Source: Chloroflexota bacterium
Lineage (GTDB): Bacteria > Chloroflexota > UBA6077 > JACCZL01
Direction: 5' to 3'
Assembly: GCA_020850535.1 (NCBI GenBank)
Contig: JADZEM010000187.1
Span: 62,001 to 126,000 of the forward strand
DNA: 64,000 nt
Part shown: one piece after another, positions 1 through 64,000 of the stretch
How positions within the stretch are numbered: the stretch's first letter is position 1
Layout of the letters: each line of letters begins with the position of its first letter
Translations under genes and position numbers: made by a program
Notes under the pieces: generated by a model
The model's database searches: none
Told to the model about the DNA's origin: nothing
Seen by the model: only the letters and a program-made list of their open reading frames with translations

Positions 1-42
1 GCCGGCCGACCCCGCGCCGAGAATGATGTGGTCGTACTTCAT
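1..42 (-). CDS. GMC-type FAD oxidoreductase, N-terminal fragment (runs off the window)
   Basis: Reading leftwards from an ATG at 42, the first 14 codons give MKYDHIILGAGSAG. This is the opening beta strand and glycine loop of an FAD-binding Rossmann fold, in the form typical of GMC (choline-dehydrogenase-like) oxidoreductases. A CCGGAG ribosome-binding-like stretch lies 8-13 bases upstream. The rest lies outside the window, so substrate and completeness are unknown. It diverges from the RpiR regulator at 366 and may be controlled by it. Other FAD/NAD enzymes with a similar N-terminus are possible. Confidence 0.6.
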   Translation of the reverse strand, partial: MKYDHIILGAGSAG

Positions 43-365
43 CGGGCATGCTCCGGCCAGAAGTGAGGGGCCGCTCCCGCCGCATCGGCGCGGCGCGCGT
101 CAGCCTGCAACGACGATGTCGTAAGGGGTGGCGCGCGGCCCGCATGCAGGATGGCAGCTTGCCACACGCGACGCAAGCAGCGCCCGCGGGCGGGAGCCCG
201 CGAGCGCCGAGCATGACTCCGCCAGGGCAATCGCCCGGATCGATGCCGCGCGGAGGGACACACCATGGCCGAACCCACCGGACCTCGTCATGCAATGGTC
301 ATTGCATTTCTCGGCGGATGCCGCTATGCTGTGCAGCCTGGGGGTGGGGTGTGACCGGCGCCAGC
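43..365. other. Divergent intergenic region
   Basis: About 320 bases between the leftward oxidoreductase start and the rightward regulator. Besides the promoter/palindrome at 291-330 it holds a 7-bp GC-rich hairpin with a GGGA loop at 185-202. Long open frames cross it on both strands but look like high-GC shadows without family features. Confidence 0.6.
291..330 (+). promoter_or_regulatory. Promoter with overlapping perfect palindrome upstream of the RpiR regulator
   Basis: A perfect inverted repeat, TGCAATG-GT-CATTGCA, occupies 291-306. Its right arm overlaps a candidate -35 box TTGCAT (302-307), followed after 17 bases by a -10 box TATGCT (325-330). Transcription would start near 337, just ahead of the RpiR gene. 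The position suggests a repressor operator, perhaps autoregulatory and shared with the divergent oxidoreductase; the identity of the binding protein is inferred. Confidence 0.6.
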
Positions 366-1229
366 ATGACAGACGCCAGTGTGACGGGTCGGACGCTGCA
401 AGAGGCCGTGGCGGCGGAGTTCGCGGGCCTCGCGCCAAAGCAGCAGCGAGTGGCCCGGTTCATGGCAGCCAACGAAGCGCTCATCGCCTACACGTCGGCG
501 AACGAGGTCGCCCGCCGGCTGGAGGTCGATCCGGCCACCGTCGTGCGGTTGGCGCGCGCGCTCGGCTACGCTGGCTACCCGGATCTCCAGCGGCAGATCC
601 GCACCCGCATTCCTCACCACTACCCGTCAATCGACGCGGCCGGTCACGATCCCGACGGCAGCAGCCCTGTGGAGCGGGCCATCGTGCAGGGGCAGGGCAA
701 CCTCCAGGCGACCCTCGACGCTACCACTGCCGAGCAGGTCGAGCGCGTCGTCGAGATGCTGGCCCAGGCTCGCCGCGTGCTCGTCTTCGGGAGCGGCGTC
801 GCCAGCGGCCTCGTGATGTTCCTCACCAGCTCCCTTCAGACGCTCGGCCTGCCGGTCGACGGCGAGATCGGCGAGGGGCTGAACGTCGTTCAGCGGCTGT
901 CGCTGCTGGATGAGCGCGATCTGGCGATGGGCGTCGGGTTCTATCGCTACCCCCGGCAGACCGTCGGGGCGCTCACGGAGGTCCGCAACGCCGGGGTTCC
1001 CAGCGTCGCTTTCACCGACAGCCCCCTGTCGCCGCTGGCCGGGGTCGCGCGGGTCACCCTGTGCGCGCCCGTCGAAAGCATCTCGCACCGCGTCTCGCTC
1101 GTCGGCCCGTGCGCGCTGGCCGATGCCCTGATCGCGGCCTACTCCTCGCGCCACCCGGACGCCGTCGCCGCGAGCTTGCGCCGCCTGGACGCGCGATACC
1201 GCACCGCCAGATTGCTGGTGAACAACTGA
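366..1229 (+). CDS. MurR/RpiR-family transcriptional regulator
   Basis: 287 aa. An N-terminal HTH_6 domain (about residues 10-80) is followed by a SIS sugar-isomerase-like domain (about 130-260, with VFGSGVASGL as the phosphosugar-binding start). Such proteins sense phosphosugars or other small ligands and regulate neighbouring catabolic genes. The ATG at 366 is chosen because the predicted promoter ends near 337, which rules out the longer frame starting at 48; an in-frame GTG at 351 directly after a GGGGTGGGG run is a real alternative. It heads a same-strand run (AtuA-like, DUF4387, Opp transporter, C45 hydrolase) that it probably controls. Confidence 0.88.
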   Translation: MTDASVTGRTLQEAVAAEFAGLAPKQQRVARFMAANEALIAYTSANEVARRLEVDPATVVRLARALGYAGYPDLQRQIRTRIPHHYPSIDAAGHDPDGSSPVERAIVQGQGNLQATLDATTAEQVERVVEMLAQARRVLVFGSGVASGLVMFLTSSLQTLGLPVDGEIGEGLNVVQRLSLLDERDLAMGVGFYRYPRQTVGALTEVRNAGVPSVAFTDSPLSPLAGVARVTLCAPVESISHRVSLVGPCALADALIAAYSSRHPDAVAASLRRLDARYRTARLLVNN

Positions 1230-1263
1230 TGCTGATGCTCCGGATGTCAGCCTGGAGGATGTC

Positions 1264-2643
1264 GTGCCACGCATGATGACCACGCTCTCCGCAACGGGCG
1301 CGCTCGGTCACGAGCCGATCCACCGTGACTCCTTCTTCGAGGGGATCAAGCAGCCGCTCGACTTCATCGGTGCGGACGCCGGCAGCGGCGACAGCGGCCC
1401 GTTCTTCCTCGGGGCCGACGCGCCGATGAACCCCCGCGAGTGGGAGGAGCACGACCTCGAATTGCTGCTCTGCGCCGCGCGCGAGCGCAAGATCCCGATG
1501 ATCATCGGATCGGCCGGCGGCGCGGGGACGACACGCGGCGTGGACGACTACATCCAGATCATCCGCGAGCTGACCGCCAGGCACCGGCTGGAGCCGTTCC
1601 GGCTGGCCCGAATCACATCGGAAGTGCCGCTCGACTACCTCCGCGAGCGGATGCAGACCGAGCAGATCAAGCCACTCGGCGCTGCGACGCCCCTGACGCC
1701 CGAGCTGCTCGACCGCACCAGCCGAGTCGTGGCAATGATGGGCGTCGAACCGTACTTCAAGGCGTTTGACCTGGGGGCGGATGTCGTCATCGCCGGGCGC
1801 TCCTGCGACGACGCCATCTACGCGTCGCTGCCGCTGCGTGCCGGCTTCCCCAAGGGTCTCTCGTTCCACCTCGGCAAGACACTGGAATGCGCCTCGCTGG
1901 TCGGGACGCCGTCGATGGCGAAAGAGACCATCGTCGGGCGCATCACCGATGAGTATGTCGAGCTGGAGCCGATGCACCCGGCCCAGCGCTGCACGCCCGA
2001 GTCCGTCGCCGGTCACTCGCTCTACGAGCGGGCGCACCCGTACCGGCAAGCCTACCCTGGCGGCGTCCTCGACACCGGCGGCACGACCTACGAGCAGGTC
2101 AGCGAGCGCGCCACGCGCTACTGGGGAAGCCAGTTCGTCGAGGACGCCGAATACCGCGTCAAGCTGGAGGGCGCGGGCCTCGTCGGCTTCCGCGCGCTGA
2201 CCATCGGCGCGGTTCGCGACCCCATCGCCATCGACAGCCTGGACTGGGTGCTGGACGCCGTGCGCCAGCGGACCCGCGAACAGTACAGCCAGCTGATGGA
2301 GGGTCCGGGCCAGGACTATCAGATCGTCTTCCACCAGTACGGCAAGAACGGTGTCATGGGTCCGCTCGAACCAGTCAAGCAGTCGCTGGCCCACGAGATC
2401 TGCATCGTGACGGAGGTCGTGGCGCGCACCCAGGAGATCGCGGATCTGGTTGCGCGCTTCACCCTCTACCGGCTGCTCTTCCCGACCTTCGCCGGGCAGA
2501 AGGCGACCGCCGGCGGTATCGCGATGCTGCGCGACGAAGTGCTGCAAGGTCAGCCGTCCTACCGCTGGACCGTCGATCACCTGCTCCCCATCGCCGATCC
2601 GCTCGCCCTCTTCCCCATCACGATCGAGGAGATCGGGGCATGA
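1264..2643 (+). CDS. AtuA-like acyclic terpene utilization family protein (DUF1446)
   Basis: 459 aa, full length for the AtuA/DUF1446 family, with the characteristic N-terminal stretch DFIGADAGSGDSGPFFLG and IGSAGGAGTT. In Pseudomonas the namesake belongs to citronellol/geraniol degradation, but members occur widely with ABC transporters and hydrolases and their reaction is not established. The GTG at 1264 sits 5 bases after GGAGG (1254-1258); ATGs at 1273 and 1276 are less well placed. Its stop overlaps the ATG of the DUF4387 gene (ATGA), so the two are translationally coupled and probably act as partners. Confidence 0.85.
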   Translation: MPRMMTTLSATGALGHEPIHRDSFFEGIKQPLDFIGADAGSGDSGPFFLGADAPMNPREWEEHDLELLLCAARERKIPMIIGSAGGAGTTRGVDDYIQIIRELTARHRLEPFRLARITSEVPLDYLRERMQTEQIKPLGAATPLTPELLDRTSRVVAMMGVEPYFKAFDLGADVVIAGRSCDDAIYASLPLRAGFPKGLSFHLGKTLECASLVGTPSMAKETIVGRITDEYVELEPMHPAQRCTPESVAGHSLYERAHPYRQAYPGGVLDTGGTTYEQVSERATRYWGSQFVEDAEYRVKLEGAGLVGFRALTIGAVRDPIAIDSLDWVLDAVRQRTREQYSQLMEGPGQDYQIVFHQYGKNGVMGPLEPVKQSLAHEICIVTEVVARTQEIADLVARFTLYRLLFPTFAGQKATAGGIAMLRDEVLQGQPSYRWTVDHLLPIADPLALFPITIEEIGA

Positions 2644-2972
2644 CCGCGACACAGCCGCTGCACCGGCTTGCCAAGACGATTCGCAGCAAGAACGCCGGGG
2701 CCAATCACTTCACGCTTGACATCATCTTCGACAACTTCGAGACCTACGAGCGCGTCCGCGAAACGGATGTCATCACGCGCGACCTGATCCGCGACCTCTA
2801 CGGGGTCGAAGACACGCAGATCGCGCAGTTCGTTCACTACCCGCCCGGCAACGCCATCAAGATCACCCTTCGACGGCCCATCACCAGCGGCGACGTAGGC
2901 GACTCCGATGTCTATGGCTGCCAGCAGTACATCCCGCTGCTCACCATCCCGATTCCATGGGACGACGCCTGA
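2640..2972 (+). CDS. DUF4387 family protein (AtuA partner domain)
   Basis: 110 aa. Matches the small DUF4387 family, usually encoded next to or fused to AtuA-like proteins; the conserved opening (LAKTIRSKNAGANHFTLDIIF) and the C-terminal QQYIPLLTIPIP are visible. There is no signal peptide or membrane segment, so it is probably cytoplasmic. The start overlaps the preceding stop by 4 bases. The function is unknown; strict pairing suggests a small subunit or accessory fold for the AtuA-like protein. Confidence 0.85.
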   Translation: MTATQPLHRLAKTIRSKNAGANHFTLDIIFDNFETYERVRETDVITRDLIRDLYGVEDTQIAQFVHYPPGNAIKITLRRPITSGDVGDSDVYGCQQYIPLLTIPIPWDDA

Positions 2973-3001
2973 ACGCCATCTCGTACTGGAGGCCCGTCAC
3001 G

Positions 3002-4723
3002 ATGATCCGAGACGATTCGACCTCACGAGCCCGGCCGTCGATGCCTGGGAAGCTGTCACGGCGAGCGCTACTCCAGCAGGTTGCCCTGTACGGCGGCGCG
3101 GCGCTGCTGGCGACGGCGTGCGGCCAGACGCCGGCCCCGGCCGCCCCGGCGAAGCCTGCCGAGAGTAAGCCGGCCGACGCGGCCAAGCCAGCGGCGTCGG
3201 CGCCAGCCCCGACTACCGCCCCCGCGGCGAAGCCCACGGAGGCCGCGAAGCCTGCCGAAGCTGCAAAGCCCGCCGAGCCGAAGCCGGCCGCGAAGGCTCA
3301 GCGCCCGCAGCTCATCGTGGCGCAGGTGGCCGACATCCAGACGCTCGATCCGACGATGCACCGTCAGCGGCAGACCCAGAACGTCCATCAGCTCATCTTC
3401 GACTCGGTGGTCCACCGGACGAACGACCTTCAGCTGCAGGGCCGGCTTGCCGAATCGTGGAAGCAGGTCGACGAGAAGACGTTTGAGCTGAAGATGCGGG
3501 CCGGCGCGAAGTGGCACGACGGCAAGCCGGTCACCGCGAAGGACGTCAAGTTCAGCTTCGACCGCACGTTGGACCCGGCCCGCAAAGCCCCACGGGCTGG
3601 CCTGCTGGACATGGTGGCTTCCACTGAAGCCCCGGACGACACGACCGTGGTCGTCAAGACGAACCGGGCCGATCCCCTGACCCTGGTCTTCCTGAACTAC
3701 CACGCGATCACCCCGATGGCCGCCGTTCAGGAGAAGGGCGACGCCTTCTTCAACGCGCCGATTGGCGCAGGGCCGTTTCTGTTCAAGGAGTGGAAGAAGG
3801 ACGAGCGGGTGGTGATGGAGGCGAATGACGCGTTCTGGGGCGGCGCGCCCACCATCGGCACGCTCATCTTCCGGCCGATCCCAGATCCGGCCACGATGCT
3901 GGCCGAGCTGGAGTCCGGCGGCATCGACATCGCGGCGGAGCTGCCGGCCTCGCTCGCCCCGCAGATCAAGGGCAATGCCAAGATCCAGTCGTTGACGGCC
4001 CCGAGTACCGTCGTCCAGTACATCGGGCTCAATACGACGAAGAAGCCGCTCGACAACGTCCAGGTGCGGCAGGCGCTCAATCATGCCGTGGACAAGAATG
4101 CCATCGTCAGCAGCCTGTTGAACGGACTGGCTACGCCGATCCCCGGGCCGCTCTTCCCCGAGGTGCGCGGCTTCGACAAGGCGGTCACCGGCTACGGCTT
4201 CGACCGCGAGAAGGCGAAGTCGCTGCTGGCGGCGGCGGGCCTGGCCGGCGGCTTCGAACTCACGCTCGACACGGCGGCCCCCACCAAGGAGCTGTCCGAG
4301 GCGATTGCGGGACAGTGGAAGCAGATCGGCGTCACGGCCAAAGTCAACGTGGTCGAGGCGGGCGTCCTGACCCAGAAGGTCACCGCTGGTGAGAGCGAAG
4401 CCTACTTCAGCTCCTGGGGTGACTCGTCAGCAGATGCCGGCGTCACCTACTACCGCCACTTCCACGGCGGGCAGCGCGCTCAGTTCAAGGACACCGGCTA
4501 TGCGAAGCCGGACCTCGACAAGCTCATCGACGAGGGGCGTGTGGCCACCGACAACGCCAAGCGCCAGCAGGTCTTCGCCCAGGCGATGAAGATCATCGTG
4601 GACGATGCGCCATGGGTCTTCCTCTGGCAGCCGCAGACGCTGGCCGCTGCGCGCACGGGGGTCGGCGGTTTTGCGCCACGCATGGATGCCTACCTGTTCC
4701 TCGACAAGGTCACGAAGGCGTAG
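3002..4723 (+). CDS. ABC transporter substrate-binding lipoprotein, family 5 (peptide/nickel/opine type)
   Basis: 573 aa. The N-terminus has an SRRALLQ twin-arginine-like motif, a hydrophobic stretch and a LATAC lipobox, then a long Ala/Pro/Lys-rich linker, so it is probably a Tat-exported lipoprotein. The mature part shows the SBP_bac_5 pattern (TLDPTMHRQ, LAESWKQVDEKTFELKMRAGAKWHDGKPV split over two blocks, KDVKFSFDR). It delivers a peptide-like or other organic ligand to the permeases encoded next. The ATG at 3002 follows TGGAGG by about 10 bases; a longer in-frame start at 2957 would overlap the DUF4387 gene. Confidence 0.93.
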   Translation: MIRDDSTSRARPSMPGKLSRRALLQQVALYGGAALLATACGQTPAPAAPAKPAESKPADAAKPAASAPAPTTAPAAKPTEAAKPAEAAKPAEPKPAAKAQRPQLIVAQVADIQTLDPTMHRQRQTQNVHQLIFDSVVHRTNDLQLQGRLAESWKQVDEKTFELKMRAGAKWHDGKPVTAKDVKFSFDRTLDPARKAPRAGLLDMVASTEAPDDTTVVVKTNRADPLTLVFLNYHAITPMAAVQEKGDAFFNAPIGAGPFLFKEWKKDERVVMEANDAFWGGAPTIGTLIFRPIPDPATMLAELESGGIDIAAELPASLAPQIKGNAKIQSLTAPSTVVQYIGLNTTKKPLDNVQVRQALNHAVDKNAIVSSLLNGLATPIPGPLFPEVRGFDKAVTGYGFDREKAKSLLAAAGLAGGFELTLDTAAPTKELSEAIAGQWKQIGVTAKVNVVEAGVLTQKVTAGESEAYFSSWGDSSADAGVTYYRHFHGGQRAQFKDTGYAKPDLDKLIDEGRVATDNAKRQQVFAQAMKIIVDDAPWVFLWQPQTLAAARTGVGGFAPRMDAYLFLDKVTKA

Positions 4724-4732
4724 GGGCGGACG

Positions 4733-5740
4733 GTGACGCGGTACATGGCGCGGCGGCTGATCCTGCTCCTGCCGGTCCTGGTCGGCATCTCGGTGCTGAC
4801 CTTCTCGATCATGCAGATCATCCCGGGCGACCCGGTGATGATCATGTTGCAGGGCCAGACCCACTCGCCTGAGGAGGTCGCCCGCATCAGGGCACAGTGG
4901 GGCCTCGACCGGCCGCCCGTCATCCAGTATCTCAACTACGCCCGCCAGCTCGCCGTCGGCGACTTTGGTCGGTCGTTCATGCTGCAACGGTCGGTGCTGC
5001 CGGTCCTGGCACAGTACGTGCCGGCCACCATCGAGCTGGCGGTGGTCAGCGTGCTCATCGCGCTGATCGTCGCCATCCCGCTCGGCGTCCTCTCCGCCAT
5101 CAGGCAGCACTCGTGGATCGACCGCCTGGCGGCGCTGGTCGCGATCCTCGGGATCTCGATGCCAGGGTTCTGGCTGGGACTGTTGCTGATCATCGTGTTC
5201 GCCGTGACCCTCGGCGTGCTCCCCGTCTCGGGACGCCTCGAATACGCGGCCGGGCTGGAGGAGGTCACCGGGTTCTACCTGCTCGACAGCGTTCTGACGG
5301 GCAACCTGACGGCGTTCGTGGATGCCCTGGCGCACCTGATCATGCCGGCCACCGTCCTCGGCTCGTCGATGGCGGCCCACACGACGCGGCTGGTCCGCTC
5401 CAGCGTGCTGGAGGTGGCCCGGCAGGATTACGTCACCTATGCCCGCTCGAAGGGCCTCGGCGAGCGGGTGGTGGTGGTGCGCCACATGCTCCGCAATGCG
5501 CTGATCCCCACCATCACCATCGTCGGGATGCAGGCCGGCACGATCCTCGGCGGCGCCATCGTCATCGAAACGATCTTCGCCTGGCCGGGCCTGGGCCGCC
5601 TGACCGTCCAGGCCATCGGCGCGCGTGACTACTTCCTGCTCCAGGGCATCGTGCTGGTCTTCGCGGTGACACGGGTCGGCATCAACCTGCTCACGGACGT
5701 GCTCTACGCCGCGATCGATCCACGCATCCGGTTCTCGTAG
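4733..5740 (+). CDS. ABC transporter permease, OppB/DppB type
   Basis: 335 aa inner-membrane protein. The N-terminal segment (RRLILLLPVLVGISVLTFSI, then PGDP) is the hallmark of DppB/OppB permeases, and the EAA loop is EVARQDYVTYARSKGLG. It forms half of the channel with the next gene. The GTG at 4733 lies 9 bases after the binding-protein stop; an ATG at 4745 would lose four residues. No ATPase gene follows in the operon. Confidence 0.95.
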   Translation: MTRYMARRLILLLPVLVGISVLTFSIMQIIPGDPVMIMLQGQTHSPEEVARIRAQWGLDRPPVIQYLNYARQLAVGDFGRSFMLQRSVLPVLAQYVPATIELAVVSVLIALIVAIPLGVLSAIRQHSWIDRLAALVAILGISMPGFWLGLLLIIVFAVTLGVLPVSGRLEYAAGLEEVTGFYLLDSVLTGNLTAFVDALAHLIMPATVLGSSMAAHTTRLVRSSVLEVARQDYVTYARSKGLGERVVVVRHMLRNALIPTITIVGMQAGTILGGAIVIETIFAWPGLGRLTVQAIGARDYFLLQGIVLVFAVTRVGINLLTDVLYAAIDPRIRFS

Positions 5741-5742
5741 AC

Positions 5743-6678
5743 ATGGCAGCGAGCAAGCAGGCGCCCGCGACCGGCGTCGTGACCCTGGCGGATACCGCCG
5801 CCATGCGCGTCCAGCCGGTCCGGACCGAGATCCACATCGTGCTGGGATTGCTGGCGCGGAACCGGCCGGCCATCTTCGGGGCTGTCCTTTACCTGGGCTG
5901 CATCCTGATCGCGATCCTGGCCCCGGTGCTGGCGCCGGCCGACCCGCAGGACCAGATGCTCACCAACCGTCTCAAGCCGCCAGTCTGGCTCACTGGCGGA
6001 ACCTCGGAGCATATCCTCGGCGCGGACAACCTGGGGCGAGACATCCTGAGTCGGTTGCTCTACGGTGCGCGGGTCTCGATCCTCGTGGGCGCGGCCACCG
6101 TCACGGCGTGCGCCGTCCTCGGGAGCACGCTCGGGGCGATTGCCGGATACTGGCGTGGCCGGGTCGATGCCAGCCTGATGCTGGTGCTCGATATCTGGAT
6201 GGCGTTTCCTTCGCTGGTGCTGGCGATTGCCCTCAGTGCTGCGCTCGGACCGAGCCTCGGCAACCTGATCCTCGCGCTGGTGCTGACCGGCTGGGTCGCC
6301 TACTGCCGGGTGGTGCGGGGCGAGGTGCTCTCCCTGCGCGAGCGCGAGTTCGTGCTGGCGGCCCGGGTGTGCGGCGCAAGCGGTGCGCGGATCGTTGCGC
6401 GCCACTTGCTGCCGAACGTCCTGGCGCCGATCCTCGTCCTGGCGACCCTCGAAATGGCGACGGTCATCATCGCCGAAGCAGCCCTGAGCTTTCTCGGACT
6501 GGGCGTCCAGGCTGACCAGCCGACGTGGGGCGGTATGCTCAACGACGGCAGGCAGTTCCTGCGCCAGGCCTGGTGGCTGGCGACATTCCCGGGCATCGCG
6601 ATCTCGCTGCTGGTGCTCGGCATCAACCTGTTCGGCGACGGACTGCGCGACGCGCTCGATCCACGGCTGCGTCGCTGA
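5743..6678 (+). CDS. ABC transporter permease, OppC/DppC type
   Basis: 311 aa. It has the DppC-type N-terminal OppC_N segment (LLARNRPAIFGAVLYLG), the LGADNLGRDILSRLLYGARVS signature and an EAA loop around REREFVLAARVCGASGARI. It pairs with the OppB-like permease, whose stop lies 2 bases upstream of this ATG. The two ATPase subunits (DppD/DppF type) normally expected are not next to it, so they must be encoded elsewhere or shared. Confidence 0.95.
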   Translation: MAASKQAPATGVVTLADTAAMRVQPVRTEIHIVLGLLARNRPAIFGAVLYLGCILIAILAPVLAPADPQDQMLTNRLKPPVWLTGGTSEHILGADNLGRDILSRLLYGARVSILVGAATVTACAVLGSTLGAIAGYWRGRVDASLMLVLDIWMAFPSLVLAIALSAALGPSLGNLILALVLTGWVAYCRVVRGEVLSLREREFVLAARVCGASGARIVARHLLPNVLAPILVLATLEMATVIIAEAALSFLGLGVQADQPTWGGMLNDGRQFLRQAWWLATFPGIAISLLVLGINLFGDGLRDALDPRLRR

Positions 6679-6699
6679 CGACCCAGGGGAGCGTGGGAG

Positions 6700-8034
6700 A
6701 TGGAGACGACAACGGCCTCAGCCGATCTCGTGCTGCTTCGTGGGACGCCGGCCGAAGCCGGGGCAGCCTACGGGCGGGCGACCCGTGCCTGTATCCAGCG
6801 GTACGTAGCCGACTTCCTTACCAACGTCGAGGCTGAGGGGATCGGCCTCCCTGAGATCCAGCGGCGCACGGACCTCTACCACCGAATCGTGGACCGGCTC
6901 GCGCCCTGGTGGCACGAAGACGTAGCCGCCATCGCCTCAGCGGCCGGCGTCGCCACTGACGCCTATGCGGCCTACGTGGCGCAGAAGTACGTGATCCGAA
7001 CGACGCGCCCGCCGTCGCCGCCGCCCGCCGAGCACGAGTGTACGTCGTTCGTCTCAGTTGGCCGTGCCAGCGCGTCAGGCGCGTCGATCCTTCACAAGAA
7101 TCGTGACTCGGCCGCTCGGCCACAGGGCCTCTGGATTCGGCACGATGCTGGCTGCTACCGCTACCTGGCCGGCGGGGACAGCGGCGATCACGGCGTCATC
7201 CACTTTCTCAACGAAAAGGGGCTGGCCGGGGCCATGAACGCCGGCTCCGCGAGCAGCGACACGGCCCCGGACGGCTGGCCGACGCCGCAGATCCTGCGGC
7301 TGATCGCGGAGAAGGCCGCTTCCTGCCAGGAAGCCCTCGAGATCCTGCGAGAGATCGTGGGCCAGGGCTGGTACACCAACGGCGCACGCGGTTCGATCTG
7401 GTTCTTCGTGGATCGCGAGCGCGGCATGATCGTGGAGAACACCCGTCACGACCTTGACTACACCTGGATCGACGATCAAGTAGTCGCACGCGCGAACGAC
7501 TTCCTGCTGCCGGGCACTCGGCGCTGGGCCGCCCCCGACGCCCTGACCAACACGCGCTACGTCTCGGCCCGCGACGGTGCAGCCGCGTTGAACGGACAGG
7601 TGACGCCGTTTGCCCTGACCTCTCTCGGCCGTGACGAGGCCACGCTCCCGCGAGCGATGTGCTCGGACTCGACGTTGTCTGGATTCTCGGCGTCGGTCGG
7701 CGAAGGACCGCTCGGCGCGCTGGTGTGCGTCGGCAATCCCGCCAGCGGCGTCGCCGTCCCGTTCTATGTCAAAGCCGCCGGCGTACCGTCCTTTGTCATG
7801 GACGGCCGGCTGTGGAGCGCCGCCGAGATGCGGCGGCGCGCCCGCGTATCTGCCACCTCGAACGGCTCCCCTGCCGTCCCGGACGTGTCGCAGGTGCAGC
7901 AGCGTATCCTGCACGAGCATGACGAGCAGGCAACGCGCTGGGTCCATCTGGACGCGACGGCGCGGGCCGAGGCGCTCACTGCCGCGTCGGCGCGCTGGTC
8001 AGGTCTGGCGTTCACGGCGTTGATCCAGCCGTAG
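6700..8034 (+). CDS. C45-family acyltransferase/hydrolase (Ntn hydrolase)
   Basis: 444 aa. Resembles the C45 peptidase group (acyl-CoA:6-aminopenicillanate acyltransferase relatives): HECTSFVSVG around Cys114 provides the Ntn nucleophile, followed by ILHKNRDS and later conserved blocks. Family members hydrolyse or form amide bonds after self-cleavage before the Cys. Here Glu rather than the usual Gly precedes Cys114. There is no signal peptide, so it probably acts in the cytoplasm. It is last in the AtuA/Opp run, which suggests that it cleaves an imported N-acyl or peptide-like substrate; that role is inferred. Confidence 0.8.
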   Translation: METTTASADLVLLRGTPAEAGAAYGRATRACIQRYVADFLTNVEAEGIGLPEIQRRTDLYHRIVDRLAPWWHEDVAAIASAAGVATDAYAAYVAQKYVIRTTRPPSPPPAEHECTSFVSVGRASASGASILHKNRDSAARPQGLWIRHDAGCYRYLAGGDSGDHGVIHFLNEKGLAGAMNAGSASSDTAPDGWPTPQILRLIAEKAASCQEALEILREIVGQGWYTNGARGSIWFFVDRERGMIVENTRHDLDYTWIDDQVVARANDFLLPGTRRWAAPDALTNTRYVSARDGAAALNGQVTPFALTSLGRDEATLPRAMCSDSTLSGFSASVGEGPLGALVCVGNPASGVAVPFYVKAAGVPSFVMDGRLWSAAEMRRRARVSATSNGSPAVPDVSQVQQRILHEHDEQATRWVHLDATARAEALTAASARWSGLAFTALIQP

Positions 8035-8225
8035 CGGGCCGGCCAGGACGACGACGGTGATGCAGGCGACATCGCGACGTCAGCCCTGCGAGTCCGCTAC
8101 ACCGGCCCGTGGCGATACGCGAACGTCGTGGCCGCCGAGACCGCGTGCAGGAGACCGCGAGATCGGCCTGGGACCGCAGGATGCACCGGTCTTGCCACGA
8201 AACCCGAGTCCGATGTCGTCTTGGC

Positions 8226-8245
8226 GCTCGCGCTTCCGCGCGAGC
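8226..8245. repeat. Perfect 8-bp hairpin upstream of the sugar-binding protein gene
   Basis: GCTCGCGC-TTCC-GCGCGAGC, 65 bases upstream of the binding-protein start. It is directly followed by TACGAT (8246-8251), which could be a -10 box. It may be an operator, or the terminator of the preceding operon. The rest of the 8035-8310 gap shows nothing recognisable. Confidence 0.4.
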
Positions 8246-8310
8246 TACGATGCCTCATAGGTCTGACGGACCGCATTGGAGCACTGCCGCTCCACTGGTG
8301 GGAGGCGAGG

Positions 8311-9738
8311 ATGCGTACCCGAGCGTTCAGCCGACGGCGCTTTTTCGGCAAGATGGCGGGCATGGCCGGCGTGGCAGGCCTGATGGTAGCGGCGTCAGGA
8401 TGCCAGTCGATCCAGGAGGCGCTCGGTCCCAAGACCGGCGGCTCGGGCGGCAGCGCGCCGGCCACCGTCCGCTACATGGGCCACTTCACGGCCCTCGGAG
8501 ACACCGCCCGCGACCGCGCGCAGAAGCAGATCGAGGAGAAGTTCCGGGCGCAGAACGGCAACATCAGCATCCAGTGGGAGCAAACAGCCTGGGAGACCAT
8601 CGGCGAGAAATACATGGCGGCGTGGTCCGCCGGGACGTCACCGGACATCAGCCTGTTCAGCCCGGCCAACACCACGCAGGCAGTCCGCCTCGGCTCACTG
8701 GAGGACTTGCAGCCGGCGTTCAAGCAGTGGCCGGAGAAGGATCAGAAGGATCTGTCCAAGGCGTGGTGGGATACTGGCGCCTACGACGGCAAGAAGTACA
8801 TCGCGCCGCTGCTGCTGTTCGGGGACATGCTGCTCTACCGCAAGAGCCTGTTTGACGCGGTCGGCGTCAATATCGCCGAGATCAAGACCTGGAAGCAGTT
8901 CACCGAAGCCTGCCAGAAGGTCGTCGTCGACGGCCAGGGCCGCAACCCGACGCAGGCCGGCTTCGACGAGTCCACGGTGAAGGTCTGGGGCTGGCACCAG
9001 TTCGCTGCGCGCGGGTCCGGCGCCGGCATCCCACGCTTCGATCAGTTCACCTGGGACCGCCTCAACCGGCCCGACCTCGGGCCGCCGGACTGGAAGGCAG
9101 ACCACTGGACCGATCCGGCCATCGTGGAGACGATCCAGATGGTGGTGGACTGGGTGCTCAAGGACAAGATCCAGCCTCGGTCCTCGCTGACCTACAACCT
9201 GGAAGACGCTGACAACAAGTTCGTCAGCGGCCTCTCGGCGACGTACCAGTTCGGCACCCACCGCTACGGCTCCTGGCGCGAGAAGATGCAGTTCCCGCCG
9301 GAGGATGCGGTCTGGGGCCGCTACCCGACCTGGGACGGCAAGCGCTACGGCCCGGTCCTCGTGAACCACTGGTCGATGGGTGTCTCGAACAAGTCGAAGG
9401 TCAAGGATCAGGCCATCAAGCTGACTGGGTTCTGGATGGGGCCGGATGCCGACCTGGTGATGTCGGATGTCGCCGGGCAGCAGCCACGGCGGGCCAGCAT
9501 CACCGACAACAAGGTGTTCGACCGCCCGGATCTCTCGTTCGTGCGCCTGTTCAGCAAGGCGGCCCAGGAGTGGTCCGAGCCGCTCACCAACCCGCCGGTC
9601 CGCGCCAGCGACATCTACATTCAGGCATACCACCAGATGGTGAACGAGGGTACGCCCGTCGTGAAGGCGATGAGCGAAGCCCGCGACGCCTACCACAAGC
9701 TGCTGGCTGAGATCCCGGCCGACAAGCTGCCGAAGTAG
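8311..9738 (+). CDS. ABC transporter substrate-binding lipoprotein, family 1 (sugar type)
   Basis: 475 aa. The N-terminus carries a twin-arginine motif SRRRFFGK, a hydrophobic stretch and an SGC lipobox, giving a probable Tat-exported lipoprotein. The mature part follows the SBP_bac_1 pattern (EEKFRAQNGNISIQWEQTAW, GTSPDISLFSP, a glycine/tryptophan-rich ligand region). It probably binds a carbohydrate or polyol for the two permeases downstream. The ATG at 8311 follows GGGAGGCGAGG, which is why the longer in-frame start at 8128 was rejected. Confidence 0.92.
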   Translation: MRTRAFSRRRFFGKMAGMAGVAGLMVAASGCQSIQEALGPKTGGSGGSAPATVRYMGHFTALGDTARDRAQKQIEEKFRAQNGNISIQWEQTAWETIGEKYMAAWSAGTSPDISLFSPANTTQAVRLGSLEDLQPAFKQWPEKDQKDLSKAWWDTGAYDGKKYIAPLLLFGDMLLYRKSLFDAVGVNIAEIKTWKQFTEACQKVVVDGQGRNPTQAGFDESTVKVWGWHQFAARGSGAGIPRFDQFTWDRLNRPDLGPPDWKADHWTDPAIVETIQMVVDWVLKDKIQPRSSLTYNLEDADNKFVSGLSATYQFGTHRYGSWREKMQFPPEDAVWGRYPTWDGKRYGPVLVNHWSMGVSNKSKVKDQAIKLTGFWMGPDADLVMSDVAGQQPRRASITDNKVFDRPDLSFVRLFSKAAQEWSEPLTNPPVRASDIYIQAYHQMVNEGTPVVKAMSEARDAYHKLLAEIPADKLPK

Positions 9739-9908
9739 GCACGTCCGCACCTGTCTTTCAACGCCGCGGCAGCGCCGTCACCTCGTCGGCGCGTTGCCGC
9801 TCTCGGGTCGCCCGCCCCGCCGGCCGAGAGGCCGGCGTGTGGCGGGCCGCCGCGCACGTCGTTCGTCGATCCCTCGCGGCTCCATCTGGATCGACGCCTG
9901 GGAAGGTG

Positions 9909-10823
9909 ATGCAGCAACAGACCCTCGCGGCTCCCCGTTCCGCCACGCCAGCGCGACGCCAGAAGTTCGACCTCCTGCCGTATCTGATGGTCGCCCCGGC
10001 GCTGCTGGCCATCGGCGTCTTCAGCCTGCTGCCGACGCTCTACGGCATGTTGATCAGCGTGTACCGCGTCGAGTTCGTGCAGTTGCTGACGTTCGTCGGC
10101 TTCGCGAACTACCTGGATGTCCTGGCCGATCCGAAGTTCTGGAACAGCGTTCGGGTCTCGTTCACCTTCACTGCCGCCTCGGTACTTCTGAGCGTCAGCA
10201 TCGGCTTCGCGCTGGCGCTGGTGGCGAACCAGAGCGTCCGTTTCCGGAGCGCGTTTCGTACCGTCGCGCTGCTGCCCTGGGTCACCTCCTACGTGGTGAC
10301 GTACCTGATCTTTCGCTGGATCCTGAACGCCGACTACGGCCTGCTCAACGCCCTGTTCGTGGAAGGGTTCGGCTGGCCACGCATCCAGTGGCTTGGCAAC
10401 CCGGTCCTGGCGATGGCCTGCCTGATCGTCGTGAACGTCTGGCGGGGGGCGCCGTACGCGATGGTGCTGCTGCTGGCTGGCCTCCAGGGCATCCCGGGCG
10501 AGCTGTACGAGGCGGCCGCCATCGACGGCGCGGGCCGCTGGCGGCTCTTTCTGTCGATCACGCTCCCGCTGATGAAGACGGCGATCCTGGTTCTCGTCGT
10601 GCTGACCACCATCGCCGACTTCAACGTCGTCGTGGCGATGCTCGTCCTGACCGGCGGCGGCCCTGGCACGGCCACCGAGTCGATGAGCCTGCGGATGTAC
10701 TACGAGGCGTTCGTGAACGCGCGGATGGGTACGGCCTCGGCGGTCGCCATGATCATCTTCGGCATCAACTTGTTGCTGACGCTGGTCTACGTCCGCGTGC
10801 TCAAGACGGAGCGATACTACTGA
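9909..10823 (+). CDS. Sugar ABC transporter permease (MalF/UgpA type)
   Basis: 304 aa, about six membrane segments. The N-terminal LPYLMVAPALLAIGVFSLLP and the EAA loop EAAAIDGAGRWRLFLSITLP are typical of CUT1 sugar importers. The start is uncertain: ATG 9909 follows GGAAGG very closely, and an upstream GTG at 9837 would add 24 residues with no hydrophobic character. The stop overlaps the next permease start (TGATG). Confidence 0.93.
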   Translation: MQQQTLAAPRSATPARRQKFDLLPYLMVAPALLAIGVFSLLPTLYGMLISVYRVEFVQLLTFVGFANYLDVLADPKFWNSVRVSFTFTAASVLLSVSIGFALALVANQSVRFRSAFRTVALLPWVTSYVVTYLIFRWILNADYGLLNALFVEGFGWPRIQWLGNPVLAMACLIVVNVWRGAPYAMVLLLAGLQGIPGELYEAAAIDGAGRWRLFLSITLPLMKTAILVLVVLTTIADFNVVVAMLVLTGGGPGTATESMSLRMYYEAFVNARMGTASAVAMIIFGINLLLTLVYVRVLKTERYY

Positions 10824-11695
10824 TGGCCAGCAGCACGCTCCCCCTGGAGAAGCCGACTCATGCCGCCGGATCCCGCTGGGACGCAGCGCGCGTCGCCGTC
10901 TACGGCGTCATGGGGCTGGTCAGCGTCTCGTCGCTGCTGCCGTTCGTCTGGGCGTTCCTGACCTCGCTGAAGGTCGAGCGGCAGGTGTACGCCTTCCCGC
11001 CGCAGATCCTGCCCAACCCCGCGACGGCGTACAACTACCTGCAGGCGATCCAGCACGGACTGCTGCTGGCGCTGTTCAACAGCCTGTTCATCTCGCTGAT
11101 GACCGTGCTGCTGGTGCTGGCGGCCGGCTCGCTGGCGGCCTACGCCCTGGCCCGGATCACGTTTCGCGGCAGCCAGTTCGTCCTCTTCCTGATCCTGGTG
11201 CCGATGATGATCCCGGGGCTGGTGAACCTCGTGCCCACCTACATCATCATGGCGAAGCTGGGCCTGCTGGACAGCTACCAGGGGCTGATCCTGATCTACT
11301 GGGTACACTCGCTGCCGCTGGCGATCTGGGTGCTGCGCGGCTTCTTCCACGAGGTGCCCCACGAGCTCGAGGACGCCGCGTCCGTGGACGGCGCGTCCCG
11401 ACTGCGGATCCTCTGGTCGATCATGATCCCGCTCTCGCAGCCGGCCCTGGCGGCGGTGGCGCTGCTGGTCTTCCTCAACTCCTGGAACGAGTTCGTCATC
11501 GCGTCGATCATGACCTCGTCGTCGCTGATGCGGACGGCCCAGGTCTTCCTGTACCTGCACATGACCGACGTGGGCGTCAACTGGGGCGAGATGATGGCGT
11601 CCGGGCTGGCAACCAACCTGCCGGTGCTCGCGCTGTTCCTGCTGCTGCAACGACGGTTCATCGCCGGGCTGACGGCGGGCGCGCTGAAGACCTGA
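10823..11695 (+). CDS. Sugar ABC transporter permease (MalG/UgpE type)
   Basis: 290 aa. The EAA loop EDAASVDGASRLRILWSIMI and the membrane pattern fit the MalG half of CUT1 importers. It starts inside the stop of the previous permease, so translation is coupled. No ATPase gene is present; CUT1 systems often share one MsmK/MalK-like ATPase encoded elsewhere. A very strong terminator hairpin follows at 11764. Confidence 0.95.
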   Translation: MASSTLPLEKPTHAAGSRWDAARVAVYGVMGLVSVSSLLPFVWAFLTSLKVERQVYAFPPQILPNPATAYNYLQAIQHGLLLALFNSLFISLMTVLLVLAAGSLAAYALARITFRGSQFVLFLILVPMMIPGLVNLVPTYIIMAKLGLLDSYQGLILIYWVHSLPLAIWVLRGFFHEVPHELEDAASVDGASRLRILWSIMIPLSQPALAAVALLVFLNSWNEFVIASIMTSSSLMRTAQVFLYLHMTDVGVNWGEMMASGLATNLPVLALFLLLQRRFIAGLTAGALKT

Positions 11696-11763
11696 CCGGC
11701 GCCGATTCAGGCGGCAACTGAGCACCGATTCTGGGTCCACGGCGCCGTGCTGGACTGCGATCG

Positions 11764-11793
11764 GGGCGGGCGGCCTCCGGAGGCCGCCCGCCC
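11764..11793 (+). terminator. Perfect 30-bp GC palindrome after the sugar importer
   Basis: Two 15-base arms (GGGCGGGCGGCCTCC and its exact complement) meet without a spacer, 69 bases after the MalG-like stop. The RNA hairpin would be very stable. There is no long T run, so termination may be Rho-assisted, or the site may protect the 3' end. Confidence 0.65.
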
Positions 11794-11956
11794 ACAGCCT
11801 GTCTGTCGATCCGCGCCGCGGTCCGTGCACCTCGCTGCTGCCCGTAGGCTCCAGCATCTGACGCCAACCGTCGAGGGCGGCGAACGGCGCGGCCACACGA
11901 CCGGCCGTGACGTTCTACACTTCTCCGACCAGGACTCGGCGGCGGAGGACGACACC

Positions 11957-12880
11957 ATGACGCGGGTGGGTTGGCTTGGGCTGGGCGCGATGGGGATGCC
12001 GATGGCGCGGCGACTCGTGGGTGCCGGGTACACCGTCACGGGCTTCGACCCGATGCCGGGCGCGCGGGAGACGTTCACGTCGGCTGGCGGCGTCTCGGTC
12101 CCAACTGCCGCCGAGGCCTGCGCCGGGGCGGACCTCGTCTTCATCACCGTAGCCACGCCAGACCAGACGATGGCCGCGATGTTCGGTCCGAGCGGCGGCG
12201 CAAGCGAGCTTCAGGCCGGCTCGACGGTCATCGTGATGAGCACGGTCGGTCCGGCCGCCGTACGCGAGCTCGAGCAGCGGCTGGGCGGCCAGGGCGTCCG
12301 CGTGCTCGACGCTCCGATGAGCGGCGGCGTCGCCCGCGCCGAGCGTGGCGATCTGGTGGTGATGGTCGGCGGCCCCCGCGCCCTCTTCGACTCGCTGGCT
12401 GAGGAGCTGAACGCCCTCGGCAGCACTGTCGCCTACGTCGGCGAGCAGGTCGGCGAGGGGCAGGCGTTGAAGCTGGTGAACCAGTTGCTGGCCGGCGTCC
12501 ACATCGCCGCCGCCGCCGAGGCCCTCGGCTTCGCCGCCGCCCTGGGGCTGGACCCACGCGCCGCCTGGGAGGTCGTGCGGCATGGGGCAGCCGGCTCGTT
12601 CATGCTGAACGACCGTGGCGCGCGGATGCTGGATGCCGAGTTCGAGCCGGTCCGGAGCGCCCTGGACATCTTCGTCAAGGACATGGGGCTGGTGGTGGGC
12701 GCGGCCAAGGCCCACAAGCTCCCGACGCCCCTGGCGGCGGCCGCCGAGCAGTTGTACCTCGCCGGTTCAGCCGAGGGGCTGGGCCGCCGCGACGACTCGG
12801 CGGTCGTCACCCTCTTCGAGCGGTGGGTGGGCCGGTCGGTCTCCGACAAGCACGAGCAGCATTCCGACCGCCAGGAGTAG
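11957..12880 (+). CDS. NAD(P)-dependent oxidoreductase, 3-hydroxyisobutyrate dehydrogenase family
   Basis: 307 aa. The N-terminal Rossmann motif GLGAMGMPMARRL, the substrate motif DAPMSGGVARAE and the catalytic-lysine region GEGQALKLVNQLLAG all match the beta-hydroxyacid dehydrogenase family, which oxidises 3-hydroxyacids such as 3-hydroxyisobutyrate, tartronate semialdehyde or L-threonate. The ATG at 11957 follows GGCGGAGG. Proximity to a sugar importer and an SDR suggests sugar-acid catabolism; the exact substrate cannot be read from sequence. Confidence 0.9.
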   Translation: MTRVGWLGLGAMGMPMARRLVGAGYTVTGFDPMPGARETFTSAGGVSVPTAAEACAGADLVFITVATPDQTMAAMFGPSGGASELQAGSTVIVMSTVGPAAVRELEQRLGGQGVRVLDAPMSGGVARAERGDLVVMVGGPRALFDSLAEELNALGSTVAYVGEQVGEGQALKLVNQLLAGVHIAAAAEALGFAAALGLDPRAAWEVVRHGAAGSFMLNDRGARMLDAEFEPVRSALDIFVKDMGLVVGAAKAHKLPTPLAAAAEQLYLAGSAEGLGRRDDSAVVTLFERWVGRSVSDKHEQHSDRQE

Positions 12881-12966
12881 CATCGATCCATCACACGGCG
12901 TTCGCCGGCCGCTCCACGGTGGCAGCCGTACCGGGCAGCCTCACACTTCACGAGCAGGACTGAGCC

Positions 12967-13749
12967 ATGATGCTGGAAGGTCGTCGTGCCCTGGTCACGG
13001 GCGCAGGTATGGGTATCGGACAGGGGATCGCGCTGGAGCTGGCCCGCGCGGGTGCGGACGTCGTCGTCCACTACGCCAACAGCGCCAGCGGTGCAGAGGA
13101 CACAGCGGCCCAGATCCGCGCGATGGGCCGCTCGGCGCACGTCGTGCAGGGCGATCTGGCGAAGGTCGCCGACTGCCGGAAGATCGTGGATGGCGCGGTC
13201 GCGGCGCTCGGCGGCCTGGACATCCTGGTCAACAATGGCGGCGTCACCCGGTCCGTCGACTTCACCGAGATGTCGGAGGAGTTGTACGACGAAGTCTTCA
13301 ACATCAACATGCGCGGCTACTTCTTCTGCGCGCAGCAGGCCGCGCCGCACCTTGACGCACGCGGACACGGGGCCATCGTCAACATCTCGTCGGTCCACGG
13401 CTGGGCCGGCGCGCCTCAGCACACGGCCTATGCGGCCACCAAAGGCGCGATCAACGCCTTCACCCGTCAACTCGCCATCGAGCTGGCCCCGCGTGGCATC
13501 CGTGTCAACTGCATCGCGCCGGGCCTCATCGAGGTGCCGCGCTACTTCGACGATCCGGACTACACGACTGAGTCTGGCGCGGCCCGCGTGCCGATCGGGC
13601 GCGTCGGCCTGCCGAAGGACATCGGGCCGGCCGTGGCGTTCCTCTGCTCCGAAGGGGCCGGCTTCATCACCGGTCAGGTGATCTACGTGGATGGCGGCTC
13701 CACGGCGCGGCTGAACGCCCGGCCCACGCCGCCGAACGCCACCCGCTGA
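12967..13749 (+). CDS. SDR-family oxidoreductase
   Basis: 260 aa classical short-chain dehydrogenase: cofactor motif [13 protein letters not shown] (variant of NNAG), catalytic Ser in NISSVHG, YAATK for the Tyr-Lys pair, and a C-terminal [12 protein letters not shown]. It resembles glucose/sugar dehydrogenases or 3-oxoacyl reductases. It lies 86 bases after the 3-HIBDH-like gene on the same strand, so the two may form one pathway. It converges with the next, leftward gene, 29 bases away. Confidence 0.92.
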
Positions 13750-13778
13750 GCACGGTCAGCCCCCGCGCTCCGGACGCC

Positions 13779-14489
13779 CTACCGACGCACCACGCCCGTC
13801 AGCGGATACGACGCGGCCACGTAGCAGAGTCCGTCGTCGCCACGCTGCACGAGGTGGATGTCGCGAATCTCCAGGGTGCGGGCGCCCGGGTCGGCGAACA
13901 GGCCCGTGTGCTCCTGGATCAGCGCCCGGGCCTGCTCGAAGGCGGCGCGGTCTGGCAGGCCGGACATCAGCGTCCAGTGCGGCGCGAATCGTTCCAGCGC
14001 CCGGGCCTCGCCGAAGCGTACGTACAGCTCATGCAAGCGGGCATGCCCGGTGGCGGGCGGGGGGCTGCAGAACGTCGCCGTGTGCAGCGAGTTGATCGTG
14101 GTGGCGAGCAGCCGGTGGAGACGGTCGAGCGCGCCATCGGCAGAGTCGAAGCGGGCGACGAGCGCCTCTGGTGCGGCGTGGAAGTCGTCGTAGAACCGAC
14201 CGTTCGTCAAGGTGAACGGGGCCACGCGCGACGCGATCCAGGCCGTCCGGGCCTCGATCTCGTCAAGGTCGGCGTCGGCGTACTCGATAGCGCCACCGGT
14301 GATCGTACAGTGAACGCCGTACGGCGGCGCACCGCCGAGCCAGCTCGTCAGCGTGGCCGCGTCCAGGAACGGCGCGAGACTCGACGCCTGCCGTACGCGT
14401 GACCAGATCTCGTAGCCGAGGATGCTCGACACGGCCCGGTGAAACGGGTGGTCCGCCTCGACCACCAGAAAGACCCCGATCTGTACCAT
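13779..14489 (-). CDS. 2H phosphoesterase superfamily protein (DUF1045/RNA-ligase-like)
   Basis: 236 aa. Two HxT motifs, HCT at residues 60-62 and HWT at 171-173, are spaced as in 2H phosphoesterases; the overall look is closest to DUF1045 proteins, some of which sit with phosphonate (Phn) genes. No Phn genes are near. The ATG at 14489 follows GAGGAGC by about 4 bases, which excludes a longer frame starting at 14906. It lies 46 bases downstream of the amidohydrolase on the same strand and could be co-transcribed. The substrate (cyclic phosphate or RNA end) is unknown. Confidence 0.75.
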   Translation of the reverse strand: MVQIGVFLVVEADHPFHRAVSSILGYEIWSRVRQASSLAPFLDAATLTSWLGGAPPYGVHCTITGGAIEYADADLDEIEARTAWIASRVAPFTLTNGRFYDDFHAAPEALVARFDSADGALDRLHRLLATTINSLHTATFCSPPPATGHARLHELYVRFGEARALERFAPHWTLMSGLPDRAAFEQARALIQEHTGLFADPGARTLEIRDIHLVQRGDDGLCYVAASYPLTGVVRR

Positions 14490-14535
14490 GCGCTCCTCAC
14501 TGGTCAGTGTCGTGACACGTCGGAACGACCGGGCG

Positions 14536-16131
14536 CTACTGCGCGCTCCACACGCGCTGCCCGCCCACGTAGGTTGCCAGCACCGGCACCGCCCCGATCC
14601 GGTCGTGCGGAACAGCCGTCGGGTCGTCGCCCAGCACGACGAAGTCGGCCAGGAAGCCCGGCGCAAGCTGTCCCTTGTACTGGCTCTCGCCTGACGCCTG
14701 CGCGCCGGCCGTGGTGTAGAGCCGCAGCGCCTCCAGCGGTGCGATCCGCTGGCTCGGCCCGATGGACGCCCCATCCGACCCCTGCCGCGTGACGCAGCTC
14801 TGCATCGCCAGCAGCGGCTCGAATGGCCCGCACGGATAGTCTGACGAGCCGGCCACGCCGACGCCCAGGTCAAGGAACGACCGGTGCGCGAACATCCGCT
14901 CGGCACGCGCTGCGCCGTACCATTCCAGCAATCGGCCGCCGTGGTAGTGGACGTAGCTGCCGAACGGCACGCCGATCATCCCCAGCTTGCCCATCCGGGC
15001 CAGGATCTGGTCGGTGATGACCGAGCAATGCTCGATGCGATGGTGGGCCTCGGGGCGCGGGTTCGCGGCATCGGCTTCCTCGATCAGGTCGAGCAGCAGC
15101 GCGATGGCCCGGTCACCGTTGGCGTGGACGGCCAGCCGGCTGCCCGCGTTGTGGACGCGCTGCACCATCGTCCGAAGGTCGTCGGCCGAGGTCGTCTGCA
15201 TGCCGTGGTACTCGGTCCCCTCGAACGGCTGCTCCAGGAGACAGGTCCGCCCGCCGATGGCCCCGTCCACAAACCCTTTGATCCCGCCGATCCGCAGGTG
15301 GTGGTCGCCAAATCCAGTCCGCAGGGCCAGCGACTCATAGGCGCCGAACGCATCGTAGGAAAGCAGCATGTTGATCCGGGCGGACAGGATGCCGCGCCGC
15401 CGCGCCTCCTGGTACAGCTCGAGATCGCGCGGGCCAACGAGCGCATCACCGAGCGAGGTCAGGCCGGCCGCGTGAAACATGGCCAGGGCGCGTTCCAGGC
15501 CGCCGAGCCGATCCTCCAGCGTGGCGGCCGGCACGATCGTCGGGCCGTTGGCGACGGCCGGGTAGGCGAACTCGAACAGCCCACGCTCGTAGAGGACGCC
15601 GTTGAGCCGCCCGGCCGCGTCCCGACCGTACTCCCCGCCCTCCGGGGCCACCGAATCGTCGGTCAGTCCGCCCAACTCCAGCGCCTTCGAGTTGACCACG
15701 CCCCAGTGGCCCGCCACCTGCACCACCAGCACCGGATGATCGGGCGCGACTTCGTCCAGATCCCAGCGGGTCAGCAGCCGTCCCTCGGCCATTTTGGCGT
15801 CGTCGTAGCGGCTGGCGCGAATCCAGGAGCCGGGCGGCATCCGCACCGCCTGATCGAGCACGGCGCGCGTCAACTCGGCCAGTGAGCCGACCACGCCGGC
15901 CGACACGTCGAGGTTGAGCAGGTCTTCGGCCACGATGGACGGGTGAATGTGCGCGTCGTTGAAGCCGGGGACGATCGCGCCATCCCCCAGGTCCGCGACG
16001 GCAGCCTCAGGGAAGCGTGCGCGGAGGTCCGCCAGCACACCGACGGCCACGATCCGCTCGCCCGCCACCACGAACGCCTCTGGCTCGGCATCGGTCAACG
16101 CGATGACCCGGCGCGCCCGAAAAATCTCCAC
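14536..16131 (-). CDS. Amidohydrolase family 3 (YtcJ-like)
   Basis: 531 aa. The metal-binding HIH at residues 61-63 (GFNDAHIHP), a later HANGDRAI block and the C-terminal FLADFVVLGDDP match YtcJ-type amidohydrolases, a large metal-dependent group that hydrolyses amide or related bonds; the substrate is seldom known. The GTG at 16131 lies 6 bases after TGGAGGG, so the 39 codons upstream in frame are not needed. There is no signal peptide, so it should be cytoplasmic. Confidence 0.88.
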   Translation of the reverse strand: MEIFRARRVIALTDAEPEAFVVAGERIVAVGVLADLRARFPEAAVADLGDGAIVPGFNDAHIHPSIVAEDLLNLDVSAGVVGSLAELTRAVLDQAVRMPPGSWIRASRYDDAKMAEGRLLTRWDLDEVAPDHPVLVVQVAGHWGVVNSKALELGGLTDDSVAPEGGEYGRDAAGRLNGVLYERGLFEFAYPAVANGPTIVPAATLEDRLGGLERALAMFHAAGLTSLGDALVGPRDLELYQEARRRGILSARINMLLSYDAFGAYESLALRTGFGDHHLRIGGIKGFVDGAIGGRTCLLEQPFEGTEYHGMQTTSADDLRTMVQRVHNAGSRLAVHANGDRAIALLLDLIEEADAANPRPEAHHRIEHCSVITDQILARMGKLGMIGVPFGSYVHYHGGRLLEWYGAARAERMFAHRSFLDLGVGVAGSSDYPCGPFEPLLAMQSCVTRQGSDGASIGPSQRIAPLEALRLYTTAGAQASGESQYKGQLAPGFLADFVVLGDDPTAVPHDRIGAVPVLATYVGGQRVWSAQ

Positions 16132-16274
16132 AGCGGCCCTCCAGCATCCCGGCTCGGTTGGCGAGATGGTAGCCGGTCGGCTGCCTGGCCGCTGCAGCCC
16201 CGTCCGATGGCAATCCGGCCCTGTCCGATGGCAAGAGGGCCGTGTCACGGTCGCTCGGGTACACTCACTGGAGT

Positions 16275-16649
16275 ATGAGCACGACGCCGCTGAACTTCAT
16301 CCCGACCTACATCGAGCTTGACCGCGACCGTCAACGACTGCTCGTCCGCTGGGCTGACGAGCACGAATCGTCGATGGGCTGGGAGTACCTCCGCTGGCGC
16401 TGCCCGTGCGCCGAGTGCAGCGGCGAGGGCGGCATGCCCGGGCTGCTCTCCAGCCTTCCCATGTTCAAGCCCGGCCAGACCATCATGAACGACATCAACC
16501 TGACGGGCCGCTACGGCGTGACGCCCGTCTGGGGCGACGGCCACAGCCTGGGGATCTACACGTTCCGGATGCTCAGAACGATCTGCCCGTGCACGGCATG
16601 CGTCGACGAGCGCGGCGGCGAAGCGCCGAAGGGCCGCATCGACTACTGA
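16275..16649 (+). CDS. DUF971 domain protein (gamma-butyrobetaine hydroxylase N-terminal-like)
   Basis: 124 aa. Two CPCxxC motifs (Cys43/45/48 and Cys104/106/109) frame a DUF971 fold with LRWRCPCAEC and FRMLRTICPCTAC. This domain occurs alone, or as the N-terminus of gamma-butyrobetaine hydroxylase, and near Fe-S and Mrp proteins; the Cys pairs suggest zinc or Fe-S binding. The ATG at 16275 follows TGGAG closely. It diverges from the amidohydrolase and has no same-strand partner. Confidence 0.85.
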   Translation: MSTTPLNFIPTYIELDRDRQRLLVRWADEHESSMGWEYLRWRCPCAECSGEGGMPGLLSSLPMFKPGQTIMNDINLTGRYGVTPVWGDGHSLGIYTFRMLRTICPCTACVDERGGEAPKGRIDY

Positions 16650-16809
16650 TCGTGGGATCGTGGATGCGTAATACTGGCCGGTCAGTCGTGAACGACCGGG
16701 TCGGGTCACTCGACGCTTCCCCCGTCATCCCGAGCGACCCTGCGATTCACGCCAGCAGAGTCACTTGCTGACGTGTGCTGTGGCATCGTAGCAAGCACGC
16801 AACTCCCCA

Positions 16810-16975
16810 TGTCATCTTGAGCGCAGCCAAGGACCTCACCCGCTGACGCGAACATCGACGGTCAGCGGGTAACGGGAGCATTGACGCTCGGAGCGTGAAG
16901 CACAAGCTAACGTCGCAGGGTGACACGAGCGTTGACGGTCAGCGGGTGAGATCCTTCGCTGCGCTCAGGATGACA
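16810..16975. repeat. 166-bp inverted-repeat element ending in TGTCATCyTGAG
   Basis: A 38-base left arm (16810-16847) and right arm (16938-16975) are reverse complements with only three mismatches; the outer ends read TGTCATC/GATGACA. The 90-base core contains another partial copy of the inner arm sequence (GGTCAGCGGGT near 16860). It looks like a mobile or MITE-like palindromic repeat; no transposase is present. Confidence 0.75.
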
Positions 16976-17006
16976 CCTGCAAGTCGCGCGCTTTCATCCC
17001 ATTATT

Positions 17007-17075
17007 CCCACGACCCACGACCCACGACCCACGACCCACGACCCACGACCCACGACCCACGACCCACGACCCACG
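17007..17075. repeat. Tandem heptamer CCCACGA, 9.9 copies
   Basis: Nine perfect copies plus six bases, ending 2 bases before the ftsH stop codon. Perfect short tandem repeats of this type are prone to slippage, so copy number may vary between strains. Confidence 0.95.
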
Positions 17076-17077
17076 CC

Positions 17078-18901
17078 TCAGGCTTCGGCGAGGGTCGGCG
17101 GGGCTGGCTTGCGTCGCCGCCGCCACTGCACGCTCAGCGTGAACGGCAGGGCCGCCAGCGCGGGCGCCCAGGCCCGGCGCGCGGGCTTCGACGCGGCCAC
17201 GGGCCGCGGCAGCGGCGTCGGTGCGTCGGGCACCAGGCGGACGGGCGGCAGCTGTGGCGTCGTCGTCGGGCGCGGCCCGAACAGGCGGGCCATCGCCTTG
17301 CCGTCGATGGTCTCCAGCTCCAGCAGCTCGTCAGACGCCTTCTTGAGCGTCTCCAGGCGCGGCTGCAGCAGACCGATCGCCAGGGCGCGCGCCTCGTCAA
17401 CCAGCCGATGCAGCTCGTTGTCGATCTTCTCGGCGAGGTGCTCACCGTAGGAGCGGTAGAAGCGACCGTCGTCCTCGCTGCCAACCGCCAGCGCACCGAG
17501 GATCGGACTCATGCCGTAATCGCAGACCATCGCCCGGGCGATGCTGTACGCCTTCTTGAGGTCGTTGGATGCACCCGTCGTCACCTGCCCGAAGACCAGC
17601 TCCTCGGCCACGTGCCCGCCGAGCGCAGCGGCCATCGCCGCCTTGAACTGGGGCAGCGACCACATCTTGCGGTCTTCTCCGGGCGTCATGCGGGTGTAGC
17701 CGCCCATCTGGCCGCGCGAGACGATGGTCACCTTCTGGACCGGGTCGGACTCCGGCAGCAGGTGTGCCACCAGCGCATGGCCCAGCTCGTGGACGGCCGT
17801 CACCTTGCGCTCGCGGTCGGAGAGGCTGCGGCCCTTGCGGCGCGGCCCGGCGGTCACGCGGTCCAGCGCCTCTTCCAGGTCGTTCATCTCGATGCGGGTA
17901 CGGCCGGCACGCGCCGTCAGGATCGCCGCCTCGTTCAGCAGGTTCTCAAGGTCCGCGCCAGAGAGGCCCGTCGTCTGCGGGATCACCGCCTCAAGATCCA
18001 CACCCTCGGCGAACGGCTTGCCGCGAGCGTGCAGGGAGAGGATGTGACGGCGCGCCGCCGCGTCGGGGGCATCGAGCCGCACCTGGCGGTCGAAGCGGCC
18101 GGGGCGCAAGAGCGCCGGGTCCAGCACGTCCGGGCGATTCGTGGCGGCCACCACGATCACCCGCGAGCGAAGGTCGAACCCGTCCATCTCGACCAGCAGC
18201 TGGTTGAGCGTCTGCTCGCGCTCCTCGTGGGCGTGGCCGCTGGGGCCGCCGCGCCGCCGACCGACCGCGTCGATCTCGTCAATGAAGATGATGCTCCGAC
18301 CGTGCTCGCGCGCCGCCTTGAACAGGTCTCGCACGCGGGATGCGCCCACGCCCACGTACATCTCGACGAAGTCGGAGCCGGACGCCCGCAGGAACGGCAC
18401 ACCTGCCTCGCCAGCCACCGCCCGCGCCAGGAGCGTCTTACCGTTGCCCGGAGGCCCGACCAGCAGGACGCCACGCGGGATGCGCGCGCCGACCGCGTGG
18501 AAGCGCTCCGGCTCACGCAGGAATTCGACGACCTCTGAGAGCTCTTCCTTGGCCTCGTCCGCGCCAGCCACGTCGGTGAACCGCGTCGGCGGGCGCTCGG
18601 CGACCAGGCCGATGCGGGATGGGCGCGTGGGCGTGCGCGGCGCGCCACCAGCGGCCATCGGCGGATCGTGCGGGCGAGAAGCCGCGCGGCGTCCACTGAC
18701 AAAGAGATAGAGGGCGAGCAACGCCAGCGACAGCCCGAGCAGGGCGGCCAGCAGCGGCGCGGTCGGCTGATCTTCCGGCCACCGCACGGCGACCTGCACC
18801 AGCCCCGACCGGAAGGCCGTCACCACCGAGGTGACGAGCACGCCAAACAGGACAACAAACAAGAGTGGACGGAGCGAGGGCTTGGATTCGCCGTTCATCA
18901 T
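17078..18901 (-). CDS. ftsH: FtsH-family ATP-dependent zinc metalloprotease
   Basis: 607 aa. Two N-terminal membrane segments (about 11-30 and 48-68) enclose a loop of under 20 residues, much shorter than the roughly 70-residue periplasmic domain of classical FtsH. The AAA domain follows: Walker A GPPGNGKT (149-156), Walker B IIFIDEID and second region of homology RPGRFDRQ. The protease domain has zinc motif HELGH (371-375) and TTGASNDL, whose Asp is the third ligand. The catalytic residues are intact. Asn in Walker A and Leu in HELGH (usually Thr and Ala) suggest a divergent paralogue. It degrades membrane and soluble proteins. The tail is Pro/Arg-rich. Confidence 0.93.
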
Positions 18902-18943
18902 TTGACACTCTCAGCCGGGCACAGCTCGGTCCGCCTGTGGCGC

Positions 18944-18964
18944 ACACGCCGTGCCAGGGCGTGT
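18944..18964. promoter_or_regulatory. Inverted repeat upstream of ftsH
   Basis: ACACGCC-GTGCCAG-GGCGTGT, 7-bp perfect arms, 43 bases before the ftsH start. It could be an operator or a leader hairpin; no family match is claimed. Confidence 0.35.
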
Positions 18965-19300
18965 AAGCTCTCCTAAAATCGAGCACCTGTACCGGCGGCC
19001 GAGGCCTGTCCTGGGCCGTCACTTCATACAACGGACCTGGGTGACGCCCTGTTCCCACCGCCCCCGCGACGAGAACTGACGAGAAACACCCCAGTCGAGT
19101 GTACCGCGTCGGGTGGCCACTGGTCGAGTTCATCAAGGCTTAATGTGGACAATTCGCGCAGACGCATCTTGCACATGCTGGGCCTGACCGATTCGTCACG
19201 CATCGGCGCATCGGACACCGCTGTCTGGACGCGTTGAACCAGCAAAACGGGCGATCGACCGTTGATTCCGTCCCGTACGCCCCCACGGGGCCGTTTCTCC

Positions 19301-19329
19301 TTGACAGGGCGAGCATCATCCCGTAGACT
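19301..19329 (+). promoter_or_regulatory. Sigma-70-type promoter for the riboswitch transcript
   Basis: TTGACA (19301-19306), exactly 17 bases, TAGACT (19324-19329). The -35 is a perfect consensus. Transcription would begin near 19336, about 26 bases before the riboswitch, so the placement is consistent. Confidence 0.75.
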
Positions 19330-19361
19330 CCGCTCGTCACGAGGGATGTTGGGTACATCCC

Positions 19362-19530
19362 GAAGCGATGCGTCAGGCTGAATCCTCCCAGACGAGGAGC
19401 GGGGGAACCACGCATTTGGGGTGAATCCGGAGCATTGCGGCAGAGCGACAGGCGAGAGCCTGCTGTGAGTTGTGTGCGCCGGTAGGGCGACTCCCGTCCG
19501 AACCCGTCAGCTAACCCCGTAAGCCGCGCT
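19362..19530 (+). ncRNA. Cyclic di-AMP riboswitch (ydaO-yuaA class)
   Basis: Several conserved blocks of this class appear in order: GCGGGGGAACCA (19399-19410), GGGGTGAATCC (19418-19428), GGTAGGGCGACTCCC, then CGAACCCGTCAGCTAAC and CCCCGTAAGC ending near 19524. ydaO riboswitches bind cyclic di-AMP and usually switch off genes for cell-wall hydrolases and osmoprotection. Here the RNA lies directly upstream of an SH3/3D cell-wall protein, the classic association. The boundaries are approximate. Confidence 0.9.
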
Positions 19531-19612
19531 CACCCGATACGCGAGGGCCGCTCTCCGGTTGTTGGCCCGAGATTCGACGCGCATCGGGGCGATCGCAGGG
19601 GAGGAACACGGC

Positions 19613-20443
19613 GTGTCGATGAACTCGGCACCGGGTTGGCATGCAGCACGTGCGTCTGTGACCGTGCAGGCGAGCGGCTGGCATCGCGACCCTCGGCCCC
19701 AGGACAGTCCGCGCGTGCGCGAGGCTTCCGTCGGCCAGCCCACCCAGAGGGGATCTATTCGCTTGCACGCACTGCTCACCGCCATGCTCCTGGTGATGGC
19801 GGCTTCCATGCTCTCTCCCGCTCCAACAACACACGCTCAAGCCGAGACATCCAACGCCCAGGCCGCCACCGCGGCCGACGCCTTGCAGCCCGGCCAGTCC
19901 GCCATCGTCACCGGCACCGAAGGGCGCGGTCTGCGCGTTCGCGGCGGCCCGGGCATGAGCCACCGCATCCTGACGACGGCCAACGAAGGCGCGTTGGTGC
20001 AGATCATCGCCGGCCCCGTCAACGACGGCGACGACGACTGGTATCAGATCAGCGTCGGCGCGTCGACCACAGGCTGGGGCGTCGCTCGCTACCTTGCGCC
20101 GAGCACGACCGTCCGCGCCATGTCGAACACCGAGGGGCAGCGCACCTTCATCGCGAAGATCACCGCCTACGCGGATGGCATCGGCGGCGTGCCGGTCGGG
20201 GCCAGGACGTACAGCGGCACCCGCACGCGCTGGGGCGTGGTGGCCGTTGACCCGAAGGTGATCCCCATCGGCTCGACGCTCACCATCGAGGGGTACGATG
20301 GCGTCACCTTCGTGGCCGAGGACATCGGCGGCGGCATCAGGGGCGAGGCCATCGACATCTGGCTGCCAGACGCCAAGGAAGCGAAGACCTACGGCACGCA
20401 GTATCGCCGCGTGACGATCCTTCGCGAGGGCCCCGCCCGCTAG
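19613..20443 (+). CDS. SH3b and 3D-domain cell-wall protein
   Basis: 276 aa. A hydrophobic export signal (HALLTAMLLVMAASML) is followed by a bacterial SH3 domain (about residues 95-150) and a C-terminal 3D domain with its three aspartates in GVVAVDPKVIPIGS, AEDIGGGI and EAIDIW. 3D domains resemble the MltA/RlpA double-psi barrel and act on peptidoglycan. The GTG at 19613 lies 6 bases after GGGGAGGAA; a TTG at 19763 would give a shorter, more ordinary signal peptide. Expression is probably governed by the c-di-AMP riboswitch upstream. Confidence 0.88.
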   Translation: MSMNSAPGWHAARASVTVQASGWHRDPRPQDSPRVREASVGQPTQRGSIRLHALLTAMLLVMAASMLSPAPTTHAQAETSNAQAATAADALQPGQSAIVTGTEGRGLRVRGGPGMSHRILTTANEGALVQIIAGPVNDGDDDWYQISVGASTTGWGVARYLAPSTTVRAMSNTEGQRTFIAKITAYADGIGGVPVGARTYSGTRTRWGVVAVDPKVIPIGSTLTIEGYDGVTFVAEDIGGGIRGEAIDIWLPDAKEAKTYGTQYRRVTILREGPAR

Positions 20444-20465
20444 GCCGAGGTTCTAGACCTCGGCC
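20443..20465. terminator. Bidirectional terminator shared by the 3D-domain gene and rho
   Basis: GGCCGAGGT-TCTAG-ACCTCGGCC, a perfect 9-bp stem. The stop codon of the rightward gene (20441-20443) abuts it, and the rho stop (20453-20455) lies in the loop, so both convergent transcripts can end here. Confidence 0.7.
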
Positions 20466-21844
20466 TTCGCCATCGTCGCCAGGAACTCGCGGTTGCTGGC
20501 GGTCTTCGACAGGCGCGTCAGCAGCAGCTCGGCGCTCTCGTTCTGACCGACCTGGGTCAGCATGCGGCGCAGCGTCCAGACCAGCCGGAGCGTCTGTTCG
20601 TCCAGCAGCAGCTCTTCGCGGCGCGTGCTCGACTTCTGTACGTCGATGGCCGGGAAGATGCGCCGCTCCGCCAGCCGGCGGTCGAGCTGCAGCTCCATGT
20701 TGCCCGTGCCCTTGAACTCCTCGTAGATCACGTCGTCCATCCGTGACCCGGTGTCCACGAGGCAGGTCGCGAGGATCGTCAGGCTGCCGCCCTCTTCCAC
20801 CTTGCGCGCCGCGCCAAAGAAGCGCTTCGGTGGGTAGACGGCGGCCGGGTCGATACCGCCGCTCAGCGTCCGACCGCTCGGCGGGACGGCCATGTTGTAG
20901 GCGCGTGCCAGCCGGGTGATCGAGTCCAGCAGGATCACCACGTCGCGGCCCGTCTCAACCAGCCGCTTCGCCCGGTTCAGCGCCATCTCGGCCACCGTGA
21001 TGTGATCCTCGACCGGCTCGTCGAACGTGGACGACACGACCTCGGCGCGGACCGACCGCTTGAAGTCGGTGACCTCCTCGGGTCGTTCGCCGACCAGCAC
21101 CACCATCAAGTGGACGTCGGGATGGTTGACGGACAATCCGTTGGCAATGCGCTTGAGGATCGTCGTCTTGCCGGCCTTCGGCGGCGAGACGATCAGGCCG
21201 CGCTGCCCCTTGCCGATGGGCGAGATCAGGTCGATCAGCCGCTGAGTGAGCACGCGCGGCTCGGTTTCGAGGATCAGGTGCTCGCGGGGGAAGATCGGCG
21301 TCAGCGCGTCGAAGTGCGGGCGCTGGCGGGCGATGTCCGGAATCTGGCCGTTGACGGCCTCCACCCGCAGCAGCCCGAAGTACTTCTCAGCCTCTTTTGG
21401 CGGCCGCACATGGCCCGTCACCCAGTCCCCGGTCCGCAGCCCGAAACGCCGGATCTGCGACTGCGAGACGTAGACATCAGCCTGCCCCGGCAGCAGCCGC
21501 TCCTGCCGCAGGAAGCCAAAGCCCTCGTCGACGATCTGGAGAACGCCGCCGGCGAAGATGTTCCCCTGCCGCTCGGCCTGCGCCTGCAGGATCCGGAACA
21601 CCAGCTCGGTGGTACGCGACCCTTCGACGTCGGAGACGCCGACGCTGGAGGCGATTGCCTCGATCTCCGCTCGCGAGCACGCCTCCAACCCCGCGAGCGT
21701 CAGCTCTGAGCCGGCAGCGTCACCAGGACTCAGCGCGTCGTCATGTCCTGCATCGCCGGCAGCACGAACTGGCCGACGCGGCGGCCGCGGGCGGTCGGCG
21801 CTGACGGAGGGCAACGAGGATACGGGGTGTTCGGAGAGAGTCAC
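20453..21844 (-). CDS. rho: Transcription termination factor Rho
   Basis: 463 aa. A variable Pro/Arg-rich start (about 1-45) leads into the Rho N-domain, the RNA-binding cold-shock-like domain ([20 protein letters not shown]) and the hexameric ATPase with Walker [20 protein letters not shown], the Walker B region [17 protein letters not shown] and [20 protein letters not shown] split over two blocks. Rho ends transcription of untranslated RNA. It stands alone, facing the 3D-domain gene; the upstream 218 bases contain an AT-rich patch near 21978 but no convincing promoter. Confidence 0.98.
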
Positions 21845-22062
21845 ACGAACCTACCAGAGCGAGGTCGGACTCGGGAGATCACGGGCAGCCTGGGCGGAGC
21901 GGAGACACGACCGCACCAGGGAAATCGCGGCGCTTCGGGGATGACCAAGGATACCACCCCCCAGGGTCATTGCCATAATTTAATCGTGACCGGTCCACCT
22001 GGTCTCGAACTGCTCTGAAAGCGTTGCGCCGGACCGGCGCGGACGCCGGCAGCCCGTCTGTT

Positions 22063-23805
22063 CTAGGGCTGCCGACGCAACGCCCGCACGTCGAAGATGC
22101 GGTACGCGCCGAGGCTGACATCGGTCACGCCCGCCGGTTCCAGGTCTTCGAGCATGTCCAGGTAGCGACGGCGCTCGCGGTCACGTCCGTCGAGCAGCAC
22201 GTAGTCCACCTGATAGCTCACCAACAGCTCACGCAGCCGGTCGGGCCCGAGGTTCACCGGCAACAGCGTGGCGGGGCGTCCCGTGAAGTAGGTAAATGGC
22301 CACGGCTGCGCGTGCGCCAGCACGGCCAGCGGCTCCGTCCGGGTATTGACCCAGTTGACGACGCGCATCAGGTCGCCGTCGCGGACCCAGCGTGGCGGCG
22401 CAGTCCAGACCAGCCCCTCATCCTTGCGCGTTCCAACGGGCAGCTCGCCGTAGCGAAACTCGCCGCGATACTGCCGGATCAGATGCGGGGTCCAGAGCAC
22501 CAACGCGCCGACGACGATCAGATGGGTCAGCCCGAGTCGTGGCCCCGGCCGGGCCGTTGCTCGTCCAGGTGTCGGAAGCGGCAGACGGTCCAGTCGGAGC
22601 CGCCGCAGCCCGTCCACGACAAACGGGAACAGCAGCAGCATCGTCAGCAGCAGATAGCGGTCTTGAAACGTGGACCACGTCAGACCGTAGAAGGCGAAGT
22701 TTGTGACGGCGACGACCAGCGGCACGACGGCTGCGCGTGGGTACTCGCGCCGGGCCAGCGCCCAGACGACCATCGGCCAGCCGAGCGCCAACGGCAGCAT
22801 CAGCTCCCACTCGGCGAACAGCAAGTAGGCATAGGACGAGAACGTCTCGCCTATCGTCCGCAGCACCAGCGCGCTGTTCTCAGAGATGAACTGCGCGGCG
22901 GTCGGCAGCGGCTTCTGGAAGCCGAACTCCATGACCTCCGGATCCTTGTAGAGCGCGTAGAGGTAGGTCTGTCCGGAGTAGAAGAGCGAGCCGCGCGTCA
23001 CGATGCTGTAGGCCGAGATCGGAACGAACGAGAGGCCGACGCCGGCCGCGTAGGCCAGCAGCGGTCGGATGACGTCGCGCCGCCGGGCGGCCAGCATCAT
23101 CGCCGTCACCGCCAACGCACCGACCAACGACAGCACCGTCGGCCTGGTCAGGTAGGCCAGCCCGAGCACGACACCGGCCAGGCCAGACGTCCGCACCGAT
23201 GGCCGTTCGACGCGCTGCATCATCAGGTAGGTCGCCAGCAACGAGAGGCCGATCGCCAGCGCCTCGGTCATCGGCCAGAGCATGCGCTCGGTGACCAGTG
23301 GCGTCACGATGGTCAACAGCGCCGCCAGCACCCCGACCTCCCGCCCGAACAGCTGCCGCCCGATCAGGGCCACCAGCGTCACCGACAGCCCGCTCAGTAC
23401 GGCGTTGAGCACCTGCGCCGCCACCGACTCGAAGCCCAACTTCAGCAGCAGCGCGACCAGGATCGGGAAGAGCGGAGGGCGCTCGGCCAGCCCGTGATGG
23501 AGCACGTCCGTGCCGCCAAAGTGAAACGCTTTGACGCCCAGCAGGAAACCCTGGCCCGCCGCCAGCCGCCGCGCAATGTCGAGATACTCGACGGCGTCCG
23601 GTCCAAGGATCAGCACCCGGGACACGATGGGCAGGTACAGCACGCAGGCCAGCACCCCGAGCGCGATCTCGGGCCACGCGCCAAACAGGCGCGCCACCGC
23701 GCTCCGCACAACGCGCCGCCGGACGGTGGACACGGCACGGCCGGCGTGCGGCTCGGATGGCGCGGCGACGGGGGGCGTCACCCGCTGGTGGATGGCATCG
23801 GACAT
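22063..23805 (-). CDS. GT-C glycosyltransferase, GT39/ArnT-like membrane protein
   Basis: 580 aa. A cytoplasmic N-terminus (about 1-40) is followed by ten or more hydrophobic segments; GPDAVEYLDIARRLA in the first exterior loop carries the acidic residues typical of polyprenyl-phosphate-sugar glycosyltransferases, and a soluble C-terminal domain follows (ending YLDMLEDLEPAGVTDVSLGA). Such enzymes move sugars from lipid carriers to proteins or cell-wall lipids on the outer face of the membrane. No polysaccharide cluster surrounds it, so the acceptor is unknown. Confidence 0.82.
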   Translation of the reverse strand: MSDAIHQRVTPPVAAPSEPHAGRAVSTVRRRVVRSAVARLFGAWPEIALGVLACVLYLPIVSRVLILGPDAVEYLDIARRLAAGQGFLLGVKAFHFGGTDVLHHGLAERPPLFPILVALLLKLGFESVAAQVLNAVLSGLSVTLVALIGRQLFGREVGVLAALLTIVTPLVTERMLWPMTEALAIGLSLLATYLMMQRVERPSVRTSGLAGVVLGLAYLTRPTVLSLVGALAVTAMMLAARRRDVIRPLLAYAAGVGLSFVPISAYSIVTRGSLFYSGQTYLYALYKDPEVMEFGFQKPLPTAAQFISENSALVLRTIGETFSSYAYLLFAEWELMLPLALGWPMVVWALARREYPRAAVVPLVVAVTNFAFYGLTWSTFQDRYLLLTMLLLFPFVVDGLRRLRLDRLPLPTPGRATARPGPRLGLTHLIVVGALVLWTPHLIRQYRGEFRYGELPVGTRKDEGLVWTAPPRWVRDGDLMRVVNWVNTRTEPLAVLAHAQPWPFTYFTGRPATLLPVNLGPDRLRELLVSYQVDYVLLDGRDRERRRYLDMLEDLEPAGVTDVSLGAYRIFDVRALRRQP

Positions 23806-24199
23806 CGCGGCCGGGAGTATACGGCCACGTCTCAGGCGGTCGGGAGTGTCACCAGGGCGATTGCATGTTCACTGGTGTACCCGATGCATCATGGAACGGG
23901 CGGTCGGGGACTGAAGTCCCCGCCTACAGTCATGCCGTCGCTGCGCGACGGCCGTCGGGAACGGCAGGCACTGGTGCGACTGGAGCGTCGCGCAGCGACT
24001 GCAGGATCGTAGGCGGGGCTTTCAAGCCCCGACGCCGCCGCACGACGACATCAACGTGCAATCCCCCTGGGAGTGTCACCTAGTTGCTAGTAGGAACGGC
24101 GACAGGCAACCTATACTCGGTGTAACGACGCGGGCGTCAGCCTCACACTGCTGAGCCTGGACGGGAATTGCGCGGGCAGACGCCTGACAGGGAGCACGA
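23806..24199. other. Intergenic region carrying a MITE-like element
   Basis: 394 bases between divergent genes. Most of it is the 215-bp inverted-repeat element with its 12-bp flanking direct repeats (23842-24080). To its right, TATACT at 24112-24117 is a plausible -10 box for the phosphatase gene, but no good -35 is seen at normal spacing. Confidence 0.8.
23842..24080. mobile_element. MITE-like element with 12-bp flanking direct repeats
   Basis: The sequence GGGAGTGTCACC occurs at 23842-23853 and again at 24069-24080. The 215 bases between them begin AGGGCGATTGCATGTT and end with the complement of AGGGGGATTGCACGTT, so the ends are terminal inverted repeats (14 of 17 match). Inside are a second pair of imperfect arms of about 50 bases (from 23911 and to 24033), two 8-bp hairpins (CGGGGACT-GA-AGTCCCCG and CGGGGCTT-TC-AAGCCCCG) and no gene. 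The structure is that of a non-autonomous transposable element with target duplication. A shortened relative lies at 38094-38199. Confidence 0.8.
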
Positions 24200-25399
24200 G
24201 TGACCGATCGGCCAGGAGAGTACGTCAACGCGGCCACCGACGGCCCGCGTATCGACGTCGGGCAGCTATCCGTGGTCGGGCGGGTCCGGACCGGCAACGA
24301 GGACAGCGTCCTCTGCGAGCCGCCCGAGAGCGCGCTGGCGTCGAGCAAGGGGCTGTTCTGCGCCGTGGCCGACGGCATGGGCGGCCACGCTGCCGGCGAA
24401 GAGGCCAGCAGGCTGGCCGTGCAGGTGGCGCATCGCCTCTTCTACGAGACCAACGGTATGGACCCGATGGAGGCCTTGCGGTTGGCCGTCGTGCAGGCCA
24501 ACTCCGAGGTCTTCGAGGCCGGCGCCGGGGCCACGGGCCGCGATCACATGGGCAGTACCCTCACGGCAGCCGTCCTCTTCGAGCACCGGGTGGTGGTCGG
24601 GCACGTGGGCGACAGCCGCGCCTACATCGTCCACGGCGACACGATTCGGCCGCTCACACGGGACCACTCGTGGGTTGCCGAAGAGGTCGAGGCCGGCCGC
24701 ATGACGCGCGAGCAGGCCCGTGTCAGCCCTCGCCGGAACATCATCACCCGGGCGCTCGGGTTACGCCCCGATGTCCAGGTTGATTCCTACGAGGCCGAGC
24801 TGACGCCCGGCGACTTCGTCGTCATCTGCTCGGACGGCCTGCACGGACTCGTCAGCGACGATGAGATCCTGGCCTACGTGCAGCGGTTGCGGCCCGCCGA
24901 CTCGGTGGCCTCGCTGGTCAACCTTGCGAACAACCGAGGTGGCCCGGACAACATCTCGCTGGTCGTCGCTCGGGTGCGCGACCACGAGCGCGACGAGACT
25001 GACACGGCGCGCGGCATCCCGGCTCTGAATGACGCATCCTTCGAGACGGTCCGCGCCGAGCGGCCAGACCTCGCACCGACGAACCAGTTGCCAGCATCCG
25101 TCGCCTACGATCCGTCGATGTCCGAGATGCCGACGGCGCCGGGCCTGCCGGTCCCGCCACCGCCGACCACGCCCTACCCGCCGGCTGCCGTCCCCGCCGA
25201 CGCTCCGACGGCGCCGTCGCCGATGCCGGCGCGGCCCACGCCGCAACAACTCGCCCCGCTGCCCAGCGAGCCGCGCGCGCGGCGCAACGGTGGCCTGACG
25301 CTCCTCATCGTCCTGCTGCTGCTGCTGGTGGCCGGCGCCGCCATCGGCTTCGGGCTGGCCTACATGGCCAATATCCCGTTGCTGCCCGGCTCGTCGTAG
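24200..25399 (+). CDS. PP2C-type serine/threonine phosphatase (Stp1/PstP-like) with membrane anchor
   Basis: 399 aa. The N-terminal PP2C domain (about 20-260) has all metal and phosphate motifs: RVRTGNEDSV, ADGMGGH, GDSRAY, SDGLHG and GGPDNIS. A Pro/Ala-rich linker leads to one C-terminal membrane segment (about 372-392) and a short outer tail. Such enzymes reverse Hanks-type kinase phosphorylation in cell division and wall control; no kinase gene is adjacent. GTG start at 24200 after AGGGAG. It converges with the YceI gene 15 bases away. Confidence 0.93.
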   Translation: MTDRPGEYVNAATDGPRIDVGQLSVVGRVRTGNEDSVLCEPPESALASSKGLFCAVADGMGGHAAGEEASRLAVQVAHRLFYETNGMDPMEALRLAVVQANSEVFEAGAGATGRDHMGSTLTAAVLFEHRVVVGHVGDSRAYIVHGDTIRPLTRDHSWVAEEVEAGRMTREQARVSPRRNIITRALGLRPDVQVDSYEAELTPGDFVVICSDGLHGLVSDDEILAYVQRLRPADSVASLVNLANNRGGPDNISLVVARVRDHERDETDTARGIPALNDASFETVRAERPDLAPTNQLPASVAYDPSMSEMPTAPGLPVPPPPTTPYPPAAVPADAPTAPSPMPARPTPQQLAPLPSEPRARRNGGLTLLIVLLLLLVAGAAIGFGLAYMANIPLLPGSS

Positions 25400-25414
25400 G
25401 CTCGCGTCAAACGC

Positions 25415-26305
25415 TCAGACATCCAGCTCGGCGACGAGGTCGATCTCCCAGGTCATCTCGTCCTCGACGCTGAGGATCGCCAGGCGCGGCGGCTCCAGCC
25501 CGAAATCGGTCAGCTTGATGCGGGCCGTCGCTACGCCGACGAGCGTCGTTCCGTCAAGTTTTGCCCGGGCCTCCCAGACAATCGGACGCTCCTGCCCCTT
25601 GATGGTCATGACCCCAGGAATCTGGAACGTCGCTTCCTGCCCCGGCTGGACCGAGCCCGGGCCGGCTGGACCGTTCGACCGGAACTCCGCGTACGGGAAC
25701 TGGGCCGTCTGGAGGGTGTTCTGCTTGATGAAGTTGTCACGACGCGTCTGATCGCTCACGAGCGTCCGCAGGTCGATGCGCATACCCACGATCTGACCGC
25801 GCAGTTGGCCCGGGCCGTCCATGACGATGTCGCCGTCGATCTCGTTCGTGCGGCCCACAGCTTCCGCCAGCCCAGGCTGGTTCACGAACGTCTCGCGGGC
25901 GCGGTAGCGGGCTTCAGACTTGTCCTGCACGATCTGATAGCGGGCGACGCCAGCGCTGCCCGCCGCCACGGCAGTGGCCGAGACCCCTGCCGCCGCGACT
26001 GGGCTCGCATCTGGGCTGGCCGGCGCCGAGGCAGCGGCCGGGCTGGCCGGCGGGGCGATGGCGGCCGGGCTCGCGGCGGCCACTGGTGACGGACTTCCGG
26101 CCACAACAACCGGCGAGGGGCTGGGCAGCGGACTGGCTGTCGGCGCGAGCAGTGCGATCATCGCCGTGGGGGTGGAAGGCGCGGGCGAGCCGGCCGGCGT
26201 AGGTGGGCTGCTGACGACGCGTGTCGCGGCAGCGGAGTCGCTGCCACCGCCGCAGCCCGTAACCAGGATGCTCAACGCAAAGATGAGCAGCAAACGGAGA
26301 ATCAA
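25415..26305 (-). CDS. YceI-family lipoprotein
   Basis: 296 aa. Signal sequence ILRLLLIFALSILVTGC ends at a lipobox cysteine (residue 18). A low-complexity Ala/Ser/Pro linker of about 90 residues follows, then a YceI lipocalin-like domain (ARYQIVQDKSEARYRARET, DMRTLVSD-like, TFQIPGVMTIKG). YceI proteins bind isoprenoid-type lipids in a beta barrel; the ligand here is unknown. The TTG at 26305 follows GAGGTGG by 4 bases, and no ATG fits the signal peptide. Confidence 0.88.
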   Translation of the reverse strand: MILRLLLIFALSILVTGCGGGSDSAAATRVVSSPPTPAGSPAPSTPTAMIALLAPTASPLPSPSPVVVAGSPSPVAAASPAAIAPPASPAAASAPASPDASPVAAAGVSATAVAAGSAGVARYQIVQDKSEARYRARETFVNQPGLAEAVGRTNEIDGDIVMDGPGQLRGQIVGMRIDLRTLVSDQTRRDNFIKQNTLQTAQFPYAEFRSNGPAGPGSVQPGQEATFQIPGVMTIKGQERPIVWEARAKLDGTTLVGVATARIKLTDFGLEPPRLAILSVEDEMTWEIDLVAELDV

Positions 26306-26425
26306 CGTGCCACCTCGTGCGGACTCTGATGATCGTACACAGGTGGCATACGCGGCAGCATCGTATTCGGACCTGAACCGCTGACGTCACGGCGTCCGCG
26401 CAGCGCCCGGGGTCGATTGCAGAGG

Positions 26426-27868
26426 TCAGCGGAGGGCGTGCGCCAGTCCCACCACCGCCTGCTCGAAGCAGGCAATCGGCGCACGAACGGTGCCCGCCCC
26501 CACCTGCCCGACGCCAGCCTGTCGATGCGCGATCCCGGTGTTGATGATCGGCTCGATGCCCGTCGCTACCACGAGCCGCACGTCGATGCCGGTCGGTGCG
26601 CCGCCGAAGTCCAGGGCCGGAATGGCGAAGTCCGGGTTGCGGGCAACCGTGATCTCCAGCATCTCGTTGCTGATCGCGATGGCGTCCCCGAAGCCTCCCG
26701 CACCGACATACGGCACCACGGCCGGCGCGGCGGCCATGCTGAACGCCCCGACGCCCACTGTCTCTGTGATCGCGGAGTCGCCGATGTCCGGGTTGCCGTC
26801 CGCTGCCGTGTAGCCGCCAAAGTACAGGCCCTTCGGCGTGTTGACGGGCGCGGTGTACCAGCGGTCGCCGGTCGCCCCGAGCCGCACGCCAAACTCGACG
26901 CCGTTCCGGCAGAGCGCCGTCGCGATGCTGCTCTCAGCGCCCGCGGCGTGCGCAGCATCCGCGATAGCCTTGCACGCGGCCATCGCAACGTTCAGGAAGA
27001 ACTGGTCGGTCTGGCCCATAAACTGCACCACCGATGCCTGCTGGTCGGCCGGCAGGCCGGCCCGCGCCAGCAGCGGCGCGACTTCTCGGAGCAGCAGCAG
27101 CGTGGCCGCGATGTTCCGCTGGTGCATCTCGTCGCCCATGGTCAGCGCGCGACCCATGATCGCCCGCAGATCGACGCCCGCTCCCTGGCGCAGCGCCGAC
27201 CCGAGCGCCGGGCCAGCCACGTCACGCAGCCAGCGCAGCCGCTCGATGACCTCAGGGCCGTTCGCTCCGAACCGCAGCACCCGTCCCACGCCCTCGTTGA
27301 AGGTGCAGAACGCCGTCCAGCCGCTCGTGCGCTCCTCCACGAAGAGCAGCGGCATCGTGCCCGAGGTGATGCCACCCATCGGCCCGACCCCGCCCGCGCG
27401 GTGACACGGCAGGAAGTCGACGCCGCCCGACGCCAGCAGCGCTTCGGCCGCCTCGGGCGTCTCGGCCCACCCTTCGTAGAGCGCCGCCCCGACAGCCGCG
27501 CCCTGCATCGGGCCGGTCATATCGGGATAGCTCAGCGGCGGCCCGGCGTGCAGCAGCACGCGATCTCGCAGCTCGGGCACCACATCGCGGGCGGGGCGCA
27601 CGTCCACCAGATAGGGGCGCGCCGCCATCAGCGCGGCGACCACACGAGCGTTGGCAGCCTCGATGCGGGCGGCTGTGGCCGGCTCCGCCAGTTGCCGCAA
27701 CGCCTCCAGCACCAGCGGCCCACCGCTCGGCGGCCGCCAGTCGACGGTCACGATGTTCGGATCCCAGGGCCGCACGGCGTCGCCAAACTGCCCGACGCCG
27801 ACATTGATGGCGCGCGGCCCCGCCGCCAGCAGGCGGCTCGCCGCGTTTGTCGTCAGATCGCCGCTCAC
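26426..27868 (-). CDS. DUF1116 protein (YlbE/AllG-like, oxamate carbamoyltransferase component)
   Basis: 480 aa. The sequence follows the DUF1116 family across its length (INVGVGQFGDAVR near the start, PCHRAGGVGPMGGITSGTMP, RNGVEFGVRLGATGDRWYTA in the middle). In E. coli the homologue works with FdrA and YlbF in oxamate carbamoyltransfer during allantoin use. GTG at 27868; its first bases overlap the stop of the FdrA-like gene (GTGA), so the pair is translationally coupled. A YlbF-like third subunit and carbamate kinase are not in the window. The function is assigned by family only. Confidence 0.87.
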   Translation of the reverse strand: MSGDLTTNAASRLLAAGPRAINVGVGQFGDAVRPWDPNIVTVDWRPPSGGPLVLEALRQLAEPATAARIEAANARVVAALMAARPYLVDVRPARDVVPELRDRVLLHAGPPLSYPDMTGPMQGAAVGAALYEGWAETPEAAEALLASGGVDFLPCHRAGGVGPMGGITSGTMPLLFVEERTSGWTAFCTFNEGVGRVLRFGANGPEVIERLRWLRDVAGPALGSALRQGAGVDLRAIMGRALTMGDEMHQRNIAATLLLLREVAPLLARAGLPADQQASVVQFMGQTDQFFLNVAMAACKAIADAAHAAGAESSIATALCRNGVEFGVRLGATGDRWYTAPVNTPKGLYFGGYTAADGNPDIGDSAITETVGVGAFSMAAAPAVVPYVGAGGFGDAIAISNEMLEITVARNPDFAIPALDFGGAPTGIDVRLVVATGIEPIINTGIAHRQAGVGQVGAGTVRAPIACFEQAVVGLAHALR

Positions 27869-29436
27869 CCCTCCACCTCCGCCAGCAGCGCGGCGACCCG
27901 CCCGGCCACCGCCGCCGCCAGGCTCGACGAACGGACCACGCGCACCCCGGCATCCTCCAGGAGCGCCCGCTGCCGACCGTACCCCTGGGCATCGTCTTCG
28001 GTGCCGCACAGCGACGCCAGGATCTCCAGCGACGCGCCGCGCGCCTGGGCCATCGCGCGAGCATCGAGCACGGCCGGCGTCAGCGCACCGGCCGGGTCGG
28101 CATGCGAGCCGGTTCCGAGGATCACGTCCAGCAGGATGAGCCCGACCTCGTCGCGCGCGGCCTCGGCGGTCAGCTCGGCGTTTCGCAGGCGTGGATCGAT
28201 CAGGGGATGCGGCCGGCCGCGCGTGTAGGCGTCGTCGCCGAGATCGAGGATGCCGTGCGGCCCGATCTTCAGCACCTCGCCCGCTCGGCTCGCGCCATCG
28301 GCCAGCGAGGCGACGCCCAGCGCCCGGCTGACGGCGGACGCAGCCTCCTGTGCCAGCGTTCCGCCGGCGAACAGCCCGCGCACGGCGCGCTGCTTCGGCA
28401 ACAGGCCCATCACGATCTGGCGGGCCACGCCCTCGGCCTCGTCGGGATCGGGGGGCGGTGGCGGAGGCTCGCCGTTCGCCAACGCCACGGCGCACCGTGC
28501 CGCGTGCTCGAGATCGACGGCAAGGGTCACCGAACGGGAGGTCGCCGCGGCGGCATCGGCCCCGCCGAGGAAGTAGACGACCGACGGCTTGCCCGTGGCG
28601 GCCAGCCGGTCGAGCACCGCGCGCTCAACGGCGGCATCGCCCGGCTTGGCGATCCCGACGAGCACCTGCGTAGCCGGGTCGACGGCCAGCGCATCGATAG
28701 CCGCGAGAAACGTTCGACCGCCCACAGCGCCGTAGAGGTCACGGCCACCCGTCCCGATCGCATGAGAGACCCCGCCCCCCAGGCGGTGGATCTGGCTGGT
28801 GATCTCTTGCAGCCCGGTCCCAGACGATCCGACGACGCCAATCGGGCCACGGCGGACGGCGTTCGCGAAGCCCAGCGGCGCTTCGCCGACGATGGCAGTC
28901 CCGCAGTCCGGCCCCATCACCAGCAGCCCGAGTTCAGCAGCCTCCTGCTTGAGCGCCACCTCGTCTGCCAGGGAGACGTTGTCGCTGAACAGGAAGACGT
29001 GCAGGCCGGCGGCCAGCGCAGCTCGGGCCTCCAGGGCGGCGTACTCGCCCGGCACGGAGATCAACGCAAGGTTGGCATCCGCTCGCGCCCGCGCAGCGGA
29101 CCGCAGCGTCCTCGGCTGGCGCGCGGTCGAACCGCCCACCCCCGCGCCGCCGGCCGATCCGCCAGCAGCGGCCAGCAGACGCTCAGCCTCGGCCAGCACC
29201 GACGCCGCGAAGGCAGCGTCGGAAACCTCAAGCCCGATGCACAGGTCGTTTGGCCCGGCCCGTGCACAGTCAGGCGTCAGGAGGCCCGTGGCGTGCATGA
29301 TCTCCAGGTTGGCCGGCGTGCCCATCATGGCCGACGCTTGCACGACGCCAGCGGTCTCGGACAGGGCGCTGCTCAACACCATCAGCGCCACGGAGTCGCG
29401 GTAAGTCTTCGCCTTCAACAGACCGATGATCGGCAC
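27865..29436 (-). CDS. fdrA: FdrA-like protein (acyl-CoA synthetase/ligase fold)
   Basis: 523 aa. Two succinyl-CoA-ligase-like halves are visible: an early segment with MMGTPANLEIM, and the active-site region VVGSSGTGLQEITSQIHRLG then GVSHAIGTGGRDL, whose His matches the phosphorylated histidine of the ligase superfamily. FdrA is a subunit of the oxamate carbamoyltransferase system in E. coli. GTG start at 29436, 7 bases after GGAG. It overlaps the DUF1116 gene. The C-terminal ligase domain (RLRNAELTAEAARDEVGLIL) appears complete. Confidence 0.87.
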   Translation of the reverse strand: MPIIGLLKAKTYRDSVALMVLSSALSETAGVVQASAMMGTPANLEIMHATGLLTPDCARAGPNDLCIGLEVSDAAFAASVLAEAERLLAAAGGSAGGAGVGGSTARQPRTLRSAARARADANLALISVPGEYAALEARAALAAGLHVFLFSDNVSLADEVALKQEAAELGLLVMGPDCGTAIVGEAPLGFANAVRRGPIGVVGSSGTGLQEITSQIHRLGGGVSHAIGTGGRDLYGAVGGRTFLAAIDALAVDPATQVLVGIAKPGDAAVERAVLDRLAATGKPSVVYFLGGADAAAATSRSVTLAVDLEHAARCAVALANGEPPPPPPDPDEAEGVARQIVMGLLPKQRAVRGLFAGGTLAQEAASAVSRALGVASLADGASRAGEVLKIGPHGILDLGDDAYTRGRPHPLIDPRLRNAELTAEAARDEVGLILLDVILGTGSHADPAGALTPAVLDARAMAQARGASLEILASLCGTEDDAQGYGRQRALLEDAGVRVVRSSSLAAAVAGRVAALLAEVEG

Positions 29437-29636
29437 GTGCGCGCTCCAGCATCATGCGGACATCGGCCCTGACATCCGGGTGGCGGGACGATACCATGCT
29501 TCGGAGGCGCTACACGAGGCGCCGCGTCCCGCCGTGTCCCAACAAGCGAACTGTACGCAGGCGCAGGGTTACCATTCTGTCACAATAGAGTCAACTGTCG
29601 GGGTGCCTCGGCGACTGACGGGGAGGTGTACGGACC

Positions 29637-32045
29637 GTGCAGCTTTCAGACCTGCTGAGACGGATGACTGCGAGCGAGCGAGCCACGCTCGTCGAGCGGC
29701 GCAACGTCCCCCCGTCCTTCCGCTCGAATGACAAGAGTCTCACCGAGGCGCTTTCCACACCATCATCGGTGATCGTCGCCTTGGCCGAGCTGGGCGTCGC
29801 CCAGATCCAGATACTTGACTGGCTGGCCACCAGACCGAACCTCCGCGCGTCCTGGTCAGACCTGCTTGCGGACCTGAAGGGGCGCGTTCCCGACGACCTC
29901 CTGCTGACCTTGCTTCAGGACCAACGGCTGATGGGGCTGCTCGACTTCAAGGCCGATGCCAGGAGCGGTTACGTCGAAACGTATCCGGCGGCCGTCGCGG
30001 TCCTGCCGTCGGCGCGGCAACGGAAGCTCATCGACCGCCTCAGGCCGCTCAACAGCGACGTCGTCGGACGGATGTGTTCGTCGGCGGGCATCCGCAATGC
30101 GCCGACGCGCAAGGACGACCGCGTCGCCGCCCTCAATGCACTTCTGACCGATCCCGACCGGTGTCGAGCGCTGGTTCGGAGCCTGTCGGCTGGGGCGCAG
30201 CAGTTGTTTGCGGAGATCGTCGAGCGGCGTTCAGCCATCACGCTGGATGAGCTGCACGGACGCTTCAAGCCGTCTGGCCACTACTACTACGGCGGAGCAT
30301 ACTGGACCGTGGATGCGATCTGGCTCGGAGCCCAGAAAAATGAGACGCCCGATCCAGTCACTGAGTTGATGCGCTGCGCCCTCCTGATTGGAGACGCACA
30401 GTACAACGCCTACTGGACCCCGACCTCATACTTCATCCCGGCCGACGTGCGCTCGGCGTTCTCGGGCGAAGGCTCGCTGGATGGAGTCGCGCTCGTGCCG
30501 CCGCGACTTGAGCCAGCCGATGTTGCCACGAGCGATAGCCCCAACATCGGGCCGTTTCTGCGTGACCTCGGCCATCTTGTCGGCTTCGTGGCGACGGGGC
30601 AATGCGAGTGGAGGCAGGATGGACAGCCGTACAAGCGCAGCCTGACCGCCCTCGGCAAGCTCATCGGCAACTCCAACGAGTCGTACCTGGCACAGCTCTG
30701 GCTCGCGGCGAACGCCAGCGGACTGCTGACCCCGGCCGGCCGGCCGGGATCGCTGGCCCAGCCACCCGTCACCGCCGCCAGACTGGGAGACGGGCCGCCG
30801 AAGCAACTGTTTCAGCGCGTCCTCATGGGACTGCTGTCGGTCAATACCGTTGTGCTGGACCGGGGCGGCCTGTACCAGCTTACGGACAGCCCGCTCGCAC
30901 GGGTGCTACTCCTCCTGAAAAGCATGCCCACCGACACCTGGGTGACCGCTGCGTCCGTCGAGGCGTGGTCGCAGTTCACCTGGCCCATCACCTTCAAGCC
31001 CGAGCTTGTGGGTCTGTCGGGGACGCCCTATCCGGTCGTCAAGAACGATCTCGGGCGGCTGGTGCTTGTGCACGGGACGACGGCCGATGGCGTTGACGCG
31101 GTCATGTTTCCGTCCGCCATGTATGCCGCCGTCGATCCGAATCCGAAGGTCTCATCGACGGCCCTCCCGCCCTGGGAGGATTCCTGGATTGTCCAGCCAG
31201 ACCGCACCATCGTCGCCCCACCCAACCTGCACATCGACGCGCTGGTCGACCTCTGGCAGATCGCCAATCTTGAGTCGAACCAGGGCGCCTCCGTGTTTCG
31301 CATCTCGGCGCAGTCGATCAGTCGCGCGCTGAACGAGGGGCTGACGCCGGCCAAGATCCGTGAGAAGCTGACCCAAGGCTCACGTGTCCCGCTGCCCGCC
31401 ACGATCGAGCGCCTGATCGACGATCAGTCGGCGCGCTACGGTCGGATCAAGGTCGGAGCGGCGTCGACGTTCGTTCAGACGGACGTGCCGGAGCTGCTCG
31501 ACGAGCTTCGAAGAAACGCCAAGCTCAAGGATCTCGCCTGGGTGGACGTCGTGCCGGGCGTCGCCTTTGTGCAGGGGAACAGCCCTGACGACGTGATCGC
31601 CGCGCTGCGAAAGGCCGGCCATCTGCCGGTGCGGGCCGAGGCCGAGAAGAAGGTCACGCCCAGTCCCGCCGGGAAGAGCGTGCTGCAAGTCATCAACAGC
31701 CGCCCGCTCGCGCCGAAGGAGATCAGGCGTTTGGTACGGCAGGCAGAACACGAAGATCGAGTGATCTACGTCACCCACAGTTCGGCTGGGAAGCAGAAGA
31801 CCGACGAGATGCTCCCCATCGATCTGCACTCGAATGAGCTCCATGCCGAACTCGTCAGCACCGGCCGAGACGTCGAAATCGACTTCCTGAAGATCCACCG
31901 CATCGAGCTTGGCGAACCTGCTTCGGAGCTCGACGATGACGAGTACGATCCCTTCGATGAGTCAGACGAAACTCGTCTGGACTTCATCCAGGCCCTGGAC
32001 ATGATGATCGGACGGCCTCGCAACGGAAAGAAGCCGCGCAGATGA
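29637..32045 (+). CDS. Helicase-associated protein, XPB/Ssl2-like N-terminal type
   Basis: 802 aa. It lacks Walker motifs and DEAD/DEVH boxes. The C-terminal half (about 520-690) matches the helicase-associated domain seen beside bacterial XPB (WIVQPDRTIVAPPNLHI, FRISAQSISRALNEGLTP, YGRIKVG). The N-terminal 450 residues are helical winged-helix-like repeats. It ends in an acidic patch and a basic tail (GRPRNGKKPRR). Its stop overlaps the XPB start by 4 bases, so both are made together; a nuclease or regulatory partner of the helicase is the likely role. GTG start at 29637 after GGGGAGG. Confidence 0.82.
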   Translation: MQLSDLLRRMTASERATLVERRNVPPSFRSNDKSLTEALSTPSSVIVALAELGVAQIQILDWLATRPNLRASWSDLLADLKGRVPDDLLLTLLQDQRLMGLLDFKADARSGYVETYPAAVAVLPSARQRKLIDRLRPLNSDVVGRMCSSAGIRNAPTRKDDRVAALNALLTDPDRCRALVRSLSAGAQQLFAEIVERRSAITLDELHGRFKPSGHYYYGGAYWTVDAIWLGAQKNETPDPVTELMRCALLIGDAQYNAYWTPTSYFIPADVRSAFSGEGSLDGVALVPPRLEPADVATSDSPNIGPFLRDLGHLVGFVATGQCEWRQDGQPYKRSLTALGKLIGNSNESYLAQLWLAANASGLLTPAGRPGSLAQPPVTAARLGDGPPKQLFQRVLMGLLSVNTVVLDRGGLYQLTDSPLARVLLLLKSMPTDTWVTAASVEAWSQFTWPITFKPELVGLSGTPYPVVKNDLGRLVLVHGTTADGVDAVMFPSAMYAAVDPNPKVSSTALPPWEDSWIVQPDRTIVAPPNLHIDALVDLWQIANLESNQGASVFRISAQSISRALNEGLTPAKIREKLTQGSRVPLPATIERLIDDQSARYGRIKVGAASTFVQTDVPELLDELRRNAKLKDLAWVDVVPGVAFVQGNSPDDVIAALRKAGHLPVRAEAEKKVTPSPAGKSVLQVINSRPLAPKEIRRLVRQAEHEDRVIYVTHSSAGKQKTDEMLPIDLHSNELHAELVSTGRDVEIDFLKIHRIELGEPASELDDDEYDPFDESDETRLDFIQALDMMIGRPRNGKKPRR

Positions 32046-33748
32046 GCATCGGGTACCGGCCGGACCGGCCACTGATCGTTCAGGCGGATCGCTCGCTGCT
32101 CCTCGAAGTAGACAATCCACTCTTCGGTGAGTGCCGGGACCGGCTGGCCGGCTTCGCAGAGCTACGCAAGAGCCCCGAGCATATCCACACCTACGCGGTC
32201 ACTCCACTCTCGTTGTGGAACGCCTGCGCGGCCGGGTTGTCCGTCGAGTCCGTCCTCGATACGCTTCAGACCTACTCGAAGTACGACATCCCTGGCAACG
32301 TCCTGGCCGACGTACGCGACCTGATGGGACGCTACGGACGGCTGCGGCTGATGCACGGTCCGGACGGTCTCACGCTGGAGACCGACGAGCCAGACATCCT
32401 CGAACAGGTGCGCCGCAACGCCCGCCTCAGCACCCACCTCGGCGAGCAGCAGGACGAGCGCCGTGCGCTGGTGCCGGTCGGCGAGCGCGGCCGGCTCAAG
32501 CAGGCGTTGCTCAAGGCCGGTCTGCCGGTCGAGGATCTGGCGGGCTACGCGGACGGTTCGCCGCTCGCCCTCGACCTGCTCGAATCGACCAACGGCCACA
32601 CGGCCAGGGGAACCGCCAGCTTCGCGCTACGCGGCTACCAGCGAGACGCCATCGACGCCTTCTGGAGCGGTGGCGGCCCGCGCGGCGGCAGCGGCGTCCT
32701 GGTGCTGCCCTGCGGTGCTGGCAAAACGCTCATCGGCCTGGGCGTGATGGCCCGCGCCCGGACCAGCACGCTGATCATGTGTACGGGCATCTCGGCCATC
32801 CGCCAGTGGCAGCGCGAGCTCCTGTCGCGGACGTCGGCCACGCCCGACATGATCGGCGAATACACCGGCGAGCGGAAGGAGATCCGCCCGATCACCCTGG
32901 CGACCTACCAGGTGATGACGGCCCGCTCGAAGGGGCAGAAGGACACCTATCCGCACCTGGACCTGTTCACCCGTGAGAACTGGGGGCTGATCGTCTACGA
33001 CGAGGTGCATCTGCTGCCGGCCCCGGTCTTCCGTATCACGGCGGAGATCCAATCGCGCCGACGGCTCGGGCTGACTGCCACGCTGATCCGCGAGGATGGC
33101 AACGAGGAAGACGTCTTCTCGCTGATCGGCCCCAAGAAGTTCGACGCCCCCTGGAAAGACCTGGAGGCCCAGGGCTGGATCGCCCCGGCTGTCTGCACCG
33201 AGGTCCGAGTGCCGATGTCGCGCGGGTTGCGAATGGAGTACGCCAGCGCGGAAACGCGCCAGCAGTACCGTGTCGCAGCCACCAATCCCGACAAGCTGCT
33301 GGCGATGCTGCACCTGCTGGAGCGGCACCGGAAGGATCACGTCCTGATCATCGGACAGTACCTCGATCAGCTCGAGACCGTCTCGGACGTGCTCAAGGCG
33401 CCCATCATCACCGGCAAGACCCCGAACCGCGCGCGAGAGAAGCTGTACGACCAGTTTCGCTCCGGCGAAGTCAGGCGGCTCGTCGTCTCGAAGGTCGCCA
33501 ACTTCGCCATCGATCTGCCCGAGGCGAACGTCGCCATCGAGCTGTCGGGCACGTTCGGGTCACGGCAGGAAGAGGCCCAGCGGCTCGGCCGGGTGCTGCG
33601 CCCGAAAGCCGACGGTGGACAGGCCTACTTCTACGCCGTGGTCAGCCACGACAGCGTCGATCAGGAGTACGCCGATCATCGCCAGTTGTTCCTGACGGAG
33701 CAGGGCTACCGCTACGAGATCGAGGACTTCACCCCGGCTCGCGCCTGA
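32042..33748 (+). CDS. DNA repair helicase XPB
   Basis: 568 aa. The N-terminal damage-recognition-like region (PLIVQADRSLLLEVDNPLF, AELRKSPEHIHTYAVTPLSL) matches mycobacterial XPB. The SF2 motor has Walker A LPCGAGKTL, Walker B DEVH in YDEVHLLPA, motif III LTATLIRED, and motif VI QRLGRVLRP. It is a 3'-5' DNA helicase of the XPB type, probably acting in nucleotide-excision or transcription-linked repair. The start overlaps the stop of the upstream partner (ATGA). Confidence 0.95.
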   Translation: MSIGYRPDRPLIVQADRSLLLEVDNPLFGECRDRLAGFAELRKSPEHIHTYAVTPLSLWNACAAGLSVESVLDTLQTYSKYDIPGNVLADVRDLMGRYGRLRLMHGPDGLTLETDEPDILEQVRRNARLSTHLGEQQDERRALVPVGERGRLKQALLKAGLPVEDLAGYADGSPLALDLLESTNGHTARGTASFALRGYQRDAIDAFWSGGGPRGGSGVLVLPCGAGKTLIGLGVMARARTSTLIMCTGISAIRQWQRELLSRTSATPDMIGEYTGERKEIRPITLATYQVMTARSKGQKDTYPHLDLFTRENWGLIVYDEVHLLPAPVFRITAEIQSRRRLGLTATLIREDGNEEDVFSLIGPKKFDAPWKDLEAQGWIAPAVCTEVRVPMSRGLRMEYASAETRQQYRVAATNPDKLLAMLHLLERHRKDHVLIIGQYLDQLETVSDVLKAPIITGKTPNRAREKLYDQFRSGEVRRLVVSKVANFAIDLPEANVAIELSGTFGSRQEEAQRLGRVLRPKADGGQAYFYAVVSHDSVDQEYADHRQLFLTEQGYRYEIEDFTPARA

Positions 33749-34033
33749 GGATCGGCGCGGGCTGCCACTGAAGGCCCCGACGCGGCTGCACGCCGATCCA
33801 CTCCAACATCTCTGCGCCCCAGGAACGATACGACGCGAGACACGTGCACCATTCCCGCGACGCTTTGGGTTATCTCTCGAACACCGTAGCTGACGGTTGC
33901 GCCACAGCCACGGCGGCCAGAACCTGAGATGCTCGATGCAGGTCAGGCGACTTCTCTCCGAAGCCCGGACCTGACGAGTCGGTCGGTCGAGCAGCAGTTC
34001 AGGTGACGGTATCGTCACACGCAGGAGGCCCCC
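33749..34033. other. Intergenic region after XPB
   Basis: 285 bases. At 33751-33800 an imperfect hairpin (GATCGGCG ... CGCCGATC) encloses CCCCGACGCGGCTGCAC, which resembles the right arm of the repeat at 23854-24068; it may be a degraded copy or a terminator. The rest shows nothing recognised until the AGGAGG ribosome-binding site at 34022. Confidence 0.45.
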
Positions 34034-35212
34034 GTGAGCGGCGCAACCGAGAGCAACGAAGATCTGGTGTCCGGACGCGTCAACCGAGCCAACCACATGA
34101 CGACCCTCTGGGTGGAGCAGCCGGACCCAGACGAGCCCGACGACTTTCAGGGCGATGCGATGTTGTTCGTCGGCGTCTCGCAGGACGTCGAAGACCCGGA
34201 CGACTGGGCGGACGACCCGGGCAAGTGGTCGCCACTCCACGCCGTCAACGGCATCGTCGGGAGCGGCTTCAGCAGGTTCGCTCCGTACGCCGCACCTGGC
34301 GGCGTCGGGGTAGTCGGGCAGGGCGGCGGGAACGCCGGCACCGGGGTGCTCGGCGTCGGCTCGGGCGCGGAGAATGGTGGTCTGGACGGCAAGGGCGGCC
34401 TGGGCGGCATCGGTGTCCATGGCATCGGCGGCGACCGCGAGCCGTCGCCCACGTTCGATCCGACGATTCCGCCGGGGCCGGGCGTCGTCGGTCAGGGCGG
34501 CCGTCAGAGCGATCCGAACACAGACCGCCTGCCGCACGCCGCCGGTGTCATCGGCGTGGCTGGCAGCCGGGGCATGCCGGTTGCCCCGTTCAGCCAGACG
34601 GCCGGCGTCGGCGTCTACGGCCAGGGAGCGGAATCCACGCTGACCATGTCGCCGGCTGGCGCGGCCGGCGGACCGCTCTTTCCAGGGCCTGGCGTGTTGG
34701 GCCGTGGCGGCGTGCCAACTCCGCGAAACGGCTCGGTAGCGGCCGGCGTCGTCGGGCTGGCCGGCGACTCGATGATCCCTTCGTTCATGCTGACCCGGGA
34801 TACCGGCGTCTACGGCGCGGCGGACGGCATCGGCACGGGCGTCGTCGGTGACGGCCCGACCGGCGTGCATGGCTACGGCGCCACGACGGCTGGCGTCCAC
34901 GGTGAGGGACGCCTTCCCGGCAGCCGGGGCGGCGTCTTCCAGGCGAATGATCCAGCCACGCCGCAGGTCACGCTGGTGCCGGCCGACGCCGGCACGGCGT
35001 TCTTCGACGGGCGCACCGTCGCGCCAACGGCGTTCGCCCCCTCGCTGGTCGCCCCGTACCTGCCACGGCGCGGCAACGACGGCGACCTGATGGCGCTCAA
35101 GGACAACCAGCGCGTCTGCACCCTCTGGTTCTGCGTGCGTGGCCAGGACGGCTCACGGCCGGCGCAGTGGGTACAGGTACTGACGGGGCCGGCCTTCGAA
35201 GGCGAGCGGTAG
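34034..35212 (+). CDS. GVxG-repeat (glycine-rich, beta-helix-like) protein
   Basis: 392 aa. No enzyme motif. Residues of roughly 85-300 contain about twelve units of the form GV[VLHYI]GxG (GVVGQGG, GVLGVGSG, GVHGIGG, GVIGVAGS, GVYGQGAE and so on) separated by short variable stretches, suggesting a parallel beta-roll or triple-helical fibre. The N-terminus is acidic (residues 25-65), and the C-terminal 90 residues form a different, non-repeat region with LYLPRRGNDGDLM-like character. There is no obvious signal peptide. GTG start 34034 follows AGGAGG by 6 bases. The function is unknown; tail-fibre, sheath or surface roles are all possible. Confidence 0.75.
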   Translation: MSGATESNEDLVSGRVNRANHMTTLWVEQPDPDEPDDFQGDAMLFVGVSQDVEDPDDWADDPGKWSPLHAVNGIVGSGFSRFAPYAAPGGVGVVGQGGGNAGTGVLGVGSGAENGGLDGKGGLGGIGVHGIGGDREPSPTFDPTIPPGPGVVGQGGRQSDPNTDRLPHAAGVIGVAGSRGMPVAPFSQTAGVGVYGQGAESTLTMSPAGAAGGPLFPGPGVLGRGGVPTPRNGSVAAGVVGLAGDSMIPSFMLTRDTGVYGAADGIGTGVVGDGPTGVHGYGATTAGVHGEGRLPGSRGGVFQANDPATPQVTLVPADAGTAFFDGRTVAPTAFAPSLVAPYLPRRGNDGDLMALKDNQRVCTLWFCVRGQDGSRPAQWVQVLTGPAFEGER

Positions 35213-35246
35213 CCGCCCCTCGTACCAGCTCAGCGGCGAAAGGCGT

Positions 35247-35272
35247 GCCTCGGTCCTGAGAGGGACCGAGGC
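35247..35272 (+). terminator. Terminator hairpin after the GVxG-repeat gene
   Basis: GCCTCGGTCC-TGAGAG-GGACCGAGGC, a perfect 10-bp stem, 35 bases after the stop, followed by the T/C-rich GCGTCTTCCTGTT. Confidence 0.75.
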
Positions 35273-35357
35273 GCGTCTTCCTGTTGGCGGTTTCGGGAAC
35301 AACCCTCAGCGATGCGTCCTCCTGGGAGTACAATCCGACACTCCTTCAGGAGGGGAC

Positions 35358-36377
35358 ATGATGACCCAGGTCGCGACACTCGGCGTCGGCATCATCGGTG
35401 CGAGCCGCGTCGCACCTCAGCACGCTCTCGCCGTCTCCACCGACGAGCGCACCCACCTTGCCGCCATCGCAGACCCGGACACTAGGCGCGCCATGCCGAT
35501 CGCCGAGCAGTACGGCTGCGAGGTGCTGGCCGACTATCGCGAGATGCTCAAGCGGAAGGACATCGCGACGGTGATGCTCGGGCTGCCGAACGATCTGCAC
35601 GCGAAGATCGGCATCGAGGCGCTGGAGGCCGGCAAGCACGTCTTCGTCGAGAAGCCGATGGCCAACACGCTCGAAGAGTGCGACGCGATGATGGCGGCGG
35701 CCCGGAGGGGCGGCGTCCAGGTCTTCGTGGGCCACTCGCAGCGCTTCTTCGCCACGACGGTCGAGGCGCGCCGCCTGGTGACCTCCGGCGAGCTGGGCGC
35801 GCCGATCATGGCCCGCGACGTCTGGAGCAAGGCGTTCGGCATCGAGTCCCGCCCGCCCTGGTTCGTGGATCGGGCGCGCGGCGGCGGCATGTGGCTGATG
35901 AACGGCGCGCACATGATCGACCGGACCTGCTGGGTGCTCGGCAGCGGCGTCGTCGCCGTCAAGGGCTGGGTCGGCAACCCGATCCACAACGCGGCAGCCG
36001 ACGACGCCTCGGCGGCCTACCTGCAGCTCAAGAACGGGCTGAACGTCTCGCTGTTCCACGCCGGCTTCAAGAATCGTGGCAAGGATCAGTGCGGTGTCGA
36101 GATACTCCTGACAGACGGGATGATCGAGTTCGACTCGTACAGCAATCGGCTCCAGGTCGCAGGGAACGGCGACTACGAGGAGCGCGCTGTCGAGCGCGTC
36201 AACCCGTTCGTCGCCGAGTTCGTGCGGATGGTGGACAGCATCACGACGGGCGCGAAGCTGGCCGTCACGCCGGAGTGGTCGCGGCACATCGTCGCGGTGA
36301 TGCTGGCGGTCGAGGAGTCCGGTCGGACCGGTCGCGAGGTCCGCATCGCCGACGCCGACTACGCCGACCCGGCCTGA
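35358..36377 (+). CDS. Gfo/Idh/MocA-family oxidoreductase
   Basis: 339 aa. The N-terminal Rossmann fold (GVGIIGASRVAPQHALAV) is followed by the EKPMANTLEECDAM block, whose EKP lysine is the catalytic residue of the family, and a C-terminal beta-sheet domain with MNGAHMIDRTCWVLG (the GxHxxD-type substrate site). NAD(P)-dependent oxidation of a sugar, inositol or related compound is expected. The ATG at 35358 follows AGGAGGGGAC. The following patatin gene starts 16 bases after its stop. The substrate is not known. Confidence 0.92.
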   Translation: MMTQVATLGVGIIGASRVAPQHALAVSTDERTHLAAIADPDTRRAMPIAEQYGCEVLADYREMLKRKDIATVMLGLPNDLHAKIGIEALEAGKHVFVEKPMANTLEECDAMMAAARRGGVQVFVGHSQRFFATTVEARRLVTSGELGAPIMARDVWSKAFGIESRPPWFVDRARGGGMWLMNGAHMIDRTCWVLGSGVVAVKGWVGNPIHNAAADDASAAYLQLKNGLNVSLFHAGFKNRGKDQCGVEILLTDGMIEFDSYSNRLQVAGNGDYEERAVERVNPFVAEFVRMVDSITTGAKLAVTPEWSRHIVAVMLAVEESGRTGREVRIADADYADPA

Positions 36378-36393
36378 CTCAGCGGAGGATCGT

Positions 36394-37278
36394 ATGCTCG
36401 CGCCCGCGCCCGCCACCAGCGACCGGCCAGCAGCCCAGCGATTCGACCTGGCGCTGGTGCTGAGCGGCGGCGGGGCGCGCGGGTTCGCGCACATCGGCGT
36501 GCTCCAGGTCGTCGACGAGCTGCGGCTGCCGGCCGATCTGGTCGTCGGCGTCAGTATGGGCAGCATCGTCGGGGCCGGGTACGCGGCCGGCTTCACGCCT
36601 GACCAGATGTTGGAGCTGGCGCGGGCCATGCGGGTGCGGTCGGTCTTCCGGCCCCGCCCGGGCCGCCAGAGCTTCGCGGACCCGGCCGGCCTGCGCGAAG
36701 CGATCCAGACCATCTTCGGAGATCGGACGTTCGCCGATCTGCAACGCGAGTTGCTGGTGGTGAGCGCCAGCGTGCTCGACGGCCAACCGTTCGTCTTCCG
36801 CGACGGCCTCCTGGTCGATGCGCTGGTCGCCAGTTGCTCGATCCCGCTGCTCTTCCCGCCGATCAGCCACCAGGGGGCGTACCTGCTCGACGGCGGACTG
36901 GTCAACGCGCTGCCGCTGGGGCTGGCGCGGCAGCTTGGCGCGCGGCAGATCGTGGCGGTGGACGCGTCCAGTCACGTTCGCCACCTGTTCAAGCTGCCGG
37001 TGGTTCGGCACGCGGCGCGAGGGGTTGTGCGGGCGTTGGAGCTTCGTCGTGCCCCGGCGGACCTCAGCCGACTCCGCATCGTCTCGCGCATCCTGCACCA
37101 TGCCAGCCAGCCGCTCGACGCTGCTCCCGTCGACGTGCTGATCCGGCCGTCGTTCGGCTACCGCACGACCTACCACTACCAGCACTGGCAGGAGATGGTG
37201 GCTCGTGGCCGCGCCGCCGCCGAGCAGGTGCGTCCAGAGCTGATGGCGCTCAGGGATGTCACCGGCGCCAGCGCGTAG
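36394..37278 (+). CDS. Patatin-like phospholipase
   Basis: 294 aa. The oxyanion-hole motif SGGGARGFAHIGVL, nucleophile elbow GVSMG and catalytic Asp in LDGGLVNALPL form the full Ser-Asp dyad of bacterial patatins (RssA/YchK-like). Such enzymes hydrolyse acyl esters of phospholipids or other lipids. No signal peptide is evident. The ATG at 36394 follows GCGGAGG. It lies just after the Gfo/Idh/MocA gene, with no clear metabolic link. Confidence 0.93.
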   Translation: MLAPAPATSDRPAAQRFDLALVLSGGGARGFAHIGVLQVVDELRLPADLVVGVSMGSIVGAGYAAGFTPDQMLELARAMRVRSVFRPRPGRQSFADPAGLREAIQTIFGDRTFADLQRELLVVSASVLDGQPFVFRDGLLVDALVASCSIPLLFPPISHQGAYLLDGGLVNALPLGLARQLGARQIVAVDASSHVRHLFKLPVVRHAARGVVRALELRRAPADLSRLRIVSRILHHASQPLDAAPVDVLIRPSFGYRTTYHYQHWQEMVARGRAAAEQVRPELMALRDVTGASA

Positions 37279-37280
37279 TA

Positions 37281-37378
37281 CCTCACCCCCGACCCCACGT
37301 CGGCGCGGAGAGTGGGGGGAGTGAGGGCAACCGCACGATGACGGCATCGTGCAGCCTCGTCGGGGCGTGAAAGCCCCG
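37281..37378. terminator. Three successive hairpins between convergent genes
   Basis: 37281-37326 pairs CCTCAC...GTGAGG with C/G-rich inner arms; 37333-37352 is a perfect GCACGATG-ACGG-CATCGTGC; 37361-37378 is CGGGGC-GTGAAA-GCCCCG. The last resembles the hairpins of the MITE-like elements. They could end transcription of the patatin gene from one side and the lysE-type gene from the other. Confidence 0.55.
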
Positions 37379-37384
37379 CCTGCC

Positions 37385-38014
37385 CTACGACTCGGCCGCC
37401 AGTCGCACGCTCACCCCGACGAACAGCGCGCCCGTCAGGGCCGTCAGCCCGCGCTCGGCCCGCCGATACACCCGCGACACGGCCCGGGTGGACATTGTCA
37501 GCGCCACCAGCACGTACCAGGTGAGGGTCGTGCCGACGATGGTCACCAGGAAGCTGAGGGTGAACCACGACGGCGCATCGGCCGGCACCAGCACGGCGAA
37601 GAGACTCCCGAACAGGGCCAACGCCTTCGGGTTGGCGAGATTGGTCAGGAGTCCGTAGCGAAACGCCCCGACCGTCGAGCGCGGCGCTGCTCCGCCGGTC
37701 TCAGCATGTTCGCTGCGCCAGGCCGAGAGCAGCAGGCGCAGGCCGATGTAGGCCAGATACGCCGCGCCGGCGAGCCGCAACACCGTAGACAGGCTCTCAA
37801 ACGTCAGCAGCAGCGCGTGCAGCCCGAAGAGGCTCGCCACAGCCCAGCCAACCATGCCAACCGTCACGCCGCCAGCCACCGCCAGGCCGCTACGACGCGA
37901 GCCACCGACCGAGGCATGGACCGTCGCCGCGAAGTCCGGCCCGGGCGTCATCAGCGCGGCCACCCACACGACGACCGCCGTGACGAACGCGGTCAGCGTA
38001 TCGACTTCGGACAT
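37385..38014 (-). CDS. LysE/RhtB-family amino-acid exporter
   Basis: 209 aa, about six membrane segments. The N-terminal TPGPDFAATVHASVGGSRR and the central YLAYIGLRLLLSAW match the LysE/RhtB fold, which exports threonine, homoserine, lysine or related amino acids. The ATG at 38014 follows GGGAGG; the longer frame running back to 39682 mixes the reverse of neighbouring genes and was not used. Confidence 0.92.
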   Translation of the reverse strand: MSEVDTLTAFVTAVVVWVAALMTPGPDFAATVHASVGGSRRSGLAVAGGVTVGMVGWAVASLFGLHALLLTFESLSTVLRLAGAAYLAYIGLRLLLSAWRSEHAETGGAAPRSTVGAFRYGLLTNLANPKALALFGSLFAVLVPADAPSWFTLSFLVTIVGTTLTWYVLVALTMSTRAVSRVYRRAERGLTALTGALFVGVSVRLAAES

Positions 38015-38093
38015 GCAGACCTCCCGTCGTGGGCGCACCATGGATTGTAGGAGGCCACAGCGGGCGGATGTCTGTCCCCATGAGCGAGCATCC

Positions 38094-38199
38094 AGGGCAA
38101 TCGCTTGATGAAGGCGGCGCGCGTCGTGATCGGGGCTTGAAAGCCCCGACCGCCCGTTCCATGATGCGTTGGGAGCACCAGCGTACATGCGATCGCCCC
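38094..38199. mobile_element. Shortened copy of the MITE-like element
   Basis: In reverse orientation the 56 bases at its right end match the left end of the element at 23854-23909 at 48 positions, then share CGGGGCTTTCAAGCCCCGA with its right half. The ends are the same terminal inverted repeats (AGGGCAATCGC and, from the other side, GGGGCGATCGC). The central 100 bases of the longer copy are absent. The flanks show only a weak 8-of-12 direct match. It starts 80 bases upstream of the LysE-like start and ends 10 bases before the MFS stop. Confidence 0.75.
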
Positions 38200-38208
38200 G
38201 AGTGCGCG

Positions 38209-39558
38209 TCAGCGAGAGGTGGCGGCCGACACGCGGCGCAGGCCGGCCCACCCACCAGCGGTGAACAGCAGCAACGCACCGGCCAGCAGCACGAACACCT
38301 GCTGATACCCCAGCACGTTGATGCCCGCGCCGACCACCGCTGTCCCCACCGAGCCGCCCGTGAACAGCCCGCAGGCGAACACGGCGATGGCCGTTCCGCG
38401 CGCACTGGGCAGGATCTCGGTCGAGCGGGCCTGAAGCACGGCGTGTGCGCCGGTCCAGCCAAACCCGAGCAGGATCAGCATGACCGTGGCGACCTCCCAG
38501 CTCGGGACCAGCGAGATCAGCAGATACCCGAGCGCGCTGGAGACGCCGCCGAACACGAAGCGGCTGCTCTCTCCGAAACGGCGCGCCGCCCACGGCAACA
38601 GCTTGCCGGAGAGCACCAGCGCGGCCCCGTACACGCCCAGGCACAGCCCAATGGCCACATACGACAGCCCCCACCGATCCCGCAGGTAGGCCCCGAGAAA
38701 GGTCATGCCGCCCATCAGCAACATGCCCTCGACAAAGGCCAGGAGGATCGCGACCAGCCGCCAGCCGGCCCCGAGCAGTTGCCCAAAGCCCTCGAGCATG
38801 CTGGTGCGTGGCCCGATCTTCTCCGCCCCGCGCACCCAAAACAGCGCCAGGACGATGAGGAAGGCCATGACGCCGTCGAGGTAGAAGATGGCCCGCCAGC
38901 TGACGAACCCGGCCAGGATGCCGCCCAGCGAGAGGCTGAGTAGCTGGGAGACGGCGCTGCTGGTGATCAGCACCGAGATCGCGCCGGGGCGGTCGCGGTA
39001 CTCGAAGGCGTCCCCGACGTAGGCGAGGCCCATCGGGAAGGAGGCGGCGGCGACGGCACCGGTCAGGAAGCGCATCACGACCAGTGTCTCGAACGAGCCA
39101 ACCAGGCCACAGAGCGTGGTGCCGAGGGCGAACACCAACAGCGTGCCGCGAGCCACCGGCAGTCGACCAAACCGATCCGCCAGCGGCCCGTAGACAAGCT
39201 GGAATGCGCCGTAGGGCAGCATGTAGGCTGTCGCGACCAATCCTGCCGTCGCCACATTCACGCCGAGATCGGCGGAGAGGCTCGGCAGGAGCGGCACGAT
39301 GGCCCGCATGTCGAGGTTGACGGCGAACGCGCCGGCTGCAAGCACCCAGAGGGTCAGCCAGCGCGAGGATGGGCGTGAGATCAACGGCAGCAGCCAGTCC
39401 CGATCGGGACGCTGCTCGTGGGGCCGGCCTCGGCCCTGGTCGTCGTCGTTGTCGTTCGCGTTGCCATTGTCGTCGTGATTCTCGTTGCTGTTGTTGTTCG
39501 TGTTGCCGTTGTCGTGGTGGATGCTGCCGTCGAAGATCTCGAACGTCGCCTGTTGCAC
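38209..39558 (-). CDS. MFS transporter with Asn/Asp-rich N-terminal tail
   Basis: 449 aa. From about residue 67 it has twelve hydrophobic segments and the MFS motif A GPLADRFGRLPVARG in loop 2-3, as in Bcr/CflA and AraJ-like exporters. The first 50 residues are unusual: after MQQATFEIFDG comes an Asn/Asp/His/Gly-only run (about 16-45) encoded by AAC/GAC-type codons, followed by a basic stretch. Such tails are rare in MFS proteins. The substrate is unknown. A start farther in, ahead of the first membrane segment, would remove the tail; only the ATG at 39558 supports it. Confidence 0.85.
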   Translation of the reverse strand: MQQATFEIFDGSIHHDNGNTNNNSNENHDDNGNANDNDDDQGRGRPHEQRPDRDWLLPLISRPSSRWLTLWVLAAGAFAVNLDMRAIVPLLPSLSADLGVNVATAGLVATAYMLPYGAFQLVYGPLADRFGRLPVARGTLLVFALGTTLCGLVGSFETLVVMRFLTGAVAAASFPMGLAYVGDAFEYRDRPGAISVLITSSAVSQLLSLSLGGILAGFVSWRAIFYLDGVMAFLIVLALFWVRGAEKIGPRTSMLEGFGQLLGAGWRLVAILLAFVEGMLLMGGMTFLGAYLRDRWGLSYVAIGLCLGVYGAALVLSGKLLPWAARRFGESSRFVFGGVSSALGYLLISLVPSWEVATVMLILLGFGWTGAHAVLQARSTEILPSARGTAIAVFACGLFTGGSVGTAVVGAGINVLGYQQVFVLLAGALLLFTAGGWAGLRRVSAATSR

Positions 39559-39827
39559 ATCGCCGGACGTAGTATCGTCGGCGTCCAGGCAGAACTGGTA
39601 CAGGCCGATGTTCAGCTAAGTCGCCGTCGAGCCGTCTCCCCCGTCGGCCCTCACTCAGTTGACGGCCAGCGCCTGCTGCCACGGCGCACGTCCGGGCAGT
39701 CCGCGCGCCGTTGCAACCCCTACCTGTAGGCGCGGACGCGATGGTAGCACCCCAGGCAGGCCGCCGGCTGTCACCCGTTCGACATTGCCCAGCGTTTCAG
39801 CCTGGGGGTGCAACGGCCGGGGCGGCG

Positions 39828-41213
39828 CTACCGCAGGCTGTCGAACTCGGTCAGGGCGCGGTCGCGCAGGGTCAGGAGCGGCTCGCTGTAGCGGACCGGG
39901 TACCGTTCGGGGTCGGTCAGGCGGCGATACTCGGCCGGCAGGCGTTCGAGGTTGCGCCGCGCCAGCTCCCAGATCTCGGACAGCGGCGGCAGGCTCCCAG
40001 GCACCATCCGCCCGCCGCGCATGACCGGCTTGAGCAGTCGCTCGCTGCCGTCGGATGGGGCCGGCTCGTCGGCCAGTTGAATCACGTCCTCCTGGAACAC
40101 GCCGCGACGATAGACCTCCTTCGCGCCGGGAAGGGTCGTCTTGTCGCCGGCCACCTTCACCTTCGGGACGGTTCGGCCCTCGTCATCAACGTAGGCCACG
40201 TTCTTGTAGACGCCGCCCAGCGACCCGCCTTCGATGTCGTGTTCGACCGACCCTGCCCCCACGCCGATGCTGGTCCCGACGCCAAACGCGTCGAACGGTG
40301 CGCCCTTCGCCACCAGCTCCGCGATGCTGTACTCGTCCAGGTCGCCGCTGCCGAGGATGCGACACTCAGGCAGGCCGCCCTCGTCCAGCATCCGCCGCAC
40401 CATGACGCTCTGCGCCGCCAAATCGCCGCTGTCCAGCCGAACCGCGGCCAGCACGTGCCCGTGGCTCTCACGGTACTGGTGCGCCACCGCGATGGCCGTC
40501 TGGATGGCGCGCGGCACGTCGTAGGTGTCCACCAGCAGAGTGTACCGATTGAACGTCTCGGCCACGGCGGAGAACGCCTGCCGCTCGTCGTCGAACAGTT
40601 GCACCAGCGCATGGGGAATGGTGCCGCTGGCCAGCAGCCGGTACTGCGCCGCCGCCGCCAGGAACGAGGTGCTCCAGCAACCGCCGATCCGCGCAGACCT
40701 GGTCACGACGAACGGCTCCTGCGCCCGCCGCAGCGCGAACTCGGAGACTGGCCGCCCTTGAGCCGCCCAGACGATCCGCGACGCCTTGGTGGCGATCAGC
40801 GTGGCGAGGTTGACCGCCTGGAGCAGGCCCGATTCCAGCAGCAGCGCCTCGCGGAAGGGCGCGGTCACGCGCAGCAGCGGCTCGTGCGGAAAGGCGATGG
40901 ACCCCTCCGGCATCGCCACGATCTCCCCCGTGAAGCGAAGCTGCCGCAGCTCGTCCAGGAAGGACGGATCGTAGTCGCGGATCTGGTCGAGGAACGCGAT
41001 GTCGTCCTCGGAGTAGCGGAAGTCGCGCACGAAGTTCAGCGCGGCTTCCAGCCCTGCCACCAGCAAGAAGGCGCCGCCGAACGGGGCGCGCCGCGCGAAC
41101 AGCTCGAAGGTGGTCAGGCCGTTCAGCCCCGCACGCCAGCTCACATACGCCGAGTCCGGATGGTACATGTCGGTCAGGAGACCGGGGCGCTGCACGTTGC
41201 GGGACGGAGACAT
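39828..41213 (-). CDS. pncB: Nicotinate phosphoribosyltransferase
   Basis: 461 aa. The N-terminal LLTDMYHPDSAYV, the active-site region VRLDSGDLAAQSV, FGVGTSIGVG and KVAGDKTTLPGAKEVYR match nicotinate phosphoribosyltransferases. It makes nicotinate mononucleotide from nicotinate and PRPP in NAD salvage. It is cytoplasmic. The ATG at 41213 follows TGGAGCC. It diverges from the A-type Fe-S carrier gene across a palindrome at 41287-41305. Confidence 0.95.
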   Translation of the reverse strand: MSPSRNVQRPGLLTDMYHPDSAYVSWRAGLNGLTTFELFARRAPFGGAFLLVAGLEAALNFVRDFRYSEDDIAFLDQIRDYDPSFLDELRQLRFTGEIVAMPEGSIAFPHEPLLRVTAPFREALLLESGLLQAVNLATLIATKASRIVWAAQGRPVSEFALRRAQEPFVVTRSARIGGCWSTSFLAAAAQYRLLASGTIPHALVQLFDDERQAFSAVAETFNRYTLLVDTYDVPRAIQTAIAVAHQYRESHGHVLAAVRLDSGDLAAQSVMVRRMLDEGGLPECRILGSGDLDEYSIAELVAKGAPFDAFGVGTSIGVGAGSVEHDIEGGSLGGVYKNVAYVDDEGRTVPKVKVAGDKTTLPGAKEVYRRGVFQEDVIQLADEPAPSDGSERLLKPVMRGGRMVPGSLPPLSEIWELARRNLERLPAEYRRLTDPERYPVRYSEPLLTLRDRALTEFDSLR

Positions 41214-41286
41214 GATAGGCTCCAGACAGGGCCGGCTCGGCCAGCCCGCGGGGGAGATTGTATCGAGAGCGTCACCCCTCAGCTAT

Positions 41287-41305
41287 TGTACTCCAAAAGA
41301 GTACA
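41287..41305. promoter_or_regulatory. Palindromic operator-like site between pncB and the Fe-S carrier gene
   Basis: TGTACTC-CAAAA-GAGTACA, perfect 7-bp arms in a locally AT-rich patch, 74 bases from both flanking starts. TAAAAT at 41341-41346 is a possible -10 for the rightward gene. The midpoint position suggests a regulator acting on both, for instance an Rrf2/IscR-like or NAD-related repressor; this is not proven. Confidence 0.6.
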
Positions 41306-41378
41306 TATTGTGCAGCTTCCCTGCGCACCCGAATTCCTGATAAAATTGGTCGGAGTTTCCGATCCAGGGGCCAGACAG

Positions 41379-41735
41379 ATGCTCACCATGACCGACAACG
41401 CCGTCATCCAGCTCAAGCAGATCATCCAAAAGGACGGCAATCCCAACAAGGCGCTGCGGGTCTACGTGACCCCCGGCGGCTGCTCTGGCTTCTCCTACGG
41501 CATGCAGCTTGACGACGAGCGCGCCGACGACGACACCGCGTACAGCATCGACGGCGTCACGGTGGTCGTGGACGAGTTCAGCCTGCCCCAGGTGGACGGC
41601 GCGCAGATCGACTATGTCAACGCGCTGATGGGCGGCGGCTTCGTCGTGCAGAACCCGAACGCCGTCAAGAACTGCGCCTGCGGTCAGTCCTTCGACACGG
41701 CGGCCGGCGGCGGAACCGCGCGCCCCTGCAGCTAG
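41379..41735 (+). CDS. erpA: A-type iron-sulfur carrier (ErpA/IscA/HesB family)
   Basis: 118 aa. The three cluster-binding cysteines are in place: GGCSGF (Cys36) and NCACGQSF (CxC) near residue 105, with the NPNAVKN block typical of ErpA. It delivers Fe-S clusters to apoproteins. The ATG at 41379 lies after CCAGGGGCC; an in-frame ATG at 41388 is an alternative. It stands alone; no isc or suf genes are next to it. Confidence 0.93.
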   Translation: MLTMTDNAVIQLKQIIQKDGNPNKALRVYVTPGGCSGFSYGMQLDDERADDDTAYSIDGVTVVVDEFSLPQVDGAQIDYVNALMGGGFVVQNPNAVKNCACGQSFDTAAGGGTARPCS

Positions 41736-41844
41736 CCCCCCCAGCGGCCCGCACGTGCGACGACCATCACTCGGCTGAGCGGTCGACCGCCGTGAGCCGC
41801 CGGTGGCTCGTCTGGTGTCAATCACGGAGTCGCTCAGTACCGGT

Positions 41845-42110
41845 CGTCATCCCGACCCCGTTCGGCACGCGCAGGGCAAGCTCCGCGAGGAACGAGCACA
41901 CCCTCCGTCATCCCGACCGCGGCGAGGCACGAGCGAAGTGGAGGGATCTCCTCCTTCTGTGGCGTGAGGAAGATCCCTCGACTGCGTTCGCACGCTCACT
42001 CCGCTCGGGATGACGAGGGTGGGTGCAGGCTCACTCCGCTCGGGATGACGGGGGAGGGTCGTCAGGCTTGCCCTGCGCGTGCCGAATGGGTCGCTTCACT
42101 CGGGATGACG
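41845..42110. repeat. Nested inverted repeats of the GTCATCCCGA family
   Basis: Outer arms: 41845-41881 and 42066-42110, including a perfect 21-base match (41861-41881 with 42066-42086). Inner arms: 41906-41949 and 41971-42015, imperfect. CTCACTCCGCTCGGGATGAC occurs twice in direct order (41995 and 42030 regions). All arms begin with CGTCATCCCGA. They are related to the element at 16810-16975. Confidence 0.8.
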
Positions 42111-42132
42111 GTGAAGCATCGCCGGAGGTCCA

Positions 42133-42149
42133 ACCCGGTCGTTCACGAC
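42133..42149 (-). repeat. 17-base repeat head GTCGTGAACGACCGGGT
   Basis: Identical to 16685-16701 in the opposite direction. Both copies stand about 20-30 bases outside a CGTCATCCCGAG end of the palindromic repeats, so the sequence seems to be part of that repeat family. Its first 12 bases are a GTCGT-GA-ACGAC hairpin. Confidence 0.7.
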
Positions 42150-42159
42150 GGACAGACCG

Positions 42160-42972
42160 CTAGATCGTGCCGCCCAGCAGCCGCGAGCCGGTCGGCGCGG
42201 GACTGCCGCCGGTCGGCTCCTCGGTCACGCCGAACGTGTTCCAGCGCGCCAGGGCGTCCGGGCACTTGATCAGCGTGTAGCCGTTGCCGGCTTTGTCGGT
42301 CCAGGTCAGGATGCCGGCGCTCTCGCGCTCGCCGTTGGCCCGCGCCACCCACAGCTGATAGACCCGCCCCGGCGGCAGCGGCGGCAGATTCCTGACCATC
42401 AGCATGCCCTCGCTGGTCTCCGGATCGATGTAGACCCGCCCGAACGCCGGCTGCGTCGGCTGGGTGGACTGCAACACCCGGATCTGCGTGTCGGCTGCCT
42501 GGAGCACCGACGCGACCCGCTGGTAGTTCTGCGCCCGCTCGGTCAGCGTGGCGATGCGCGCGTTCTGCGCGTCGAGCTGTGACTGAAGGTTGTACGCCCA
42601 GTAGCTCGATCCGGCCGCCACGATCACGGCGACGCCCGCGACGAGGCTGGTCAGCGTCGAGCGGAGACGCTGGGCGCGCGTGCTCTGCCAGATCGGGATC
42701 GGCGCGCCACCCCGTGCGAGCGGTGGCGACGGCAGCGCGCGCGGCTTCCTGGCCTGCGCCAGCACCCGGTCCTTGAGCCCGGTGGATGGATCGCTCTGCG
42801 GGAGCGCCAGCGCGAGCTGGGCCGTGACTTCGAGGTAGGAGGCCAGATCAGTCTCGCAGGTGGGGCAGTTGCGAAGGTGATCGTCGACCACGTCCCGCTC
42901 GTCGACGTCCAGGACGTTCAGGGCGTGGAGCGGCGTCAGCTCGCGGACCTCGTCGCAGGTCAGACCACTCAT
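42160..42972 (-). CDS. Anti-sigma factor (zinc-finger ZAS and RskA-like C-terminal domain)
   Basis: 270 aa. The N-terminal zinc-binding anti-sigma motif is HLRNCPTC (His32, Cys36, Cys39) plus Cys6; a membrane segment (about 107-127) and an extracytoplasmic RskA-type domain follow (MLMVRNLPPLPPGRVYQLWV). It should hold the adjacent ECF sigma factor inactive until a signal from outside. The ATG overlaps the sigma stop by 4 bases, the usual arrangement for co-regulated pairs. Confidence 0.93.
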   Translation of the reverse strand: MSGLTCDEVRELTPLHALNVLDVDERDVVDDHLRNCPTCETDLASYLEVTAQLALALPQSDPSTGLKDRVLAQARKPRALPSPPLARGGAPIPIWQSTRAQRLRSTLTSLVAGVAVIVAAGSSYWAYNLQSQLDAQNARIATLTERAQNYQRVASVLQAADTQIRVLQSTQPTQPAFGRVYIDPETSEGMLMVRNLPPLPPGRVYQLWVARANGERESAGILTWTDKAGNGYTLIKCPDALARWNTFGVTEEPTGGSPAPTGSRLLGGTI

Positions 42973-43559
42973 GACGCCCCCGGCCTCAGGTCCGCAAGCT
43001 CGAGGGAGCCACGCAGCTTCTGCATCGCCAGCCGCAAGCGGGTCTTGATCGTCCCGAGCGGCTCTCCAAGAGCCGAGGCGATCTCGACCTGAGTCATGCC
43101 GCGCAGGTACGCCAGCTCGACGGCGATACGCTGGGCCGTCGGCAGCTCGCGGAGGGCGCGGGCCACCGCCTCGCCGCTCAGCGAGCGCAGTACGTCGTCG
43201 ACCGGATCGCGGTCGCTGAGGATCGGTTCGAGCGCCTGCTGCGATGCGCCGTAGCGCTGCTCCAGCTTGCGCCGCCGCAGTCGGTCCACGGCTCGGTGGT
43301 GCGCGACGCCCAGCAGCCAGGCGATCAGTCGACCGCGCTCGGGGGAGTAGGCGTCCGGCCGCTGCCAGAGCTTCAGGAACGTCTCCTGAACGATCTCCTC
43401 AGCCGCCTCGCGTTCGGAGAGCAGCTTCAAGGAGAGCGAGAACACTGCACGCGAGTGTCGCTCGTACAACTGCTCGAGTGCGCGCACATCGCCCTCGCCG
43501 AGCCGCTCCGCCAACGCCTCATCGGCAAGGAGCGACACGTCTACGGCTTGCGACGACAT
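42969..43559 (-). CDS. ECF sigma-70 family RNA polymerase sigma factor (SigK-like)
   Basis: 196 aa. Region 2 (EQLYERHSRAVFSLSLKLLS, EEIVQETFLKLWQRPDAY) and region 4 with its helix-turn-helix (RIAVELAYLRGMTQVEIA, EPLGTIKTRLRLAMQKLR) are clear. It is followed directly by its anti-sigma factor. The ATG at 43559 is preferred; an upstream ATG at 43649 would add 30 poorly conserved residues, and an immediately preceding GTG is also possible. Autoregulation is common for such pairs, but no ECF-type promoter was recognised upstream. Confidence 0.93.
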   Translation of the reverse strand: MSSQAVDVSLLADEALAERLGEGDVRALEQLYERHSRAVFSLSLKLLSEREAAEEIVQETFLKLWQRPDAYSPERGRLIAWLLGVAHHRAVDRLRRRKLEQRYGASQQALEPILSDRDPVDDVLRSLSGEAVARALRELPTAQRIAVELAYLRGMTQVEIASALGEPLGTIKTRLRLAMQKLRGSLELADLRPGAS

Positions 43560-43883
43560 CACGGGAGATGCCTCGGCTGGGCACCATTCATGCAGCCCAG
43601 TATACCTGTCTCTCGTAAGACCGTCGAACGTTACAGCTAGAGTGCCCATATCACCAGGGTATACGCCCGGGGTAGCCCTGACGGATTAACGAAAACGGCC
43701 CTCAAACGGGCTCCTGCCTCAGATTGTTGCGCCGACAGTCAACAATCGTCACGGCAATGACACACAGCCGGCTGCCAGGACGCTCGATGTCGAACCGCCC
43801 GGACCGGTCCCACCCTCGCCGACGCGCCGTGGAGCCGGCTGAGCGCTCCTCGTTCGACAGCCTCCGCGGCGTGGCCTCGGGCC
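43560..43883. other. Intergenic region upstream of the sigma gene
   Basis: About 320 bases. Contains an inverted repeat GATTGTTG ... CAACAATC (43722-43747, 10-base loop) that could be the terminator of the molybdopterin enzyme gene or an operator. Nothing else is recognised. Confidence 0.5.
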
Positions 43884-45950
43884 TCAACGCACCGGGCGCA
43901 CCTCGACGAGGTTCGTGTGAAAGCAGGAGTTCGCCCCGAGGTCAGTCACGTAGTCGGGCGTGGTCCAGTTGACGTTACGCCCGTCCAGGCCGTGCTGCTG
44001 CCAGTGAACGACCTCGCTCACCACCACCCCGCGAGCAACGTCCTCCCCGACCCGTGCCCGAAGCTGACAGCTTCCACGGGCGTTCCAGACCTCCACGATC
44101 TCGCCGTCCAGGATGCCGCGCGCCTCGGCATCCTCGCGGTGCAGATCGAGCGTCGGCTCGCCGGCCAGTCGCCGGAACCGCGGCAAGTTGGCGAAGCTCG
44201 ATCCCAGGAAGTGCTGCTCCTTCGGGGTCAACAGCTTCAGCGGGTACTGCTCGAAGAGGGCCGGGCTGGCCTCGGGACTCTCCAGCTCAGGCGTCCAGTT
44301 CGGCAGCGGATCGTGCCCCTGCTGCTCCAACGATGCGGAGAACAGCTCGATCTTGCCGCTCGGGGTCGGGAAGCGCCCATCCGCGAACGGCGTCCACGGT
44401 CGAGTCGGCAGCGCCAGCCGGACCGCCGATTCGGCTGCCAGCCGCTCCCAGGTGACGCCGTCGAGCAGCGGGCTCGGCGTCTGGAGCAGCTCGCGCACGA
44501 TCTCCTCGGGCGTGGCGTACAGGCACGGCTCGGCGTAGCCCATCCTGCGCGCCAACGCCTGGAACAGCTCCAGGTTGGAGCGCGCCTCGCCGGGCGGCTG
44601 GACCGCCTGGAGGTTGAGGCGCAGGTACAACGACCAGTACGAGAGGTGCAGGTCGGTCTGCTCCAGCTGCATCGTGGCCGGCAGCACGATGTCGGCGTAC
44701 CGGACCGTGTCGGTCGGGAAGATCTCGTGGACGACGGTGAACAGGTCGTCCCGCAGCAGTCCGCGCACCAGCTTGTCCTGGCGCTGCGCCACGGCGGCTG
44801 GATTGCCGTTGACGACCAACAGCGACCGAATCGGCGGATCGGCCGAGAGTAAGGCCTCGCCGATCTGGTTGATGTTGATGCTGCGCGGGACGGTGCGCCG
44901 CAGCTCACCGTCGTGCCCGACCCGCTCCGGATCCCAGGTCAGGTAACGGTTGTTGTAGAGAAAGCCGCCGCCAGGCGTGCCGTACTGGCCGGTCGCCGCC
45001 GGCAGCGTCAGCAGGCAGCGCATCGCCTGGCCACCATTGGTGTGGCGCTGGAGGCCCGGCCCGGTCGTGATGATACCCGGCCGCACGTGAGCGTACAGCC
45101 GCGCCAGCTCGCGCACCGTCTCGGCTGGCAGGCGGGTGATCGCGGCCACGCGCTCGGGCGTGTACTCGGCCGCCCGCTCGCGCAACGCCGGCCAGCCGAC
45201 CGTCCGCTCGGCCAGGAACGCGTCGTCGGTGAGGCACTCGGCGATCAGGACATGCAGGACGCCGAGCGCCAGCGCACCATCCGTTCCAGGGTAGGGACGG
45301 ATGTGCCAGTCGGCGTCGCGCGCCGTCTCGGTCACACGCGGGTCGATCAGGACCACCGTCGCGCCGTTCGCCTTCGCCTCGCGGATGAGCGGCACGGCGT
45401 GCGGGTTGGTGGCGGCCGGGTTGTAGCCCCAGACGAGGATCAGGCGGGCGTTGGGGAGGTCTTCGGGGTCCGCGCCGTGGGAGGCCCCCAGCGTGGCGTG
45501 CATCGCGGCGTGCCCGGCTTCGGAGCAGATACTCCGCACCAGCGTGCTCGCACCCAGCCGGTTCAGGAACCTGCGCTCGCCAACGGCTCGCTGGATGATC
45601 CCGAGCGTCCCAGAGTAGCCGTACGGCAGGATCGCCTCCGGACCGATCTCGCGGACGATCGCCTGCCAGCGCTGGGCGATCTCGTCGAGCGCCTCGTCCC
45701 AGGAGATCCGCACGAACTGTCCGCTGCCCTTCGGCCCGGTGCGCCGCCGCGGGTAGAGCAGGCGGTCAGGGCTGTTGTGACGCTCGAGGTACCGGTTGCC
45801 CTTGCGGCAAAGCCAGCCCCGGGTGATCGGATGGTCGGGATCGCCCACGGTGCGGACCACCCGCCCAGATTCGACCGTCGCGACAATGCCGCAAGTGTCC
45901 GGGCAATTCAGCGGACAGACGCTTCGCACCGTCAAAACGTCAAGCGCCAT
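43884..45950 (-). CDS. Molybdopterin-dependent oxidoreductase (DMSO-reductase superfamily)
   Basis: 688 aa. The N-terminal CPLNCPDTCG with Cys12, Cys16, Cys20 and Cys48 binds a [4Fe-4S] cluster; ICSEAGHAAMHATLG, LVWGYNPAATNPHA and the C-terminal molybdopterin-dinucleotide domain (LLTPKEQHFLGSSFANL) are typical of the superfamily (formate dehydrogenase and BisC relatives). No Tat signal is present, so it is probably cytoplasmic. No dedicated electron-transfer subunit is adjacent. The substrate is unknown. ATG 45950 after GGAGAG. Confidence 0.93.
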   Translation of the reverse strand: MALDVLTVRSVCPLNCPDTCGIVATVESGRVVRTVGDPDHPITRGWLCRKGNRYLERHNSPDRLLYPRRRTGPKGSGQFVRISWDEALDEIAQRWQAIVREIGPEAILPYGYSGTLGIIQRAVGERRFLNRLGASTLVRSICSEAGHAAMHATLGASHGADPEDLPNARLILVWGYNPAATNPHAVPLIREAKANGATVVLIDPRVTETARDADWHIRPYPGTDGALALGVLHVLIAECLTDDAFLAERTVGWPALRERAAEYTPERVAAITRLPAETVRELARLYAHVRPGIITTGPGLQRHTNGGQAMRCLLTLPAATGQYGTPGGGFLYNNRYLTWDPERVGHDGELRRTVPRSININQIGEALLSADPPIRSLLVVNGNPAAVAQRQDKLVRGLLRDDLFTVVHEIFPTDTVRYADIVLPATMQLEQTDLHLSYWSLYLRLNLQAVQPPGEARSNLELFQALARRMGYAEPCLYATPEEIVRELLQTPSPLLDGVTWERLAAESAVRLALPTRPWTPFADGRFPTPSGKIELFSASLEQQGHDPLPNWTPELESPEASPALFEQYPLKLLTPKEQHFLGSSFANLPRFRRLAGEPTLDLHREDAEARGILDGEIVEVWNARGSCQLRARVGEDVARGVVVSEVVHWQQHGLDGRNVNWTTPDYVTDLGANSCFHTNLVEVRPVR

Positions 45951-46012
45951 CGCGTCTCTCCAACCAAATACCCATCATCGTCTCATGGATGCAGATTTGC
46001 GTTGTGATGTCG

Positions 46013-46041
46013 TTGACATGCACGTCCAAACCGACCATACT
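46013..46041 (+). promoter_or_regulatory. Sigma-70-type promoter
   Basis: TTGACA (46013-46018), 17 bases, CATACT (46036-46041). It points to the small protein gene at 46070 and would give a leader of about 20 bases. Confidence 0.7.
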
Positions 46042-46069
46042 CACCGTAGCACGATTGTGAGGTCCGTCC

Positions 46070-46609
46070 GTGCGTCGGCCCACGTACACCTGCACCTTTT
46101 GCGGGCAGGAGTTCTGGCACGAGCCTACCGCTACCCTGCGGATTCTGCCGGATCACCTGGAGTCTTCGGCGTGCCGCAAGGCACGTTGGCGGCAGCACCT
46201 TCGCACCTGGGCAGGATCGGTGTCGCGGGCGGCGCGCGCGTCGCTGTTCGGACGCCCGGCCGAGCGCACCGAGTGGGTGGTCCGTGTGCCGATGGAGCGG
46301 GTGCCGATGTCCGAGGCCGGGCCGATTGACCTCCTGGCGCCGGCCTTCGAGGAGCAACTGACCGGCACCGGTGGCGGGTTCCCGTCGGCACCGCTGCGCT
46401 GGCGGCGCACCTCACTCGACCGGCTGCGCGCGGCCGTCGACACCGAGTTGATTCGCGCCCGGCAGCGCGGCCTCAAGCCCGAGCTGCCCGTCGATTATGA
46501 CGATCTGCGCCGCTGGAGTCGATGCCGCGTCGCCTACGGCCTGGACGGGCACGGCGGACAGCCAGCCCAGGGCGTTGAAGAGATCACGCTGATGATGGTG
46601 CAACGCTAG
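46070..46609 (+). CDS. Hypothetical protein with zinc-finger-like N-terminus
   Basis: 179 aa. It begins YTCTFCGQEFWHE; Cys8, Cys11, His29 and Cys35 could coordinate zinc. The middle (about 40-100) is basic and without a known domain, and the C-terminus (DDLRRWSRCRVAYGLDGHG, EITLMMVQR) is unrecognised. No membrane segment. GTG start at 46070, 8 bases after GTGAGG, and a good promoter lies upstream. It diverges from the molybdopterin enzyme gene. A nucleic-acid-binding role is possible but unproven. Confidence 0.7.
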   Translation: MRRPTYTCTFCGQEFWHEPTATLRILPDHLESSACRKARWRQHLRTWAGSVSRAARASLFGRPAERTEWVVRVPMERVPMSEAGPIDLLAPAFEEQLTGTGGGFPSAPLRWRRTSLDRLRAAVDTELIRARQRGLKPELPVDYDDLRRWSRCRVAYGLDGHGGQPAQGVEEITLMMVQR

Positions 46610-46660
46610 CACCGCCAGCCTGGGCTATCATCCCGGCCAGTGCGGCCGGAGGTTCCTGGC

Positions 46661-47839
46661 ATGGCGTCAACGGATTCAGCACCCAGGTCGGCATCGGTAG
46701 TCATCGTCGGAGCGGGCGCCATCGGGTGCTCGATTGCCTACCACCTGGCGCAGCGTGGGCAGACCGACGTGGTCGTGGTCGAGCGCGCGACCATCGGCGC
46801 AGGCTCCACCAGCAAGGCGGCGGGCGGCATCCGCGCCCAGTTCGCCACCGAGCTGGAGATCCAGTTCTCGCTCGAAGGGATCGAGCGCTTCAAATCGTTC
46901 ACGGATGAGTTCGGCGTCGATATCGGGTACACCCAGGAGGGGTACCTGTTCGTCGTCAGCGACCCGGCGATCCTGGCGCGATACGAGCGGAACGTCGCGC
47001 TCCAGAACCGGTTCGGCGTGCCGTCGCAGGTCATCACGCCGGCCGAGGTCCGCGACATCGTGCCGGGGATCTCGCTGGACAACGTGATCGCTGGCGTCTG
47101 GTGTCCCACCGACGGCCACGCCACCCCGAACGACGTCTGCATGGCGTTCGCGGCCGGCGCGCGGGCGAAGGGCGTCCGCTTCCTGGAGGAGACGACCGTC
47201 ACCGGCATGTTCCAGGTCGTCGGCGGCCGGACCGGCGTCGAGACGACCGCCGGAACCATCGAGACGCCGTGCGTGGTGATCGCGGCCGGCGCAAACGCCG
47301 CCCCGGTCGCCCGGATGCTCGACGTCGAGGTGCCGGTGGTGCCGAAGCGCCGCCACATCTTCGTGACCGACACCTTCGACGGCGTGCGCCACCCGCTGCC
47401 GCTCGTCATCGACACGGCCTCGGGGTTCTACGCGCGCAGCGAGCAGCACACGCTGCTGATGAGTCCCGGCGACGTGGGCGAGGTGACCGACTACCTGGAA
47501 GCGCCCGTCGATTGGAGCGTGCTGGAGCGGACGGTCGAGGTCGGCATCCGGCGGTTCCCCTCGCTCGAACAGGCGACGGTCCGCAACGCCTGGGCCGGCC
47601 TGCGCCCGCTCACCCCTGACGAGCACGCCATCGTGGACTGGCTGCCGGGCGTCGATGGCGTCTTCTGCGCCGTCGGCTTCTGCGGCCACGGCTTCCAGCA
47701 CTCGCCGGCCACCGGCAACCACGTGGCCGAGTGGCTGTTGGAAGGTCGGCCGTCGCTCGACCTCTCACCGCTCGGGTTTGCCCGGTTCGCGGGCCGCGAC
47801 ACCACAGTACACGGCTCGATAGTCTCTGGCGTCGACTGA
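46661..47839 (+). CDS. FAD-dependent oxidoreductase, DAO/sarcosine-oxidase beta type
   Basis: 392 aa. The dinucleotide-binding motif VIVGAGAIGCSIAYHLA is at about residues 14-30, followed by GAGSTSKAAGGIRAQF, and the C-terminal GFCGHGFQHSPATG completes the FAD site of the D-amino-acid/sarcosine oxidase family. It oxidises an N-substituted or D-amino acid. The ATG at 46661 lies 8 bases after GGAGG (46648-46652). The next gene, a PPOX protein, starts 16 bases after the stop and is probably co-transcribed. Confidence 0.92.
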   Translation: MASTDSAPRSASVVIVGAGAIGCSIAYHLAQRGQTDVVVVERATIGAGSTSKAAGGIRAQFATELEIQFSLEGIERFKSFTDEFGVDIGYTQEGYLFVVSDPAILARYERNVALQNRFGVPSQVITPAEVRDIVPGISLDNVIAGVWCPTDGHATPNDVCMAFAAGARAKGVRFLEETTVTGMFQVVGGRTGVETTAGTIETPCVVIAAGANAAPVARMLDVEVPVVPKRRHIFVTDTFDGVRHPLPLVIDTASGFYARSEQHTLLMSPGDVGEVTDYLEAPVDWSVLERTVEVGIRRFPSLEQATVRNAWAGLRPLTPDEHAIVDWLPGVDGVFCAVGFCGHGFQHSPATGNHVAEWLLEGRPSLDLSPLGFARFAGRDTTVHGSIVSGVD

Positions 47840-47855
47840 CCGGAAGGGGATGACG

Positions 47856-48263
47856 ATGACCCACGACGAAGCCCTGCGCTTCGTGGGCGGCCATACGAAG
47901 GCCGTGCTTGCCACCATCAAGCGCGACGGCCGCCCCCAGCTCTCGCACGTCTCGTACACGCTGGACGACGACGGCCTCATCAAGATCTCGGTCACCAGGG
48001 ACCGCGCCAAGACTCGCAACCTGCTGCGCGACCCACGCGCCACCCTCTCCATTGTCGACGACAACTGGAGCCAGTATCTCGTCGTGGAGGGTAGCTGCAC
48101 GGTCATCGAGGACGATCCCGTCCCCGTCCTGCGCCGCGTCTACGAGCGGATTCGCGGCGGTCCCCACCCGGACTGGGCCGACTTCGACGCCGCGATGATC
48201 CGCGACGGCCGGGTCGTCCTCCAGATCACCGTGGACCGCATCTACCCGCTCGACCGGGGCTGA
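47856..48263 (+). CDS. PPOX-class, probably F420-dependent, oxidoreductase
   Basis: 135 aa. The fold and motifs (AVLATIKRDGRPQLSHVSY, KTRNLLRDPRATLSI, HPDWADFDAAMI) match the Rv1155-like F420-binding branch of the pyridoxamine-oxidase superfamily. It would reduce or oxidise a small substrate using F420 or FMN. The ATG at 47856 is chosen because GGAAGGGG (47842-47849) is 7 bases upstream; an ATG at 47850 touches that site. It lies in a probable operon with the FAD oxidoreductase. Confidence 0.88.
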   Translation: MTHDEALRFVGGHTKAVLATIKRDGRPQLSHVSYTLDDDGLIKISVTRDRAKTRNLLRDPRATLSIVDDNWSQYLVVEGSCTVIEDDPVPVLRRVYERIRGGPHPDWADFDAAMIRDGRVVLQITVDRIYPLDRG

Positions 48264-48361
48264 GCCGGCGCCTCAGCGGCCCGAGGTCAGCCGGAGCTCT
48301 AGACCAGGCCCACGTTGAAAACCGCAGGCACGTGGCAAGTAGTTTCCATCGTAGCTCTGGA

Positions 48362-49273
48362 CTAGCGGCGGCCTCGGCGCGCCTGCCGCGTCAGCAGGAA
48401 GGCATCCACCTCGGCGCGCGTCGGCAGGGACGGCTGGGCGCCCATCTTGGTGGTGGCGAGCGCGCCGGCCGCCGATGCTGCTGACAGCGCCGCCCTGACG
48501 CCGCGCTCAGAGAACGTGGCTGCCAGCGCGCCAAGAAACGCATCGCCGGCCGCCGTCGAATCGATGCTCGGCACGCGGAACGGCGGCACCTCGGTCGTCT
48601 CGTCCGGCGTGATGAGCTGCGCGCCGCGTTCCCCGAGCGTCAGCACGATCTGCTGCACGCCCTTGGCGAAGAGGTCGGCTGGATCGCCGCTGCCGGCCGT
48701 CAGGTGCTCCAGCTCGGTCTCGTTGACGACGAGGTAGGACAGGCCCGCCAGCAGATCGTCGGGCAGCGCCTGGACGGGGCTCGGATTGAGGAAGACGGCC
48801 ACGCCGGCGGCCTTCGCGATGGCCGCTGCCGCCACCACCGTCGCCATCGGCACCTCAAGCTGCATCAGCAGCCCATCCGCGCCCTGGATCGCCTCGGTCG
48901 CGGCGACCACGTCGTCCGGGGTCAACAGTGCATTGGCCGCCGGCACGACCACGATGGTGTTCGTTCCGTGGGCATCGACGGTGATGATGGCGGTCCCGGT
49001 CGGCCCCTCAGCTCGTCCGATGCGGCTGATCTCGACGCCGTTCCGCAGCAGATCGCCCACTAGCGCCCGGCCCGCCTCGTCCGTTCCGACCTTCCCGACC
49101 ATCACGACGCTCGCACCCATGCGCGCGGCAGCCAGTGCTTGATTCGCGCCTTTGCCGCCCCCGAACCGTTGCAGCTCGGACCCGAGTATCGTCTCGCCAG
49201 CATCCGGGAGGCGGTCGGTGGTCACAACAAGGTCGAGGTTGATGCTGCCAACAACGGCGACTCGGGCGGCCAT
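48362..49273 (-). CDS. rbsK: Ribokinase (PfkB family)
   Basis: 303 aa. The N-terminal VVGSINLDLVV and FGGGKGANQALAAARMG (ribose and metal region), and the C-terminal anion-hole motif DSTAAGDAFLGALA (usual form DTTGAGD) mark a PfkB kinase of the ribokinase type. It phosphorylates ribose at O5. No ribose transporter is adjacent. The sequence upstream of its start is shared with the divergent SH3 gene at 49634. Confidence 0.92.
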   Translation of the reverse strand: MAARVAVVGSINLDLVVTTDRLPDAGETILGSELQRFGGGKGANQALAAARMGASVVMVGKVGTDEAGRALVGDLLRNGVEISRIGRAEGPTGTAIITVDAHGTNTIVVVPAANALLTPDDVVAATEAIQGADGLLMQLEVPMATVVAAAAIAKAAGVAVFLNPSPVQALPDDLLAGLSYLVVNETELEHLTAGSGDPADLFAKGVQQIVLTLGERGAQLITPDETTEVPPFRVPSIDSTAAGDAFLGALAATFSERGVRAALSAASAAGALATTKMGAQPSLPTRAEVDAFLLTRQARRGRR

Positions 49274-49633
49274 GCTCGTCCTCCGCCTCCCGCCGGGAGA
49301 GGCCAGCGACGATTGTAGCCCCCGCCCGTCCGACGTGGCCGGAAAGCGTAGCAGTGTGTGCCGTTCACGTACCGTTCACCGTGGCATCCGGCAGCGTACA
49401 CGCGCCGACTGTAACGGGACTGTGATGTCTGCTCAGTCCCGCCAGATCGGGCGAAGTCAACGAAATGTGACGCTTCACCTCTTCCGTTCAGCAGCCGCCC
49501 CGCGTAGAGTAGGCCGCGTGCCGCACCCTTCCGTCGAGAGGGGACATCGACGACGAGGCGCGGCCCGGCTCGGGCGTGTGGGCGAGATCCAGGACGCAGA
49601 CATGTCGATCCCGGGTTCGGTTGGAGGACAGGC
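49274..49633. other. Divergent intergenic region, rbsK / SH3 gene
   Basis: 360 bases. CCGTTCACGTACCGTTCACCG around 49360 is a short direct repeat, split here as CCGTTCACG and CCGTTCACC. A weak promoter-like pair (TTCCGT, 17 bases, TAGAGT near 49505) precedes the SH3 gene. Nothing firm is recognised. Confidence 0.35.
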
Positions 49634-51253
49634 GTGGCAGTGGGCAGACAGGGCCAGGCGGAGGCACGGCAACCGTACGACGAGGCCGCCAGGGCGCGAG
49701 CGACGCGGCCGGGCGAGCAGGCGTCTCGGCGGACAGGTCCGGGTGGTCCGGCGTTCATCAGCGATCAGGCTGAGGAGCAGTACCATCTCGACCAACTGCA
49801 CGATCCGCAGGCCGATCCACTGACGAAGGCATCGGCGCGCATCGAGCTTGCCCGCATGTACGAGCGGCGCGGCCAGTTCGCTGAGGCGGCCGAGATGTAC
49901 GAGCGGAATGTCTGGGCGGGTATCCGCACGCCGGCGACCTACGCCGGCCTGGCCGCCGCCTACCGACAGATCGGTCGCAACGACCTTGCCGACGCCGCGC
50001 TGGAGCAGGTCCGTCGCCAGGGCGGCGCGGTCACCCCGATGGCGCAGGCTGCGACGGTGTCCCCCGCCTACGCCGATACCGCCCCGCTGCCAGCAGCTCA
50101 GCCGCGTCAGCAGCGCCGCGACCATCGGACGTCGGCGGTCCGCCAGAGCGCCGAGCGCATTGGGAGCCTGCAGCCACGGCAGGTGACAGCACGGCCCACC
50201 GGTCAGGTGGCCAGCCAGCCCCGCGCAACGCGTGAGGAGCGCCGCTCGGCCCTCGGCCTTGACTCGCTGCCGCAAGTCGACCTGATGGCGCAGATTCGTG
50301 CCCTTACTGCACCGATCATGCGGAACGAGATCGGGCGTCGGACCGTCGTCGCCTCGTCCGTGCTGATCCCGATCGCGATCGGCGTCGCGATCTTTGCCGT
50401 CGTCGTCATGACCTCCACCCGCTCGCGAGCCGCCGAGCCACCGGCCACGGCTTCCGCGCCAGCACCGGCTGCGACTGCGCCCGCGCCGCCGGCCGCCGAG
50501 GCTCAGCCGACCCAGGCGCCGGCCGTTCTCGCCGCGCTGACGGAGCCGCCGGACGCTGCCCGCCTCGTCATCCAGAACACCGGCCCCGGCGGCCTGACGC
50601 TGCGCCGCTCGCCCGGGGTCGGAGAGCGCATCCGGATCCTGAACGACGGCACCGAGGTCGCCGACCTTGGCGACACCGCCGAGCACAGCGGTCGAAGCTG
50701 GAAGAAGGTTCGCGATCCGCAGGGCAGCGTGGGCTGGGCCGCCGCCGAGTTCCTGACGGCCCCCGGGGCCGCCACCGACGCCGCGCCCATGTCCAGCGCG
50801 GCCGGGGCGGCGCCGCGTCCGCAGGCTGGCCCTCCGTTCGCGTCCGGCGGCCTGGGCCTGAGCCGCGCCGAGTGGGAAGTGGCACACGGCCAGCCGACCC
50901 GCAGCAGCATCTTCCTGGAGTATGCTGGCGGCCGACTGGTCGTCGGGCTGCTGGAGGGCAACGTCTGGCACCTGGAGCGCGTCTGGCAGCGCAACGATGC
51001 CACGCCGCTCGACGCCGCCCGCAACGATGCTCGCGTCTACGTCCCGAGCGACGCCGTCCTGGTGCAGTCGCTGGACCGTGGCGACGGGCGCATCATCGAC
51101 GTGTACAGCAGCGCCATCCTGACCGGACGCTTCGGACAGACCGCCTGGAACGGCGGCCGGCCCGGCACCTTCACGATCCAGTACCGCTTCCGGACGCCTG
51201 CTGACCGCATGGTCATCTCGGCGATGTTCCGCCTCGGCGATCTGCTCTCGTAG
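49634..51253 (+). CDS. TPR and SH3-domain membrane protein
   Basis: 539 aa. A cytoplasmic N-terminus carries TPR-like helices (about 62-126: ARIELARMYERRGQFAEAAEMY, TYAGLAAAYRQIGRNDLADA split in two blocks), one membrane segment lies at about 237-260, and outside come a Pro/Ala linker, a bacterial SH3 domain (about 310-375: LTLRRSPGVGERIRIL, GWAAAEFL) and an unrecognised C-terminal domain. It probably scaffolds or senses at the envelope. GTG start at 49634 after GGAGGACAGG. The small gene at 51284 follows on the same strand. Confidence 0.85.
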   Translation: MAVGRQGQAEARQPYDEAARARATRPGEQASRRTGPGGPAFISDQAEEQYHLDQLHDPQADPLTKASARIELARMYERRGQFAEAAEMYERNVWAGIRTPATYAGLAAAYRQIGRNDLADAALEQVRRQGGAVTPMAQAATVSPAYADTAPLPAAQPRQQRRDHRTSAVRQSAERIGSLQPRQVTARPTGQVASQPRATREERRSALGLDSLPQVDLMAQIRALTAPIMRNEIGRRTVVASSVLIPIAIGVAIFAVVVMTSTRSRAAEPPATASAPAPAATAPAPPAAEAQPTQAPAVLAALTEPPDAARLVIQNTGPGGLTLRRSPGVGERIRILNDGTEVADLGDTAEHSGRSWKKVRDPQGSVGWAAAEFLTAPGAATDAAPMSSAAGAAPRPQAGPPFASGGLGLSRAEWEVAHGQPTRSSIFLEYAGGRLVVGLLEGNVWHLERVWQRNDATPLDAARNDARVYVPSDAVLVQSLDRGDGRIIDVYSSAILTGRFGQTAWNGGRPGTFTIQYRFRTPADRMVISAMFRLGDLLS

Positions 51254-51283
51254 CCGCGCGGCAGTCGCCGCCCGTCCCCGTCC

Positions 51284-51640
51284 ATGACACGACCGCCGCT
51301 CCGTGTGACCGTCTCCTTTCCCGAGGGGACGGTCACGCTGTTGCCACGGCGCGCGCCTGTCGGCCACAGCGATCCGATCCGTGGCACATCGCTGGCAGCC
51401 TATCCACTCGGCGAGAGTGGCGTGGACGCCGTCCGGGCGGCGCTGGCAGCCGCCGACGCCGGCGCGTCGACGCTGCACCCGGCCGTCGTCGAACCTGACC
51501 AGCAACCGGCCGCCGCCGTGCTCGGCCTGACCGAGCAGCAGGCAGTGGTGGTCGGCGTCGCGCTTGGCCTGCGAGCCATCCTGTTCTGGGACGGGCGACG
51601 CGGCAGCATCCTGGCGTGTGCGCCCGCCGACCAGACTTGA
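51284..51640 (+). CDS. Hypothetical small protein
   Basis: 118 aa. No clear family. It has an N-terminal basic stretch, the middle QQPAAAVLGLTEQQAVVVG and a C-terminal LGLRAILFWDGRRGSILAC that vaguely recalls DUF3293-like proteins. No signal or membrane segment. It lies 30 bases after the TPR/SH3 gene and 6 bases before the convergent Gfo/Idh/MocA stop. Codon use is like its neighbours, so it is probably real. Confidence 0.5.
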   Translation: MTRPPLRVTVSFPEGTVTLLPRRAPVGHSDPIRGTSLAAYPLGESGVDAVRAALAAADAGASTLHPAVVEPDQQPAAAVLGLTEQQAVVVGVALGLRAILFWDGRRGSILACAPADQT

Positions 51641-51646
51641 GCCGTC

Positions 51647-52729
51647 CTACCGTGGGCCGGTCGGCGTCTTCTCCACCGTCACGGTACGGCGCTCCGCCGC
51701 GCTGAGGTGCGCCGCGTCCATCACCGCCTGCACCCGCAGCCCCTGGTAGAAGTCCGCGAAATCCGGCGTCACCTCGCCGCGCACGCGCCTGACCAGCCGG
51801 TCAGCCAGCTCCACGAACGGAGCGATCCGCGGATCGCCCTGGATGTTGCGCACGAGCCGCCCCGGGATCTCGGCGGCCTCCCAGGAGCCAGTGCCCGTCG
51901 CCGTCAACAGCCGCGCATCGTCCTCGATGGCCAGCGCGCCCTGCGAGCCGTACGCTTCGAGCATCAGCTTGCCGGGCCGGGCCAGACCGGTCAGGTCCAC
52001 CGAACAGCGCGCGCCGCTGGCAAACCGCAGGTGCAGCGCGACGTCGTCGTCAGCGGTCACGTCGCCCCAACCCTTGCCGTCCTTCGTCGGCCGGCGCGAC
52101 ACGAACGTGTTGACCTGTGCGCTGACCGCTTCAATTTCGCCGAACCACCAGAGCAGCGAGTCGATGAGGTGCGAGCCGAGCGCGCCGAACACCCCGCCAC
52201 CCTTCGAGCGCTCGGACCACCAGTCCCAGGCACGGCTGTTCGACTCAGCCAGCATCCCGAGCAGCCAGGCCCAACGGATGACGCGCGGCTCGCCAAGGTG
52301 GCCAGCGTCGATCAGCTCTTTCATTCGCGAGCGGGCCGGCCGATACCTGAACTCGTGATCCACGGCGTGGACGCGCCCCGAGGCCGCCGCCGCCTCGACC
52401 ATCTCCAGCCCCTCGGCGACGCTCAGCGCGAACGGCTTCTCGCAGAAGATGTGGCGTCCCCGCGCGATGGTCTCCAGCGCCATCTCGCGGTGCAGGTAGG
52501 GCGGCGTCACGATACTGACGATGTCGCACTCAACCTCGTCGAGCATCTTGCGCCAGTCGCCGTACGCCGCCGGGATGCCGAACTTCTCGGCGGTCAGGGC
52601 TGCGCGGTCGGGGTTGGCGCTGGCAACGGCGACCACCTCGACATCCGGCATCAGCTGAAACCCGGGGATCTGCACTGCCGACGCGAAACTGGTGCCGATG
52701 ACGGCGACCTTCAGTGGCTGATCGGGCAT
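51647..52729 (-). CDS. Gfo/Idh/MocA-family oxidoreductase
   Basis: 360 aa. Rossmann motif VAVIGTSFASAVQIPGF, the EKPFALSVAEGLEM block with the catalytic Lys, and GGGVFGALGSHLIDSLLWW for the substrate domain. It is a distinct paralogue of the enzyme at 35358 and acts on an unknown sugar or sugar acid with NAD(P). The ATG at 52729 is the first good start. It faces the small hypothetical gene. Confidence 0.93.
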   Translation of the reverse strand: MPDQPLKVAVIGTSFASAVQIPGFQLMPDVEVVAVASANPDRAALTAEKFGIPAAYGDWRKMLDEVECDIVSIVTPPYLHREMALETIARGRHIFCEKPFALSVAEGLEMVEAAAASGRVHAVDHEFRYRPARSRMKELIDAGHLGEPRVIRWAWLLGMLAESNSRAWDWWSERSKGGGVFGALGSHLIDSLLWWFGEIEAVSAQVNTFVSRRPTKDGKGWGDVTADDDVALHLRFASGARCSVDLTGLARPGKLMLEAYGSQGALAIEDDARLLTATGTGSWEAAEIPGRLVRNIQGDPRIAPFVELADRLVRRVRGEVTPDFADFYQGLRVQAVMDAAHLSAAERRTVTVEKTPTGPR

Positions 52730-52957
52730 CGAACGGCTCCAAGAGACTGAGATCGCGGCGGGCCATTCGGGCCTGCCGCGTGGACACCCGCCCAGGATCG
52801 CACGTCAGCATGCTGACGTGCAGAACGAACGGTCCGTGACAGGCGTCGGTGCCGGTGTGACCTACAATCTGCTCAACGGTTCTGTCACGATCTCCCCGTC
52901 AGGCACGGCCCATCATGCGCTCGCCGTGCCCTGCCCGTCGCCGCTGGAGGCCGCCTC

Positions 52958-53620
52958 GTGCGCCACTACTTCCTCGCCGTGTTCGCCGTAATGGTCGTCT
53001 TCCTCGCGCTCTTTCTGGGCGGCGAGGTGCTCGGCATCCCGATCCTCGAAGATCCGCTGCCCTGGCTCCAGCAGGCCGGCTGGTGGGCTGGCGTGGTCGG
53101 CATCTCGCTGTTGGCCGCCGACGTGGTGCTGCCGGTGCCCTCCAATATCGTGATGATCGCCCACGGGGCGCTGTTCGGCGTGCTCGTGGGCACGGCGCTC
53201 TCGCTGCTCGGGAGCATGCTGGCCGCCGTCGCGGCGTTCTTCATCGGGCGGCGGGGCGGACGCCTGTTGGCGCTGGCCGTCCCGGCCGACGAGCGTGCGC
53301 ACGCCGACGCCGTGCTCGCGCGCTGGGGGCTGCTGGCGATTGTCGTCAGCCGGCCGCTGCCACTGCTGGCCGAGACGATCCTGGTGCTCGCGGGCGCCTC
53401 GGCGATGCCGTGGCGCACGGCGATGCTCGCCACGTTTCTCGGCTCGATCCCGCCCTCACTGTTCTACGCCTGGGCGGGAGCGGCCTCCATCGGCTTCGAT
53501 GGCGGCGCGCTGGTGTCTGGTGGGGTCATCCTGCTGGCGGCGCTGACCGGGCTGACGCTCAAGCAGTTGGAGCGGTCGCGCATCAAGCCGGTCGAGGAGG
53601 CCGGACCGGCCACCACCTGA
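52958..53620 (+). CDS. DedA/VTT-domain membrane protein
   Basis: 220 aa, about six hydrophobic segments. VVLPVPSNIVMIAHGALFG, a short glycine/arginine block (FFIGRRGGRLLALAV) and a proline-rich SRPLPLLAETILVLAGAS are the conserved reentrant regions of the VTT/SNARE-associated family, known for lipid scrambling or undecaprenyl-phosphate flipping. GTG start at 52958 after GGAGG. It stands alone and has no same-strand partner. Confidence 0.88.
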   Translation: MRHYFLAVFAVMVVFLALFLGGEVLGIPILEDPLPWLQQAGWWAGVVGISLLAADVVLPVPSNIVMIAHGALFGVLVGTALSLLGSMLAAVAAFFIGRRGGRLLALAVPADERAHADAVLARWGLLAIVVSRPLPLLAETILVLAGASAMPWRTAMLATFLGSIPPSLFYAWAGAASIGFDGGALVSGGVILLAALTGLTLKQLERSRIKPVEEAGPATT

Positions 53621-53705
53621 GCGTCGGCAGGCTCGGCGCGACCGCGACCCGAGCGGCGCGCGCGTTCCGCTGACGGGAGGATCAGCGCGCCGTGGCGCGC
53701 GCCAG

Positions 53706-54848
53706 CTAGCGGCCGGGCGCCAGGTGGACCGCGCTTCGGTCCAGGTCCGCGAGCGTTGGCCGGCCGATCAGGGCCAATGTCCGGTCGATCTCGGCCTGGA
53801 GGATGGCGATGGCGCGCTCTGCCCCCGGCTGCCCGGCCGCCGAAACGGCGTAGTTGAACGCCTTCCCCATCATGCAGGCCGTCGCGCCGAGCGCCAGAGC
53901 CTTGACCACGTCGGTCCCGCGGCGGATGCCGCCGTCCAGGATCACCTCAGCCCGGCCCTGCACGGCGTCCACGATCTCCGGCAACACCGAGATCGGCGAC
54001 GGGACCGAGTCAAGCTGCCGTCCGCCGTGGTTGGACACGATCACAGCATCCAGTCCATGCTCGACGGCCAGTCGGGCATCCTCCGCGTCGAGCACGCCCT
54101 TGATCGCGAGCGGGCCAGACCACACCGAGCGGAACCATGCGAGGTCGCTCCAGGTGATCGACGGGCTGAACTGGCGGGTGGTGTAGCCGGCCAGCGAGAC
54201 GGCGTCCTGCTCGACGCCGGCCGTCCCCACGAAGTTGCCGAACGTCGGGCGCGGATGGGTGAGCAGCCCCTTGAGCCAGGACAGGCGCGGCAGCGTGTCC
54301 AGCACGTTGCCCGGCGTGATGCGCGGCGGCAGCGTCAGCCCGTTGCGAACATCCTTCTCGCGATGGCCGAGCACGGGCGTGTCCACCGTGATCACCAGGG
54401 CGGAGTAGCCGGCCGCCTGCGCCCGCTCGATCAGCCCCTGCACGATGGCGCGATCCCGCCAGACATACAACTGGAACCAGCGCGGCCCCGACGAGGCCGC
54501 CGCCACTTCCTCCAGCGAGTTGATCGACATCGTGCTGAGCGTGAAGATGACGCCGGCCTTCGCAGCCGCGCGGGCCGCCGCGATCTCGGCGTTCGGCCAG
54601 AAGACGCCGGTAAACCCGGTCGGCGCGAGGATCAGCGGCGACGAGATGCGCTGGCCGAGAACGGTCGTCGCCTGGTCCCGCGCGCTCACGTCGATCAGGA
54701 CGCGCGGGCGAAACGTGTACCGCGCAAAGTCGGCCTGATTCGCACGAAGGGTGCGCTCGTCGTCGGAGCCGCCGTCGATGTAGTCGAAAAGGGCGCGAGG
54801 GAGTCGCCGCCGCGCCGCCGCTCGAAAGTCGTCAATATTCACAAACAT
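53706..54848 (-). CDS. FMN-dependent alpha-hydroxy-acid oxidase/dehydrogenase
   Basis: 380 aa TIM-barrel enzyme. RPRVLIDVSARD, the FMN region LAPTGFTGVFWPNAEIA, ALVITVDTPVLGHREKDVRN and the catalytic His-Arg of VSNHGGRQLD match lactate oxidase/glycolate oxidase. It oxidises an L-2-hydroxy acid. The ATG at 54848 lies 9 bases after AGGAG; the TTG two codons upstream (54854) is less well spaced. It diverges from the HMG-CoA lyase gene. Confidence 0.95.
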   Translation of the reverse strand: MFVNIDDFRAAARRRLPRALFDYIDGGSDDERTLRANQADFARYTFRPRVLIDVSARDQATTVLGQRISSPLILAPTGFTGVFWPNAEIAAARAAAKAGVIFTLSTMSINSLEEVAAASSGPRWFQLYVWRDRAIVQGLIERAQAAGYSALVITVDTPVLGHREKDVRNGLTLPPRITPGNVLDTLPRLSWLKGLLTHPRPTFGNFVGTAGVEQDAVSLAGYTTRQFSPSITWSDLAWFRSVWSGPLAIKGVLDAEDARLAVEHGLDAVIVSNHGGRQLDSVPSPISVLPEIVDAVQGRAEVILDGGIRRGTDVVKALALGATACMMGKAFNYAVSAAGQPGAERAIAILQAEIDRTLALIGRPTLADLDRSAVHLAPGR

Positions 54849-55040
54849 CGGCAACTACTCCTGACGGCGGCGTTGCGCGGCACGGTGACGCCGCGCGGCA
54901 GAGCGCCCCTGGATCACAAAGCGTAGCATCTCGGCCCGCCGCTGGCGCTCGTGGCCGCTCGCCCAACCGCGCCGCGGGCGCGCGCGCCGCGCCTCGCTAC
55001 AATCCTGGATACATCCACGTTCCGACGGCGAGGTCACGCT

Positions 55041-55955
55041 ATGAGCCTGCCAGCCCAGGTCACGATGCGCGAAGTCGGCACCCGTGACGGTATCCAGAGT
55101 CTTGGGGCGTTCGTCCCCACCGAGCACAAGATCGAGATGGCGAACCTGCTCGCCAGAACCGGACTGAGCCGCATCGAGGTCACCTCGTTCGTCAGCCCGA
55201 AGGCCGTTCCCCAGATGGCCGACGCCGAGCAGGTGATGGCCGGCCTGGACCGTCCGCCGGGCCTCTCCTGGGAAGTCCTGGTGCCGAACGTGCGCGGCAC
55301 GGAGCGCGCCCTCCAGACCCGGCCGGACCGGCTGCTGGTGGTGCTCGCGGCCAGCGATGCGTTCAACCTCAAGAACATCCGCATGACCATCGACGACTCG
55401 CTGGCCAGCATCCACGAGATCATCCCGCTGGCGCGCGCGGCCGGCGTCCCGGTCATGGCGGCCATCTCGACGGCGTTCGGCTGCCCCTACTCAGGTGACG
55501 TGCCCGAGGAGCGCCTGCACGGGGTCGTCGAGCGGCTGCTGGCGGCCGGCGCCGAGGAGATCAGCATCGCCGACACGACCGGCATGGCGAACCCGCTGCA
55601 GGTTGAGCGGACGGTCGGGAACGTCCTGCAGCGCTGGCCCGATGCCCTGTTCGGCCTGCACTTTCACAATACCCGGGGGATGGGGCTGGCGAACGTCGTC
55701 GCGGGTCTGCGTGCGGGCGTCAGCATCTACGACGCCTCCATCGGCGGCATCGGCGGCTGCCCGTTCGCCCCGAAGGCGACGGGCAACGTCAGCACCGAGG
55801 ATGTCGTCCACATGCTCCACGAGATGGGCATTCAGACTGGCATCGATCTTGATGGGCTGTTGCGATGCGCCAATCGCATGAGCGAGATCCTCGGAACCGA
55901 GCTGCCCGGGCAGGTGATGAAGGCAGGCCCACGCAGCACGCGCTACGCGGCTTGA
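55041..55955 (+). CDS. Hydroxymethylglutaryl-CoA lyase
   Basis: 304 aa. The metal-binding start TMREVGTRDGIQS, LHFHNTRGMGLANVV and the signature GGCPFAPKATGNVSTEDVV with the catalytic Cys are those of HMG-CoA lyase, which splits 3-hydroxy-3-methylglutaryl-CoA to acetyl-CoA and acetoacetate, the last step of leucine breakdown. The ATG at 55041 follows GAGGTC; the 30 in-frame residues before it lack conservation. A LivHMGF importer lies 1.7 kb downstream, fitting branched-chain amino-acid use. Confidence 0.93.
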   Translation: MSLPAQVTMREVGTRDGIQSLGAFVPTEHKIEMANLLARTGLSRIEVTSFVSPKAVPQMADAEQVMAGLDRPPGLSWEVLVPNVRGTERALQTRPDRLLVVLAASDAFNLKNIRMTIDDSLASIHEIIPLARAAGVPVMAAISTAFGCPYSGDVPEERLHGVVERLLAAGAEEISIADTTGMANPLQVERTVGNVLQRWPDALFGLHFHNTRGMGLANVVAGLRAGVSIYDASIGGIGGCPFAPKATGNVSTEDVVHMLHEMGIQTGIDLDGLLRCANRMSEILGTELPGQVMKAGPRSTRYAA

Positions 55956-56143
55956 TCGCCATCCGGACGACGCTCCATCCGCCGCGCCGCTCCGTGGCGC
56001 TGGCGGCCAGACAGAACACCACGCAGACGGTCGTGCCACCGGAGTCACCTTCCGTCGTTCTGAACATGACGGGCGCAGCCTCCGCGCGGATGCATCTCCG
56101 CGCCTTGACGCGCCCTGCCGACAGGGGGTAAACCACGCCGGCC

Positions 56144-57478
56144 ATGCGAATCCTTATCAGCCTCGTGCTCGCGGCGTTCATTCTGACGCTGCCACTGACC
56201 GTCACTGCCGCGCCGTCACAGCAGGCGACCGTCGACATCAAGACGATCGCCCTCACCAAGGCCGATCTCCAACGTGGCTTCGAGATGGTGCCCGACCGAA
56301 CCGTCTCCGAAGAGCGGCCGGATGGGGTCGCTGTCTACGACGTCACCTTCTCCCGCGAGCGCACCCCGGAGAACCTGTCGAGCGGCCCGTTCGAGATTCG
56401 GAGCGGCGTCGCCCGCACGGCGCAAACCGAGGACGCCGTCCTGCAGCTTGAGAGTACCAAGGAAGCGTTCCTGGGCGAAGGCTGGGCCGAGGTCGGCGTG
56501 CCGGCCCTGGGCGACGAAGCGCTCGGTCTCTCGCAAACCACCGACGGCGAGGGCGGCAAGATCGCCCACTTCGCCTACCTGTTCCGCAAGGGCTCGTACA
56601 TCATCATGATCGGCGTGCGTGGCCGGCCCGAGGCCGTGAAGCTGAACGACGCCGTCGGGCTGGCCATCGTCGTGTCAGGGCGGCTCGACAAGGCGCTCGG
56701 CGCGGCCGGCCCGGCCTCGGCCGGCGCCCCGACCACCGGAAGCACGGGCCGCCCAGGCCCTGGCGAGCGGGCAAAGGTCGTTGGCGCGGACGGCGGCTCC
56801 GTCAACATGCGATCCGAGCCATCCACCAGTGCGGCAGTTGTCACGCAGGTGGCCGAGGGCACCGTTCTCGACGTGATCGGGCCGAACCGTGACGCCGAGG
56901 GGCGCACCTGGCGCAACGTGCGCACCGGGACGCAGTCTGGCTGGATCGCCTCGAACTTCCTGGAGACGGTGGCCGCGCCGCCGCCGCCAGCAGCACCCTC
57001 GCCGACGCCGGTCCCGCCCGTATCAGCACCAGCAGGTCAGCCCGCGGGCGCCGATCCGGCGGCCACGCCGTCCAGCACCGAGCCGGCCGCTCCCGCTGAG
57101 GCCGCGCCGACCGCGTCGCCAACGGCCTCGCCGGCGGCCGCGAACCCGCAGAACGACCTGACGTTTAAGGGGTCCGGCGCGGGCCTGAGCATCGAAGCGA
57201 CGATGCTCAGCAAGAACCTGTCTGGCGGCCAGCAACAGGTCAAGGTCAAGGTGACCCGCAACGGCGGGCCGGTCTCTGGCGCGTTCGTCAACGTCACGGC
57301 CCGGCTCGATGCGAGGCGCTACCGCTCGCTCAAGCTGGACCGCACCAACGACGACGGCTTCACCGAGGTCACCTGGGACATGGCCGGCCCGGCCGGCGAC
57401 TACGAGCTGATCGTCGAGGCCAGCGAGACCGAGGGCGGACCAGCGGCCACCGCGAAGAGCACGTTCCGCTGGAAGTAG
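56144..57478 (+). CDS. Secreted SH3-domain protein
   Basis: 444 aa. A signal peptide (ISLVLAAFILTLPLTVTAA) ends near residue 23. An unrecognised domain (about 25-180) is followed by a bacterial SH3 domain (about 210-275: VNMRSEPSTSAAVVTQV, GWIASNFLE), a Pro/Ala/Thr linker and a C-terminal beta-sandwich-like domain (about 350-444: GAFVNVTARLDARRY). It probably acts in the envelope; no enzyme motif. ATG 56144 after AGGGGG. A GC hairpin at 57488 follows. Confidence 0.83.
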   Translation: MRILISLVLAAFILTLPLTVTAAPSQQATVDIKTIALTKADLQRGFEMVPDRTVSEERPDGVAVYDVTFSRERTPENLSSGPFEIRSGVARTAQTEDAVLQLESTKEAFLGEGWAEVGVPALGDEALGLSQTTDGEGGKIAHFAYLFRKGSYIIMIGVRGRPEAVKLNDAVGLAIVVSGRLDKALGAAGPASAGAPTTGSTGRPGPGERAKVVGADGGSVNMRSEPSTSAAVVTQVAEGTVLDVIGPNRDAEGRTWRNVRTGTQSGWIASNFLETVAAPPPPAAPSPTPVPPVSAPAGQPAGADPAATPSSTEPAAPAEAAPTASPTASPAAANPQNDLTFKGSGAGLSIEATMLSKNLSGGQQQVKVKVTRNGGPVSGAFVNVTARLDARRYRSLKLDRTNDDGFTEVTWDMAGPAGDYELIVEASETEGGPAATAKSTFRWK

Positions 57479-57487
57479 CCCCGTAGC

Positions 57488-57506
57488 GCGGGAGCGCGGC
57501 TCCCGC
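57488..57506 (+). terminator. Hairpin after the SH3 gene
   Basis: GCGGGAGC-GCG-GCTCCCGC followed by CCCC, 10 bases after the stop. Perfect 8-bp stem; no T run. Confidence 0.5.
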
Positions 57507-57654
57507 CCCCGACATCAGGCGGCCCTCACCCTGGCCCTCGCGCAGATGGCTGGCGTGGGGGCCGCCGCGTTGGCGCATCACCCGTCGTGCCGAGATGACT
57601 TTCCAGGCAGCCACCCGCACAGTTTGGGTTCAACACATCTGTGCGTCTCAGGGG

Positions 57655-57683
57655 TTGCAATCTGCCGCCCGAATGCGTACTCT
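57655..57683 (+). promoter_or_regulatory. Candidate promoter of the liv operon
   Basis: TTGCAA (57655-57660), 17 bases, TACTCT (57678-57683), 49 bases before the LivH start. Both boxes deviate from consensus, so this is tentative. Confidence 0.4.
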
Positions 57684-57731
57684 ACGGGAACCTCGGACCC
57701 CCGCAGCGCACGCTTCCTCGGGAGTCAGTCT

Positions 57732-58691
57732 TTGTCGCCTGTAGAAACGGTCATTCAGATCCTGCTGATCGGCCTCGCGAACGGCTCGATCATCGCCCTG
57801 ATCGCGCTCGGGTACACCCTCGTCTACGGCATCATCGAGCTGATCAACTTCGCACACGGCGACGTCTACATGATTGGCACGATGCTCGCCCTCACGCTGC
57901 TCACCTGGGTGCCGACGATGATGGGCGTGCGGCGGGTCTCGTTGCTGCCGGTCCCAACCATCATTCTGCTGGTCATCGGCGCGCTGCTCTTGGCGATGAT
58001 CGGCTGCGCGCTGCTGAACATGATCGTCGAGCGGCTGGCCTACCGGCCGTTGCGGCGCGCGCCGCGCCTCGCGCCGCTGATCTCGGCCATCGGCGTGTCG
58101 TTCATCCTGGTGAATGTCGGCCTGCTCTGGAAGGGTCCGTCGCCGGTAGACTTCCCCTCGCCGCACCCTATCCTGGAGCTTGACCTCCTGCAACTGGCCG
58201 GCCTCAACACGCTGGTCTTCTTCAAGGTCAAGGATCTCGGCGTGATGCTGCTGGCGATCCCGCTGATGGTCGGCCTGAGCCTGTTCGTGAATCGCACGCG
58301 GCTCGGCAAGGCGATGCGCGCCACGGCCCAGGACCGCGATGCCGCCGCGATGATGGGCATCAACATCAACCAGACGATTGCCCTGACGTTCCTGCTTGGC
58401 GGCGCGCTGGCGGGCGCGGCCGGTCTGATCAACGGTACGTACAACAATACCGCCGTGTATCTCCAGGGCTTTCGCGGCGGTCTGATGGCGTTCACCGCAG
58501 CGGTGCTCGGCGGGATCGGCAATCTGTACGGCGCGTTCCTCGGCGGTCTGATGATCGGGATTGTCGCAGCCACCTCAGACTTCATGTTCGACCCGCGCTG
58601 GACGCAGGCGATTGTCTTCGGGATGCTGGTGCTGACGCTGGTCTTCAAGCCGAACGGTCTGCTCGGCGAATCGTCCACCGAGCGAGCCTGA
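57732..58691 (+). CDS. livH: Branched-chain amino-acid ABC permease LivH
   Basis: 319 aa. The N-terminal IQILLIGLANGSIIALIALG and the central GRLAYRPLRRAPRLAPLISAIG-like region identify LivH. It forms the inner-membrane channel with LivM. The TTG at 57732 follows GGGAG by 7 bases; the longer in-frame start at 57546 would add 62 residues lacking homology. It opens an operon of four genes, livHMGF; no LivJ/LivK binding protein is near. Confidence 0.92.
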   Translation: MSPVETVIQILLIGLANGSIIALIALGYTLVYGIIELINFAHGDVYMIGTMLALTLLTWVPTMMGVRRVSLLPVPTIILLVIGALLLAMIGCALLNMIVERLAYRPLRRAPRLAPLISAIGVSFILVNVGLLWKGPSPVDFPSPHPILELDLLQLAGLNTLVFFKVKDLGVMLLAIPLMVGLSLFVNRTRLGKAMRATAQDRDAAAMMGININQTIALTFLLGGALAGAAGLINGTYNNTAVYLQGFRGGLMAFTAAVLGGIGNLYGAFLGGLMIGIVAATSDFMFDPRWTQAIVFGMLVLTLVFKPNGLLGESSTERA

Positions 58692-58693
58692 CG

Positions 58694-59887
58694 ATGGCCG
58701 AGCAGGGCACGCAGACCCCGCGCGCCACCGCGCCGGCCACGGCCGTGGCCGGCGCGGTGGCGGTTGAGACCGATGCGCCGCGGGCGCGTGGACTGTTCGG
58801 CCTGGACGAGCACATCCGTAACCGCGCGCTGTTCGGCATCTTCGTCGCCTTCATCGTGCTGTACCCGCTGATCGACCGGGGGCTGGGGATCGGGCGCATG
58901 GGCAGCATGAACCCGATCCTGATTTTCACGCTGCTGGCCCTCGGCCTCAACATCGTCGTCGGGCTGGCCGGCCTCCTTGACCTGGGCTACGTGGCGTTCT
59001 TCGCCATCGGCGGCTACACCGTCGCCTTCCTGACGGCCCCGCAGAGTCCGCTGGTTCAGGCGGGGTACGCCACCAGTTTCTGGGTGGCGTTGCCGCTGTC
59101 GTTCATCGTCTCCGCCGTATTCGGATTGATTCTCGGCGCACCGACGCTGCGCCTGCGGGGCGACTATCTCGCCATCGTGACGCTGGCCTTCGGCGAGATC
59201 GTGCCGAACGCCTTCCGGAATCTGGAAGGCCTGACCAACGGCAACAAGGGCATGAACCCCATCGGCCGCCCGACGTTCGGCAGCCTCGAGCTGCTGGCCT
59301 CGGATCAGGTGCCGTGGTACTACCTGATCCTGGCCGTCTCGGTCGTCTCGATCTTCGTGATCGTGCGGCTGCGGGACTCCCGACTCGGACGGGCCTGGGT
59401 CGCCATGCGCGAGGACGAGATCGCGGCCTCGGCCATGGGGATCGACCTCGTCCGCACCAAGCTGCTGGCGTTCGCGCTCGGTGCGTCGTTCTCGGGTTTC
59501 GGCGGGGCGCTCTACGCCTCGATGCTCCAGTTCATCGGCCCCGACCAGTTCGACTTCAGCATCTCGATCATCCTGCTGGCGATGGTGATCATGGGCGGCA
59601 TCGGGAACGTCTGGGGCGTCATGTTCGGCGGCATCGTCCTGGGCATCTTCAACTTCATCCTGGTGGACAGCGTCCGGCCGGCCATGCAGACCTTGAGCCG
59701 GGCGCTGAGCATGCCGATCCTCGCGCAGATCGACATCGCCAATGCCAAGCTGATGATCTTCGGGCTGGCCCTGGTGCTGATGATGCTGCTGCGGCCCGAG
59801 GGCATCTTCCCGAGCGCCCAGCGCAAGCAGGAGATGCGGCGCGGTCGGGCCCGGCCGGGCCTCGGCACGAACGGCAACGGAGCGTAG
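58694..59887 (+). CDS. livM: Branched-chain amino-acid ABC permease LivM
   Basis: 397 aa. LALGLNIVVGLAGLLDLGYV, LRLRGDYLAIVTLAFGEI and RLGRAWVAMREDEIAASAMG are LivM hallmarks. It has an extended N-terminal Ala/Thr-rich segment of about 40 residues before the first membrane helix. It starts 2 bases after livH, so the two are coupled. Confidence 0.95.
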   Translation: MAEQGTQTPRATAPATAVAGAVAVETDAPRARGLFGLDEHIRNRALFGIFVAFIVLYPLIDRGLGIGRMGSMNPILIFTLLALGLNIVVGLAGLLDLGYVAFFAIGGYTVAFLTAPQSPLVQAGYATSFWVALPLSFIVSAVFGLILGAPTLRLRGDYLAIVTLAFGEIVPNAFRNLEGLTNGNKGMNPIGRPTFGSLELLASDQVPWYYLILAVSVVSIFVIVRLRDSRLGRAWVAMREDEIAASAMGIDLVRTKLLAFALGASFSGFGGALYASMLQFIGPDQFDFSISIILLAMVIMGGIGNVWGVMFGGIVLGIFNFILVDSVRPAMQTLSRALSMPILAQIDIANAKLMIFGLALVLMMLLRPEGIFPSAQRKQEMRRGRARPGLGTNGNGA

Positions 59888-59895
59888 GGGGCAGC

Positions 59896-60672
59896 ATGGC
59901 GAACACGCTGCTGACCGCGGCGAAGGTCACCAAGCGCTTCGGCGGCCTCGTCGCCGTCAACGAGGTGGACTTCAGCATTGAGGAAGGCGCCATCGTCAGC
60001 CTGATCGGCCCGAACGGGGCCGGCAAGACGACCTTCTTCAACATGATCGCCGGCCTCTACGACGTGACCTCCGGCGAGATCCAGTTCCGGGGCAAGCGGC
60101 TCGACACCGCCAGCCCGCACCAGATCACCACGCTAGGCATCGCACGGACGTTCCAGAACATCCGCCTGTTCGCCACCATGAGCGCGCTCGACAATGTGCT
60201 GGTCGGTATGCACGCGCGCTTGAAGGCCGGCGTCATCGGGAGCGTGCTGCGCCTCCCCAGCGTGGTAGCGGAGGAACGGCACGCCCGCGAACAGGCGCAT
60301 CACCTGCTCGAGTTTGTCGGTCTGGACGGCACCGCCGACACCTGGGCCAGGAACCTGCCCTACGGCGATCAGCGCCGCCTGGAGATCGCGCGGGCGCTGG
60401 CGACCCAGCCGACTTTGCTGCTGCTCGACGAGCCGTCCGCCGGCATGAACCCACAGGAGCGCAATTCGCTGACCGACCTGATCCGCCGCCTGCGCGTCGA
60501 GCTGGGCCTGACGGTCTTCCTGATCGAGCACCATATGGGGCTGGTGATGGGCATCTCTGACCGCGTCACGGTGCTGGATCACGGGACGAAAATCGCCGAA
60601 GGGACGCCGCACGAGGTTCAGCGCGACCCCCGCGTGATCGAGGCGTACCTCGGTCGTGCGGCGACGGCCTGA
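59896..60672 (+). CDS. livG: Branched-chain amino-acid ABC ATPase LivG
   Basis: 258 aa. Walker A GPNGAGKT, Q-loop, LPYGDQRRLEIARAL (signature, with Pro for the usual Ser) and Walker B LLLLDEPSAG are intact, and the C-terminal LivG-specific extension is present (EVQRDPRVIEAYLG). ATG 59896, 8 bases after the livM stop. It powers the LivHM channel. Confidence 0.95.
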   Translation: MANTLLTAAKVTKRFGGLVAVNEVDFSIEEGAIVSLIGPNGAGKTTFFNMIAGLYDVTSGEIQFRGKRLDTASPHQITTLGIARTFQNIRLFATMSALDNVLVGMHARLKAGVIGSVLRLPSVVAEERHAREQAHHLLEFVGLDGTADTWARNLPYGDQRRLEIARALATQPTLLLLDEPSAGMNPQERNSLTDLIRRLRVELGLTVFLIEHHMGLVMGISDRVTVLDHGTKIAEGTPHEVQRDPRVIEAYLGRAATA

Positions 60673-60712
60673 GCCGGTGACCTCCCAGACCATCCGCGTG
60701 GTGAGCGAGTAG

Positions 60713-61426
60713 ATGGCAACGCTTGAGCTTCAGAACATCCACACGTTCTACGGCAACATCCACGCGCTTCAAGGGATCACCATCGACGTCAAGGATGGCG
60801 AGATCGTCACGCTGATCGGGGCGAACGGCGCGGGCAAGAGCACCACGCTCCGCACCATCTCCGGCATCCTCCAGCCCCGCGAAGGCGTGGTCAAGCTTGA
60901 CGGTCAGTCGATCAATGGCCTGCCGCCGCACGAGATCGTGGAGAAGGGTGTCTGCCAGGTGCCCGAGGGTCGCCGCATCTTCTCCCGGATGACGGTCCGC
61001 GAGAACCTGGAGATGGGCGCGTTCATCCGCAAGGACAAGGCCGGCATCAAGAGTGACCTGGACCGCATCCTCCAGCTCTTCCCGCGACTTGCCGAGCGCA
61101 TCGGGCAGAAGGGCGGCACGCTCTCCGGCGGCGAGCAGCAGATGCTGGCCATCGGGCGGGCCTTGATGTCGCGGCCGAAGATCCTGCTGCTGGATGAGCC
61201 GTCGATGGGCCTCGCGCCGATCCTCGTCGAGACGATCTTCGACACGGTCCAGGAGATCAATGCCCAGGGCGTCACGGTGCTGCTGGTGGAGCAGAACGCC
61301 GTGATGGCGCTGCAGATCGCGCACCGGGGCTACGTGCTGGAGACGGGGACCATCGTGCTGGCGGACAGCGCCGAGAGCCTGCGCCAGAACGAGACGGTTC
61401 AGAAGGCGTACCTCGGCATCGAGTAG
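60713..61426 (+). CDS. livF: Branched-chain amino-acid ABC ATPase LivF
   Basis: 237 aa. NIHTFYGNIHALQGI at the start, Walker A GANGAGKS, signature LSGGEQQM, Walker B LLLDEPSMG and the LivF ending EAYLG-like (KAYLGIE). It completes the importer. It is separated from livG by 40 bases and converges with the chimeric toxin ORF. Confidence 0.95.
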   Translation: MATLELQNIHTFYGNIHALQGITIDVKDGEIVTLIGANGAGKSTTLRTISGILQPREGVVKLDGQSINGLPPHEIVEKGVCQVPEGRRIFSRMTVRENLEMGAFIRKDKAGIKSDLDRILQLFPRLAERIGQKGGTLSGGEQQMLAIGRALMSRPKILLLDEPSMGLAPILVETIFDTVQEINAQGVTVLLVEQNAVMALQIAHRGYVLETGTIVLADSAESLRQNETVQKAYLGIE

Positions 61427-61438
61427 CGGCCGACGGTC

Positions 61439-61897
61439 CTACGGCACCGCAATCGTCAACCCATCACCTACGAATCGGCGAACGTGCCGGTCATTGAACG
61501 TGAGGATCTCGGCGACTCCAGCCTGTCGTGCACACGCCACGATGGCCGCGTCGTGGACCTGTCCGCCGAGCGTTCCCTCCTCCACCGAACGGTAGAGCAG
61601 TTGCACATACCGTCCGTGACGCATCGCCACGACCACGCCATTGTTCAGGAACGTGTCCTCAATCCCGGAAAGTGCATCATGGGCGGAGAATCGGGACCGA
61701 TGCACGATCAGTTCTCGGACAGCCTCGTCCTGATACTCAGGAACGATACGTCCGAGCAACGGATAGCTTCGAAGCATCTGCGTCGCATTGCCCACGCGAA
61801 CTCGCAGCGCGCGGGCAGCACTCGGCGCTCCATCGAGGTATCCGAGGGCCGAGCGGACGTCGCGGTACGCTATGCGTGACCAGCGGACGCGAGCCAC
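61439..61897 (-). pseudogene. ParE-like toxin fused to the C-terminal part of a PIN (VapC) toxin
   Basis: 152 aa. Residues of about 1-70 follow the RelE/ParE toxin pattern (RWSRIAYRDVRSALGYLDG, LGRIVPEY, VRELIVHRSRF). At residue 71 the sequence changes to the second half of a PIN ribonuclease (FLNNGVVVAMRHGRYVQLLY, GGQVHDAAIVACARQ, ILTFNDRHVRRFVG). The first acidic residues of the PIN active site are missing and the ParE C-terminal strand is replaced, so neither toxin is complete. It is probably a deletion fusion of two neighbouring toxin-antitoxin loci. GTG start 61897. Confidence 0.7.
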
Positions 61898-61972
61898 TCG
61901 TCGACCTCCCTCATGAGATCGCGGTCGTCGACAAGGGCGACTTTCCTGGATCGTACTATGCGTGGTGCGCGG
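61870..61972 (-). pseudogene. Possible antitoxin remnant upstream of the ParE/PIN ORF
   Basis: An open stretch in another frame reads IVRSRKVALVDDRDLMREVD and ends WLASAGHA before a stop at 61870-61872. It overlaps the chimeric ORF start, as antitoxin genes often overlap their toxin genes. It has no usual start except an ATG at 61914 that would leave 14 residues. Too short for a family call; it may be a relic. Confidence 0.3.
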
Positions 61973-61973
61973 C

Positions 61974-63185
61974 TCAGCCCTGGAGCCGCCTGCCCGGGCC
62001 GTCGTCGAACTCGGCCTTCGCCGCAGAGAGCAGCGACGGGTCCGACAGGATGTCGATGGCCGTCATCGCCAGCCCCTTGGCCGCCGCCAGCACCGCCCCG
62101 TGGGCCTTCTCGGACAGCGCAGCCTCGGCGAAGGCCGCCGAGTGGTGCGGCGCATCGGGATCCGAGATCGAGATCCCGGCCTCGATGGCCGGCACCTTGC
62201 GGGTCACGTTGCCGAAGTCCGTCGAGCCGAGGCCGGGCACCGGCCGCTCGGGCAGCACGTCGAGGCCCAGAGCTTCGAGGTTGCGCCGGAACGCCCGGGC
62301 CAGCGTCAGGTTCGGGACGACGTTCTCATAGGGCGGCATGTACTCGCGCACGTCCAGGCGAGCGCCAGCCATCATCGCACCGCCTTCGGCGCACTGCACC
62401 ACCCGCTGAAACACCGACTCCAGCTCCTCAGCGGTGGGAGCGCGCACGCGGAACCGGCACGAGGCGATCTCCGGCACGACGTTCGGGACGCCGCCGCCCC
62501 GGGTGATGACGCCATGAATGCGGATATCCGGACGCACATGCTGGCGCAGCGCGTTGATCCCAGCGTAGGTGTGCAGGACGCCGTCCAGCGCGTTGATGCC
62601 CTCCCAGGGATACAGCGCCGCGTGCGCCGCCTTGCCGTGGTAGATGAAGTCGACCCCGCGCGCCGCCAGCGAGCCCTCGACGCTGATGTTCGTGTACTGG
62701 CTCGGGTGAAACATGATGCTGGCATCGACGGCGTCGAATTCGCCCGCGCGGACGAGATGCACCTTGCCGCCGGAGTTGTCCACCGTCGATTCCTCGGCTG
62801 GCGTGCCCAGGATGACCACACTGCCGGGCAGGTACTGTGCGACCGTCGCGAGGGCCAGCCCTGCGCCCACCGCCGACGGCCCGATCAGGTTGTGCCCGCA
62901 GCCATGCCCGATGCCCGGCAGCGCATCGAACTCGGCCAGGATGGCGACAGTCGGCCGCCGCCGCCCGCCGATCCGCGCCCGCCAGGCCGTCGGCAGATCC
63001 GCGATCCCCAGCTCAGCGTCGACGCCGCCCTCGGAGAGCAGGCCAGTCAGCGTCGCCACCGACTTGTGCTCCTGGTGCCCCAGCTCCGGGTTGCGCCCGA
63101 TGCTCTGCGCCGCCTCCCAGAGACGCGGCGCCAGCCGGTCGACCTCGCCGATAACCTGTCGTTTCAGCTCGTCAATCTCGCGCAT
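61974..63185 (-). CDS. M20-family metallopeptidase/amidohydrolase (AbgB/HmrA-like)
   Basis: 403 aa. Metal sites are visible as AEFDALPGIGHGCGHN (Asp and His), TPAEES (Glu pair), MFHPSQ and the C-terminal PDAPHHSAAF (His). The dimerisation domain begins at about residue 180 with FIYHGKAAHAALYPWEG. It resembles AbgB and other amidohydrolases that cleave N-acyl or p-aminobenzoyl amides. ATG at 63185. The TPP enzyme gene lies upstream on the same strand, 135 bases away, with no apparent common pathway. Confidence 0.92.
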   Translation of the reverse strand: MREIDELKRQVIGEVDRLAPRLWEAAQSIGRNPELGHQEHKSVATLTGLLSEGGVDAELGIADLPTAWRARIGGRRRPTVAILAEFDALPGIGHGCGHNLIGPSAVGAGLALATVAQYLPGSVVILGTPAEESTVDNSGGKVHLVRAGEFDAVDASIMFHPSQYTNISVEGSLAARGVDFIYHGKAAHAALYPWEGINALDGVLHTYAGINALRQHVRPDIRIHGVITRGGGVPNVVPEIASCRFRVRAPTAEELESVFQRVVQCAEGGAMMAGARLDVREYMPPYENVVPNLTLARAFRRNLEALGLDVLPERPVPGLGSTDFGNVTRKVPAIEAGISISDPDAPHHSAAFAEAALSEKAHGAVLAAAKGLAMTAIDILSDPSLLSAAKAEFDDGPGRRLQG

Positions 63186-63320
63186 CGGTGCCCGCCCTCA
63201 CTGTGCCCGCGTCAGACTTCAGATGTTCCACAGGCCGCGTCGGCGCCTCGTCCGCCGTGCGCGGCGCGAAGAGTGTAGCCGGTCGCGTCACGAGAACGGC
63301 TCCAAATGCCGGCGCCGACG

Positions 63321-64000
63321 CTACTGCGTCAGCGACGGGCTCGGCACGCTGTCGATTGCGACGTTGACGCAGGCTGGCCTGCCGCTCGCGAAGGCGCGTT
63401 CGAGAGCCGGCCGCAGCTCCTGGGGCTGCTCGACGAACTCACCGTGACAGCCCAGCCCTTCGGCCACCCGGTCGTAGCGGGTCAGCAGCAGATCGCCGGC
63501 GACGACCCGATCCGGCCCGTAGACGGCGCGCTGCCGATGCCGTTCGGCCGCCCAGCCGGCGTCGTTCCCGACCACGACGACCAGCGGCAGGTTGAACCGG
63601 ACCGCCGTGTCCAGCTCCAGCCCGTGGAACCCGAAGGTACCGTCTCCCAGGAAGGCCACACACCGGCGAGCCGGTCGGGCGACCTTCGCCGCGATGGCGA
63701 ACGGAATCGCCGGGCCGATGCCGCCGAACTTCCCGTTCAGGATCGTCATGTACTCACCGCCGCCAACGGCCCAGCGCGCCCACTGCCCCATCTCGCCGCC
63801 GTCAAGCGCGACGCTGTCGCCCGGATCGAGAAAGCCGCGGACGGCCGCTGCCAGCCGCAGCGGATGGATCGGGCTGGCATCCGATTGCTCGTGTTCCGCC
63901 AGCCGCGCCCGCCCCGCCTGTGGCGCCGCCGCAAGCTCGCCGGCCCAGCCGGACCGCTGCCACGTCCGGCCGCCGGCCGCTGCTGCCAGTTGCCCGAGGA
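63321..64000 (-). CDS. Thiamine-pyrophosphate enzyme, C-terminal part (runs off the window)
   Basis: The visible 225 codons, read leftwards from 64000, include the end of the central domain and the TPP-binding domain: DGGEMGQWARWAVGGG, then NGKFGGIGPAIPFAIAAK, and the TPP/Mg motif GDGTFGFHGLELDTAVRFN with VVGNDAGW (usual NN replaced by ND). This fits acetolactate synthase-like, oxalyl-CoA decarboxylase-like or related enzymes; the N-terminal half needed to decide is outside. The stop is at 63321. Confidence 0.88.
   Translation of the reverse strand, partial: LGQLAAAAGGRTWQRSGWAGELAAAPQAGRARLAEHEQSDASPIHPLRLAAAVRGFLDPGDSVALDGGEMGQWARWAVGGGEYMTILNGKFGGIGPAIPFAIAAKVARPARRCVAFLGDGTFGFHGLELDTAVRFNLPLVVVVGNDAGWAAERHRQRAVYGPDRVVAGDLLLTRYDRVAEGLGCHGEFVEQPQELRPALERAFASGRPACVNVAIDSVPSPSLTQ

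Follow-up and report, generated by a model that had tools for sequence, protein, structure and literature searches.

Insertion sequences of the ISAs1 family have ends of 14-22 bp that start with CAGGG, and are bordered by 10-bp repeats (PMC11946415). The description of ISArsp11 agrees on these hallmarks, CAGGG ends and 10-bp repeats (PMC6305408). A bacterial MITE can be mobilised by an insertion sequence that has the same ends, as is described for MITEPye1 and IS1182 elements (PMC11578231). GTAG-tagged REPs, which have been reported in Chloroflexi, contain a GTAG-tagged inverted stem-loop pair (PMC3733652).

The window analysed here, a stretch of 64,000 nucleotides from the draft genome of a Chloroflexota bacterium, contains a gene-free block, a non-autonomous MITE bordered by a duplicated target. 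The block and the ISAs1 insertion sequences share CAGGGCRATYGCAT ends and 10-bp direct repeats. However, those insertion sequences are about 1200-1340 bp long, whereas the MITE is 217 bp and lacks a transposase gene, and the interiors are unrelated. The block also resembles MITEPye1-type MITEs: it is short, gene-free and hairpin-forming, with target duplications and with terminal repeats common to a transposase-coding element (PMC11578231). Those MITEs are present in 1-3 copies, whereas the present one is found in hundreds; moreover, its driver family is very probably ISAs1, and it forms tandem pairs whose spacer has a fixed length of 10 bp. An ISAs1-driven MITE is not described in the literature searched. 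The elements make up a new family of MITEs, very probably driven by an already known family of insertion sequences. They are notable for high copy number and for traceable tandem units, and otherwise represent an ordinary kind of mobile repeat.

Borders and target duplication

The MITE spans positions 23853-24069 of the window (217 bp, plus strand; no gene), with CAGGG...CCCTG at its ends, and 217 bp is the majority length class among copies. The left terminal inverted repeat is CAGGGCGATTGCATGTT (23853-23869, plus strand); the right one (24053-24069) reads CAGGGGGATTGCACGTT on the minus strand. The copy sits in the gap between divergent PMT_2 and PP2C genes, and the open reading frames that overlap it are mechanical only, either entering from outside or short.

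An earlier reading of this DNA, made from the sequence alone, had described a 215-bp gene-free block with inverted-repeat ends and inner palindromes. The block is indeed gene-free, although its length is 217 bp. Its inner ends are inverted repeats of 18 nt with 89% complementarity, and the palindromes are present as arms of 48 nt (23903-23950 and 23986-24033).

The same reading saw a perfect 12-bp repeat at the borders and took it for the target duplication. The 12-mer is there: GGGAGTGTCACC is perfect at both 23842-23853 and 24069-24080. Nevertheless, the target duplication is 10 bp, namely GGAGTGTCAC, on the left at 23843-23852 and on the right at 24070-24079. Its sequence is read at the locus, and its length comes from a test on 48 copies.

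The length test used 48 elements with both ends, taken from 0.8 Mb of the same genome (sampled as 20-kb stretches), with the ends fixed as CAGGG...CCCTG. Direct repeats appeared only at length 10, where 13 copies had perfect repeats and 21 had at least 8/10 matches. Mean flank identity was 0.61 at this length versus about 0.26-0.32 at others; of the remaining lengths between 6 and 14, none gave a perfect direct repeat in any of the 48 copies. Widening the set to 98 end pairs, tandem-pair members among them, gave 34 with 8/10 matches or better, against a rate of 1.2% for flanks paired at random. Because the copies at C143:75882, C135:145305 and L016 have differing outer bases, the 10-bp length is proven, and the 48-copy test rules out a duplication of 12 bp. 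The two extra bases of the 12-mer are the terminal C and G of the MITE, which equal the host bases by coincidence. Insertion targets show at most a mild G...C preference at their outer positions, in a genome that is GC-rich.

Copies and empty sites

The genome searched is a draft of 7.65 Mb in 227 contigs, 96% complete. With the block as query, dozens of copies were found in this genome, mostly 86-96% identical, and essentially none in 40 relatives. Two motifs were also counted. When at most two mismatches are tolerated, the end motif CAGGGCGATTGCATGTT occurs 684 times in the genome (347 + 337), and its reversed control 0 times. The inner palindrome joined to GCCTAC occurs 771 times (388 + 383), and 0 times in the 40 relatives. 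Divided by two, the number of ends or of palindromes in a copy, these counts correspond to about 340-385 copies, so a MITE family has here reached about 1% of a genome. In viral contigs the inner palindrome was not found; the 17-mer end had two exact matches, each without the remainder of the element. A 49-bp fragment at 37333-37381 of the window resembles the MITE's right arm and has no ends.

To search for empty sites, the flanks of a copy were joined and then matched to sampled DNA of the same genome. The copy at C143:92248-92464 has an uninterrupted paralogue with a single copy of the target (C135:4991-5109, 87% over 119 bases), a second such paralogue (C13:96613-96706, 90% over 94 bases), and additional, weaker ones. 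The copy at C135:76508 has empty paralogues too; these show small gaps where the target lies. The repeat into which these copies had inserted is itself interspersed, of the CGCTCGGGATGAC type; a tandem pair at locus L039 occupies the homologous position of this repeat, with a target of its own, GGTGGGAAGT. The CGCTCGGGATGAC-type repeat is also seen in the window, where six matches (16724, 16962, 41907, 42002, 42037 and 42097) compare with 0.43 expected.

The sequence-only reading had proposed three checks: a genome search for the terminal repeats, an empty site in a relative, and a transposase with matching ends. All three gave a positive result. The first gave the 684 end motifs and the control of 0, and copies with duplications are present elsewhere in the genome, as the 13 perfect repeats attest. 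The second was answered within the same genome, by single-target paralogues of the site of another copy rather than by an orthologue of the window site. Intergenic DNA of the sister genera is not comparable with the window site, since their counterpart of the flanking glycosyltransferase has an identity of only about 50% and, in the loci examined, no PP2C gene beside it. The third check identified the ISAs1 element of a sister genus.

ISAs1 elements and the proposed mechanism

An exact end match in a genome of a sister genus (G001) led to an element of 1256 bp (L052:1501-2756) with the ends CAGGGCGATTGCATGTT and CAGGGCGATTGCATGAT. The first of these is identical to the left terminal repeat of the MITE over all 17 bases. 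The gene product of the element is an ISAs1 transposase: it scores 397 bits with NCBIfam transpos_ISAs1 (cut-off 70), and the Pfam domains DDE_Tnp_1_assoc and DDE_Tnp_1 are matched as well. This copy has no clear direct repeat, and its frame is apparently shifted near the end of the gene. Between its interior and that of the MITE no similarity is detectable; the ends alone match, at 17/17 and 16/17 bases. The block is what the sequence-only reading had supposed, a non-autonomous MITE-like transposon: short (217 bp) and non-coding, with terminal inverted repeats of 18 nt, dispersed in multiple copies with target-site duplications, and sharing its ends with an autonomous element.

Relatives of the G001 transposase occur in many other genomes. 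Among 80 loci that encode them, from many phyla, 30 elements have clear borders. All 30 have a 10-bp direct repeat (28/30 perfect), a result informative for length and not for frequency, since the elements were picked for having some repeat of 8-12 bp; their ends are CAGGGCRATYGCAT with variation. The MITE, with ends that start CAGGG and a 10-bp direct repeat, has both hallmarks of the family.

The ends, the duplications, the copies, the paralogous empty sites, and the existence of ISAs1 elements that agree in ends and duplication length argue strongly that a DDE transposase of the ISAs1 family mobilises the MITE in trans, a reading that we hold to be very probable. The act of trans-mobilisation itself would proceed as follows, judging from sequence. 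The ISAs1 transposase would recognise the CAGGGCGATTGCAT ends and link the 217-bp element to target DNA cut with a 10-bp stagger, whose repair would produce the 10-bp duplication. By this route the family would have multiplied to its present size in this lineage.

An intact ISAs1 gene in the same genome is usual for an element mobilised in trans, but not required. None was found in the 96% complete draft, which holds broken relics only, on contigs C136 and C187. The C136 relic is 77% identical over residues 2-225, then breaks, and resumes with residues 314-354 after an interruption of several kb; its ends, CAGGGGGATTGCATAAC and CAGGGCGATTGCATCAC, are related to those of the MITE. The other relic (C187:34933-35247) is truncated. 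Since the gene persists in this genome only as relics, the driver was presumably an ISAs1 copy that has now decayed in, or is missing from, the genome assembly. As read from translations at the C136 locus (L048, C136:18000-31000), the interruption includes an apparent group II intron reverse transcriptase, and a recombinase-like frame lies close to the relic.

Palindromes, rival explanations and tandem pairs

The two 48-nt arms form an inner inverted pair that makes up a GTAG REP-like cassette (23903-24033; compare PMC3733652). The left inner palindrome, GGGGACTGAAGTCCCC (23906-23921), is followed by GCCTAC; the right one, GGGGCTTTCAAGCCCC (24015-24030), is preceded by GTAGGC. Two size classes share the same ends: the 217-bp class, with two inverted inner palindromes, and a 108-bp class, with one. 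The window also contains a diverged 108-bp relative (38093-38200, equivalent to C187:100093-100200) with ISAs1-type ends, a single inner palindrome and an imperfect duplication (7/10). The 108-bp copy at C25:102-209 looks like the product of a loss (its halves are 96% and 93% identical); other 108-bp copies are too diverged to tell gain of the cassette from loss.

Copies might be kept as regulatory or RNA elements, hairpins between divergent genes, and not solely as mobile DNA. This is compatible with mobilisation by ISAs1, though improbable. The single-strand DNA fold of the MITE is very stable (z = -7.3), and the stem pairs of the palindrome covary among copies: pair 5/12 is A-T in 25, G-C in 15, C-G in 2 and other in 2, and pair 6/11 is C-G in 25, T-A in 17 and other in 2. 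The position of the window copy, between divergent genes, would also suit such a role. Yet palindromes can persist in mobile hairpins without any host function, no promoter- or terminator-like site was found, and the element is absent from the relatives (40 genomes). Moreover, no Rfam family scored above threshold in 16 loci. Known structured RNAs were likewise considered, with none at threshold; the miRNA matches, which fall far short of their gathering scores, are artefacts of long hairpins. Acido-Lenti-1 RNA (Rfam RF01687) shares two short hairpins and a similar linker, but positions 23904-23950 of the window score 26.3 bits, short of the gathering score of 37, and are not a member. The likeness raises the question of whether some Acido-Lenti-1 members are transposon hairpins.

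The cassette suggests a second alternative, which is very unlikely: a REP- or BIME-like repeat, spread through its GTAG palindromes by a REP-associated tyrosine (Y1) transposase, to which the outer repeats are incidental. The cassette, CCCCGCCTAC...GTAGGCGGGG, does resemble GTAG-tagged REPs in its inverted stem-loop pair (PMC3733652), and one near-complete cassette in the sample (C13:119276-119410) stands without ISAs1 ends. That solo cassette, however, could be a decayed MITE; its identity is 74%. The CAGGG ends, and not the palindromes, mark the exact place of the borders and of the 10-bp duplications. Unlike the published REPs, the present cassette lies inside ISAs1-type ends, in a genome with 0 matches to the Y1 (RAYT) transposase family PF01797, for which control genomes were positive. 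RAYT was rejected as driver on this last ground, and as an account of how the 217-bp unit spread, the REP/RAYT reading is largely refuted.

The sequence-only reading had pointed to IS4 relatives. ISAs1 and IS4-type transposases have the Pfam DDE_Tnp_1 domain in common yet are separate families; the link therefore holds for the domain and fails for IS4 itself, as it is ISAs1 that fits CAGGG ends with 10-bp repeats. IS4-group elements make duplications of about 10-12 bp. Another DDE-family transposase, of IS4 or IS231 type, is nonetheless disfavoured as the mover, and is the least probable reading of all: the genome has six PF01609 matches, but the examined loci (IS4/IS5/IS1182-like) other than the ISAs1 relic lack MITE ends, whereas ISAs1 elements agree with the MITE in their ends as well as in the 10-bp length.

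Trans-mobilisation by ISAs1 also offers an account of the tandem arrangement. Neighbouring end-to-end pairs in the sampled DNA have a spacer of exactly 10 bp in 26/32 cases, and 33 junctions with this spacer occur genome-wide. A few spacers recur at many loci (GTTCGTGACT, GTAGCAGCAT, GCGCTGCCCT and ACTGATTCGT), so the pairs have moved as units. The outer duplications of such pairs differ; for example, the perfect duplication is GTTCCGGGAG for the pair at C25:9090 and CTCACCCGCT for the one at C135:148479. Presumably, a pair arose once at a 10-bp target, through a second insertion into the duplication or through unequal exchange. On the simplest reading it would then have moved as a unit via its outermost ends, the transposase mobilising neighbours one target length (10 bp) apart as two-element units. 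The recurring spacers serve as natural barcodes, by which the descent of tandem pairs and the spread of tandem MITEs can be traced.

A more tentative proposal, possible but on balance doubtful, is that the 217-bp unit is a composite. A GTAG REP-like cassette would have been captured in a 108-bp ISAs1 MITE; this transposase-less REP would then have been spread by ISAs1 to hundreds of sites, with tandem units, each with a heritable 10-bp spacer, transposing in their own right.

Many contigs have a start or end that falls within or next to tandem MITE copies (for example C15, C18, C25, C59, C65, C98 and C220), and the family probably contributes to the assembly breaks.

What the first reader, a model, noticed from the sequence alone, without database searches (positions are those of the whole stretch)
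61439..61972. ParE-PIN chimera, a probable fusion of two toxin genes
The ORF joins the first two thirds of a ParE-type toxin to the last half of a VapC-type PIN domain, within one frame, and overlaps a possible antitoxin relic. Two different toxin families have been cut and joined, leaving the PIN active site incomplete.
Basis: partly seen in the sequence, partly recalled or inferred. Interest (0 to 1): 0.7.

Follow-up and report, generated by a model that had tools for sequence, protein, structure and literature searches.

The report
Broken remnant joining two toxin genes
Two ordinary bacterial toxin genes appear to have been cut and joined in this genome, leaving a probably dead hybrid rather than a new kind of toxin.

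Summary
The minus-strand ORF 61897-61439 (152 codons, GTG) carries the first ~70% of a RelE/ParE-type toxin (residues 1-69; profile positions 1-70 of 98, E 1.6e-16) joined in frame to the last ~60% of a VapC-type PIN toxin (residues 66-152; positions 58-144 of 146, E 4e-20). The matches meet at residues 66-69. The ParE part lacks its last ~28 positions; the PIN part lacks the half holding the first aspartate and the glutamate of the VapC centre. Just upstream a 23-codon stub resembles the end of the small antitoxins that precede six ParE relatives and overlaps the toxin start in the same relative frame; this part is only moderately supported. In 400 same-phylum genomes, 21 match rows in 18 of the 399 others show no joined architecture. 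Plasmids gave one ParE-half match, phages none. Best reading: a rearranged, degenerate toxin-antitoxin locus (chimeric pseudogene). Function was not testable, and an assembly error is not excluded.

The parts
61439..61897 (-). Chimeric ORF, 152 codons plus stop, GTG start
61691..61897 (-). ParE/RelE-type part, residues 1-69; the last ~28 profile positions are missing
   Evidence: PF05016 E 0.0062, below cut-off; relatives' profile E 1.6e-16, positions 1-70 of 98; matches of the ParE relatives end at residues 61-70 except L025, which runs to 91-93
61442..61702 (-). VapC-type PIN C-terminal part, residues 66-152, keeping HDAAI (residue 115 on) and TFND (residue 133 on); the N-terminal half with the first Asp and the Glu is missing
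   Evidence: relatives' profile E 4e-20, positions 58-144 of 146; alignment; positions
61691..61702 (-). Junction zone, residues 66-69 (HRSR); the Arg at 69 lines up with an Arg that most relatives of both families carry there
   Evidence: overlap of the two profile matches; Arg in 4 of 5 ParE and 6 of 6 VapC relatives shown at the codons
61870..61941 (-). Probable antitoxin stub, 23 codons plus stop, C-terminal end only, overlapping the ParE start by 28 bases
   Evidence: translation; C-terminal profile 9.4 bits, 0 of 3000 shuffles as high, but weaker with other settings; same relative frame of overlap as in 6 relatives
61974..63185 (-). Neighbour: M20-type peptidase/amidohydrolase gene (family name recalled), ending 33 bases before the stub
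   Evidence: homologues at E 1e-30 in 15 of 26 genomes including the own
60713..61426 (+). Neighbour: LivF-like ABC transporter ATPase gene (name recalled), converging on the chimera with 12 bases between the two genes

Best explanation
A degenerate toxin-antitoxin locus. A small antitoxin gene and a RelE/ParE-type toxin gene formed an overlapping pair; the antitoxin lost about its first two thirds, and the toxin gene was broken after the RELIV stretch (second strand of the fold, as recalled) and joined, by deletion or illegitimate recombination, to the second half of a vapC gene. The join happens to be in frame, so a 152-codon frame stays open. The product should have neither activity, because the ParE part lacks the end of its fold and the PIN part lacks half of its acidic centre. 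Shown: the two half-matches and their boundaries, and that a full-length relative of each kind finds no other copy in this draft genome. Inferred: the event, its mechanism, and the lack of function.
For: In 400 same-phylum genomes, 18 besides the own match (21 rows) and none is a ParE-PIN fusion. The profile boundaries are complementary and meet at residues 66-69. The relatives are separate toxin genes: six of eight ParE relatives examined have a small RelB-like antitoxin gene in front, the other two (L014, L022) a different, Phd-like one (name recalled); an AbrB-like gene (name recalled) is seen before three VapCs, L005, L006 and L010 (the other VapCs were not examined for it). In the own genome a VapC relative and a ParE relative both find only this locus, over their positions 61-144 of 147 and 1-71 of 104. 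The antitoxin is probably cut too. A survey of the superfamily mentions solitary and incomplete toxins among its hits, which it removed (PMC11980606, passages seen).
Against: The frame is open over 152 codons with coding-like codon-position G+C (0.73/0.47/0.67), close to intact ParE and VapC relatives. Random substitutions leave it open in 51% of runs at 0.044 per site and in 10% at 0.175, so the break is fairly recent or the frame is kept. The stub is weak on several tests: the full antitoxin profile did not list it at E below 5 in the window, gave it 1.7 bits (23 residues; 124 of 3000 shuffles as high) and 0.7 bits (36 residues; 315 of 3000), with 25 of 1194 background segments as high; on the C-terminal profile, 36 residues are matched by 6 of 3000 shuffles and 2 of 1194 segments, one of which is evidently its own frame. 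No adjacent parE and vapC was found in relatives to serve as the ancestor.
Confidence: 0.85

Rival explanations
1. Assembly artefact: a draft assembly joined a parE copy and a vapC copy in error.
For: The genome is a draft in 227 contigs with 4.58% estimated contamination; no other copy of either parent was found in it; no independent genome confirms the join.
Against: The site lies inside a 218,587-base contig and the join is in frame. The two families show little shared nucleotide sequence at the join, whereas assemblers tend to misjoin at long repeats (recalled). Reads were not available.
Confidence: 0.08
2. A new functional protein: the ParE part keeps a binding surface and the PIN part supplies replacement structure, giving a regulator or decoy without toxin activity.
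For: Open frame, GTG start as in the ParE relatives L004, L009, L012 and L025, coding-like codon bias.
Against: No relative with this architecture; antitoxin probably truncated. The single-sequence AlphaFold model has mean pLDDT 47, uninformative rather than negative.
Confidence: 0.05
3. A chance ORF with no real homology in one half.
For: General libraries are weak: Pfam ParE 0.0062 below cut-off, PIN 0.16; NCBIfam nothing.
Against: Relatives' profiles give 1.6e-16 and 4e-20 (not independent of the query); 42% identity over residues 69-152 to a VapC and 43% over residues 2-70 to a ParE.
Confidence: 0.01

Closest known systems
RelE/ParE superfamily toxin (PF05016)
   Same: Residues 1-69 match positions 1-70 of 98 of the relatives' profile; an antitoxin-like stub overlaps its start in the frame relation of six relatives.
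   Different: Lacks the end of the fold (YRVVY... and VEIVAVIHGA-like stretches) that most of the relatives have.
VapC-type PIN toxin (PF01850)
   Same: Residues 66-152 match the second half and end at the family's own C-terminus (VVP/AVP).
   Different: Lacks the N-terminal half with the DT[STN] aspartate and the E-AY glutamate; no AbrB-like gene was seen in the bases before it.
PtuZ of ptuXYZ loci: an N-terminal PIN-like domain lacking catalytic residues plus a C-terminal BECR (RelE-type) domain (PMC11980606, passages seen)
   Same: Also combines a PIN-like and a RelE-like part, with a catalytically incomplete PIN.
   Different: There the order is the opposite, both domains are modelled as folds joined by a helical linker, and it is part of an operon; here two partial domains, seen in one genome.

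Membership tests
RelE/ParE toxin (PF05016) | Match to the family above the curated cut-off | tested here: not met
   17.5 bits (19.2 for the half alone) against 23
RelE/ParE toxin (PF05016) | C-terminal part of the fold present | tested here: not met
   Pfam match stops at 63 of 89, relatives' profile at 70 of 98; alignment
RelE/ParE toxin (PF05016) | Intact cognate antitoxin gene | tested here: not met
   Only a probable 23-codon C-terminal stub
VapC PIN toxin (PF01850) | Full PIN domain | tested here: not met
   Relatives' profile positions 58-144 of 146 only; Pfam E 0.16, positions 89-116 of 120
VapC PIN toxin (PF01850) | Four active-site positions (recalled: D, E, D, D/N) | tested here: not met
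   Only the last two regions are kept (HDAAI from residue 115, TFND from 133); the first two lie in the missing half
ParE-PIN fused family | Same architecture in several species | tested here: not met
   Seen in none of the 18 other matching genomes out of 399; one half-match in plasmids, none in phages; one half-match in genome contigs
Degenerate toxin-antitoxin locus | Partial toxin and antitoxin genes whose relatives elsewhere are separate and fuller | tested here: met
   antitoxin part only moderately
Degenerate toxin-antitoxin locus | Loss of function | not testable with these tools
   needs an expression test

The most novel reading that the evidence does not exclude
The hybrid is expressed and kept: a new small protein in which a PIN C-half completes a truncated RelE/ParE fold, acting as a non-toxic binder, for example an antitoxin sponge or anti-addiction decoy.
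Probability: 0.05. Interest if true: 0.6.

Novelty: new member of a known kind. Interest (0 to 1): 0.2.

Why it matters
It is a clear example of how toxin-antitoxin loci can decay by rearrangement, and a caution for annotation: the joined frame stays open and could be called a gene although it is two partial toxins. If the hybrid proved functional it would show a new protein arising from pieces of two unrelated toxins, but nothing here supports that.

Tried and rejected
True fused family: not found. Of the 21 rows in other genomes, 17 lie within residues 1-70 or 61-152. The four that cross the junction: L025 (2-91) is a ParE along its length and L027 (32-146) a VapC by profile (E 7.3e-13); L028 and L031 are frames of 1410 codons that match neither profile at E 0.001. 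In a looser BLAST (no composition correction) some VapC relatives (L003, L005, L010, L013, L030) extend, with gaps, into residues 14-41; these are VapC N-halves laid on the ParE half, not fusions.

Ancestral adjacency: no locus held except the own one (L001, L002, L032) has both a ParE and a VapC match at E 0.001; flanks are about 1.5 kb, less at contig ends, and frames under 40 codons were left out.

Synteny: 28 loci around relatives of the peptidase (L033-L060, five of them paralogues in the own genome) hold no match to the chimera at E 0.001; one (L041) has a distant LivF-like match (27.6% identity), too weak to claim the same site.

Microhomology at the join: an Arg is common in both families, but the codons differ among relatives, so no crossover point is proven.

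Structure: single-sequence AlphaFold, mean pLDDT 47, not used.

Literature: four searches. One search listed 20 of 35 papers, none, 12 of 427, 2 of 2. Passages of two papers were seen (PMC2701414; PMC11980606). No ParE-PIN chimera of this kind was seen there; this is not a thorough search.

Full report
What is there. On the minus strand, 61897-61439, lies a 152-codon frame with a GTG start, between a converging LivF-like ABC ATPase gene (60713-61426, +) and an M20-type peptidase gene (61974-63185, -); these two names are recalled from the sequence, not from a family search. The own genome is an unnamed draft of 7.65 Mb in 227 contigs, 96.32% complete with 4.58% contamination.

Two halves. Pfam sees the ParE half weakly (PF05016, E 0.0062, below cut-off) and the PIN half barely (E 0.16 when searched alone, nothing in the whole protein); NCBIfam gives nothing. 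Whole-genome searches are clearer. Of 101 genomes (100 relatives and the own) 10 have matches; of 400 phylum genomes including the own, drawn evenly from a larger group, 19. In one search, 17 of the 21 rows in other genomes lie within residues 1-70 or 61-152; the other four are one ParE, one VapC and two large proteins that match neither profile. Most ParE relatives are frames with the remaining end of the fold; the VapC relatives, except L007 (cut by a contig end), begin with DT[STN] and run to the same C-terminus. Scanned alone, one VapC relative and two ParE relatives pass Pfam's cut-offs, while in NCBIfam one of these ParEs and the VapC score below the curated cut-offs and the other ParE has no hit.

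Boundaries. Profiles of seven ParE and eight VapC relatives match the chimera at positions 1-70 of 98 (residues 1-69, E 1.6e-16) and 58-144 of 146 (residues 66-152, E 4e-20). These proteins were mostly found with the chimera as query, so the E-values are flattering; the complementary boundaries are the real evidence. At residue 69 an Arg stands in 4 of 5 ParE and 6 of 6 VapC relatives displayed, so the crossover lies within about four codons, but no base-level microhomology is proven.

What is lost. The ParE part lacks what corresponds to YRVVYR...VEIVAVIHGA in relatives. The VapC part lacks its first half with two of four active-site positions (motif recalled); HDAAI and TFND are kept.

Antitoxin stub. 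Six of eight ParE relatives examined (L004, L009, L011, L012, L025, L026) are preceded by a small antitoxin-like gene; the two members scanned have no Pfam hit above threshold and only weak RelB-like hits in NCBIfam. It overlaps the parE start by 4 to 43 bases, in all six in the same relative frame, and the window stub does so too, by 28 bases. L014 and L022 have a different, Phd-like antitoxin (name recalled). The L026 antitoxin lacks a clear N-terminus. The window's VALVDDRDLMREVDEWLASAGHA scores 9.4 bits on a C-terminal profile (0 of 3000 shuffles as high). Against this: the span was chosen by eye; with 36 residues 6 of 3000 shuffles and 2 of 1194 background segments (one evidently its own frame) are as high; on the full antitoxin profile it scores only 1.7 or 0.7 bits (124 and 315 of 3000 shuffles, 25 of 1194 segments as high), and that profile did not list it in the window at E below 5. 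I take the stub as probable.

Uniqueness. No other genome (overlapping samples) has the joined form. Plasmids: one record, ParE half only; phages: none; genome contigs: 114 stretches matched a pattern and one encodes a relative, over residues 24-70 only. In the own draft genome a ParE and a VapC relative find only this locus at E 0.001, although three other ParE-family and four other PIN-family stretches exist. So no copy of either parent subfamily was found.

Age. Codon-position G+C (0.73/0.47/0.67) resembles that of three ParE and four VapC relatives (third position 0.60-0.76) rather than the neighbouring genes (0.90-0.92). Random substitutions leave the frame open in 51% of runs at 0.044 and 10% at 0.175 per site: the break looks fairly recent, or the frame is kept.

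Verdict. The closest described PIN plus RelE combination that I saw, PtuZ, has the opposite order and two modelled domains (PMC11980606, passages seen). Interest is low.

Noticed in passing
L004 (G001:C451), ParE on the minus strand: This same-family ParE matches PF05016 only to position 74 of 89 and then runs on with sequence unlike the other relatives, so it too may be damaged near its end, or misassembled.
   Followed up: no
L004, L009, L011, L012, L025, L026, gene just before parE: A small antitoxin-like family (LPDD...GL...G..SHEEV pattern); the two members scanned have no Pfam hit above threshold and only weak RelB-like NCBIfam hits.
   Followed up: partly
L010 and L013 (G068:C52:4576-5099): Two similar tandem copies of a VapC C-terminal stretch about 270 bases apart beside a run of N: a partial duplication or an assembly artefact.
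   Followed up: no
L029 (G216:C16): A PIN C-terminal fragment in a 114-codon frame near a fuller PIN frame of the same kind, another partial copy.
   Followed up: no
window 61439-61897 against 60713-61426 and 61974-63185: Third-position G+C of the chimera (0.67) is well below that of the two neighbouring genes (0.90-0.92), as expected of acquired DNA.
   Followed up: partly
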